Source: a virus. Taken from it: a stretch of 39,605 nt of DNA. The notes beneath the pieces are model-generated. The model had not been told where the DNA came from. It saw nothing but the letters and a program-made list of their open reading frames with translations, and ran no database searches. The position numbers and the translations under genes are program-made. Positions within the stretch are counted from its first letter, which is position 1, and the number at the start of each line of letters is the position of its first letter. Where the stretch lies: IMG/VR virus record IMGVR_UViG_3300037882_000035, positions 1 to 39,605 of that record; one strand, given 5' to 3'. Shown in pieces: positions 1-39,605 of the stretch.

Positions 1-145
1 CTTTACACACGCGTTAAGTACGAAACTTTACGCGGTTATACGTTAATACGTCCCACTGTCGCGCGGTTGAAAAGCTATAAACCCCCGACGTATGGTAACT
101 ATATATCTAACCTGTAACCCCCCTCAAATAAGAGTATCGGGGTAT

Positions 146-169
146 AAAAAGAAACCCGCCGAAGCGGGT
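146..169 (-). terminator. Rho-independent terminator for the leftward small genes
   Basis: On the minus strand a 6-bp GC-rich stem (acccgc/gcgggt, at 164-169 and 154-159) with a four-base loop is followed at once by a run reading TTTCTTTTT. It lies just past the stop of the 28-residue leftward gene, where a terminator for that operon is expected. On the plus strand the hairpin has no T-run, so it acts in one direction only. Confidence 0.8.
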
Positions 170-175
170 CAGTGG

Positions 176-262
176 TTACGCGGCAAGCGCCGCAATAAGT
201 ATTAGATACACCATAGGCATACCCAACACCAAGCCAATTACGATTTTAGTGGTATCATTCAT
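176..262 (-). CDS. Small single-span membrane peptide (28 aa)
   Basis: A short leftward frame with ATG at 262 and TAA at 176-178. The peptide begins MNDTTKIVIG, and most of the rest is hydrophobic (leucine, valine, isoleucine, alanine), so it is very probably one transmembrane helix. A GGAG Shine-Dalgarno sequence lies about five bases before the ATG. It is the last gene before the leftward terminator and follows the 93-residue gene by about 40 bases, suggesting one operon. Function is unknown; small early membrane peptides are common in phages and often modify the host envelope or exclude other phages, but nothing here proves that. Coding status rests on the RBS, position and hydrophobic pattern. 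Confidence 0.55.
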   Translation of the reverse strand: MNDTTKIVIGLVLGMPMVYLILIAALAA

Positions 263-300
263 GGTAGCTCCAGTGCAGGGCGTTGCCGCCCCGCTTTAGT

Positions 301-582
301 TTAGAATGAGAACATCTGTTTTTTGCTACTTTGTTCTGCTTTGCTTTCTTTTGGTACTTTAGCTATGCTTGGCCCGTATTTATATGCGAACCGAAATTCG
401 CATTCCTTATCTAACGCTTCGGCATTTCTAGCCGCTATGGTATACGCGGTTTCGAATTCCTGCCTAGCTAGTGAGGCTTTCTTTTGAAGCGCTAGGAATT
501 CATCCAGTAGTGCTTTACAATCTGCCTTCATGTGTTTAGTATCAATTGCGAACCAATCTAGCTTTTGTTCTTTCTTGCTCAT
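301..582 (-). CDS. Small charged helical protein of unknown function (93 aa)
   Basis: ATG at 582 is preceded by a GGGAG Shine-Dalgarno sequence eight bases upstream. The protein is lysine- and glutamate-rich and looks mostly helical, with a likely coiled coil over residues about 20-60 (KALLDEFLALQKKASLARQE). No signal peptide, membrane segment or known motif is seen. Its ATG overlaps the TGA of a possible 39-residue frame upstream (ATGA arrangement), which suggests translational coupling. It belongs to the leftward small-gene cluster that ends at the terminator at 146-169. No function can be assigned. Confidence 0.65.
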   Translation of the reverse strand: MSKKEQKLDWFAIDTKHMKADCKALLDEFLALQKKASLARQEFETAYTIAARNAEALDKECEFRFAYKYGPSIAKVPKESKAEQSSKKQMFSF

Positions 583-698
583 GGTGTATACTCCCTAGGT
601 GTTGACACATCCGGCACCGGAATGGAGCCTTCAAACATGCCAACATTCGGTGGCACACACATAAGCAACTTGTTAAAGAACGCGTCATCAAGTGACAA
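579..698 (-). CDS. Possible small protein (39 aa), TTG start, coupled to the next leftward gene
   Basis: A leftward frame open after a TAG gives a peptide starting at TTG 698 (MSLDDAFFNKLLMCVPPNVG...) and ending at a TGA that overlaps the next gene's ATG (ATGA, four bases). The overlap is typical of coupled phage genes, and the composition (GSIPVPDVSTPREY) looks protein-like rather than antisense-like. Against it: there is no ATG at the frame's beginning (an internal ATG lies at residue 13) and the Shine-Dalgarno (TGGGT) is weak. Function unknown. Confidence 0.35.
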   Translation of the reverse strand: MSLDDAFFNKLLMCVPPNVGMFEGSIPVPDVSTPREYTP

Positions 699-800
699 AC
701 CCAGACTGTACCAAAGCGGCTAAACAATCAAGTATGCCGCCTAGCTGGGCTTAGCGGTGGCAGCCAGCTGATGTGCCAAACTGTGCAGCGCGCCGCGTTC

Positions 801-820
801 GTACTCATCAAAGTGAGTAC
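801..820. promoter_or_regulatory. Inverted repeat, possible operator
   Basis: GTACTCA (801-807) and TGAGTAC (814-820) form a perfect 7-bp inverted repeat around a six-base spacer. It sits in the gene-free control region between the leftward small genes and the rightward late operon, upstream of the promoter at 959-987. A dyad of this size suits a dimeric HTH regulator; this phage encodes an XRE-like protein at 36.5 kb, but no link has been shown. Confidence 0.35.
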
Positions 821-928
821 AGTGTGAGAGAGGGGGGGTACATGGACAAGAGAAAAACACCCGCCCCCCTTATTGTAGTATTCCTCATAAAGCAAGACCC
901 AAAATTTCGGACGTGTAAAGTTCAGCAC

Positions 929-956
929 TTGACACCGCAACCCCTTTACACAAAAT
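929..956 (+). promoter_or_regulatory. Possible sigma70 promoter (upstream of the pair)
   Basis: A perfect -35 TTGACA (929-934) is followed after 16 bases by CAAAAT (951-956), a four-of-six match to the -10 consensus. The -10 is weak, and this site overlaps the region just before the stronger promoter at 959. Confidence 0.25.
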
Positions 957-958
957 CC

Positions 959-987
959 TTGACTTTCTACCCTAATTCGACTATCAT
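959..987 (+). promoter_or_regulatory. Sigma70-like promoter for the structured RNA and late operon
   Basis: TTGACT (959-964), a 17-base spacer and TATCAT (982-987): five of six and four of six matches to consensus at optimal spacing, in AT-rich gene-free DNA. Predicted transcription starts near 994, just before the structured RNA at 1047-1142, the tRNA-like element at 1218-1290 and the terminase genes. It implies host RNA polymerase use; no phage RNA polymerase is seen in this window. Confidence 0.5.
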
Positions 988-1046
988 TTAAACGTGGTGA
1001 ATGCGCAGGCTGATGCGCCAACGTGACCAGTGAGAGCCAGCCGGGT

Positions 1047-1142
1047 GTGGTGGTCGGCTGACAGGGTGGTTGACGGTTCGATTCCGTAGACTATGACCTG
1101 AATCACGGAACCCTGTAAGCCGGGATCAGCTCCGGCCACCAC
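1047..1142 (+). ncRNA. Candidate structured RNA closed by an 11-bp stem, with a T-loop
   Basis: Bases 1047-1057 pair with 1132-1142 over 11 bp (one G-U). Inside, ACAGGGT (1061-1067) pairs with ACCCTGT (1110-1116) over 7 bp. Inside that, ACGG-TTCGATT-CCGT (1073-1087) is a hairpin whose seven-base loop has the tRNA T-loop sequence. An alternative pairing is TTCCGT (1082-1087) with ACGGAA (1105-1110). It lies about 50 bases after a predicted promoter start and has no convincing ORF. It matches no RNA family I recognise; a tRNA-like leader RNA, a regulatory RNA or a packaging-region element are all possible. The structure was paired by hand and no folding program was run. Confidence 0.45.
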
Positions 1143-1217
1143 TAGCAAACATAGGTAACACCTTTCAAAGTTGCTTGTCTAGGGGCACTTGGTTTGCAAA
1201 AACAGTAACCAGAAGTT

Positions 1218-1290
1218 TGGTAACGTAGCTCGAAAGGTAGAGCCCCAAGAAACTTGGGAGTGTGGTTGGTTCGATTCCAACCCGTTACCA
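1218..1290 (+). ncRNA. tRNA-like element with a shortened anticodon arm
   Basis: Acceptor strands TGGTAACG and CGTTACCA pair over 8 bp. TA is followed by a canonical D arm (GCTC, GAAAGGTA, GAGC), and a T arm (GTTGG, TTCGATT, CCAAC) is intact. The anticodon arm, however, is only 15 bases (CCCAAG-AAA-CTTGGG) instead of 17, so no standard seven-base anticodon loop can form. There is one extra C between T arm and acceptor, and no encoded CCA. It is therefore a tRNA relic or mimic rather than a decoding tRNA. It lies just before the small terminase gene. Confidence 0.5.
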
Positions 1291-1333
1291 TCACAACTTG
1301 ACACATCTAAACTCTTTCCCTAGAATCGGTGGT

Positions 1334-1795
1334 ATGGATAAATTATCAGTACGCCCGACAAAGTGGCCGGATAGACTAGCGTTAGACGTAGCTCTTACCC
1401 TTGAAGGTAGTGGTGAGACTATGGCTGAGGTTATGGCACGCTACGAAATCAATGCCGAGACGATGTTACTTATCGGGGCTGACCCAGTATTTAAAAGAAA
1501 AGTCAAAGACTACCGTACTGACATCATAGACAAAGGGCTGACTTTCAAAGTAAAAGCCCGAGCACAAGCAGAAGAATATCTACAAACGTCTTACCTACTC
1601 ATCCATGACCCGTCTGTTCCAGCCACGGTGAAAGCTGATTTAATCAAGAGTACGGTTCGTTGGGCTGGACTTGAACCGAAAGGAGAAGTGGTAGCCACTG
1701 ATGGTGGAGGGGTGAGTATCACAATCAACCTAGGCGATACATCCAAAGATATTAAGGTGATAGACGCACAGCCGGTACCCGTTGATGGCGCATGA
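1334..1795 (+). CDS. Small terminase subunit (putative)
   Basis: 153 residues, directly upstream of and overlapping the large terminase gene by 11 bases, the usual place for the DNA-recognition subunit of the packaging motor. The N-terminal part (residues about 15-45, with GETMAEVMARYEINAETM) resembles a helix-turn-helix; the centre is helical and charged; the C-terminal part ends in a beta-rich stretch (GVSITINLGDTS) like the portal-contacting end of small terminases. The frame is open upstream to a GTG at 1262, but that would begin inside the tRNA-like element, so ATG 1334 is chosen; its Shine-Dalgarno is weak (GGTGG). The role is inferred mainly from context because small terminases diverge strongly. 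Confidence 0.6.
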   Translation: MDKLSVRPTKWPDRLALDVALTLEGSGETMAEVMARYEINAETMLLIGADPVFKRKVKDYRTDIIDKGLTFKVKARAQAEEYLQTSYLLIHDPSVPATVKADLIKSTVRWAGLEPKGEVVATDGGGVSITINLGDTSKDIKVIDAQPVPVDGA

Positions 1796-4043
1796 AATAA
1801 ATTATACACCGCCTGCTACGAGTCGTAAGTTCATGCTTGACGATTCGAAAATGCGGGTACTTATGGGCCCAGTGGGTTGTGTACGCCCAGAGACTCTAGT
1901 GGTTACGGAGTATGGGCTACTTCCCATCTATCGTATAAATCGGCCAATGCGCGTTCTATCGTGGAACGACAAGACATGTCAATTCCAGCTTTCTTGGTGT
2001 GGTGGTTCGTTCCCAAAAGGTACGGACTATCTGTACCGAGTCGCAACGCGAGAAGGAGAATTTGTCGCAACCGGACATCACCGCGTTTATACCGGGCGAG
2101 GTGCATATTCACCCGTTGAATCTCTCGACCTAGGTCAGTCCTTACCCCAGTATTCAGGCGACCTGCCGCTGACACATTTGGTGCGCAGCCTGCTTTCGTC
2201 GCAGAAATGTGATGAGAGTTCGAAGCGAACAGCCGAAGGTTCTCTACGGAGTTATGCAGAGTTAGCCCGTCGATGTGGTCTACAACTTCTTGTGGATGAA
2301 GGTATCGACCTAAATGTTGTTCGAGAACTAAGCGATGTTCGTAAATCAGCTTTGTCTGCCGGTTCGTTCTTTTGCGTGCGTATGGATGGTCTGATGGACA
2401 GGTCACTAAGGCGTATCCATGATGGTCTATCCTCCGCCCGCACTTGTATTGGTGGTTATCTGAGTCGGGTTGGGCGCCTTCTTTCCTCCTCGGTAAGTCG
2501 CGTTCGTACATCACCCTCCGAACGTAACGAGGGCTTAACCCCACAATCTCAGCAATCTGATTCGATGTACGAATACCATCGGATAACTCGATTATTTGCT
2601 TCGTGTTCTCGTTCATTAGACCCTTCGCCCATTACCGAAAGGAACATTGTAAGCATAAAGAGAAACAAGTTCAAGCAGTCGTACTGGGACATGCAGGTAC
2701 TAGACACAAACAACTATGTCACATCTGATGGTACAATACACCACAACAGCGGCAAGAGCGTAACTTGTTGTTTTGAAATAATAAAACGAGCATCGGCGCA
2801 AGCGCCGGACAAAAACGGCATCCGTAGGACACGCTGTGCTGTGGTCCGTGAAACGGTTAAACAGCTTCAAGATACTACCATAAAAACGTTCCTCGATTGG
2901 TTCCCCGACGGTTTGTTCGGTACCTACGCCAAGACTTCCAAAACATACTACCTGAAGTTTGGAGATGTTGAGTGCGAGGTGATGTTCCGTGCGTTGGATG
3001 ATTCTGCTGATGTGGCGAACTTGAACTCGCTTGAGTTGACCTTTGCTTGGTTTAACGAGTGTCGAGACATACACCCTGATATTGTCGATGCAATGTCTAA
3101 GCGTATCGGGCGGTTCCCGTCTAAAAAAGATGGTGGGCCTACGTGGCATGGCATGTGGGGGGATACTAACCCACCGACGATGGACACTTGGTGGTACTAT
3201 CAGATGGAAGGTATAGACCCGAAAGATGGCGTGTCACCGCTGAACAACGGGTGGAAAGTATTTAAACAGCCGTCGGGTAGGAGTCCGTATGCAGAGAACC
3301 TTGAGAATCTACCAGAAGGATATTATGACACACAAGGGCGAAGCGAGGAATACATCCGTGTTTTCATCGACGGGCAGTACGGGCTTTCCTCAGCAGGAAC
3401 TCCTGTCTACAAGTATTTCAAACCCGACTACCACATGGCTAAAAGTAGCTTACGTCCATTTCTCAATGGCGTGCGCCCTCTGGTGGTTGGTATGGACTTG
3501 GGACTCACCCCCGCAGCTGTCATTGGGCAGCAGTGCCCGAGAGGACGAGCGCTGATACTGGATGAAGCAGTCAGTTTTGACATGGGGGCGCAGCGGTTCA
3601 TACGCACGGTGCTTAAGCCTCTGCTGTATGAAAGGTTCCCCGGCGCTCCCATCATAGTTGTGGTAGACCCTGCGGGGGTGCAGCGGGCACAGACTGATGA
3701 ACGGTCGGTTGTGGATATTATCAAAGCTGAAGGGCTGAAGGTTATCCCAGCGAAGACTAATTTGCTGCCGCCACGTCTTAATGCAGTTGATGAGTACCTC
3801 ATGAGACAAGTTGATGGGGACCCGGCATTTGTGGTAGACCCGAGGTGTTACCAGCTTAAAGCAGCCATGATGGGTGGATATAGGTACAAACCCAAAGGGG
3901 ACAACGCTATTGAGAAGAACAAAGCGTCGCACGTTGCTGAGGCTCTGCAATATCTTATGCTGCACATAACACATACGGGTGATTCAGCGATGTTGCCGCA
4001 AAGAAAAGAGATTAAGGTATTGTCATCGGCGGGTTGGACATGA
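1785..4043 (+). CDS. terL: Large terminase subunit (packaging ATPase-nuclease) precursor containing an intein
   Basis: Precursor of 752 residues. Residues 1-31 and 322-752 are terminase (462 after splicing); residues 32-321 are an intein. Joining the exteins restores the Walker A motif GPVG-SGKS. Walker B is at about 418-425 (LTFAWFNE, catalytic Glu425). The RNase H-like nuclease domain shows D571 (VVGMDLG), D628 (VVVDPAG) and a final SHVAEALQY with Glu719 where Asp is more usual. The protein cuts concatemeric DNA and pumps it through the portal with ATP. The P-loop is broken until splicing, so packaging should depend on intein excision. ATG 1785 is preferred over the TTG at 1782. An opposite-strand HNH gene is nested inside the intein. 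Confidence 0.93.
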   Translation: MAHEINYTPPATSRKFMLDDSKMRVLMGPVGCVRPETLVVTEYGLLPIYRINRPMRVLSWNDKTCQFQLSWCGGSFPKGTDYLYRVATREGEFVATGHHRVYTGRGAYSPVESLDLGQSLPQYSGDLPLTHLVRSLLSSQKCDESSKRTAEGSLRSYAELARRCGLQLLVDEGIDLNVVRELSDVRKSALSAGSFFCVRMDGLMDRSLRRIHDGLSSARTCIGGYLSRVGRLLSSSVSRVRTSPSERNEGLTPQSQQSDSMYEYHRITRLFASCSRSLDPSPITERNIVSIKRNKFKQSYWDMQVLDTNNYVTSDGTIHHNSGKSVTCCFEIIKRASAQAPDKNGIRRTRCAVVRETVKQLQDTTIKTFLDWFPDGLFGTYAKTSKTYYLKFGDVECEVMFRALDDSADVANLNSLELTFAWFNECRDIHPDIVDAMSKRIGRFPSKKDGGPTWHGMWGDTNPPTMDTWWYYQMEGIDPKDGVSPLNNGWKVFKQPSGRSPYAENLENLPEGYYDTQGRSEEYIRVFIDGQYGLSSAGTPVYKYFKPDYHMAKSSLRPFLNGVRPLVVGMDLGLTPAAVIGQQCPRGRALILDEAVSFDMGAQRFIRTVLKPLLYERFPGAPIIVVVDPAGVQRAQTDERSVVDIIKAEGLKVIPAKTNLLPPRLNAVDEYLMRQVDGDPAFVVDPRCYQLKAAMMGGYRYKPKGDNAIEKNKASHVAEALQYLMLHITHTGDSAMLPQRKEIKVLSSAGWT
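1903..2616 (-). CDS. HNH homing endonuclease encoded antisense inside the intein
   Basis: 237 residues, entirely within the intein but on the other strand. Residues about 15-45 form a helix-turn-helix (SNQIAEIVGLSPRYVRRVM). Residues about 63-136 are an HNH nuclease of the kind found in phage homing enzymes: YEHRLVLEQHLGRYL (His94), VVDHIDG (His114), then N122, ENLRLF and SNSHH. The last 80 or so residues lie opposite intein blocks A and B and look like run-on sequence up to the first stop. SD GAAGGG lies four bases before the ATG, and a sigma70-like promoter is at 2646-2674. Expected role: cut intein-free terL alleles so the element is copied in. The motifs are seen; cleavage specificity is inferred. 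Confidence 0.85.
   Translation of the reverse strand: MNENTKQIIELSDGIRTSNQIAEIVGLSPRYVRRVMYERDLPRRKEGAQPDSDNHQYKCGRRIDHHGYALVTCPSDHPYARKRTNRQTKLIYEHRLVLEQHLGRYLHPQEVVDHIDGLTLHNSVENLRLFASNSHHISATKAGCAPNVSAAGRLNTGVRTDLGREIQRVNMHLARYKRGDVRLRQILLLALRLGTDSPYLLGTNHHTKKAGIDMSCRSTIERALADLYDRWEVAHTP
2621..2626 (-). promoter_or_regulatory. Shine-Dalgarno of the antisense HNH gene
   Basis: On the minus strand GAAGGG ends four bases before ATG 2616. It supports separate translation of the nuclease from its own leftward transcript and helps fix the start. Confidence 0.6.
2646..2674 (-). promoter_or_regulatory. Sigma70-like promoter for the antisense HNH gene
   Basis: On the minus strand TTGAAC (2674-2669), exactly 17 bases, then TACAAT (2651-2646): four of six and five of six matches to consensus. 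Predicted start is near 2639, about 23 bases before the ATG. It lies within codons for the intein's C-terminal splicing region. Confidence 0.5.
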
Positions 4044-4092
4044 TAGGATTTAACCGTTCATTGTTGTTCCTCACCCTCTTTCATCAGAGGTT

Positions 4093-4129
4093 AAACCTCG
4101 GTCGAGTAATACTCCCGGGGTTTCTTTTT
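4093..4129 (+). terminator. Rho-independent terminator after the large terminase gene
   Basis: AAACCTCGG (4093-4101) pairs with CCGGGGTTT (4115-4123) over 9 bp with one G-U, followed by CTTTTT. It lies in the 127-base gap between terL and the portal gene, separating packaging from head transcription. A possible -10 (TATACT, 4143-4148) just before the portal gene has no good -35. Confidence 0.75.
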
Positions 4130-4170
4130 GTCCGAATCGGTGTATACTTAGAATAACATGAGGGTGTTAA

Positions 4171-6207
4171 ATGTCGGGGATGTCGCTAATCAGTGTTATG
4201 TCTAGGGATAGCTTGTACCGCAAGGAGCAAGAGACTCAGGCCGCACGTGAATTAAGTGACCGGCAGAATCAGCCCGTCATCCTTGGTCTTGCTGCGTACT
4301 TACGCCAGTGTTGGGATGCGGCGTATATTGCTAAAGGGCCTATAGAGACTAAGATGCTCAAAGCCATGCGGCAACGCAACGGCGAGTACGAATCAGACAA
4401 ACTTACGGCCATAAGGGGGCAAGGTGGGTCTGAGGTGTATATGATGATAACCGAGGTGAAGTGTCGTGCGGCGGAGTCTTGGCTGCGTGATATTTTGCTC
4501 GATACAGGTTCCCCACCTTGGGATTTGCAGCCCAGCCCGATACCCGAGATTAGTCCCAAGCAAGAAAAAGAGATTGACGACATGTTCGCTGAGAGCGTGT
4601 TGGACGTTGTGAATTCATTGGGCAAAGCGCCTACGCTTGAGCAAACCAGACAGATACGTGAAATGGTAGCGCAGCAGTATAGGTTTGCCAGAATGGAAGA
4701 AGCGCAGAACCGTGCTGATGGGATGAAACTTAAAATCCAAGACCAGTTCGCGCAAGGCGGCTGGGAAAAGGCATTCAATGAGTTCATAACGGATTTGGTT
4801 ACACATCCGGCTGCGTTTATCAAAGGGCCGATTGTCCGTAGGCAGCGGGCACTTGGGTGGAAAGTTGACCCGTCAGGTAAGACTGTGGCCGAGCCGATAG
4901 AGCGGTTAGCACCAGAGTATGAGCGCGTAGACCCGTTTAGGATTTACCCTGAGCCGGGAATATCTGACACTGAGGAAGGGTATATTTTTGAACTTCATCG
5001 AATGACTCGTATGGAGTTGGCTGACTTAATCGGCGTACCCGGTTACGATGAGGATGCCATACGCGCCATATTAAAAGGCGGATGTGGGGGTTCGTGGGTA
5101 TCAAGAGGCACAGAACAGCAGAAAGAAGTTGAGGAGAATAAGTTCTACACGCAGATGCGACCAACGACTGAGTACGACGCATTAGAGTTCTGGGGTAAAG
5201 TCAGCGGTAAGATGTTAGTAGAGTGGGGTTTGACTGAGGAAGAAGTCCCAGACCAAGCCAAAGAGTACGACGCCAACGTTTGGGTCATTGGGAACTACGT
5301 GATTAAAGCGGTGCTCAACTATGACCCGTTAGGTGAGAAGCCGTATTCCAAAACATGTTTTATAAAGTGTCCCGGTGCATTCTGGGGTAAGGGCATACCT
5401 GAAATTATTGAGGACTTGCAGAACGTATGTAACGCAGCAGCGCGGGCCTTGGTGAATAACATGGGTATTGCGTCTGGGCCGCAGGTTGAGGTCAATGTTG
5501 AGAGGTTGGCTCCTAATGAGGACATAACCACATTGCGTCCGTGGAAAATTTGGCAGACTGTCCACGACCCCGTTGGGTCTAGTGCGCCTGCTATTAGATT
5601 CACGCAACCTGATTCTAGGGCATCAGAGCTCATGGCGGTGTACGAGAAGTTCAGCCGCTTGGCAGATGACCACTCTGGCATACCTGCGTACATGTACGGG
5701 GATATGAACGTTCAGGGTGCAGGTAGAACGTCGTCAGGGTTATCCATGCTGATGGGCGCAGCAGGCAAAGGAATCCGACAAGTTGTTATGCATATTGACA
5801 TGGACATTGTAAAGCCTATAGTATCTAGGCAGTTTGTGTATAATATGCGATACGTTGCTGATGAGAGTATCAAAGGTGATGTAGAAGTGTTGGCGAAAGG
5901 TTCCATTAACTTAGCAGTTAAAGAAACCGTCAACATGAGACGTATTGAGTTCTTGAACGCTACGGCGAATCCAGTCGATTTGGAGATTATTGGCAAGAAC
6001 GGTAGGGCTGCCATATTGCGAGAAATCGCAAAAGGTCTACAAATGTCGGCGGATGAGGTCGTTCCGTCACGAGAAAAAGCAGGATACCAAGAGAAGGTTC
6101 AGGCAGCAGCTACAGCTGCACAACAAGCTGAGCAGCCGGTTCCAACTCACCCTGACGGTACACCAAAAGGTGGTCAGCAGGCTAACGTAGTAAGGAGTGC
6201 CGCGTGA
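4171..6207 (+). CDS. Portal protein (head-tail connector)
   Basis: 678 residues. Forms the dodecameric ring at the capsid vertex through which terminase packs DNA and to which the tail attaches. Support: place between terL and the scaffold/coat genes, length in the podovirus portal range, and portal-like blocks such as VDPFRIYPEPGISDTEEG followed by YIFELHRMTR, and IPEIIEDLQNVCNAAARALV with a long helix-rich C-terminal half. The C-terminus is Ala/Gln-rich (barrel-like helix, KVQAAATAAQQAEQ). A GAGGGTG Shine-Dalgarno precedes ATG 4171. It is the first gene after the terL terminator and overlaps the next gene by four bases. The exact portal family cannot be fixed by eye. Confidence 0.85.
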   Translation: MSGMSLISVMSRDSLYRKEQETQAARELSDRQNQPVILGLAAYLRQCWDAAYIAKGPIETKMLKAMRQRNGEYESDKLTAIRGQGGSEVYMMITEVKCRAAESWLRDILLDTGSPPWDLQPSPIPEISPKQEKEIDDMFAESVLDVVNSLGKAPTLEQTRQIREMVAQQYRFARMEEAQNRADGMKLKIQDQFAQGGWEKAFNEFITDLVTHPAAFIKGPIVRRQRALGWKVDPSGKTVAEPIERLAPEYERVDPFRIYPEPGISDTEEGYIFELHRMTRMELADLIGVPGYDEDAIRAILKGGCGGSWVSRGTEQQKEVEENKFYTQMRPTTEYDALEFWGKVSGKMLVEWGLTEEEVPDQAKEYDANVWVIGNYVIKAVLNYDPLGEKPYSKTCFIKCPGAFWGKGIPEIIEDLQNVCNAAARALVNNMGIASGPQVEVNVERLAPNEDITTLRPWKIWQTVHDPVGSSAPAIRFTQPDSRASELMAVYEKFSRLADDHSGIPAYMYGDMNVQGAGRTSSGLSMLMGAAGKGIRQVVMHIDMDIVKPIVSRQFVYNMRYVADESIKGDVEVLAKGSINLAVKETVNMRRIEFLNATANPVDLEIIGKNGRAAILREIAKGLQMSADEVVPSREKAGYQEKVQAAATAAQQAEQPVPTHPDGTPKGGQQANVVRSAA

Positions 6208-6419
6208 TAACGCAGGACAAAGAGGTCATCAGAGTCGTAGCTAACGCATACAGACAGTACCCACAGATTGTGGAATGGCTGGAAGCGGAGCTCATCAATG
6301 AGATGAACCGATTACCTTATGTGCGTGAACAAAATTTTGGAGTGTTTCAAGGGCGCTGCCAAATGGTGAAGGAAATTATTGACTTCATTAAAAATTCCCC
6401 TGATAGAGCGGTGTCATAA
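6204..6419 (+). CDS. Small conserved-position protein of unknown function (71 aa)
   Basis: GTG start at 6204 overlaps the portal stop (GTGA), with AAGGAG six bases upstream, so it is translationally coupled to the portal gene. The peptide is helical and acidic (VVANAYRQYPQIVEWLEAEL) with no membrane segment or motif. Many podoviruses have a small gene between portal and scaffold; its job here is unknown, perhaps head assembly. Confidence 0.7.
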   Translation: MITQDKEVIRVVANAYRQYPQIVEWLEAELINEMNRLPYVREQNFGVFQGRCQMVKEIIDFIKNSPDRAVS

Positions 6420-6461
6420 TGATACCGTGTAATCACGACGCATACCGATAGGAGCGTGTAA

Positions 6462-7493
6462 ATGTCAGTACCAGAGCAAGTTCGCAAACAGTTAGAGGCA
6501 GCTACTCAATTGCATGAGCAAGTGTACGGGGGTAAGTCCGTTGAGGGCAATGTTAACGCTGAGGGGGTTCCTCCAGCTGATGACAAGACTACCGAGAACA
6601 CTGAAGTGCAGCAAGCTGCAAACGAAACTAATCAAGAAGTTGCACCTTCCGTTGTGACGTCAGAGCAAAACGTTACAACAAACCAAGTTTCAGAAGACTT
6701 TGAGCATAAGTATAAAACGCTGAAAGGGATGTACAGCGCTGATATTACTCCGCTGCGCAGGCAGAATACCGAGTTAGCTCAACGTGTACAACAGCTGGAA
6801 AATTTACTGGCTACTGCTGCTAGTCAGCAGGCTGCTGAGAGCGCACCACCTGTTAGTAAGTTACTTACTGACAAGGAAGTGCATGACTATGCTGATTCTA
6901 TTGATGTGATGCGTAAAGTGTCACGTGAAGAGTTGTCAGCAGTTGTACAGCGGCTAGTGAATTTAGAAGCTATGATTCATCAGATGCAGGCTAAGGTGGT
7001 GCCTCAAGTTCAGGCTGTTGTGCAGAATCAGCAGATGAACGCAGAGCAGCAGTTCCTAGCCAGAGTCGAATCGCAAGTACCCAATTGGCAAGAGATAACG
7101 GCTAATGAGGCTTTCCATGATTGGTTAGCTGTTACAGACCCGTTGTCTAACTATACTAGAAAGGTACATTTAGAAGACGCTTTGCGTAATTTAGATGCTA
7201 CTCGTGTTATTGCTTTCTTCGAAGCGTGGTTTAAGGATACTGGACAGACGAGATTTGCTCAGCCCACTGCCGTTCGTTCAGCGGCTACAGAATTGGAAAA
7301 ACAAGTGGCGCCCGGGCGTACTAAGTCTAGTGCTGCACCTATTACGCAGCCTAATACGAAGAAGTACACTAGGATGGATATTACAAACTTTTACAAGGAT
7401 GTATCACTTGGCAAGTACAAAGACAAGCAGCGTGAACGTGAGGCTATCGAGCGCGACATTTTTCAAGCACAAGCTGAAGGTCGCATAGTTTAG
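6462..7493 (+). CDS. Capsid scaffolding protein
   Basis: 343 residues immediately before the coat gene, the standard scaffold position. The sequence is low in hydrophobics and rich in Gln, Glu and Ala; residues about 85-130 form a coiled coil (ADITPLRRQNTELAQRVQQL) and the C-terminus is charged (YKDKQREREAIERDIFQAQA), as in scaffold proteins whose basic C-terminal helix binds coat. It directs assembly of the procapsid and leaves before or during packaging. Shine-Dalgarno GGAG precedes ATG 6462. Identification rests on context and composition rather than a diagnostic motif. Confidence 0.75.
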   Translation: MSVPEQVRKQLEAATQLHEQVYGGKSVEGNVNAEGVPPADDKTTENTEVQQAANETNQEVAPSVVTSEQNVTTNQVSEDFEHKYKTLKGMYSADITPLRRQNTELAQRVQQLENLLATAASQQAAESAPPVSKLLTDKEVHDYADSIDVMRKVSREELSAVVQRLVNLEAMIHQMQAKVVPQVQAVVQNQQMNAEQQFLARVESQVPNWQEITANEAFHDWLAVTDPLSNYTRKVHLEDALRNLDATRVIAFFEAWFKDTGQTRFAQPTAVRSAATELEKQVAPGRTKSSAAPITQPNTKKYTRMDITNFYKDVSLGKYKDKQREREAIERDIFQAQAEGRIV

Positions 7494-7517
7494 TGATTAT
7501 GTTCAGAGAGGTTTAAA

Positions 7518-8456
7518 ATGGGTTACGCAGTTGCTACTGGTCGTCCAGACTACAGTGGGGTTTTTATCCCTGAGCTGTGGTCTGGTAAAGTCGTTGAAAA
7601 TTTTTACGATACAACCGTACTAGCCGGTATTTCGAATACTGACTACGAAGGCGAGATTAAAAAACATGGTGATACGGTTAACATCCGTGGAACTCCCACC
7701 ATTAGTGTTCGCACATATGTTAAGGGACAGAACTTAGTTACTGAAACCCCTAACAAACCTAAAATCCAGTTGGTTATCGACAAAGGTGAGTACTTTGCCT
7801 GCGAAGAAGAAGACGTGGATAAGGTTCAGTCCGACATCGGTATGATGGATATGTGGACTAAAGATGCTGCGGAGCAGATGAAGATTAAGATTGACCAGCG
7901 GGTATTGACTGATATTCTGGTTGATATTCCATCAGCTAACAAAGGTGCTACTGCTGGGGCTAAAACCGCTTCGATTAACTTAGGTACTACTGGCACTCCC
8001 GTGGCAGTTACTAAGGATGGTGCTAGTTCTACCACGTCAGTTCTTGATTTGTTGGTTGACTTCAATACCGTACTCGACGAAGCGAATGCTCCTGAAGTTG
8101 GTCGATATATTGTTATCCCCGCCAAGATGGCTGCGTTAATCAAAAAATCTGATTTGCGTGATGCTTCTATCACTGGTGATAACGAGTCTGTGTTGCGTAA
8201 CGGTAGGTTAGGTGTTATCGACGGTTTGACTATTTACAAAAGTCATAACTTGTTTGTGTCCGGTACAGGTACTGGTGCTAAGTTTAATATCTTAGCTGGG
8301 CATAAAATGGGCTTTACTTTTGCGACCCAGATGACTAACATGGAGACCATCCGTTCGCCGCATATGTTCGGTAACATCGTCCGTGGGCTGCAAATTTATG
8401 GTTACGAAGTTGTTAAAGGCGAAGCCTTAGCGACTGCGGTTGTAACATTAGGTTAA
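7518..8456 (+). CDS. Major capsid protein
   Basis: 312 residues, 24 bases after the scaffold gene with a good RBS (AGAGAGG). The N-terminal half (GVFIPELWSGKVVENFYDTT, then EIKKHGDTVNIRGTPTISVR) is typical of HK97-fold coat proteins of podoviruses in the broad P22-coat-like group; the middle holds the helical spine (DMWTKDAAEQMKIKIDQRVL) and the A-domain-like stretch APEVGRYIVIPAKMAALIKK. It forms the icosahedral shell. Likely the most highly expressed gene of the window; a hairpin follows the stop. Confidence 0.9.
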   Translation: MGYAVATGRPDYSGVFIPELWSGKVVENFYDTTVLAGISNTDYEGEIKKHGDTVNIRGTPTISVRTYVKGQNLVTETPNKPKIQLVIDKGEYFACEEEDVDKVQSDIGMMDMWTKDAAEQMKIKIDQRVLTDILVDIPSANKGATAGAKTASINLGTTGTPVAVTKDGASSTTSVLDLLVDFNTVLDEANAPEVGRYIVIPAKMAALIKKSDLRDASITGDNESVLRNGRLGVIDGLTIYKSHNLFVSGTGTGAKFNILAGHKMGFTFATQMTNMETIRSPHMFGNIVRGLQIYGYEVVKGEALATAVVTLG

Positions 8457-8460
8457 TAGG

Positions 8461-8477
8461 TGGGGCCTAGCGCCCCA
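8461..8477 (+). terminator. Hairpin after the coat gene (weak terminator or attenuator)
   Basis: TGGGGC (8461-8466), loop CTAGC, GCCCCA (8472-8477). It is followed only by TTACTTTAGATT, so termination would be partial. Its core is nearly repeated in the hairpin at 8981-9005 after the next gene. Confidence 0.4.
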
Positions 8478-8501
8478 TTACTTTAGATTAAAGGAGTTAT
8501 G

Positions 8502-8978
8502 ATGCCTACGTATAGTGATGGTGTTGGTTATAATCGTGGTACTGCGGCTATGCCCGGCAGAGGGGTTAACAATTCTGCCTTAGTGGTTGTAGAACTAGAC
8601 TTTCCTAAAATTATTGCTGAGCGTGCAGCGCGAGGTTTGCCTGCCTTGGCAGCCAGCGATGTGCTAGAGGTTATTCCTGTTCCGCCTGGCATGGTAGTTA
8701 CTAATGTTGGTATGCGAGTAGTTAATACCGCAGCGTCTGGTACTATTGCCATTGGTGATGGTACTGCTACAGCAGGCTACCTTGCGGCAACCGCAGTTAG
8801 CTCTGCTGGGTATTTTGGCGGCGTACCTGTATTGTCCTCGGGTGCATTTGCACCTACGCTCAGTGGCGGTAAACTGTACGGCGCTGGTGATACTATTGAT
8901 GCGCTGATTGGTTCAGCCGTACCTAGTACAGCAGTGGTTCGTATCTTTGCACGTTTAATGGATGTTTCTGTTAACTAA
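8502..8978 (+). CDS. Putative capsid decoration protein
   Basis: 158 residues, Gly/Ala/Val-rich and probably all-beta (VIPVPPGMVVTNVGMRVVNT, GTIAIGDGTATAGY). It follows the major capsid gene as many head decoration or minor head proteins do, and lies between two similar hairpins. Two ATGs lie in frame; the second (8502) is five bases from AAAGGAG while the first (8499) is only two, so 8502 is preferred. Presumed to bind the outer shell; no family-specific motif is recognised. Confidence 0.65.
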   Translation: MPTYSDGVGYNRGTAAMPGRGVNNSALVVVELDFPKIIAERAARGLPALAASDVLEVIPVPPGMVVTNVGMRVVNTAASGTIAIGDGTATAGYLAATAVSSAGYFGGVPVLSSGAFAPTLSGGKLYGAGDTIDALIGSAVPSTAVVRIFARLMDVSVN

Positions 8979-8980
8979 TT

Positions 8981-9010
8981 AAAAGGGGGCCTAGTGCCCT
9001 CTTTTGGTTT
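8981..9010 (+). terminator. Rho-independent terminator after the decoration gene
   Basis: AAAAGGGGGC (8981-8990) pairs with GCCCTCTTTT (8996-9005), 10 bp with one G-U around a CTAGT loop, followed by GGTTTATTT. The A-tract/T-tract arms suggest it could work in both directions. It ends the capsid transcript. Confidence 0.7.
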
Positions 9011-9026
9011 ATTTGGGTTAGGGATA

Positions 9027-9770
9027 ATGCCAACAAATTTAACAGGTACCACACCTAGCGTTACGTTCAACCAACTACTGCATGTAGACGGTGGAGTTAC
9101 GGCTACTGAGAAAACAGTCTTCAGCGGTAGTGGGGTTGCCACAGCTTTAAAGGTCGGTACTCAGTCTGTGTCTGTAGATAACGTGCAGATAAACGGTAAC
9201 GCTTTGGCGGTGTTGAACAGTAACGGCAGCCTTTTTTTAACTGCGAATGGGTCCGGTCGGGTTGTCGCTACCAATTGCGATTTATTACCCGGCAGTACTG
9301 TTCCATTTTCATCAGTTCAAAACAGAGTGCACGCACAGGTGTCTAGTACCTCTAACCAGACTGGTAGCACAACGACACAGAATAAAGTGACTTTCACCAA
9401 TGTTGAAGTGGCCGCTGGCGTAACAGGAGTACCCGGCGGTGATATAAGTGTAGCCGAGTCCGGCGTTTATTTAATAGCGTCTAATCTACAGTTCGCTAAT
9501 TCTGATTCTCAAGACCATGATGCTACTGTGTGGGTTGCCGTAGGGGGTACCAACGTAGACCGGTCGGCGCGTAGACTGACAGTGCCTAAGTTATCTGATG
9601 GTGGGTCTACCTTTTACCAAAACGTGTTTTACGTTAATGTCGCTTCTGGGCAAGCAGTAAGTATTTTTTGGTTACCGGAGAACACAAGTGTGACTTTGGC
9701 AGCAACAGCAGCCGGAGCTATTGCACCGGCTATACCTTCAGCAACCTTAGTTATAGAGAGAATTGCGTAA
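9027..9770 (+). CDS. Head fibre or decoration protein with a C1q-like jelly-roll end
   Basis: 247 residues. The N-terminal half (TPSVTFNQLLHVDGGVTATE, then SVDNVQINGNALAVLNSNGS) is repetitive beta-sheet of the kind seen in phage fibre shafts. The C-terminal 130 or so residues resemble a C1q/TNF-like jelly roll: VTFTNVEVAAGVTG, ISVAESGVYLIASNLQF, then FYQNVFYVNVASGQAVSIFW. Such domains trimerise and bind surfaces. The frame is open from GTG 8994, but that would start inside the terminator stem; ATG 9027 has AGGG upstream. The stop overlaps the next start (TAATG). A head fibre is more likely than a tail fibre because of position; not certain. Confidence 0.6.
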   Translation: MPTNLTGTTPSVTFNQLLHVDGGVTATEKTVFSGSGVATALKVGTQSVSVDNVQINGNALAVLNSNGSLFLTANGSGRVVATNCDLLPGSTVPFSSVQNRVHAQVSSTSNQTGSTTTQNKVTFTNVEVAAGVTGVPGGDISVAESGVYLIASNLQFANSDSQDHDATVWVAVGGTNVDRSARRLTVPKLSDGGSTFYQNVFYVNVASGQAVSIFWLPENTSVTLAATAAGAIAPAIPSATLVIERIA

Positions 9771-10024
9771 TGGCAAAATCACCAGCTTGGCAAAGGAAAG
9801 AAGGAAAAGACCCTGACGGTGGGTTGAATGCAAAAGGCAGAGCGTCATACAATAAAGCTAACCCGGGGAAGCCCGGACTAAAACCACCTCAGCCTGAGGG
9901 CGGCTCTAGGAAAGACTCTTTTTGTGCCCGCATGGAAGGGATGAAAAAGAAGCTAACATCTGATAAAGTAGCGAATGACCCGGATAGTCGGATTAACAAA
10001 AGCCTTAGGGCGTGGAAGTGTTAA
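9770..10024 (+). CDS. Small basic conserved phage protein (84 aa)
   Basis: Starts at the ATG overlapping the previous stop by one base. The sequence is very basic and carries blocks I recognise from a small family common in environmental phages (SPAWQRKEGKDPDGGLNAKG, DSFCARMEGMKKKL, DSRINKSLRAWKC), usually listed as a domain of unknown function (from memory, DUF6321). Two Cys residues are conserved-looking (FCAR and WKC end). Its place in the head/connector cluster suggests a virion or assembly role, but no function is known. Confidence 0.75.
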   Translation: MAKSPAWQRKEGKDPDGGLNAKGRASYNKANPGKPGLKPPQPEGGSRKDSFCARMEGMKKKLTSDKVANDPDSRINKSLRAWKC

Positions 10025-10033
10025 GGAGTAATC

Positions 10034-10258
10034 ATGGAAGAAGTCAAGTTTATTCGTGTTAAACGCGATGGCACTGTTTATCCGTTTAGTGAGGTTCTAG
10101 CGGAAAACCCGCAGTGTGAGGTTATCACGGAAGAAGAAGCGTTTCCTGATAAATTCCCTAAGGCAAAGCCTAAGGTCAAGGAAGTGAAAGCCCCTCGCAA
10201 TTCGGTTGATTTCTCTATCCCGGATGATGTGCTTTCTGAAATTAAAGAAGGTGAATAA
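10034..10258 (+). CDS. Small hypothetical protein (74 aa)
   Basis: AAGGAG precedes ATG 10034. A short beta-like N-terminus (VKFIRVKRDGTVYPFSE) is followed by a Lys/Pro-rich linker and a short acidic helix (DDVLSEIKEGE). The stop overlaps the next ATG by one base. It is probably a minor virion or assembly factor by context; nothing specific is recognised. Confidence 0.65.
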   Translation: MEEVKFIRVKRDGTVYPFSEVLAENPQCEVITEEEAFPDKFPKAKPKVKEVKAPRNSVDFSIPDDVLSEIKEGE

Positions 10259-10911
10259 TGACTCCGGGCGATGTCATTGCCGATGTTAGAGTGTTAATCA
10301 ATGACACTCGTTCTCCGTATCGGAACAGTGACAATACGTTACTGGGCTTTGTCAACCAGACGATACGGCGCATGGCTATGTTGCGCCCGGATTTGTTTAC
10401 CTCGATTGTGGACATCACGACTACCCCAAATGTCAACGTACAGACGCTACCATCTAATGCTGTACGCTTAGTTGAGATATTTCAGGTTAAGGGTGGCACG
10501 GCTATCGAAGAGGTGGACCGTGACACGTTTAATCGTGCGTACCCGCAGTGGACTACTGACCCAGCTGGGGTGCCTACTAAGTACATGAGACACCCTAGAA
10601 ACCCTAGGGCGTATTTTCTTTACCCTCGCCCTAGCACAGGTACGGTGGTAATTGGTGAGTATGTTATTACGCCTAACTTGTATACGATTAACGACGTAAT
10701 ACAGGTTTTGCCGGATGCTTATTTTAGTACACTGGTCGATGGGGTTATGTTCCTCACAGAGTCTATAGACGATGAGCACGTGTTGTCTGGCCGGGCTAAA
10801 ATGTTTATGGACTCTTTTACACAGGGACTTGGTGTTGGGTTACAATCACGTGTAGTAACTGACACTGAGGATGGTGGAATCATGTCGTCAAGTAGTAGGA
10901 GTGAGGGATGA
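10258..10911 (+). CDS. Tail connector/adaptor protein, copy 1
   Basis: 217 residues. The helical N-terminus (DVIADVRVLINDT, LLGFVNQTIRRMAMLRPDLF) followed by a beta part with YFLYPRPSTG and GEYVITP is typical of podovirus head-to-tail adaptor proteins that bind below the portal (T7 gp11-like or P22 gp4-like in role). It is followed with a four-base overlap by a second gene of the same length and layout, so the two arose by tandem duplication. The two copies may form successive rings or a hetero-ring. Confidence 0.7.
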   Translation: MTPGDVIADVRVLINDTRSPYRNSDNTLLGFVNQTIRRMAMLRPDLFTSIVDITTTPNVNVQTLPSNAVRLVEIFQVKGGTAIEEVDRDTFNRAYPQWTTDPAGVPTKYMRHPRNPRAYFLYPRPSTGTVVIGEYVITPNLYTINDVIQVLPDAYFSTLVDGVMFLTESIDDEHVLSGRAKMFMDSFTQGLGVGLQSRVVTDTEDGGIMSSSSRSEG

Positions 10912-11561
10912 CGCCTAATGACGTGATTGCCGAAGTGCGCAGAGAGGTGCAGGATAACGCACTTTTACGCACTCCAGATAGTTACGTCGCTACTACTTTG
11001 CTATCCTATGTTAACCGTGTGCTTAAACAAACGTGTGTCCTCAGACCCGATTTGTTTGCTTTTGTTGGGGATATAGTACCTACGCCGAACACGGTTACCC
11101 AGACATTGCCGGATGATTCTATGCGGCTTGTGGATATATTCTCTGTCAAAGATGGGAATTCCATTTGCGAAGTGTCCAGAGAAACACTAGACCAGACGCA
11201 TCCTATGTGGCGCACTGATGAGCCCGGGGCACCTGTGAACTACATGAGGCATATTAAGAACCCGAATGTGTATTTTCTCTATCCGCGCCCGAGTACAGGC
11301 ATTGTATTAGTTGGCGAGTACGTTAAGACCCCGGCTAACTACACAGTGAATCAAGACATCCCGCAATTGCCGGATACGTACCTACCTGTTTTAGTTACGG
11401 GCGTTTGCGCATTGGTGTATGGCACCGACAATGCTACTCAAGATAGGCAGAAGTTTATTCAGTTCCAAGAGTTATACGCGCAAGCACTAGGGGTTAATTT
11501 GCAGGCTCGTGCTGTTACTGACACTAAGGCTAGTGGGATGAACCCTAAAGAGGTACTGTGA
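10908..11561 (+). CDS. Tail connector/adaptor protein, copy 2
   Basis: 217 residues, paralogue of the gene just upstream. Matching blocks are MTP[GN]DVIA[DE]VR, VLRPDLF against MLRPDLF, TQTLPDDSMRLVDIF against VQTLPSNAVRLVEIF, and YFLYPRPSTG identical in both. The ATG overlaps the previous TGA. Divergence is high enough that the duplication is old and both copies are probably selected. Expected role is in the connector between portal and nozzle. Confidence 0.7.
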   Translation: MTPNDVIAEVRREVQDNALLRTPDSYVATTLLSYVNRVLKQTCVLRPDLFAFVGDIVPTPNTVTQTLPDDSMRLVDIFSVKDGNSICEVSRETLDQTHPMWRTDEPGAPVNYMRHIKNPNVYFLYPRPSTGIVLVGEYVKTPANYTVNQDIPQLPDTYLPVLVTGVCALVYGTDNATQDRQKFIQFQELYAQALGVNLQARAVTDTKASGMNPKEVL

Positions 11562-12334
11562 TGGCAGATAGGTTGTTCGATTCATTAGTGCCTAGGATTA
11601 ACCCTAGCGTCACTGGTTGTCCGCACCCTACTATTGTTCAGTACATACGGGATGCAGCGATACGTACTTGTGAGCGGACGTTAGCGTGGCGGTACCAGAT
11701 ACCGTTGTACACACTGCTGCCGGGGGTGTATGAGTATGCTTTTACTAAGCCAGACAACACGGATGTCCATGCTATATTTGAGGCGGTGCTAAATAAGCGC
11801 CCGCTAGAACGGTTGGCGTTTGAACAAGCGATTGCTAGGTATCCTGAGTGGGCTGATTTGTATAGCGGGCAAGACCCTAGTGTGTTGTGGAGTTTGACGC
11901 CTAGCAGCACATTCAACACCCATGAATACAATGAGGTACAGTTCAATAGCGGGGATGAGTACGTTCTACCTGAATCTATTGTGGCTGATGGCGGTTCGCC
12001 TAGGTCTATAACGCAGCTGACGCCCGATAAGTATATTGTACTCCCATTGCCTGACGGCGACGAAGAGTATAAAATGCGTATGTTTGTCGCTTTGAAGCCT
12101 AAGCGTAATGCTACCGCAATGTCGGACGTGTTGTTTGACGAGTTGGAAGAAGTTATTATGCATGGAGCACTACAACATTTGCTAGTGTTACCAAACAAAC
12201 CTTGGACTGATAAAGAGTTGGCGGCATACCATGCTAGGCAGTATACATACCAGATAGCAGAACGTAGGGTGCGAGCTAACTTAGGCAATAGCCGTGGTTG
12301 TTTACAGGTCAGAATGCAACCGTTTGGAGCGTGA
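11561..12334 (+). CDS. Tail connector / tubular-type protein
   Basis: 257 residues from ATG 11561 (a GTG three bases upstream is in frame). Helical start (HPTIVQYIRDAAIRTCERTL, then WRYQIPLYTLLPGVYEYAF), a beta core (ITQLTPDKYIVLPLPDGDEE) and a helical C-terminal part (LPNKPWTDKELAAYHARQYT). This layout is common in genes between connector and tail fibre in podoviruses. It is more distantly like the two 217-residue adaptors (helical head, beta middle ending in a P-L-P block). It probably forms part of the neck; exact homologue not identified. Confidence 0.6.
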   Translation: MADRLFDSLVPRINPSVTGCPHPTIVQYIRDAAIRTCERTLAWRYQIPLYTLLPGVYEYAFTKPDNTDVHAIFEAVLNKRPLERLAFEQAIARYPEWADLYSGQDPSVLWSLTPSSTFNTHEYNEVQFNSGDEYVLPESIVADGGSPRSITQLTPDKYIVLPLPDGDEEYKMRMFVALKPKRNATAMSDVLFDELEEVIMHGALQHLLVLPNKPWTDKELAAYHARQYTYQIAERRVRANLGNSRGCLQVRMQPFGA

Positions 12335-12335
12335 T

Positions 12336-12656
12336 GTGGTTCAGCTAAAGAATAATGTGTCGTCTATCATACCAAACGGGCTTACGAGTACGGCTACCTC
12401 ATTAGTTGTTAGGACGAATGACGGCGTAAAATTTCCTGTTCTGTCTAGTGGCGATTACTATTTTTTAACAATCGTTGACGTACAGAATGAATTTGAGATT
12501 GTCAAAGTGACTGGGCAGTCTGGAGATGTTATTCAGATTCAGCGGGGGCAGAGTGGGACAACAGCTAAGGTGTTTCCTCCAAACAGCCGTGTAGAGTTGC
12601 GGGTTACTGTAGAAAATATAATTGCGCAGACCAGTGGTAATTACTTAATTTTATGA
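12336..12656 (+). CDS. Stand-alone copy of the tailspike N-terminal anchor module (106 aa)
   Basis: GTG start at 12336, six bases after GGAG; the longer frame from 12294 would lie inside the previous gene. The protein closely parallels residues 1-100 of the next gene: QLKNN against KLKNN; VKFPVLSSGDYYFLTI against SRFPTLATGDYFYATV; EIVKVTGQSGDVIQIQRGQS against EIMRVTARTGDVLTVVRGAE; VELRVT against VELRIT. The module is beta-rich. It could be an adaptor that links the spike to the tail, or a relic of a replaced spike gene. Confidence 0.7.
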   Translation: MVQLKNNVSSIIPNGLTSTATSLVVRTNDGVKFPVLSSGDYYFLTIVDVQNEFEIVKVTGQSGDVIQIQRGQSGTTAKVFPPNSRVELRVTVENIIAQTSGNYLIL

Positions 12657-12663
12657 GTGTTGT

Positions 12664-15528
12664 ATGCCTATCAAGCTGAAGAATAACGCGGTTGGGTACA
12701 CCGTCGAGGCCATAACAGACCAGACCACTACGTTTGCTTTGCAAAGCGGACAAGGGTCTAGGTTCCCGACCTTGGCTACTGGGGATTATTTTTACGCTAC
12801 AGTGCAGAGTGTATCCGGGTACTCTGAGATAATGAGGGTCACTGCGAGAACAGGCGATGTACTTACGGTAGTCCGTGGGGCTGAGGGGACTATACCTGTT
12901 GGGTTTAGTGTCGGGGCTAAAGTAGAGTTGCGCATTACTGCGCAGAGTGTTATAGATTTGTTTAGACCCAGCGGGTTTATATATGTAGACTCTTTAGTTG
13001 GGGACGGGGTTACTGATGATACTGCGGCGTTCCAAGCAGTTATCAATGGTGCTGATGAAGGTAGTGTTATTATCTTAGACGGCACTAAGCATTACTACAT
13101 TAGGAACTTAGTAAGTACTAAGCGTTTACTAATTGACGCTAGGGGGGCTAGATTTACGGCGCAGCCTTCTAATTCTTCTGGTGGTGGGTTACCTTGGCTT
13201 AGGTTTTCTGGTAGCGTTGGAGCAGTAAGGAGTATAAATACTGCGAATGTAGATGATTTGTCTGTTACGTTATCTACGGCATCTGAAGCGTCTGACTTTA
13301 GCGCCGGAGATTGGGTTTACGTTGGCGATTCTGAGGTTGTTCCTGCATGGAATGGTAGTGTAGGATGGACTGGTACTGCTGAGCTTACTAGGATCAGTTC
13401 CGTTAGTTCTGGAGTGGTGACGCTATCTAAGCCGATTGAGAAGACTTACGCATCTACTAACGCTGCGTACATACAGAAAGTTAACTTATTAGGTACATCA
13501 GGGATTATAAACATCGGTAGGCTGGTGGAAGTTAACCCTCCTGTGTCGGCACCGTCTCGTGGCACTAATGCGCCACATATAATTCAGTTTCTACATTGCC
13601 ATACTCCAGTGGCCAGACATAATAATATAGATTCGTTACAGCTACACGGGTTTAGTTGTGTGGGTTGTGTAGACCCTATGATTGATAGTAACTACGTAGG
13701 TAACGGGTTTAGACCAACCGTTGGCGGGCATGCGTACCATACCAGATTGGATAAGTGTTCTGGCGGTACTGTGCAATATAACAGAGCGTTTAAACTAAGA
13801 CACACTGTTGATTTCGTAGCTACAGTTGATGGGTTTTCCGCTAATAACCATACTACAGAAAATATATCGCACGCATATTATTGCCATGGTTTGTATGAAC
13901 GTAGGTGTACTTCTGTAGATGACTACGTAACTAATTCTACTGCCGGCGGCGGCGGGGGCTGGGCTGGGGGCAACCCTGATTTTGGGCCGTCTTTTGATTT
14001 CAAAGTTATTAGACCAAAAGCTAGGTGTCAAACTAATGGGGGTATTAGTTGGGTTTGCACAGCTGATGGGTTGTATGTGGAAGACCCGGACATTGTAATC
14101 TATGGAGAAGGTAGGGCATTAACTGTTAACTCTGGGGCTAAAAACGTAGTAGTTTCTGGGGGTAAGATAGACGTGTCTAGGTGTAGCGCTACTTCGACTA
14201 GGGCAGTTTTAGTTAGAGATACTTATGCTGCGGGCGATACATTCGGCATAATGTGCGAAAATATAAAGTTGGAAAATACCGAATATGTAGGATGTGTCGG
14301 CACTAATGGGGCGCAAATATGCGAGGTGCGTGCAGCCGGAGACGTAGACGTTTTAAACAATAAGTTTGTGTCTAATAATACCGGGGATGCGCTGTACATT
14401 AGCAATGCTGGTTTTGTTACCTCTGGGGTTATGTCGTCGTTACGAGCGGCTAATAATAGGTTCGTTGGTACAGCATCTACAGCAATAGAGGTTGTTGGGA
14501 CACCTACTGGTGTATACCAAGTCATGAATAACGCTATATCTGGTACTTATACTGGACAGCGGTTAATCATACCTGATAGTAATATCTTGAATAGATTTGC
14601 AAACGGGGATGGCATTTTTAGAATGACTTCCTTCGGGGTGTCTACTGTAACTACGGCTCCGAATTCTGGTTCTGTAGGGGCAACGGTATATGATGTTTTT
14701 GGACCGCAGGCTAGTATAGATATTATAGTTAGACCTAAAGGCAATGGCGCATTGTTGGGAGCAGTACCTGATAATACGCCGACTGGGGGGAACAAACGAG
14801 GTAGTTATGCTGTAGATTTTCAACTATTAAGGACATTAGCCACACAAGTGGCGTCTGGATATGCTTCATGCTTAATAGCTGGTGACAGTAATACTGCGTC
14901 TGGCAATAGGTCTATGTGTATATCTGGGCAGAATAACTTAGCTTCTGGCTTAGAGTCGTTGTGTATTTCAGGGGCGGGTAATGTATCGTCAGGTGTAGGG
15001 AGCGTAAACGTAGGTGGTAACGGCAATATAACTGATGGGGCATTTTCTTCAGCCGTAAGTGGTCGTAGAGGACATACTCGGGGTAGGTACTGCGGTTGGG
15101 TGCAAGGCTGCGAATCCGGTTCGCCGGGTAGGGCTCAAATGGCTGGTATGGCTTTAGCAGGGACCTCCACTGATGGTACGCCTATACTACTTACAGCTAA
15201 TGTGTCAGTAGCGGCGGATGCCACGAATCAGTTTTTTATGGAAAGCAATACACTATCTATGCTAACAGTTAATGTAACAGCTAGAAGCACTACTAATCCT
15301 AAGTCTAAAGGCTGGGTTATCCATGTTTTAGTAGAGAATAGGGGGGGAACGCTCGCTATAGTAGATACACCTACTATAGCTTTTGCTAAAGGAGTGTCGG
15401 GCACTACTGCTTGGGATGCTACGGTAGGTGTGGATAATACTCTAAAGGTTCTAACTATAACAGGAACCGGGGAGAACAGCGAAAATATAAGATGGGCTGC
15501 TGTCGTGGTCGGCGCGGAGACTGCATAA
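12664..15528 (+). CDS. Tailspike with pectate-lyase-type beta-helix and YadA-like repeats
   Basis: 954 residues. Residues 1-100 are an anchor module shared with the preceding small gene. Around 115-125 GDGVTDDTAAFQAVING is the signature at the start of right-handed beta-helix (pectin-lyase-like) spikes and depolymerases; the helix continues to about residue 650 with many short G/N-rich rungs. Residues about 735-815 contain repeats of the form ASGxxSxxxxGxxN (NTASGNRSMCISGQ, NLASGLESLCISGA), like the YadA head beta-roll. A C-terminal beta domain of about 130 residues may aid trimerisation. Likely the main receptor-binding protein, perhaps degrading surface polysaccharide; the catalytic residues cannot be named. 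Confidence 0.8.
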   Translation: MPIKLKNNAVGYTVEAITDQTTTFALQSGQGSRFPTLATGDYFYATVQSVSGYSEIMRVTARTGDVLTVVRGAEGTIPVGFSVGAKVELRITAQSVIDLFRPSGFIYVDSLVGDGVTDDTAAFQAVINGADEGSVIILDGTKHYYIRNLVSTKRLLIDARGARFTAQPSNSSGGGLPWLRFSGSVGAVRSINTANVDDLSVTLSTASEASDFSAGDWVYVGDSEVVPAWNGSVGWTGTAELTRISSVSSGVVTLSKPIEKTYASTNAAYIQKVNLLGTSGIINIGRLVEVNPPVSAPSRGTNAPHIIQFLHCHTPVARHNNIDSLQLHGFSCVGCVDPMIDSNYVGNGFRPTVGGHAYHTRLDKCSGGTVQYNRAFKLRHTVDFVATVDGFSANNHTTENISHAYYCHGLYERRCTSVDDYVTNSTAGGGGGWAGGNPDFGPSFDFKVIRPKARCQTNGGISWVCTADGLYVEDPDIVIYGEGRALTVNSGAKNVVVSGGKIDVSRCSATSTRAVLVRDTYAAGDTFGIMCENIKLENTEYVGCVGTNGAQICEVRAAGDVDVLNNKFVSNNTGDALYISNAGFVTSGVMSSLRAANNRFVGTASTAIEVVGTPTGVYQVMNNAISGTYTGQRLIIPDSNILNRFANGDGIFRMTSFGVSTVTTAPNSGSVGATVYDVFGPQASIDIIVRPKGNGALLGAVPDNTPTGGNKRGSYAVDFQLLRTLATQVASGYASCLIAGDSNTASGNRSMCISGQNNLASGLESLCISGAGNVSSGVGSVNVGGNGNITDGAFSSAVSGRRGHTRGRYCGWVQGCESGSPGRAQMAGMALAGTSTDGTPILLTANVSVAADATNQFFMESNTLSMLTVNVTARSTTNPKSKGWVIHVLVENRGGTLAIVDTPTIAFAKGVSGTTAWDATVGVDNTLKVLTITGTGENSENIRWAAVVVGAETA

Positions 15529-17420
15529 TGCCAGATAGATTTTGGGTCGGCGGTACAGGGACTTGGAGTTCTGCGAATACAGCTAATTGGTCGGACACAT
15601 CAGGAGGAGCTGGTGGATTTTCTGTCCCTACTTCTGCTGATGATGTCTACTTTAACTCAGCTTCTAATGCGACAAGCTATACTGTTACTTTAACAGCGGG
15701 GCAGGTAATATGTAGGTCGTTATCTATAGCGGCCCCAGCTTCAGGTACATTGACTGTACCAAATATGACCGGGGATATGTTTATTCATGGCAGTCTATCT
15801 ATCGCATCTACAGGGGTGTCTTGGGGTGCTAACAGTACGGGCATGAGGTTTGTCTCTACGACTACCGGAAATACGATAAGTGTCGCTGGTGTGGTTATGG
15901 CGGGCAACCCGTTTTTTGATGGTGTCGGCGGGGAGTGGACTCTGCTCGGTAATTACACCAACAATAACGCCGGACGTAATTTGACTTTGACGAACGGCAC
16001 TTTGAATCTTAACGGGTTCACATTCACCATAGCAAACTTAGCTTGCAACAATAGTAACGTCCGCGCTATAAACTTTGGCACCACTGGTAAGATAGTGCTG
16101 ATTGGCAGCGGGGTGCGTATTGTAGACATCCGCACTGCAACTAACTTTAGCGCTTCTGGCAATAAGTTAATAGAGTGCACGTACAGTAGTAGTGTGGGTA
16201 CTAGGACTATTGAGACGGGTACTGTCACTGCGGTTAATGCGCTCAATATAAGCGTGACTGCGGGTAGTGATATTGTGTCGATGTCCAATAGTTTTAACGA
16301 TATTAATCTCACTGGGTTCACAGGGACGCTGACTAGCGGCGCTCGTACTGTGTTTGGCAACCTCGCAATACCTTCAGGTATTACAGTTTCCGGCAGCACA
16401 TCCGCCACTACATTGTCTGGTACCGGCACACAAACGATTACCGCTGGCAGTGTTCTTGATTTCCCCATTACTGACTCAGGCACGGGCACTGTGCAGCTTG
16501 GTGCTAACCTAACGCTTGGCAGCACTCGTAGGTTTACTCATTCTAGTGGCACGCTTGACCTTAACGGGTTTAATTTAACCACGGCAGAATTCTCTAGCAG
16601 CGGGACTAGCGCGCGTACAATAGCGACTAGTACGGGCAGTATTGTAGTCACCGGGAATGCAGCGACGAACTGGAACTTAGCTGACACTACGAACTTGACA
16701 GTAACGGGCAACCGCACTGTGCAGTTTACATATGCTGGTGCTACGGGAACGCGGAACATTAGGCATGGCAATTCACCCGGTACATTTGACGACGCTACGG
16801 CTTTTAATATGTCGTTCACAGCTGGGTCAGATACCATCAATTTTACTGGGGCAGTGCGCAATTTGAGCATGGCTGGGTTTACTGGATCATTGACTACGGG
16901 CAGCACAGAGTTAAGGTGTACAGGTAATTTAACTTTTGGGACTGGGAGTACCACCACACCTAGTTCTTTCCCGTTGGTCTTAGCGGGAACTTCTTCTCAG
17001 ACAGTAGCCACTAATGGGGTGACACTTGATTTCCCAATCACAATGTCTGGGAGCGATGTGTCATTTGCGACCGCGCTAACGCATGGTGCTGCTGATAGAA
17101 CATTTCTTTTCACTAGTGGTACGCTACGGTTTAAAGAAGGCACTACTAACAACTTAACGATATTCACGTCGAGCGGCGGTGCAGCTAAGACGCTGAGGTC
17201 TGGGGTCGGTGGGGTACAAGCTACGCTCAGTGATGTGTCTGGGATTAACTCCCTGAGCAACACCACTGTGCAGGATATAAACGCTATTGGCGGGGCGTCT
17301 TGGCAGGCGTATACTGCTAACGGCAACGTAGATGCTGGTAACAACACGGGGTGGTTGTTTAGCCCTGCGGCAAGTGCGTACATGTACACACGACGTAAGA
17401 ACAAACGAATCATCATTTGA
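15528..17420 (+). CDS. Repetitive beta-rich fibre/adhesin-like virion protein
   Basis: 630 residues from ATG 15528 (overlaps the spike stop by one base; GGAG upstream). The N-terminus, RFWVGGTGTWSSANTANW, is a block I associate with large phage and bacterial surface proteins. The body contains two long internal repeats and part of a third, marked by SGTLDLNGF / NGTLNLNGF / SGTLRF, SVTAGSD / SFTAGSD, LTGFTGTLTSG / MAGFTGSLTTG and LDFPIT (twice). The end reads GNVDAGNNTGWLF then a basic tail (RRKNKRIII). Composition is Thr/Ser/Gly/Asn-rich with a single Cys-poor beta-solenoid pattern. A second receptor-binding or decoration fibre is likely. Confidence 0.65.
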   Translation: MPDRFWVGGTGTWSSANTANWSDTSGGAGGFSVPTSADDVYFNSASNATSYTVTLTAGQVICRSLSIAAPASGTLTVPNMTGDMFIHGSLSIASTGVSWGANSTGMRFVSTTTGNTISVAGVVMAGNPFFDGVGGEWTLLGNYTNNNAGRNLTLTNGTLNLNGFTFTIANLACNNSNVRAINFGTTGKIVLIGSGVRIVDIRTATNFSASGNKLIECTYSSSVGTRTIETGTVTAVNALNISVTAGSDIVSMSNSFNDINLTGFTGTLTSGARTVFGNLAIPSGITVSGSTSATTLSGTGTQTITAGSVLDFPITDSGTGTVQLGANLTLGSTRRFTHSSGTLDLNGFNLTTAEFSSSGTSARTIATSTGSIVVTGNAATNWNLADTTNLTVTGNRTVQFTYAGATGTRNIRHGNSPGTFDDATAFNMSFTAGSDTINFTGAVRNLSMAGFTGSLTTGSTELRCTGNLTFGTGSTTTPSSFPLVLAGTSSQTVATNGVTLDFPITMSGSDVSFATALTHGAADRTFLFTSGTLRFKEGTTNNLTIFTSSGGAAKTLRSGVGGVQATLSDVSGINSLSNTTVQDINAIGGASWQAYTANGNVDAGNNTGWLFSPAASAYMYTRRKNKRIII

Positions 17421-17427
17421 GGTTACT

Positions 17428-17760
17428 ATGGCACAAGCAGAACTACCTTTCTCACCATTAGGGTTGACAGTTTCTTTTACGGCGGCGACCACTGTGCCGA
17501 CCGCTGTTGCAGCGTTATCTGCTAACCCAATCACAAAACCAGCATACCAATATCGCGTCGTTAATGCGGGTACACAACTAGTGTTCATGGGTGTTGGAGT
17601 GGACGCAGCTACCGCTCAAGCTGCGGCGGATGCAGTAGGGGCAATACCTATTCTACCGGGTGCGGTAGAAGTGATAGGATACCCGACAGGTTCTTTTTTT
17701 TCTGGCAAGACTGCAAGCGGTACTGCTGTTATTTATATCACGCCCGGAGAAGGGCTCTAG
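17428..17760 (+). CDS. Small virion-associated protein of unknown function (110 aa)
   Basis: GAGG lies five bases before ATG 17428. The protein begins MAQAELPFSPLGLTVSFTAA and has a beta-rich pattern (YQYRVVNAGTQLVFMGVGVD, AVIYITPGEGL) without membrane segments or signal peptide. It sits between the fibre-like gene and the lysis genes. Possibly a small structural or fibre-cap protein; not recognised. Confidence 0.65.
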   Translation: MAQAELPFSPLGLTVSFTAATTVPTAVAALSANPITKPAYQYRVVNAGTQLVFMGVGVDAATAQAAADAVGAIPILPGAVEVIGYPTGSFFSGKTASGTAVIYITPGEGL

Positions 17761-17768
17761 GAGAGTCG

Positions 17769-18092
17769 ATGGATTTATTGGGGCAAGATGTGATTAATTA
17801 CGCGTTCGCTGGGTTTAGTTTTTTAGCCGGGTGGTTGATTAGAATCATATGGCAATCTTTGCGCGACCTACGCGGGAGTTTAAATATGATTGAACGTAGT
17901 TACCCGGACAAGTATGCCACTAAACCTGAGTTAAATGCTGCGGTCTCCGACCTTAGGCATGAACTCAGGTCTTCGATTGCTGATTTGCGTACTGACTTTC
18001 GAGATATGAAAAGCGAAATTAAAGAAGGTTTCTTGCGTGCTGATGATAGGTTAGATACAATTTTACAGAAGTTAGCTTCTAAAGACCATTAG
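17769..18092 (+). CDS. Membrane-anchored coiled-coil protein of the lysis cluster
   Basis: 107 residues: one N-terminal membrane span (residues about 10-28, YAFAGFSFLAGWLIRIIW) followed by a long charged helix (LRHELRSSIADLRTDFRDMK) likely to form a coiled coil. It directly precedes the holin. This shape fits an inner-membrane spanin-like or haemolysin-XhlA-like accessory lysis protein. No outer-membrane lipoprotein partner was found nearby, so a spanin call is not secure. Confidence 0.6.
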   Translation: MDLLGQDVINYAFAGFSFLAGWLIRIIWQSLRDLRGSLNMIERSYPDKYATKPELNAAVSDLRHELRSSIADLRTDFRDMKSEIKEGFLRADDRLDTILQKLASKDH

Positions 18093-18100
18093 GGGGGTAT

Positions 18101-18280
18101 ATGAATACTAACGTTTGGATTGCACAAGGTGTGCTACGCGATGTGTTGAAAGTTGTTGGCACTCTGTTGGCGGCTAATGGTGTGGCGGATGCGCAGCAGG
18201 TTGAGGCTGTCGTCGGCGGCGTACTGACTGTTGCGGGTTTTGTTTGGTCTATCTACGACAAACAGAAACGCAAAGTATGA
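18101..18280 (+). CDS. Holin (59 aa)
   Basis: ATG 18101 has a G-run Shine-Dalgarno (GGGGGG) just upstream. The sequence has two hydrophobic stretches (VLRDVLKVVGTLLAANGVAD and VVGGVLTVAGFVWSIY) ending in a basic tail (DKQKRKV), matching the small holins of the Pam3-gp28-like type. Its stop overlaps the endolysin ATG (ATGA), so the two are coupled. It would form the inner-membrane lesion that times lysis and releases the endolysin. Confidence 0.8.
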   Translation: MNTNVWIAQGVLRDVLKVVGTLLAANGVADAQQVEAVVGGVLTVAGFVWSIYDKQKRKV

Positions 18281-18732
18281 AAAAGTTCACCCTGTCCAAA
18301 AGGTCTAGGAATAACCTAGTCGGTGTAAATGACAAGCTGGTTCAGGTTGTCGAACTTGCTATTCAACTAACTGATGTTGACTTCGCAGTCACCGAGGGAG
18401 TCAGGACTTTAGCCCGCCAAAGGCAGCTAGTGGCACAAGGTGCGAGCAAAACTCTTAACTCCAAACATATTACCGGGCACGCCGTAGATTTGGTAGCATT
18501 TCTAGGCAGTAGGGTATCTTGGGAACTAAAGCTGTATGATGAGATAGCTGATGCGATGGCATCTGCTGCACGAGAGCATGGTGTGGCCATCCGTTGGGGT
18601 GGCGCTTGGAATGTACCCGACATACGGAACTGGAACGGCGATATGGAAAGTGCTATGGTTCACTACGTGGACACACGGCGCCGGGAAGGGAAGCGTCCTT
18701 TTATTGATGCACCACATTTTGAAATGGTGTGA
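18277..18732 (+). CDS. Endolysin, M15-type (VanY-like) peptidase
   Basis: 151 residues. The zinc-peptidase signature SKHITGHAVDLV (S62, H64, H68, D71) and the late PHFEM (H147) mark the M15 family, which includes the phage T5 L-alanyl-D-glutamate endopeptidase. It cuts peptide stems of peptidoglycan. No signal peptide is present, consistent with export through the holin. ATG 18277 overlaps the holin stop; the longer frame from 18244 lies in the holin. Its small single-domain form suits a Gram-negative host. Confidence 0.9.
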   Translation: MKKFTLSKRSRNNLVGVNDKLVQVVELAIQLTDVDFAVTEGVRTLARQRQLVAQGASKTLNSKHITGHAVDLVAFLGSRVSWELKLYDEIADAMASAAREHGVAIRWGGAWNVPDIRNWNGDMESAMVHYVDTRRREGKRPFIDAPHFEMV

Positions 18733-18734
18733 GT

Positions 18735-21392
18735 ATGGTTGGGGTGAAGTTAGTAGGCTTCTTGGGTACTGCGCCTAAGATATCCCCAGAACTGCTGCCA
18801 AACACAGCCGCGCAAGTTGCTAAGAATTGCAAGTTGTACAGTGGAGATTTGATACCGTACCCTAAGCCTGTAGTTATCGGTAACGTTGGGCGGTCAGGGG
18901 TTGTCAAAACATTGTTTGCGTTACGAGACCCTGACACTGACGAGAAACGCTGGCTGTCGTGGGCTACCGATGTTGACATTGCCGTTGCATCTAAAACTGA
19001 TAAGGACGAGCAGCGGTTTTACTACACAGGTGATGGCAAACCCAAAGTAAGTAACTATGATTTGGCCGCTAGAGGGGCAGCACCTTACCCTAGTGGGTAC
19101 TACGATTTGGGTTTGCCACTACCGCCAGACTCGTCAAAGATAACTGCCACGGCCTCGGTGTTCACAACTAAGACTACGGTTAATTACACTAGGGACGCCA
19201 GTAACATCGTGACTTTGGAGTTATCTACTCCGCACGGTATACGCTCAGGTCGCTCTATATCTGTATCTGGGTTTACTTATGTCACTGGTACGTATGTGCA
19301 AACTGGTACCAGCCGCACTGGCACATACAACGAAGCGGCAAATACACTCTCGATTACGATACAAGTTACTGACCACGGGCTGGCCAATGGCGCAGTGGTC
19401 AACTTAGAGTTTAGTGCGGATGCGGACATAAATGGTGCATACTCGGCATCAGTTATTGACAAGGATAAGTTTGCAGTTACCGCCCCCACTGCGGCGGCTA
19501 GAACTGGTACAGTCACTTGGACTAACTCTGGCACAACCGCTATAACTGTCACTATTAATAACCACGGGTTGGCTAATGGGGCGTCAGTAACTCTTGACTT
19601 TACCTCGGGCACTGCTGCTGATGGTACGTATACGGTCACCAATGCGACGACAAACACATTCGACATCATTACGACTGTATTCCAGACCACGAGCGGTTCG
19701 GTTCGCTGGGATATTCGCAACCTCAACGCGGTCAATGTCGAGGTCACTAGAATCAGTGACACTAAACTTTCGTATTTTAGCCCCGGGCATGCAGTGGCAG
19801 TAACGGCTAATACCTCAGGGAAAGTGGAACTGGGTGGCTTAACCCAAGCTAGGTCTTATGTGTATACGTATTACACACCTTGGGCGGAAGAGTCTATTGC
19901 TTCGAAACCTTCGAATGAACTGTTCATTAAAGAAGGCGTGAATGTTGTACTCACCAATATCCCAACAGTTGCACCTTCTGGTGGTAATTACTTTATCCGT
20001 GGGGTTCGGGTTTACCGTACAGTGTCGGCGATAACTGGGTCTGATTATTTCTTACTTCAGACTCTATGGTTCCCCATTGGCGTCGCGGCTGTACAGCGCA
20101 CGGGCAATGTTGCCACAGTAGAAACTATTCACCCGCACAATCTTGATGAGGATGACAGATTCAAAACCACTGGGTTATCGCTTGGCTTTAACGTGACGGA
20201 TGCAATTGTCACCGATGTTATCGATGACTATACGTTTCAGTTTAATCAAGTGGGGGCTAATGTCCCGCGTACTTTGGTTTCATCGGGCACGTTGTATCAT
20301 GACGTATCTGAGAACCCGCCTACTACGGCGGCTAGGTACTGGGGTGACGGTGGTGACTATAGTTTCTTGGATGACTTCGAGTCGCGAGATTTGTTTGACA
20401 TACTGGGGACGGATAACTACGACCCGCCACCAGAAGACTTACAAGGGTTGACTGCTATTCAGAACAACATCCTTGTCGGTTTCGTGGGCAACACATTGTA
20501 TTTCTCAGAGCCTGATTTACCTCACGCTTGGCCAGCTGCGTATGCAGTTAACTTAGAGCACAACATCGTCGGTGTTGCTGCGATTAGCGGCTCGGCTATC
20601 GTGTTAACCGATTCATACCCGTATCTAGTGTCTGGGTCTGACCCTGCGAACGGTATGTCAACAGCTAGGATTGATGCTAATTTTCCTTGCCTGAATCGCA
20701 AGAGTATTGTCACGATGGGGTATGGGGTTGTTTACTCTACGCATGACGGGTTAGCTGTATACTCACCATCTAGCGGTCCGGCGATAATCACGAAGTTACT
20801 ATACAACAACGATACTTGGCAGACAAACATAGACCCATCATCAGTAGTGGCTGCATACTACGGGGATAGTTATTTTGCGTCACATACGACCGGGGGGTTT
20901 GTGTTTGAGCAAGATGCTAAGGTCGGTGGCTACTTTGTAGACGTGACTGCTACCTTTTCAGCATCGTGGTATGACTCAGTTGACGGAGTGTTGTACTACG
21001 CTGCCGGAACAAACGGCGATGTTTACGAGTGGGATAACTTATCGCAAGCGAAGTTAGAGCAAGAGTGGAAGTCCAAGGTTATTGTTACCAAGTCCCCAGT
21101 AAACCTAGGTGCGGCAAGGGTGGTTGCTGATTTCGAACCGATGACTATGTTCTGGGATAACATAACCACTGTGTGGGAAAATTGTAACTTCTTATGGAAC
21201 GCATCCACTGGTGTTAAGTTTAAACTATGGGCAGACAAGACGTTGGTGTATGAGGGCGAAGTATCTGATGATAAGATGTTTAGGCTACCCGCTGGATATA
21301 GGTCGGATACTTACGAAATGAGCATAAGTAGTGATGTCAGGGTTAGGTCTATACATTTGGCAGAAACGCCAGCAGGACTCAAGGAGGTATAA
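18735..21392 (+). CDS. Large tail protein, probable nozzle (T7 gp12-like role)
   Basis: 885 residues from ATG 18735 (a GTG six bases upstream is in frame). The N-terminus (VGFLGTAPKISPELLPNTAA, VAKNCKLYSGDLIPYPKP) matches the pattern of podovirus tail tube/nozzle proteins: a plea to list object positions on the pathway, with LLP...A..A.N..L..G.L.P. Inside are four related beta modules of about 60-70 residues marked by HGLANGAVVNLEF, HGLANGASVTLDF, HGIRSGRSISVSG and HNLDEDDRFKTTG, typical of decoration domains inserted in tail proteins. The C-terminal half has propeller-like blocks (VGVAAISGSAIVLTDSYPYL, VYSTHDGLAVYS). It should form the tail tube tip; the fold is inferred. Confidence 0.65.
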   Translation: MVGVKLVGFLGTAPKISPELLPNTAAQVAKNCKLYSGDLIPYPKPVVIGNVGRSGVVKTLFALRDPDTDEKRWLSWATDVDIAVASKTDKDEQRFYYTGDGKPKVSNYDLAARGAAPYPSGYYDLGLPLPPDSSKITATASVFTTKTTVNYTRDASNIVTLELSTPHGIRSGRSISVSGFTYVTGTYVQTGTSRTGTYNEAANTLSITIQVTDHGLANGAVVNLEFSADADINGAYSASVIDKDKFAVTAPTAAARTGTVTWTNSGTTAITVTINNHGLANGASVTLDFTSGTAADGTYTVTNATTNTFDIITTVFQTTSGSVRWDIRNLNAVNVEVTRISDTKLSYFSPGHAVAVTANTSGKVELGGLTQARSYVYTYYTPWAEESIASKPSNELFIKEGVNVVLTNIPTVAPSGGNYFIRGVRVYRTVSAITGSDYFLLQTLWFPIGVAAVQRTGNVATVETIHPHNLDEDDRFKTTGLSLGFNVTDAIVTDVIDDYTFQFNQVGANVPRTLVSSGTLYHDVSENPPTTAARYWGDGGDYSFLDDFESRDLFDILGTDNYDPPPEDLQGLTAIQNNILVGFVGNTLYFSEPDLPHAWPAAYAVNLEHNIVGVAAISGSAIVLTDSYPYLVSGSDPANGMSTARIDANFPCLNRKSIVTMGYGVVYSTHDGLAVYSPSSGPAIITKLLYNNDTWQTNIDPSSVVAAYYGDSYFASHTTGGFVFEQDAKVGGYFVDVTATFSASWYDSVDGVLYYAAGTNGDVYEWDNLSQAKLEQEWKSKVIVTKSPVNLGAARVVADFEPMTMFWDNITTVWENCNFLWNASTGVKFKLWADKTLVYEGEVSDDKMFRLPAGYRSDTYEMSISSDVRVRSIHLAETPAGLKEV

Positions 21393-21748
21393 TGGCTACC
21401 AGAGGTGCTAGGTTTACATCGATACCGAGTATCCCTCAAGGCGGGCTAACCGACTGGCAGTTTAATACTTTGACTGCGCTCAAAGAAAATGTCGAATTGC
21501 TAACTGGTGCGCGTGGGTCTGATAACTCTGTAAAAGCGGTAGTCAGTGGGCAAGTGACGGTAGCCAACCCGCCGAATCAAGTTATGACTAGGGTCAATGC
21601 TGAGGGCGTCGGGTTTACTGTGGGTAGCGCTACAGTGCCTAGTCTTGATGATTATGTTAAACTCGTGACTAATGTACAGCAACTTGCCACAGACGTGTCT
21701 AATATACGGGCTACGCTCAACACATTGATAAACCAATTGCGAGGTTAA
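21392..21748 (+). CDS. Tail-associated protein with C-terminal coiled coil (118 aa)
   Basis: The start overlaps the previous stop by one base (TAATG), with AAGGAGG upstream. The N-terminus, TRGARFTSIPSIPQGGLTDW, is of a kind found next to nozzle genes; the middle is beta-like (AVVSGQVTVANPPNQVM) and the end is a heptad-rich helix (DDYVKLVTNVQQLATDVSNI). It may trimerise and plug or tip the tail. Not assigned to a named family. Confidence 0.65.
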   Translation: MATRGARFTSIPSIPQGGLTDWQFNTLTALKENVELLTGARGSDNSVKAVVSGQVTVANPPNQVMTRVNAEGVGFTVGSATVPSLDDYVKLVTNVQQLATDVSNIRATLNTLINQLRG

Positions 21749-21750
21749 GA

Positions 21751-22404
21751 ATGGATAACTACGGTATGCCGAGTGGGTTTGGGCAATTCTACACCGGGCA
21801 ACCTGCGCCCGCGCAGCCGCCAGTATATTCGTACCAAGCTGGGGGCATGATTGGTCCCGGTGGTATGCCTGAAAGGATGGGGTTGTCCCCACAAGGTGGT
21901 GTCATTCCGGCTGAGGCGATGGACATGGAGATAAACCAGTTTGCTTCTCGGCACCCAGAACAGTTGGAGCAGATTCGACAAGCGATAATGCAGGTTGTCC
22001 AGTCTGGTGAACTAACACCACAAGAACTTAATACCATAATCCAACTAGCGACTGTGGCGTCACGTAATCCAGAGATATACCCTAATGTCCGCAAGTTTGC
22101 CATCCAGCAGGGTATTGCTACGGAGCAAGACTTACCACCACAATATGACCAAGGGTTGGTGTTTGCTTTGTTGCTTGCAGCTAAAGCCATCCAGCAGGAC
22201 ATTGGCGGGCAGGACATGATGGCTGGGGGTTCGCCTAGCGCGATACCGTCTATGGCTAAAGGTGGGGCTGTCCCGGACTCGCGTAAACCTGACGGGTCTG
22301 TTATGATTAACGCACACGAAGGTGAGTATGTTATTCCGGCTAATGTCGTTAAGATGAAAGGCAGGGAGTTTTTCGATAACCTTGTTGAGAAGTATAAAGA
22401 GTGA
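21751..22404 (+). CDS. Virion protein of the ejection cluster (217 aa)
   Basis: Gln/Pro/Gly-rich N-terminus (YGMPSGFGQFYTGQPAPAQP), a helical middle (QLEQIRQAIMQVVQSGELTP) and a C-terminal block (INAHEGEYVIPANVVKMKG followed by REFFDNL) that I recognise from many phage tail and internal virion proteins. It sits at the head of the internal-virion-protein operon and overlaps the next start by four bases. Function is likely structural; details unknown. Confidence 0.65.
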   Translation: MDNYGMPSGFGQFYTGQPAPAQPPVYSYQAGGMIGPGGMPERMGLSPQGGVIPAEAMDMEINQFASRHPEQLEQIRQAIMQVVQSGELTPQELNTIIQLATVASRNPEIYPNVRKFAIQQGIATEQDLPPQYDQGLVFALLLAAKAIQQDIGGQDMMAGGSPSAIPSMAKGGAVPDSRKPDGSVMINAHEGEYVIPANVVKMKGREFFDNLVEKYKE

Positions 22405-22835
22405 GCACCTCTATCGAAGTATTAACTATTGATAGGCTGAATGAGTTGTGGCCCAAGCTGCGTGGGATGTTCGCGCAGAGTTGTGATGGGAATGAGCTAA
22501 GCAAAGACGAGCTAACACCTGAAGACATTTTGGTTCTAGCTGCCGCTGACAGGGTACTTATTGTTGTAGGGTTTGATAACGGCGAGCCTGCGTGTACAAT
22601 TGCTGTGCAGTTTAGTTACATGAACGAGAAAAAAGTTGCCGACATTATGGCCCTTGCTGGGAAAGATTTAACTTTGTTTAAAAACCAGTATTGGAGCTCG
22701 ATACTAGAATGGTTTAGGGGCAATCAAGTTGATTATGTGGACGCGGTGGCGGCCCCTAAGTTGGCTAATATATTATTGAAGCGATATGGTTTTACCAAGT
22801 CTGCGGTGCAGGTGCGGATGGATATGAGAGGATAA
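22401..22835 (+). CDS. GNAT-fold-like internal virion protein (T7 gp13-like)
   Basis: 144 residues, GTG start overlapping the upstream stop (GTGA). The order of beta strands and helices, and blocks such as GEPACTIAVQFSYM and YWSSILEWFRGNQVDYVDAV followed by ANILLKRYGFTKS, resemble a small acetyltransferase fold, including the late helix-turn-strand where other GNATs bind substrate. T7 gp13, in the same relative position before the ejection proteins, has the same look. No clear acetyl-CoA pyrophosphate loop is seen, so catalysis is doubtful; an assembly role is more likely. Confidence 0.55.
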   Translation: MSTSIEVLTIDRLNELWPKLRGMFAQSCDGNELSKDELTPEDILVLAAADRVLIVVGFDNGEPACTIAVQFSYMNEKKVADIMALAGKDLTLFKNQYWSSILEWFRGNQVDYVDAVAAPKLANILLKRYGFTKSAVQVRMDMRG

Positions 22836-22836
22836 T

Positions 22837-24255
22837 ATGGGTAGAGCAGTTAAGACAGTAGTCGCAGTTGCAGCAGCTGTTGCAGTTCCTTATGTAGCAC
22901 CGGCTATCTCGGCTACGTTAGGAACTTCAGCAGTCGTCAGCGGGGCAATTGCTGGAGCTGGATTACAGGCAGCATCGGCGGCAGTAACTGGCGGGAACAT
23001 AGGTAAGTCGGCGTTAGCAGGGGCAATAGGCGGCGGTATTTACGGGTATGCTAATCCGGGAATTGCTACCAGCGCTACTGCACCTACCAGTGCTGCTGCC
23101 ACTACTGAGTCTTTGTATTCATTACCGGGGTCTAACGTAGGAAGTATGCCGCCCGTTGACTATAGCTTAACATCAGGTGTTGGAAGCGCGGCAGGTGGTT
23201 CTTTATCCAGCGTTGGTGCAATGGCGCCTGTTGACTACAGTCTAACATCTGGGCTTAGTAACTTAGGAGGAGCTGGGTTACAAGCGCCTACGTTTAATGC
23301 ATCTGGTATAGGCAGCGCGCTTAGCTCCGGGGCGCCTATTGATTACAGTTTAGGCGCGTATTCCACCCCGTCTGTTGGGCTACAGGCGCCAACGTTTGAC
23401 GCTTCTGGAGTCAGTAATGCTATCAACACCGGGGCGCCTATTGACTATAGTTTAGGTGGTTATGCTCAACCATCTACTGGGCTTAGATTGCCAACTATGG
23501 CACAGCCGACTACCAGTTTTACAACCCCAGATTACTCTGGTGTTACTGACGTCGCTAGTGCTGCGAGTCCTGAACCTACTGCATCAACAACACCGGCAGA
23601 GCCAACTAGCTCTCGGTTCGGTAAGTTTGTCGATGCGGTAAAACAAATTCCCGGGCAGATTGCTGAGAAGTTTACTGACCCCAAAGCGTTAGCAGATATG
23701 ACACTACGAGCCGCTGGACAACTAGCGGGTACTGCATTTGCTGGGGATGGGTTGACCCCACAAGAGCAACAATTACTGAACCAGCAAACTGAAGAGTTAC
23801 GCACACTACAACAAACTAACCGCGCTTTGTTTGACCAGCGATTGGAGCAGGCACAGAATTTAATTGGTGAGTCTAAGTATTTCGACCCTGAGTATTTCGG
23901 ACTACAGCGAGCTAGGCGTGCGCAAATTGCAGGGGCGCGTGCTAAACGTGCGGGGCTCCGTGGGTTGAGTGATGCGGCACGTGTTGCTGAGGGCCGCAGG
24001 TTTGACTTAGGTACAGCACGTGATGTAGGAACGGCTTTTGACAGTGGTTACAACACTGGTGTGCAGGGTAGATTGCGGACTATGCAGTCGGGTATATGGT
24101 TGATGCCGACCAGTATGCCTGATAGTTTCGGTGGGTATAACACGATAAGCAATGCGTATGCCAATGCTGAAGACCGCAGACAAAAGAAAGTGTCTGGTGT
24201 GCAGGAATTGTTTGGTAACATAACTGGTATCGCGCAAGCTAATTCAAGGGGTTAG
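22837..24255 (+). CDS. Internal virion / DNA ejection protein with tandem repeats (472 aa)
   Basis: The N-terminal 75 residues are Ala/Gly/Val-rich and hydrophobic (VVAVAAAVAVPYVAPAISAT, ALAGAIGGGIYGYANPG), fitting a membrane-inserting ejection protein. Residues about 107-210 carry four copies of P[VI]DYSL with surrounding repeats. The C-terminal third is helical and charged (QQLLNQQTEELRTLQQTNRA, YFGLQRARRAQIAGARAKRA). It is the first of three successive large ejection-type proteins, as T7 gp14 is in T7. Expected to leave the head with the DNA and form a channel across the envelope. Confidence 0.65.
   Translation: MGRAVKTVVAVAAAVAVPYVAPAISATLGTSAVVSGAIAGAGLQAASAAVTGGNIGKSALAGAIGGGIYGYANPGIATSATAPTSAAATTESLYSLPGSNVGSMPPVDYSLTSGVGSAAGGSLSSVGAMAPVDYSLTSGLSNLGGAGLQAPTFNASGIGSALSSGAPIDYSLGAYSTPSVGLQAPTFDASGVSNAINTGAPIDYSLGGYAQPSTGLRLPTMAQPTTSFTTPDYSGVTDVASAASPEPTASTTPAEPTSSRFGKFVDAVKQIPGQIAEKFTDPKALADMTLRAAGQLAGTAFAGDGLTPQEQQLLNQQTEELRTLQQTNRALFDQRLEQAQNLIGESKYFDPEYFGLQRARRAQIAGARAKRAGLRGLSDAARVAEGRRFDLGTARDVGTAFDSGYNTGVQGRLRTMQSGIWLMPTSMPDSFGGYNTISNAYANAEDRRQKKVSGVQELFGNITGIAQANSRG
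23278..23481 (+). repeat. Tandem repeat, 34-codon (102-bp) period, in the ejection protein gene
   Basis: Two adjacent units begin LQAPTF (23278 and 23380) and continue [ND]ASG..., then GAPIDYSLG; two more diverged PVDYSL copies lie upstream at about 23152 and 23224. The unit is in frame and conserved more at protein than at DNA level. Confidence 0.7.
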
Positions 24256-24256
24256 T

Positions 24257-26173
24257 ATGGACTTTGGGCAGTTCTTAAGTGATGCTGGACGTGGTATGAC
24301 AGCTGCCAGTAAGTTGGCGGAAGCTGCACGTATAGAACGTCAGAATCAGCTGGCTATTGAGAATATGAACAGGACAGCTGACCTAGATAAAAAAGAAGCT
24401 GGTATGAAACCAGTTTTTTTAAATAGTATCTTAACGCCTCAGTTTAATAATGTTGATGGTCCACTACCACCGGCGATGCCTTATGAGCAAATGCCTGCAC
24501 AAATGCCAGCAGCTGCACCTGCTGCTCCCGCACAACAAGTTAGTGCAGCGGCAGAACCAGTGCGAAGTTTGGCTGCCGTTGCGGCGGCGAATAAAGCTAA
24601 ACCTCCGGCGAAACCAGTTTTTCAATCTAATGCGGAGACTCCAGCTGGTCGATGGCTAGAAGGCGTTGGGTCTACTTTTGATGAGTACAATAAGCTACAA
24701 GCACTGAGGTTTAAAGTTAATGACAAGTACCGATTAGACGCCGGGTTACTTGGTATGTTTAGAAGCCAAACCGATGAGCAGCGTAAAACTGCCAAGGAAA
24801 TCATGAGTCGGTTAGGCGATATGTCTGCTGATGAATTGGAATATGTACTGGCTAATAACAAGTTACCCCCTGCTCCTGTTGTTGAACCAAAAAAGCAGCC
24901 TGCTCCGCAAGCTAAAAAACCGGCTGAGGACCCTGCTGTTACTTCTGCGGCTGCACAATACGACAACGCCAGAACACCTTATGATGATTTAATCACCAGG
25001 AGCGCGCAGCAGTACGGTCTCGACCCCGTGATGTTTAAGCGTTTGATTGGTACAGAATCATCGTTTAATCCGGCAGCTGTATCGCCAAAAGGTGAGGGGG
25101 CAGGGCTGGGTATCGCGCAGATTAGCCGGCACCACAACCTAACTCGTGAACAGAAACTAGACCCGAACACGGCTATTCCTTACGCAGCTAAATTGTTTTC
25201 TCAATACCTAGCAGAGGCCAATGGGGACCAAGTTCGTGCGTTAGAGAAATACAAAGGCGCTGTCAGCGAGCAAGGTAAAGCCTCTATGGCAGGCCCGATA
25301 GGACTCATTCTGTCTGGTACTAGGCCACAGCAGCAGCAAGTTGTTACCCCGCCTGCCACGCTGGAAACCCCTGCCACGCAAACGCGCAATATGCAAATGG
25401 CTGATTACTACCTAGCTAACCCTAATGCCATCCCGTTTGAAATGGAACAGGTCAACAAATTTGCCCAGCAGCAAGCAGAGTTATTAACTAGACAGCGTAA
25501 TCAAGCGGCGCAAATGGCGCAGCTGTATATCAGCAGCAACACTGCTAAAGGCAGAGAGATGGGTGCGCAGCTTATTGCGACCGTTAATCAGCTGGACGGT
25601 TCTTTGCTATCTTTGCAGCAGCAAGTAGAACAAAAACAAATGTACCTACAGGGAATGCAGGGCGTTAGAGAGTTATCCACAGCGAACGACCCACGCAGAT
25701 TGTCCGGTGTTTTGTCTAGGTATCTCGGGGTGCCTGTCGGTATCCAGCCACGCTCTGATGGTATGTATAACTATTTCGTCAACGGTCGGAAGGTAGTCGA
25801 TGGTGTGACCCCGCAAGCGTTGGCACAAAAAGCGCTGTTGGAATTCAACCCAGAAGCCAGAACAGCGGCAGCCTCTAGTGCAGCATTGGAGAACAAACTG
25901 GCATTGGAGCAGCGGTATAGTTCGGATACTGCTACTGCGCTGGCAGGTATTCAGAAAGCGATTGTCGAAGGTGAGTATAAGCTGGCTGAACGACGAGCGC
26001 AGGATAGTAACGGTAAGCTAACTGTAGACACATCGAAAGGGGTGGCGTACTTCCAGCAGGGCAATTCTGTGTTTATAATCAACCCTGATGGTACAATACA
26101 AGAAACCAAATCAGGCCCTGTTAATACTGGCCCAGTAGCCAAACAGGTTATGGGGATAAACTTAGGAATGTAG
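24257..26173 (+). CDS. Ejection protein with lytic transglycosylase (SLT) domain (638 aa)
   Basis: N-terminal helices and an Ala/Pro/Gln-rich linker are followed at about residues 242-340 by a soluble-lytic-transglycosylase domain: YGLDPVMFKRLIGTESSFNP with catalytic Glu267, GLGIAQIS (283-290), then DPNTAIPYAAKLF and ALEKYKGA. The C-terminal 300 residues are long charged and Gln-rich helices. As in T7 gp16, a virion transglycosylase opens a local hole in peptidoglycan for DNA entry; here the domain is in the middle-sized protein rather than the giant one. This supports a Gram-negative host. Confidence 0.85.
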   Translation: MDFGQFLSDAGRGMTAASKLAEAARIERQNQLAIENMNRTADLDKKEAGMKPVFLNSILTPQFNNVDGPLPPAMPYEQMPAQMPAAAPAAPAQQVSAAAEPVRSLAAVAAANKAKPPAKPVFQSNAETPAGRWLEGVGSTFDEYNKLQALRFKVNDKYRLDAGLLGMFRSQTDEQRKTAKEIMSRLGDMSADELEYVLANNKLPPAPVVEPKKQPAPQAKKPAEDPAVTSAAAQYDNARTPYDDLITRSAQQYGLDPVMFKRLIGTESSFNPAAVSPKGEGAGLGIAQISRHHNLTREQKLDPNTAIPYAAKLFSQYLAEANGDQVRALEKYKGAVSEQGKASMAGPIGLILSGTRPQQQQVVTPPATLETPATQTRNMQMADYYLANPNAIPFEMEQVNKFAQQQAELLTRQRNQAAQMAQLYISSNTAKGREMGAQLIATVNQLDGSLLSLQQQVEQKQMYLQGMQGVRELSTANDPRRLSGVLSRYLGVPVGIQPRSDGMYNYFVNGRKVVDGVTPQALAQKALLEFNPEARTAAASSAALENKLALEQRYSSDTATALAGIQKAIVEGEYKLAERRAQDSNGKLTVDTSKGVAYFQQGNSVFIINPDGTIQETKSGPVNTGPVAKQVMGINLGM

Positions 26174-26175
26174 TA

Positions 26176-29100
26176 ATGACCAAAGAGGGATTACAACCGT
26201 TTGCTAACCCGTTGTTAGACATGCAACAACCAAACGGAGTACCCTCAGCGGTATTTAATCCGTTCGGGTTTGCGCCAACCCCTGCACCGCGTCAGGATGA
26301 AGCTGCCATCAATCAAATGGGGCAGTTAGGTGTCAACATGGCTAGGCAGGCTGGGCTACCTAACACACAAATAAATACGACTGGTGTCGCGTATAGTAAA
26401 TCGCTAGGCAAATTCTACGTACAAGGTATTACCTTCGATGAGGATGACGCACAGTCGCTTGTCGAATCTAAATCATGGTTACAAAACCCTCCTGTGGGTT
26501 TGCCCACTGATGGTGACTGGACACCGATAGACCCTCAATCGTATTCCCAATTGGTAGACAGTGTGCAGTCGCCAACGCTGGGTAAACTTGCGGGCAAAGC
26601 ATTTGGCAGAGGAGTTGATTCTTTGCAGATGCTGGCAGGCAGAGGGTTGCAGTTAGCTGGTGCTGAACAGCTTGGCGGGAATATCGTTGCGCAACAAGCA
26701 GAGGACTTACGCAAGTCGGCACCATTCGAGCGTAGATTCACCAATGTTGAAACTCCACGCGATGCAGTCGAGTGGTTTGTCGCTAACTTCGCCGAGCAAG
26801 GACCCAACATTATTGAAGCAGTGGCCACTGGTGCTCTAGGTTTCTTGGGGGGTACTGCGGTTGGTGGCCCTGTAGCCGGGGCAGGCGCGGCATTGGCTGG
26901 CTTAGTCGGTAAGACAGAATTTAAAAATGCAGTTAAAGCAGCAGCCGCTAAGAAATTAGCGGGCGAAACTTTAGATGCAGCCGAGACTAAGTTACTGCGT
27001 GAAGCGGCAGGGATTACTGGTGCTGTTGCAGCCAGTTATGCCAACAACTATGCCACGGGTGCCGCTGACATCTATGGGGAAATGCGCGAGCAAGGTGTAG
27101 GTGCTGATGATGTTGGGGCTAGATTAACGTCACTTGCTGGGGCGATTCCCTACGCAGCGTTGAGTTCATTGCCTGAATATGTTTTGGCAGGGCGGTTGCT
27201 AGGTAATGCGCCTGCCCGTGGGGCCAAAAGTAGTTTACTCAAAAGAGGCGCAATCGGTTTAGGTGCAGGTGGTACACTCGAAGGTGGTACAGAAGCGGCG
27301 CAAGAAGCGTTAGTCATGGGGCTATCTGGGCAGGATTTAAATACCCCAGAAGCTGCGGACAGATTAATCAATTCCTTTGCTGCGGGGTTTGCTATCGGTG
27401 GTCCATTTGGTGCAGCTGCGAATTTAAAAAGCGGCGCACCAGCAGATATGCTAAAAGGCAGCGGCGTGGCTGAACCTGATTCCCCGCTTGGGGCACAGTC
27501 GCCTGAAGAACCACCAAGGCTACCATACACCCCAGCAGAGGGGTTACCCGCACCAGAAGTACCGTTATCGCTACCCGGCCCTGTACAATTATTGACTCCG
27601 GCGGGACCGTCTGTGTTTAACGTAAACCCAGAAGGTGTGGCTGTACAGAATAAGTTACTAAGGCAACTCGGTAATATACCACCGTCGCAAGAACCCGGTA
27701 GTCAGGGTGTGCTCAATGTTTTTGACGGGTTAATATCTGAACAAGAACTTAACGCTAGGATGCAACCGGTTTCTGCACCCACACCTGAAGTGCAGGATAT
27801 ACAACCAGAGCCTGTGGTAGACCCTCGGCAAGGAGCGTTGCAGTTTAGCGGTCCTCCACCTGTAGACGAAGGCGTACAAAATACGCAGATGTCTGACCAG
27901 TTGCGTGTTATACAGGAGCGGATACGCAGGCAGCGTGAGTACGACGCAGCACAGGCAGAATTAGCAGCTAGGCAGCAGGCAGAGGTTGAGCAGCTTCAAC
28001 GAGAAAGCCGTGGAGCTAGAGACCTATTCATCATGCGGCAGAACGCGCAGCCTAAGATATTGCCGACAGCGCGAGAAGTGCAAACCCCAGCGATGCCTGC
28101 ACAGTTACCACTATTCAACAGAACAGAAGCACCACCAGTTAGTCGTGGCGAGATGTTAAAACGTGGTGGTATGGCTGGAGCACTGCCAGAGATTCCACAA
28201 CAAGTTACAGAGCAGGCACCGGATGCAGCGCAGATGTCTTTGTTCGATGAACAGGGAAACCCCACAATTGTAGAACCAACGGTTACCGCGCCGATACAGC
28301 CCATGTCGCCCCAAGAGGAGTGGGAGGACAAGAAACCCGAGGGTGCGTTGTCATACAAAGACCTACCCGTTGGGGTTCGTAGAGCGTGGGAACAGGATGT
28401 TGCCAGTAACAGGGCCACCATGTTGCGCGCTGAAGAGTTGGCGGACTCTGTAGAGTTGTCACCAGCTCAAGCAGTAAACCAGTCGGTGGCTGATGCGAAA
28501 GAAGCAATGACGCCTAGAGAGTTTAGGGATTCCATTTCGTCAGTTATCGAGTATGCCTATGTGATGCCTGAGGATACCAACAACAAAGCGGCTATCGAAG
28601 CGGCACGCAAAGCTATGGAGGACATCGTAGCCAGTGACCGATACCAGCAAGAGGTGGACAACAGCTTAATCGATTCTATCAATATGCTGCCAAGTGTTGA
28701 GGCCGTGTACACTCGCGGCTTTGAGAAAGGCCAGTATAAGCCTTGGTTTAAACGTGCTATCAACCGAGGGTTCCTTCCGAGGATAACCACTGTCATCCGT
28801 GGGTTAAGTCTGGACGACGCTACTAAGTTGTTAGAAAGCGGGTTGGTTAGGACAGGTAACTTGCCTGTGGATACCATTAAAAAATACAGAGCCAAGAACC
28901 CTGTGTCAGGGCAAGGTGGTACTGGTACGCAGAACACCATAGACAATGACGCTAAGCGTTTGGCTGATTATATCCACGAGCTAAACACTAAGACGTCTGA
29001 GTTTAACAACAAGCAGAAAGCGCAGGCCATTAATAAGTTAACACTGATGTACGACAAAGTTAGGTCTGCTGGAGGGGAATCGTTCATCGACAGAGCGGGC

Positions 29101-32100
29101 AACCCGTTGTCTGCGTATTTCGATGAACTCGGCGACCCGTATATTGGTATCGTCAAGAACAGGGTTAGAGTTGGCACTGAAGAGTTCAGTCAAGAAGACA
29201 TCAAGCAGTTTGAGAAAGACCTCCGCGACGCTGAGTACTATATGGACTTGGACGAACCACCGCTTAGCCTAGATGACTGGAATGTTAGGGGTTATGGTGA
29301 TGATGACTATGGTGACGGTAGGTATTTCAGAGACGATGGAACTCCTATAACACAAGCGTTGCCTATTGGGCGCACAAAGTTGCTGACCAGTAGTTTCGTT
29401 AGTAAGTTATCAGTTAAGCCTAAGGTGCATGTGTATGCGAATCAAGCGGACTTGCAAGCGAAAAACGCTCAGCTTTACAAGCGTGCAGCGGCGGCGCGCG
29501 TCAATGGTGATTTTGACAAAGTGAATGCTGTGGGGTATTCCTTTGGTGATGGTGAAGTCATTGTGTTCAGCGACCGGATACTGACTGAGAAAGCGTTGAA
29601 CTATGTGCTGGCACACGAGACACTTGGCCACTTCGGATTCCGTAGCTTACTGACACCGGCTCAGCTTAACGCTGCGCTTGACGGTGTGTACGACAGTAGT
29701 CCGAAAGTTCAGGCTGCTGTTAAAACGTCAATGGCAGCACGCGGTATGTCAAAGCATGAAGCCATCGAAGAATACCTAGCTGACTTTGCAGGGGCGTTGG
29801 ATACCAACATCATCGCTAAGTTCTGGAATGCGGTTAAAAACTTTTTGAATAAACTGGGCGTAACCTTTGAAGACGACATGGCTCGGTATTTCGTCAGCCA
29901 GTCCCGTCGGTATGTCAGGAACGGCACAGTGTCCGGGACATTCTTAGATTTTGCAGAGATGGCTAAGCGGGCGGCGTCAGTAGAAAGTGGTGATGACATT
30001 GCCAACACTGGACGCTTTGCCACAATGAGTGACGTGTACAGTGACCAGAATATCGTGGCCAGTTCAGCGGCTTACGCTAGGCGTAGTTTCGATATGCAGG
30101 ATATAGGTAACTGGTTTCAACAAGCCAAGGATGCGGGTGTGCGCATCGGCGATGTCTGGGAGCGTATTAAAGGTGAGCTCAAAACCATGAACTTCGCTTC
30201 GCGCGAAAACCGTGGATACCGTAGACTGTACGAGATATTAAGAGACACAAACAAAGACGCGGCAAGGTTGCGTGCTAAGTACAACGCTATGATGGACACT
30301 GTGTTGTCCCCTGCATTTGAAGTACTGAACGGTAAGTATTCCAAGGGTGCGACACGAGCGCAGATTGATACCACATCACGGATGCTACGCGAAGCCAACG
30401 CTGCGAAGTTCGCATCGCTTTCTGAAGAGGATATTAAATCATTCGGCAAATTGGTGGTGTTGGTAGACAACCAGCCTACAGTAGACCCAGAAGTTCTAAA
30501 GCAACTTAAAGCTAAAGGTCGGTTTACGCTAGACGACTTTAAAAATGGATTCGAGTGGCAAGAGTCGGTCATGGAACCAGTCAATGGGGTGTCTACTGAA
30601 GTTAAGAAAACCATGCGCTTCGAAGGAATACCTACGCTTACAGAGCAAAGTCCTGAGTGGGTGATGTACAACGAAGTGCGGGAGACAATGGATGAATCGG
30701 CCATTGATATGTTACTGGCTAACTATACCGCAGGCAGAGAAGCCCGTACAAATGTGGAACGCAAAGCTGAACAGCTACTTAAACGCAACTTATCTGAGAA
30801 CGATAAAGCATTTTTGGATAGGATAACGAATAAGTACATGGACATGTATAACGAAGGTTCCACCATGTCTGTATCTGGTGCTACCACGTTTAGCAAAGAC
30901 TCAGTGCAACGGGCCTCTGAGTTCTTACGTGACTTTAATACTGCGCTGCTTGGCAAAGACACTGACCGTAACGCAGCTATGCAATCGTATTTTGCTGATG
31001 CTGAGTATGATGACATCTATGCTGGTATCGAAGGGTTGAAAGCTGGTTCTACGATGCAGCGTAACGACCCCAAACTTAAGTATGCTGTACAACAAGCCAT
31101 TGCAAACGTGGTGTTGACTGAAGAAAGTCGGGGTGGTGCTGAGTCATTTGCCAAACGTACCATAGCCGGTGGGTATGTACCATATGGACGCGAAGGTAAC
31201 TGGCAAGTGCGTATACAAGCAGTAGACCCCAAGACTGGGCAGGTATACAAAGTCTCTGAAGAGTACCGTTCGAAATTGTTTTTTGCGCAAGTTGATAATA
31301 AAGCTGATGCGCTGAACATGTCCAAGGAAGTACAAGGTATTTTCGACAGTGCGTCGGACGGGTTGTATGAAATGGAGGTGCTCGACGGTGCTGAGTATGT
31401 TGTCAAAAAAGTTAAATTTGTGGCGCAAGCCGAGACAGCAAGAGAAGAAAGTGCCAACACCACGAACGCGAACTTGAACGAAGTCATCGGTGTAATCACA
31501 CGGTTCAACGTTTCGATAACTCCAGAAGAACGGGCCAAGTTAGTCGTTGGGTTGACTCAACAAAACGCCAGCGCTCGGCGTAGGTTGCAGCGGTCGAACA
31601 CTCCCGGTGTTGACCCCAACACCATTAAGTATGTGTCTAAGCATCTTGAAGCTACCGCATCCGCTGTTGCTCGTAAGCGTCACCGTGCTGAAGTTGATAG
31701 GCTGTTCGACGAGTCTGATGCAGAAAGCAAACAACTTTGGTACGGCAGTGAGGCTGAGTACAAACGTCGCAAGGCAGAGTGGGAGCGTGCTAAGAAAGAC
31801 CCCACGATGCCCGAGGCAGCAAAACGCGCGGCAAGGGTAGAGTTCGATGACTACCACTTTACTTATGTGACTAATAGTTCTGAGACGATGGGGAACCGAT
31901 ACTTAGACCGTGGTCGCAGGCTAATCGCGTTTATGGACTCACAGTCGAATGTTGACTATACCGACTTTGCCAGTGGTGAAGCGGCATCGGCAGTGCGTAC
32001 TGCGACAACGTTTGCATTCATGGGCGCGTCATTAGCCACGGCAATCTTGAACTACGTCGGTATAGCCACTAACGCGCTACCTGCATTCTCAGCGTACTCG

Positions 32101-33585
32101 CACAAGACAGGTTTTGGCGGCGGATTTGGTTGGGGACAATCTGCTATTGAACTAGCTAAAGCCTTGGGCAATACCAAAAACAACAACCAAAGCGATGTGG
32201 GGTATTGGGACAAATTATTGAAAGACAGCGCAGCCTTGAAAGCCAGTGGCTTTAGTCGAGTAGAAGCAGAATTCATGCGCAAAGAAGTGGCCGGTGGTAC
32301 CATGCAAGCCGCGTTAACTAACTCACTATTGGGTTCTGCCCGAGGTAAGTTTAAATCCGGCGCAACTAAACGTTTCGGCGAAGCGTGGATGTCTATGTTC
32401 AACTATACTGAGCAGCACTCCCGCAGGGCCGCTGGACTAGCTGCATTCCGCATGGCCTACGCTAGAGCCATTGCAGAAGGCAAAGACGCGGACACAGCAT
32501 TTGAGGATGCGGATAAGCTAGCGGTCAATATGCTGGACGATACGCTTGGTGAATACGCCATGTTTAACCGACCTGCGATGTTCAGGGGTGGTATCCAGCA
32601 ATTCATTTTTATGTTTAAGATGTTCCCGATTAACTCTATCCAGATGCTGAATGCATTGCCACGCAAAGATATGCTGCTGGCTCTCGGGGTACTGGGGATG
32701 TTCTCAGGGTTGAAAGGTATGCCGTTTGCTGAGGACTTGATGGACATCATCGACACCATCGCGCAAGCGTTAGGGTTAGGTCCAAGCAAAGTTTGGAAAG
32801 GGAGCGTAGAGGTAACACTGGCGCAAGCGCTTAATGACTTTGCCCCCGGACTAACGCCGGTAATGATGCGCGGTATTTTAAACACATTCACACCTGCCAA
32901 CGTGGCTGACCGTGTATCGTTGTCCAACATCATACCGGGCACTGGTATCGGATTAGCTGGCGCGGATGTGGGTAGAGAGCTCATTGAAATCGCAGGACCT
33001 ATCGCATCATTCATGCAGGGTGCGATAGCTATGGGCGGCGACAGTATTAAATACGCATTAGAAACGGTTGGACTTAAAGAGGATGTTACCAGTCTCAACA
33101 AGATAGCGAGGGAATCCCCAGTGGCTTTCTTAAGGATACTTGGTGACATGTATGCCTACGATAACGCGGGAGCAATCGTCAGTCAGAAAGGGTACGTCGT
33201 CTCTGAGGATTTGCATATGGGGACCCTATTCGCACGGTCCCTTGGGTTCTACCCATCCTCAGCCACGGCACAGAATGATATTGTGAGATTGTCCAAGCGG
33301 ATTGGTGACTACCAGAAAGAGGTGTCTGGAATTTATCGTGGTATGTATGTCAAAGCCAAGGTCAACGGGGATGATGCACAAGCCCAAGAAGTTGTTCGTA
33401 TGGTACGCGAGTGGAATGATGCAGCTAAAGGGTCTGGTTTGGAAATCCCGAACTTCCAAATGAATGCTAACCGAGCATACAGGGAAGCACTAAAACCTGC
33501 GAGCGAGAGATATTTAAAGTCCACGTCAAAAAGTATCCGCCCCGTGACGGAGCAGATAGCCGATATATACGGGCTCAACGATTAA
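26176..33585 (+). CDS. Giant internal virion protein with metallopeptidase-like domain (2469 aa)
   Basis: The largest gene of the window. Residues about 210-250 form a Gly/Ala hydrophobic stretch (GALGFLGGTAVGGPVAGAGA). A Pro/Gln-rich linker region spans about 430-720. At 1147-1152 HETLGH, followed about 47 residues later by EAIEEYLADFAG, gives an HExxxH...E zinc-peptidase-like set, as in the metallopeptidase domains of polyvalent phage proteins. The far C-terminal part (FRGGIQQFIFMFKMFPINSI) resembles the large-polyvalent-protein LPD38-type end. Equivalent in place to T7 gp16 but almost twice as long. Probably co-ejected with DNA to form a conduit and to act on host proteins; activity is inferred. 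Its 3' end overlaps the convergent primase gene by 11 bases. Confidence 0.75.
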   Translation: MTKEGLQPFANPLLDMQQPNGVPSAVFNPFGFAPTPAPRQDEAAINQMGQLGVNMARQAGLPNTQINTTGVAYSKSLGKFYVQGITFDEDDAQSLVESKSWLQNPPVGLPTDGDWTPIDPQSYSQLVDSVQSPTLGKLAGKAFGRGVDSLQMLAGRGLQLAGAEQLGGNIVAQQAEDLRKSAPFERRFTNVETPRDAVEWFVANFAEQGPNIIEAVATGALGFLGGTAVGGPVAGAGAALAGLVGKTEFKNAVKAAAAKKLAGETLDAAETKLLREAAGITGAVAASYANNYATGAADIYGEMREQGVGADDVGARLTSLAGAIPYAALSSLPEYVLAGRLLGNAPARGAKSSLLKRGAIGLGAGGTLEGGTEAAQEALVMGLSGQDLNTPEAADRLINSFAAGFAIGGPFGAAANLKSGAPADMLKGSGVAEPDSPLGAQSPEEPPRLPYTPAEGLPAPEVPLSLPGPVQLLTPAGPSVFNVNPEGVAVQNKLLRQLGNIPPSQEPGSQGVLNVFDGLISEQELNARMQPVSAPTPEVQDIQPEPVVDPRQGALQFSGPPPVDEGVQNTQMSDQLRVIQERIRRQREYDAAQAELAARQQAEVEQLQRESRGARDLFIMRQNAQPKILPTAREVQTPAMPAQLPLFNRTEAPPVSRGEMLKRGGMAGALPEIPQQVTEQAPDAAQMSLFDEQGNPTIVEPTVTAPIQPMSPQEEWEDKKPEGALSYKDLPVGVRRAWEQDVASNRATMLRAEELADSVELSPAQAVNQSVADAKEAMTPREFRDSISSVIEYAYVMPEDTNNKAAIEAARKAMEDIVASDRYQQEVDNSLIDSINMLPSVEAVYTRGFEKGQYKPWFKRAINRGFLPRITTVIRGLSLDDATKLLESGLVRTGNLPVDTIKKYRAKNPVSGQGGTGTQNTIDNDAKRLADYIHELNTKTSEFNNKQKAQAINKLTLMYDKVRSAGGESFIDRAGNPLSAYFDELGDPYIGIVKNRVRVGTEEFSQEDIKQFEKDLRDAEYYMDLDEPPLSLDDWNVRGYGDDDYGDGRYFRDDGTPITQALPIGRTKLLTSSFVSKLSVKPKVHVYANQADLQAKNAQLYKRAAAARVNGDFDKVNAVGYSFGDGEVIVFSDRILTEKALNYVLAHETLGHFGFRSLLTPAQLNAALDGVYDSSPKVQAAVKTSMAARGMSKHEAIEEYLADFAGALDTNIIAKFWNAVKNFLNKLGVTFEDDMARYFVSQSRRYVRNGTVSGTFLDFAEMAKRAASVESGDDIANTGRFATMSDVYSDQNIVASSAAYARRSFDMQDIGNWFQQAKDAGVRIGDVWERIKGELKTMNFASRENRGYRRLYEILRDTNKDAARLRAKYNAMMDTVLSPAFEVLNGKYSKGATRAQIDTTSRMLREANAAKFASLSEEDIKSFGKLVVLVDNQPTVDPEVLKQLKAKGRFTLDDFKNGFEWQESVMEPVNGVSTEVKKTMRFEGIPTLTEQSPEWVMYNEVRETMDESAIDMLLANYTAGREARTNVERKAEQLLKRNLSENDKAFLDRITNKYMDMYNEGSTMSVSGATTFSKDSVQRASEFLRDFNTALLGKDTDRNAAMQSYFADAEYDDIYAGIEGLKAGSTMQRNDPKLKYAVQQAIANVVLTEESRGGAESFAKRTIAGGYVPYGREGNWQVRIQAVDPKTGQVYKVSEEYRSKLFFAQVDNKADALNMSKEVQGIFDSASDGLYEMEVLDGAEYVVKKVKFVAQAETAREESANTTNANLNEVIGVITRFNVSITPEERAKLVVGLTQQNASARRRLQRSNTPGVDPNTIKYVSKHLEATASAVARKRHRAEVDRLFDESDAESKQLWYGSEAEYKRRKAEWERAKKDPTMPEAAKRAARVEFDDYHFTYVTNSSETMGNRYLDRGRRLIAFMDSQSNVDYTDFASGEAASAVRTATTFAFMGASLATAILNYVGIATNALPAFSAYSHKTGFGGGFGWGQSAIELAKALGNTKNNNQSDVGYWDKLLKDSAALKASGFSRVEAEFMRKEVAGGTMQAALTNSLLGSARGKFKSGATKRFGEAWMSMFNYTEQHSRRAAGLAAFRMAYARAIAEGKDADTAFEDADKLAVNMLDDTLGEYAMFNRPAMFRGGIQQFIFMFKMFPINSIQMLNALPRKDMLLALGVLGMFSGLKGMPFAEDLMDIIDTIAQALGLGPSKVWKGSVEVTLAQALNDFAPGLTPVMMRGILNTFTPANVADRVSLSNIIPGTGIGLAGADVGRELIEIAGPIASFMQGAIAMGGDSIKYALETVGLKEDVTSLNKIARESPVAFLRILGDMYAYDNAGAIVSQKGYVVSEDLHMGTLFARSLGFYPSSATAQNDIVRLSKRIGDYQKEVSGIYRGMYVKAKVNGDDAQAQEVVRMVREWNDAAKGSGLEIPNFQMNANRAYREALKPASERYLKSTSKSIRPVTEQIADIYGLND

Positions 33586-36445
33586 CCGATTTAATCTGCC
33601 CCAGCAGCATGTTATCTAGTGACTCGTCAGCATCAGTTATTAGACCATGTAGTCTGGGGTGGTTGAGGTTAATGCCGACTACATAGCTTTGGCCCAGTTT
33701 AATGGGGGTGTCCTTGGCCAAGTATGCCTTGGTAGACTTCGGTGTGCATATGATGTTGTCGCTTTCAAATGTCTGTATGAACATCTTATAGTCAGCGCCT
33801 TTGTTTGACAACCATCGACGCAAGTGGGTTCTATCCAGCAGCACAGTGCCTGTAGATATAGGGTCTATGTTAGTGCGACGGTAGAAGTCGAACCGAACTC
33901 GCAGGTCTTTGCGGGGCATCCGGTTGAAATCCATAACTGGTTTGGCTGTACCTGTGTGGAATACCACAATCTGCGCGTCTGCTGTTTCGTTAAAGTATTC
34001 AGACAGAAGGTCATAAGCATCCATTTTAAACTCAGTGACCGCCCGCCTAATCGCACCTATCTGACTCAGCACCCACTCAATGCCTAATGTGTAGTCGAAA
34101 TTAATTAGGCCCCACTGCTTAGCCAATGACCCGGCCAAGTCTGCTAAGATAATAGCTTGCTGCCAGTACCGCTCCGGTCCAGAGAAGTCTGCTTTGTACC
34201 GTAGGCTGAACGTGTCGGTAGCTTCAGCGATGGCTGCCTTAATACCTTGGGGGCCAAGTTCGACTAGCCGTTTTAAAAATTCGCGGCCTACTATCCCGTG
34301 GTTATCGTTGATGAACTCGTATATTTTACGACCGGCTGTGCTGTCTGCTGTGAATATCCGGCATGGTGGCATACTAACCTCAAGTATCCGAGCCATCTGT
34401 GCATCAGTGTCTAGTCCCGACGAAATCAACTTAGAGTTTAGTGATTTGTTCGTACTCACAATAACGGGCATGGCCCATGTCTTTGCTTCGCGTTCTTCAG
34501 TTGTCCTGCTCAGGCGGGCTTTATCCCGCCCCTGCGATACCCAGTAAGCAAAGTCACCCACTTCTTTATCGTCCATGAGGGTAACTTCATCAATCGTCAT
34601 GGGCATGTGAGAGTAAAGCCCCATCCTGCCGAACAAAGCATTCTGTGTGAACTTAGCTGAGAAATGCAGCTTTTCAGGGTTGCCGTAGATAGACTGTATC
34701 CACATCTGCGCCAGTGATTTACCGCCACCAGTGGCACCGTACAGTGATATCGTCAAACCTTTAAGCCCAGTGAATGCATAGAGTGGCCCGCTAAAGCCCA
34801 CTGCTAGTGCAAACATGTGCCCTCGCAAATCAGCCACATCTAATATCTTGCTGAATGCTACCCAGTCCTGAAGCGTGCCTGCTGTTGTGTACAACTCTTG
34901 TCCGAGGCGGGCTGTCAGTGACGCCATATTAAGCTGTTCAATCTTTGTAACGCCATCCGTACTCTTCCGAATCAGCGCATCCCCGAGAATAAACTGGGTG
35001 TTGTTTTCCTTCCAGCCCATCGAATTGTAGAGGTTAGTCATCGCCCGCATTTGGCGTAGCTCTTCCATATAGGCTCTTAACATAGTTTGAAACAACTCCG
35101 TTTGTGCTTTGTTTTGCAACACGATACCTTGGTCGGCAATAGCCGTGGGGAAATCGCGGTGTTTGTCTGTTAGCAGCGCTTGCCGCATAGTCAGCTCAGT
35201 CCAACCAGTATGCTTGCGATGCCACATGTACCGAACTGTTTCATACCCTAGGCTATCGTCTCGACCATAGCTGACTGGGTATATGTCGAACTTGCATACG
35301 TCAATATCGGACTCATCAATAGTTAGCTTAATGCCATCGGCTGTGCGTTTGAATGGTTTAGGTATCGTTACGTAATTCGCAGCATTCGCCGGGGCATCAG
35401 CAGCCGGTGGTACTTCGGCGTACTGTACGCCAAGCCTTATCGGGGTACCTACTTTGTCTTTGTACTTACACCCCTTACATCCTTCAGGATGCAGGTCTTC
35501 TAAGCGTGCGCATGTGGTCGGCCCGGTTGTAGTGCTGCGCCACTGGTTTAACTTCTTAAGCGTTCCAGCTTCGCTGAATTGTGGGTGGCCCTTTGACCAC
35601 TCCATCGCTGTCTCTTCAGGGTTTTCGCAGTAAGCCGCAATACCCATAACCGAGTACCAAATCGGCTCAGGTACGTCGGCGGGTTGGCGGGTACACCACT
35701 GTACTTGCTGGCATTTAACAGCCACGACTGCTGCGACAGCAGGTGGTGAATCGTTACGTACCTTAAGCGAATCGGATAGTCCGGTGTCTCGATGCTGCAA
35801 GTGTGCAGGCATTATGGGTATTACTTTGGTGGTATATGCAGATACTGCTGCTGACAATACGCCAAAGTCCACATCTGGCGAGTCTATCAGCAGCTTAACT
35901 TCTTTATTATGTTTGTGGTTTATTGTGCCTACGGGTCTTAATATCCTAGCGTTGTCGCCCGTGATAGCCCGGTCTATACTAAACCCATGTGCTTTAGCAA
36001 CTTCTTTAACTGCATCCGCTACGGGCTTCCACTGCGTGGGTAACTGTGGTTGTGTCAGCACCCAGTACACATGCAGCCCGCCACCGCTCCCGACTACCAT
36101 GGGCGCTGGTAACTTAGATGCTGCTAAGAAATCACCAAGCGCCTGAAGCCCAGATTTCCAATCTGTGTATGGCTTGGATGGTCCACAGTCCACGTCTATC
36201 GCGATAACTTTTGTACATGAAACATTAGCTTGTGTACGTCCGGCATCACAATCGTTATACGCGGAAATAGCGTAGTAAGCGTCTAGTCCAGAGTCAGACA
36301 TGCGACGTAATGCCTTGCTCATCGCATCTAAATCTCGAAAGTAAGTATGTTTAAACGGGGTGTCTGTGCCCGATTTAATACTCGCTGTGAAATACAAAGA
36401 TGGCGGCGACGGCAGTACGCGCTTGAGAAATTCTAGCGTGTTCAT
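33575..36445 (-). CDS. Primase-helicase (AEP-like PrimPol plus DUF927-type ATPase)
   Basis: 956 residues. The N-terminal domain shows archaeo-eukaryotic primase motifs: IAIDVDCG (D84, D86), SGGGLHVYWVL (H125) and RILRPVGTINHK (about 167-178). Residues about 255-340 form a PriCT-like/zinc region (TCARLEDLHPEGCKGCKYKD, then IRLG). The C-terminal half is a DUF927-type ATPase with Walker A GATGGGKS (570-577) and a Walker-B-like MTIDEVT. It should prime and unwind DNA at the phage fork. GGAG precedes ATG 36445. It is the last gene of the leftward replication operon and no terminator is seen after it. Confidence 0.85.
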   Translation of the reverse strand: MNTLEFLKRVLPSPPSLYFTASIKSGTDTPFKHTYFRDLDAMSKALRRMSDSGLDAYYAISAYNDCDAGRTQANVSCTKVIAIDVDCGPSKPYTDWKSGLQALGDFLAASKLPAPMVVGSGGGLHVYWVLTQPQLPTQWKPVADAVKEVAKAHGFSIDRAITGDNARILRPVGTINHKHNKEVKLLIDSPDVDFGVLSAAVSAYTTKVIPIMPAHLQHRDTGLSDSLKVRNDSPPAVAAVVAVKCQQVQWCTRQPADVPEPIWYSVMGIAAYCENPEETAMEWSKGHPQFSEAGTLKKLNQWRSTTTGPTTCARLEDLHPEGCKGCKYKDKVGTPIRLGVQYAEVPPAADAPANAANYVTIPKPFKRTADGIKLTIDESDIDVCKFDIYPVSYGRDDSLGYETVRYMWHRKHTGWTELTMRQALLTDKHRDFPTAIADQGIVLQNKAQTELFQTMLRAYMEELRQMRAMTNLYNSMGWKENNTQFILGDALIRKSTDGVTKIEQLNMASLTARLGQELYTTAGTLQDWVAFSKILDVADLRGHMFALAVGFSGPLYAFTGLKGLTISLYGATGGGKSLAQMWIQSIYGNPEKLHFSAKFTQNALFGRMGLYSHMPMTIDEVTLMDDKEVGDFAYWVSQGRDKARLSRTTEEREAKTWAMPVIVSTNKSLNSKLISSGLDTDAQMARILEVSMPPCRIFTADSTAGRKIYEFINDNHGIVGREFLKRLVELGPQGIKAAIAEATDTFSLRYKADFSGPERYWQQAIILADLAGSLAKQWGLINFDYTLGIEWVLSQIGAIRRAVTEFKMDAYDLLSEYFNETADAQIVVFHTGTAKPVMDFNRMPRKDLRVRFDFYRRTNIDPISTGTVLLDRTHLRRWLSNKGADYKMFIQTFESDNIICTPKSTKAYLAKDTPIKLGQSYVVGINLNHPRLHGLITDADESLDNMLLGQIKSVNR

Positions 36446-36460
36446 TCTTGCTCCTGATTA

Positions 36461-36491
36461 CGCAGCGCCCGACCAAGCGCTGCGATTTTTT
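36461..36491 (+). terminator. Terminator-like hairpin pointing against the replication operon
   Basis: CGCAGCGC (36461-36468) pairs with GCGCTGCG (36477-36484), followed by a T6 run at 36486-36491 on the plus strand. It would stop rightward transcription, yet the genes on both sides run leftward. On the minus strand the same hairpin stands in the leader of the primase-helicase gene, after the HTH gene stop and before its RBS. Confidence 0.6.
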
Positions 36492-36493
36492 AA

Positions 36494-36784
36494 TTATACA
36501 GATTCGAGCAGTTTTTTCAGCATCTCATATCGCGCATCAGACTGCGCAGCCATAGCGTTGGGTGTCGGCCAATCGTACTTCTTAATGACCGCCATCATAC
36601 GCCTAGCTGCTTCGATGATTAACTTATCGTGGTTACCCCTACGGGTGGGGGAGTACTTACCAGTGTGCCATGCGTGGTAAGTCTGCCTTGATACGTTAAG
36701 CAATTCAGCCATTTGACTCTTTGATATAAGCAACCGCTTACGCAGCTTTTCCACTGGCTCGAATTGCTCAGGCGTCGTCGGCAT
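36494..36784 (-). CDS. XRE-like helix-turn-helix regulator (96 aa)
   Basis: Residues about 15-45 (KRLLISKSQMAELLNVSRQT then YHAWHTGK) are a classic Cro/CI-type HTH. The C-terminal part is helical and could dimerise. ATG 36784 is preceded by GGTGA; a longer frame from TTG 36796 is possible. It overlaps the end of the upstream gene. It may repress or time early genes; the dyad at 801-820 is one candidate target, unproven. There is no integrase in the window, so it need not be a lysogeny repressor. Confidence 0.75.
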   Translation of the reverse strand: MPTTPEQFEPVEKLRKRLLISKSQMAELLNVSRQTYHAWHTGKYSPTRRGNHDKLIIEAARRMMAVIKKYDWPTPNAMAAQSDARYEMLKKLLESV

Positions 36785-37796
36785 TTTGGTCACCAATCAT
36801 GTTAGCGATTTGATTGAATAAACTAGTCATGTCATCGCTGGCAGGGACTACCTGCGCCGTTGGCTGAGCCACAGGCTGTTGTACCGGCTGAGCTACGACC
36901 TGTTGCACTGGCTGGGCCACTGGTTGCGCGGCTGCTTTAGCGCCGAAACCTCGTTTCTTAGCAGGCTCTGGCTGAGGCTCTGGCTGAGGTACAACTTGCT
37001 GCACGGGCGGGGCCGCTGGTTTCTGCGCAACTTGTTGCACTGGCTGGGCCACTGGCTGTGGTACGGCTTGTTGAGGTATGGCGTTAATCGGGATTACCTT
37101 CTTACTACCGGTAATTTCCAACACTTCGTCCGAACCGAATAGCCCATCCACTACTTGTTGCTGGTCTGCTGTCAGGAACCCTCCGAAATTAAATTGTAAT
37201 TTTGGAAAGTGGGCATCAGGGTCAAACGAAACGTTTGTGATAACCACTTCCGGTGGGATACCACGCTGCGCTAATGTTTTCTGGTAAGCGTTCAAACCTT
37301 TAAGCGCCGCCGGGGTTACTTCGAGTAGGTACACTTGCCCGCCCACATCATCGGCGGATACTACAGCCAGTCGTTTACTATCTTTACAGGCTTTGATTGG
37401 TTCGTTTTGTTGGTTCATCTCCGAGCCCCACGCATTTTTGGGGCAGGTGGCGCACAAGTTGTTTACAGGCTCTGCCACTTCGGCTGCGGGGGACTCACCA
37501 TCTAACGACCAGCAATCAGGTGCTGTCGGCGGAGATTCTGGCGTCCATTTGACTTTGTAAAATTCTTTAGAGATGGCGCGATTAGCGCCGACGATGACCG
37601 TTGCTAACGTCAGTGAGTCGATGATTTGTTCTGTACCACCTTCAACGATTCGGAAGCGGGAACCCTTAATTGAAATGCGCGGTACCGACGTACTTAAACC
37701 GCCTGCCAGTGACAGGGATAGCTCGGATTGAACACCAATGCGTGCAGCAATGTGTGCGGGTACTTGTACGTTGAGTAGGCTTAATTGATTTGACAT
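36768..37796 (-). CDS. Putative ssDNA-binding / replication accessory protein (342 aa)
   Basis: The N-terminal 225 residues form a beta-rich domain with a Cys cluster (NLCATCPKNAWGSEM then ACKDS), a pattern seen in phage proteins encoded next to replication genes. The C-terminal third is a Pro/Gln/Val linker of repeated QPVAQPVQQVV units and it ends in an acidic tail (MIGDQNADDA), like the flexible linker and acidic tip of single-strand-binding proteins. AAGGAG precedes ATG 37796. An SSB-like role fits the operon (helicase, primase), but the fold is not proven. The repeats make length variation between relatives likely. Confidence 0.5.
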   Translation of the reverse strand: MSNQLSLLNVQVPAHIAARIGVQSELSLSLAGGLSTSVPRISIKGSRFRIVEGGTEQIIDSLTLATVIVGANRAISKEFYKVKWTPESPPTAPDCWSLDGESPAAEVAEPVNNLCATCPKNAWGSEMNQQNEPIKACKDSKRLAVVSADDVGGQVYLLEVTPAALKGLNAYQKTLAQRGIPPEVVITNVSFDPDAHFPKLQFNFGGFLTADQQQVVDGLFGSDEVLEITGSKKVIPINAIPQQAVPQPVAQPVQQVAQKPAAPPVQQVVPQPEPQPEPAKKRGFGAKAAAQPVAQPVQQVVAQPVQQPVAQPTAQVVPASDDMTSLFNQIANMIGDQNADDA

Positions 37797-37811
37797 GACT
37801 AGCTCCTTAGT

Positions 37812-38246
37812 TTATTCGTCAGATGGTTCGGAAATGTTTTTAAGTGCTCTGCTTTTAGCACTCGGGCTTGTGTAGCTTAGCTTAACTAAACTACCATACT
37901 CTATACCGGGCGGCACCTTTTGGTTTTCCTCAATATAGTCTTTAACGGATGTCATTATGACTTTTTTATGGACGAAGTGTTGTAAGTCGTTATCTCGCAC
38001 AAACTGCCAGAACTCATCAAAGTTCTGAACGTTCGCGTACGGGGTGTTCTTTAAAGACACTGTGCCATAATCAGACTTAAATGACGTAAGCTGCTGTTCG
38101 TTTAGCTGTTTCTTCAGAAAAATCTCAATGACGTCTAACTGCTTCTCGTACTCGGCAAGCTGTTCTTTGATACTGCCTTGCAGTATAGATATTTTTTCTT
38201 TCGTGGCCACATAAAGTTTTATGACCTGTCCTATATCGACGCTCAT
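37812..38246 (-). CDS. Coiled-coil protein of the replication operon (144 aa)
   Basis: The N-terminal 55 residues are a charged coiled coil (ATKEKISILQGSIKEQLAEY), followed by a small mixed domain (YGTVSLKNTPYANVQNFDEF, VMTSVKDYIEENQKVPPGIE-like). This layout resembles phage Gp157/host-nuclease-inhibitor-like proteins, often found between helicase and SSB genes. That assignment is tentative. It lies 10 bases from the helicase gene and 15 from the next gene, so co-transcribed. Confidence 0.55.
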   Translation of the reverse strand: MSVDIGQVIKLYVATKEKISILQGSIKEQLAEYEKQLDVIEIFLKKQLNEQQLTSFKSDYGTVSLKNTPYANVQNFDEFWQFVRDNDLQHFVHKKVIMTSVKDYIEENQKVPPGIEYGSLVKLSYTSPSAKSRALKNISEPSDE

Positions 38247-38255
38247 TTTGTACCC

Positions 38256-39605
38256 TCAACGTTTGTTAATTTCTTGTTGGATTAAGTCCAGCAGCAAACC
38301 CTGCATTTTCTGTTTACCCGCTAGTCTATCGTACATCTTACGCTCTAGGTCTGTGCCCGCTATGTGTATGATGTTCGTGATGTTAGTCTGAGATTGTCGT
38401 GTTATCCTCCCGTTTGCTTGTTCGTAATCCTCGGCGCTGTTGATAGGGCCGTACCAAATTATAGTTGACGCTGATGTCAAGGTCAAACCATGCGCCATTG
38501 TTTTCGGATGCGCGATAAGTACGCGTGGATGTTCCTCATTCTGGAACATGTTAAATATCTCGTTGCGCTTACCTGCACTGGTCTCGCCGTTGACCACTGC
38601 TACCGACGTGTGGGACATCAATGCTTTTTCTAGCATGCGCAACGCCCCAGTGAGTGGTAAAAAAACAATAACCTTTTCGCCTGCCTCGTCAATAATATCT
38701 TTGACTAAATTCACCCTAGGGGATGCATCAATCTCAACATAATTTTTACATTTGTCATACGCCACACCACACAATATCTGCACTAACTTCTGTACTTTGA
38801 CCCCTTCGTTAACAGCAGTGAGTGTACTGCCCGCCACTTCAGTGGATAGCTGCCGCAGCATTTGCTTGTAGTGCAGCTTCTGGTCTGGTGTTAGTTCAAC
38901 CTGCCTTGTTTGTATCAACGTCGGGGGCAGGTCCAAACATTCATCCCGCGTGAACCTAACCGCTGGTTGTAAAACATGTTTGACAATATCACCCGCCTCT
39001 GGTCGGGGTATCCACTTCCAGTTCCCGACGCGCATCATCACTTGGTCCTTGAACGCAGTGTATGATTTTGGTATATGCGGCGAGTCGATAAGTTTAGCCA
39101 GCGTCCACGCGTCCGTGGGTTCGTTAGGTGTTGGCGTCCCCGTGGCTAACCACAGTCTAGCCTGTGGGTTAACAGTCATAAACTTGCGAAACACTTTGAA
39201 CCTAGCACTCGATGGGTTGCGGTAAACTGCTGCCTCATCCACAATGATTAGGTCGAACATCCCAATCGCATGGTCAGCTATTATCGAAAACCCGTCGTGA
39301 TTAATGATGTAATAATCAGCATGCGAGTTCAGCAATTTTTTGCGCTTATCAGCTGTGCCATGTAGCACCACGAACTTTCGGTCCGTGAACGTTTGGTATA
39401 TCTCATCCCCCCACACGCGCTCTAATGTAGATAGCGGCGATAATATTAAAACCTTCTTAACAAGTTTGAGTTTCATCAAATAGTCAGCAGCCCACAGCAT
39501 TGCCTTGGTTTTACCCGTGCCGATTTGATTAAACACGCACATCTTACGGTGGATTGTCAACGCTGCCGCTGTTGCAATCTGGTGTTTAAATGGTCTGAAT
39601 CTGCC
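38256..39605 (-). CDS. SNF2/DEAD-like helicase, 5' end beyond the window
   Basis: The frame runs open to the window edge, so the start is missing; the TTG at 39560 is not the real start because the upstream codons read RFRPFKHQIATAAAL, the Q-motif-like opening of such helicases. Motif I is FNQIGTGKTKAML, motif II VDEAAVYRN (DEAA), motif III LWLATGTPTPNE, and motif VI EQANGRITRQSQ. Superfamily 2 helicases of this kind are typical of phage replication modules, where they unwind or remodel branched DNA. At least 449 residues are present. Upstream promoter not visible. Confidence 0.88.
   Translation of the reverse strand, partial: GRFRPFKHQIATAAALTIHRKMCVFNQIGTGKTKAMLWAADYLMKLKLVKKVLILSPLSTLERVWGDEIYQTFTDRKFVVLHGTADKRKKLLNSHADYYIINHDGFSIIADHAIGMFDLIIVDEAAVYRNPSSARFKVFRKFMTVNPQARLWLATGTPTPNEPTDAWTLAKLIDSPHIPKSYTAFKDQVMMRVGNWKWIPRPEAGDIVKHVLQPAVRFTRDECLDLPPTLIQTRQVELTPDQKLHYKQMLRQLSTEVAGSTLTAVNEGVKVQKLVQILCGVAYDKCKNYVEIDASPRVNLVKDIIDEAGEKVIVFLPLTGALRMLEKALMSHTSVAVVNGETSAGKRNEIFNMFQNEEHPRVLIAHPKTMAHGLTLTSASTIIWYGPINSAEDYEQANGRITRQSQTNITNIIHIAGTDLERKMYDRLAGKQKMQGLLLDLIQQEINKR

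Follow-up and report, generated by a model that had tools for sequence, protein, structure and literature searches.

A predicted HNH homing endonuclease gene antisense to an intein in a phage large terminase gene

Introduction

How can an intein carry a nuclease that is not encoded as a part of it? As a rule, the nuclease domain of an intein shares the strand and the reading frame of the splicing domain, which is not the case at the locus described here. In a viral contig of 39,605 nt (IMG/VR record IMGVR_UViG_3300037882_000035, analysed over its whole length and referred to as the window), the large terminase gene is interrupted by an insert whose opposite strand contains a second ORF. An earlier note on this DNA had described this ORF as a minus-strand frame of 237 codons with HTH and HNH motifs, situated wholly inside the terL intein, which is confirmed by ORF calls and an HNH match. 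In our opinion the locus very probably represents a mobile intein that interrupts the P-loop of the large terminase of a phage and has its homing endonuclease on the opposite strand; expression, cutting and splicing are inferred.

Organization of the Locus

The terL ORF for the large terminase subunit (1782..4043, plus strand) comprises 753 aa counted from a TTG at 1782 and is matched by phrog_979 (E 9.8e-5) and TIGR01547 (E 7.4e-7). A tblastn alignment to phage TerL begins exactly where the intein ends. The intein (1878..2747, plus strand) extends over 290 aa from Cys1 to Asn290, followed by Ser at +1, and is inserted into the Walker A loop between GPVG and SGKS. Its conserved blocks are found on the same strand at 1878..1916 (block A, CVRPETLVVTEYG), 2055..2090 (block B region, GEFVATGHHRVY, with the TxxH motif), and 2679..2747 (blocks F and G, YWDMQVLDTNNYVT..DGTIHHN).

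The minus-strand nuclease gene (1903..2616; ATG start, TAA stop, 237 aa) is fully enclosed by the open plus-strand ORF 1782-4043 and lies entirely within the intein, of which it covers 714 of 870 bases. Residues 6-230 of its product match PHROG 10730, annotated as HNH endonuclease (E 2.2e-56), which is very likely the same family, and the match to Pfam HNH_3 (PF13392, E 3.6e-8) exceeds the curated cut-off. The proposal of the earlier note, which would have fallen without a significant HNH match, has thus passed this check; matches of the HTH part in Pfam are weak.

Three domains were delimited in the minus-strand protein. The HTH DNA-binding domain (residues 1-45; 2482..2616) is supported by structural HTH matches in addition to the weak Pfam matches. 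It is followed by the HNH catalytic domain (residues ~60-145; 2182..2439), which is matched by PF13392 and contains the motifs EHR (2332-2340), DHIDG..HN (2251-2280), and NLRLFxxNxxH (2209-2241). Across 40 sequences, no variation was observed at E93, H94, R95, D113, H114, H121, N122, N126, N133, and H136. For the helical C-terminal domain (residues ~165-233; 1918..2124), located antisense to the N-terminal splicing domain of the intein, phrog_10730 is the only family matched.

Structure models were based on an alignment with rows from viral contigs only. AlphaFold2 (AF2) predicted the minus-strand protein with a mean pLDDT of 84.7, with values of ~90 for the HTH, ~95 for the beta-beta-alpha HNH fold, and ~90-97 for the C-terminal domain, which spans residues 171-233 in the model. 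The closest structure to the nuclease part is I-HmuI (1u3e), with a Foldseek probability of 0.99 but an E of 0.15; comparison by VIA gave a Z of 7.0 over 74 residues at an rmsd of 3.0. I-HmuI is a group I intron enzyme, which shares the HNH fold and differs in its extra domains. When the sequences of solved structures were searched with the nuclease, the sole match was a repeat protein, which aligned to the HTH part. No strong structural relatives of the C-terminal domain were found, which does not establish a new fold.

Two other interpretations of the region were rejected. A group I intron or structured RNA is not supported, since no Rfam match with E <= 1 occurs in 1500-3100 and the host ORF is continuous. 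A nuclease in the plus frame can be dismissed as well, since none of the nuclease families searched with the plus-strand translation matched.

Two further genes of the window are mentioned here as observations on their own. At 33575-36445 (minus strand), opposite in orientation to the structural genes, a protein of 956 aa is encoded, in which a DUF927 domain was detected (E 4.5e-32). At 12664-15528 (plus strand), a 954-aa protein displays a weak match to a beta-roll ice-binding-like repeat, which remains under the curated cut-off.

Relatives in Viral Contigs and Isolated Phages

A scan of viral contigs with the nuclease yielded 27 loci and a profile scan 80 loci. Selection for the nuclease was avoided by a further search with nothing but the two splicing domains (N- and C-terminal) as queries. 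In this way, 84 non-redundant inteins of the family were found including that of the window, namely 77 full members (plus frame open and 210 aa or more on the minus strand; window counted), three shortened members, and four mini-inteins without the nuclease core. Related terL inteins had been named in the earlier note as the place to look for the same antisense frame, and the arrangement indeed recurs in 77 of the 84. All full-length relatives share the same layout: the nuclease runs antisense to terL, whose frame stays open and carries intein blocks to either side of the nuclease, and the remaining two antisense frames carry 2-17 stops. All three motif tests (EHR, DH.DG..HN, and NLR.F..N..H) were passed by 71 of the 77 full members.

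In 74 of the 77, the minus-strand stop is located 15-39 nt inside the intein edge, and the other three extend into the N-extein. As the gene stops inside the edge, it would travel within the mobile unit. In 66 of 77 inteins, the stop (1903-1905 in the window) is confined to a small set of positions, for the most part at a distance of 24 or 39 bases from the first intein base.

Relatives were also detected in two genome-collection contigs (L105 and L106) and in isolated phages, i.e., Pseudoalteromonas phage PHS3, the Pectobacterium phages Ymer, Abuela, Sabo, Taid, Pappous, Koroua, and Amona, and Dickeya phage Setonix. Among the isolated phages, the arrangement was verified in detail for PHS3, Sabo, and Ymer. 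Free-standing copies of the full nuclease family were not seen; relatives outside inteins are partial HNH matches (L107-L109 and other phage HNHs).

In case of PHS3 (L028/L356, KX912252.1, 17336-19857), two separate genes are listed, namely a shortened terminase CDS and the copy of the PHROG 10730 nuclease, which is labelled as a plain HNH gene. The record does not identify the N-terminal half of this intein-bearing terL as such, and thereby misses the intein. In Sabo and Ymer (L029 and L030), the intein-containing terL of ~755 aa is labelled 'hypothetical protein' and the antisense HNH gene is unannotated.

Expression Signals of the Antisense Gene

Shine-Dalgarno-like matches are spaced upstream of the start codon near the HTH. 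In the window, the leader (2617..2646, minus strand) contains only a weak AAGG, and a stronger GGAG or GGAGG is present in most relatives. Matches of at least 4 bases were found for 71 of 77 minus-strand genes, compared to 12% of internal start-like codons, and matches of at least 5 bases for 53 of 77, compared to 0.7%. These counts are biased upward, because each gene was scored by the most favourable of its several possible starts. The search for minus-strand promoters gave no signal above chance; a TTGAAC-17-TACAAT is situated 30 nt upstream of the start, but the number of such matches does not exceed that in shuffled sequences.

Selection on Both Strands

Due to the frame offset, plus position 2 is opposite the wobble base of the minus codon and plus position 3 is opposite minus position 2. 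For 34 disjoint pairs, the differences per site were determined separately for plus positions 1/2/3. Typical plus-coding values were obtained for the C-extein (0.27/0.20/0.54), the N edge of the intein preceding the minus stop (0.26/0.11/0.60), and the C-terminal splicing domain (0.22/0.13/0.43). The pattern is reversed in the HNH part (0.20/0.44/0.16) and in the HTH part (0.26/0.55/0.22). Over 2067-2612, position 2 exceeds position 3 in 34 of 34 pairs. The flip has a P of 1e-66 for the HTH and 1e-84 for the HNH part, its sign is the opposite in exteins and intein edges, and the switch of the substitution pattern coincides with the ends of the minus ORF.

When synonymous codons of each minus-strand gene were shuffled, a mean of 4.5-8.5 stops was expected in the plus frame, while none was observed in any of 23 sequences (P of 0.0025 or less for each). 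Taking the position-2 peak together with this stop avoidance, the minus-strand protein is conserved over the HNH/HTH stretch and the plus-strand protein merely held open. The corresponding plus-strand linker (2181..2612) presents itself as an open, unconserved spacer, and in the AF2 model of the intein the pLDDT drops from ~96 at residues 1-95 and 250-290 to below 50 at residues 158-247, mostly modelled as disorder. The claim of the earlier note that the plus strand opposite the HNH core lacks a nuclease motif and resembles shadow sequence is in good agreement with the fastest change at plus position 2, the predominant disorder, and the absence of stops. As a correction, the nuclease is not opposite the linker alone, since its C-terminal third (~1903-2124) runs antisense to blocks A-B, i.e., to the splicing domain at the N-terminus of the intein.

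Opposite the N-terminal splicing block (1902-2066), all three plus positions are conserved (0.13/0.13/0.20), which places both strands under selection and makes the stretch truly dual-coding. A different explanation is that the minus-strand protein functionally ends at the HNH domain and that its C-terminal part is shadow sequence, with no constraint other than that of the intein or of an RNA structure. This remains conceivable, since the C-terminal part is matched by phrog_10730 only and lacks a strong structural match, and an alignment of shadow sequence can also yield a confident model. Yet a value of 0.20 per site at plus position 3 is difficult to reconcile with 0.43-0.60 in the intein parts that code on the plus strand only, measured in the same pairs, and all 77 full members are open to a nearly identical stop position. 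Furthermore, in most pairs of mini-inteins, the formerly dual stretch is freer at plus position 3 (0.47-0.58, compared to an average of 0.35 in full pairs of similar divergence). This fits a loss of the minus-strand gene, but is suggestive only, because it relies on four sequences that are not independent. On balance we regard a non-functional C-terminus as doubtful.

With respect to the origin of the dual-coding stretch, we lean towards the C-terminal nuclease domain having arisen by overprinting the reverse strand of the N-terminal splicing domain, so that ~160-220 base pairs would encode two selected domains. Later overprinting fits the observation that the nuclease domain matches wider HNH families and the C-terminal domain this family only.

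Alleles, Decay and Spread

Several relatives show stages of decay. In L150, L162, and L164, the HTH was lost through in-frame deletion, and EHR is damaged in the latter two. In L186, L240, L247, and L248, the entire HNH core is gone and the splicing blocks are retained, leaving inteins of 135-152 aa. Relatives with a broken minus frame and a conserved plus linker would have contradicted the antisense proposal of the earlier note; in L240 and L247, where stops interrupt the minus-strand remnant, the linker is deleted and the splicing blocks stay, so that no such contradiction arises.

In one phage group with exteins of 98-99% amino acid identity, the site is empty in L347-L349, occupied by a full intein in L245, and by mini-inteins in L240 and L247. 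The members of this group stem in part from the same metagenomes, and metagenome 3300035661 holds its empty, full, and mini alleles together. Such coexistence at 98-99% extein identity is what a homing cycle predicts. Empty sites are common among terL relatives similar to that of the window (amino acid identity up to 85%); in 80 of 80 fetched, the intein was absent and the host sequence at the site intact.

These alleles also bear on the idea that the HNH protein is a packaging partner of the terminase rather than a homing enzyme, and is parked in the intein by chance. The position in terL would suit such a function, and HNH proteins aid terminases in some phages (PMC11855218). On the other hand, nuclease-less alleles persist in phages with 98% identical terminases, the gene is situated inside the intein and stops before its edge, and this HNH family is absent from the fetched flanks (up to 2.5 kb) of the 80 close relatives with uninterrupted terL. 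A packaging role is thus improbable, and a homing function remains the preferred interpretation.

Flank identities in the group with empty, full, and mini alleles gave no clear gradient toward the insertion site, which speaks neither for nor against a co-conversion tract there. HNH and extein identities are correlated (rho 0.71) with strong exceptions both ways, and some pairs combine extein identities of 13-28% with HNH identities of 54-69%. Judged from these identities, the spread is consistent with a mixture of vertical and horizontal transmission, and within related phages much of it may be vertical. The mini-inteins found look like later losses. That the arrangement originated from a mini-intein gaining a reverse nuclease is a reasonable inference, but was not observed.

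Nature of the Plus-Strand Insert

Blocks A, B, F, and G are kept across the aligned inteins. Cys1, the block A nucleophile, is invariant in 48 aligned inteins, the C-terminal HHN is invariant as well, and +1 is Ser, Thr, or Cys in every full-length relative inspected. In block B, which reads TGHH in the window, His68 is invariant, but many relatives have Asn, Ala, or Ser at the position of the usual Thr, a deviation that counts against the preferred interpretation. As a side aspect, antisense coding may or may not constrain this catalytic site (2055-2090).

It could be argued that the insert is simply tolerated by the terminase and hides a nuclease, comparable to the ShiLan domain, without splicing at all, as its scores against Pfam and NCBIfam intein models stay under the cut-offs. 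This is very hard to maintain in view of the intein blocks, the HN-Ser/Thr/Cys junction, and the plus-coding evolution of the edges. In addition, the AF2 model displays a HINT fold, with the Ssp DnaB mini-intein as the best Foldseek match among solved inteins (E 1.9e-8), and the split Walker A loop has to be restored for an active ATPase. By its blocks, junction, and modelled fold, the plus-strand insert is an intein, with protein splicing itself being inferred. That the minus ORF is merely a dead or chance ORF can practically be discarded despite the frequency of long antisense ORFs opposite coding sequences, several of which occur in the window, given the stop avoidance, the invariant catalytic HNH residues, the wobble-position pattern, and the confident fold.

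Proposed Mechanism

According to the sequence, the plus strand encodes a normal splicing domain with a merely open spacer at the usual position of a nuclease domain, and the minus strand an HTH-HNH nuclease with a separate start codon. By inference, the terminase would be restored through protein splicing. The nuclease would be produced from an antisense transcript and is expected to cleave or nick the Walker A codons of terL genes that lack the intein. Repair of the break would then copy the entire intein, nuclease included, into it. Once the site is fixed, the nuclease may decay via in-frame deletions that preserve splicing, giving rise to mini-inteins. A likely benefit, which is inferred as well, is the uncoupling of nuclease expression from terminase expression and from folding within the spliced protein.

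Comparison to Known Systems

With mobile inteins and mini-inteins, the locus has in common that a HINT domain interrupts a conserved catalytic site, that empty alleles exist, that the nuclease is located between blocks B and F, and that decay leads to mini-inteins. It differs in that the nuclease is not an in-frame domain, but has its own gene on the opposite strand, a part of which runs antisense to the splicing blocks. In the 'fractured genes' of Dassa et al., a free-standing nuclease gene reportedly lies between the halves of a split intein. There, too, the nuclease is a protein separate from the intein, but the host ORF is in two pieces, whereas the terL ORF remains uninterrupted across the nuclease gene on the opposite strand. 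PHROG 10730 matches over the full length, but its family record is silent on an antisense location in an intein.

Among nuclear group I introns, antisense homing endonuclease genes are known, one example being Dsq.L2066 with I-DsqI (PMC9548176). In this case, the gene is likewise antisense to a self-splicing carrier element; in contrast to our locus, the carrier is an RNA intron in eukaryotic rDNA, the enzyme is of the His-Cys type, the gene is placed in a peripheral RNA loop, and no second frame has to be kept open. The ShiLan domain and the Pacc40 insertion represent hidden, out-of-frame HNH nucleases in phage methylases (PMC11855218). Both are mobile and found in phages, and the out-of-frame HNH is located in an insertion that leaves the host frame open, as observed here. 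Unlike the locus in terL with its splicing blocks, HINT fold, and opposite-strand HNH, they are encoded on the same strand without a splicing domain, and no antisense reading was reported.

Literature searches revealed no description of an antisense intein nuclease. These searches did not extend to a preprint (10.1101/2025.01.02.630785) about inteins of actinobacteriophages with a 'non-canonical architecture', cited for overlapping frames by PMC11855218, and a prior description therein is not excluded. Hence, the architecture should be considered as a variant of the mobile intein rather than as categorically new, and the preprint may describe something close.

Conclusions

The arrangement breaks the rule that an intein nuclease is part of the protein that is spliced out, and could render expression of the nuclease independent of the host gene. 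Current annotation conceals it, as either the terminase is shortened or the nuclease is missed. As a case of antisense overlap it is unusually clean: the function of both protein families is identified, relatives number more than 70, and natural deletions of one of the two genes serve as controls. Cultivable carriers are available with Pseudoalteromonas phage PHS3 and the Pectobacterium phages. The empty, full, and mini alleles with near-identical exteins (L240, L245, L247, and L347-L349) make the homing cycle directly testable in a natural population.
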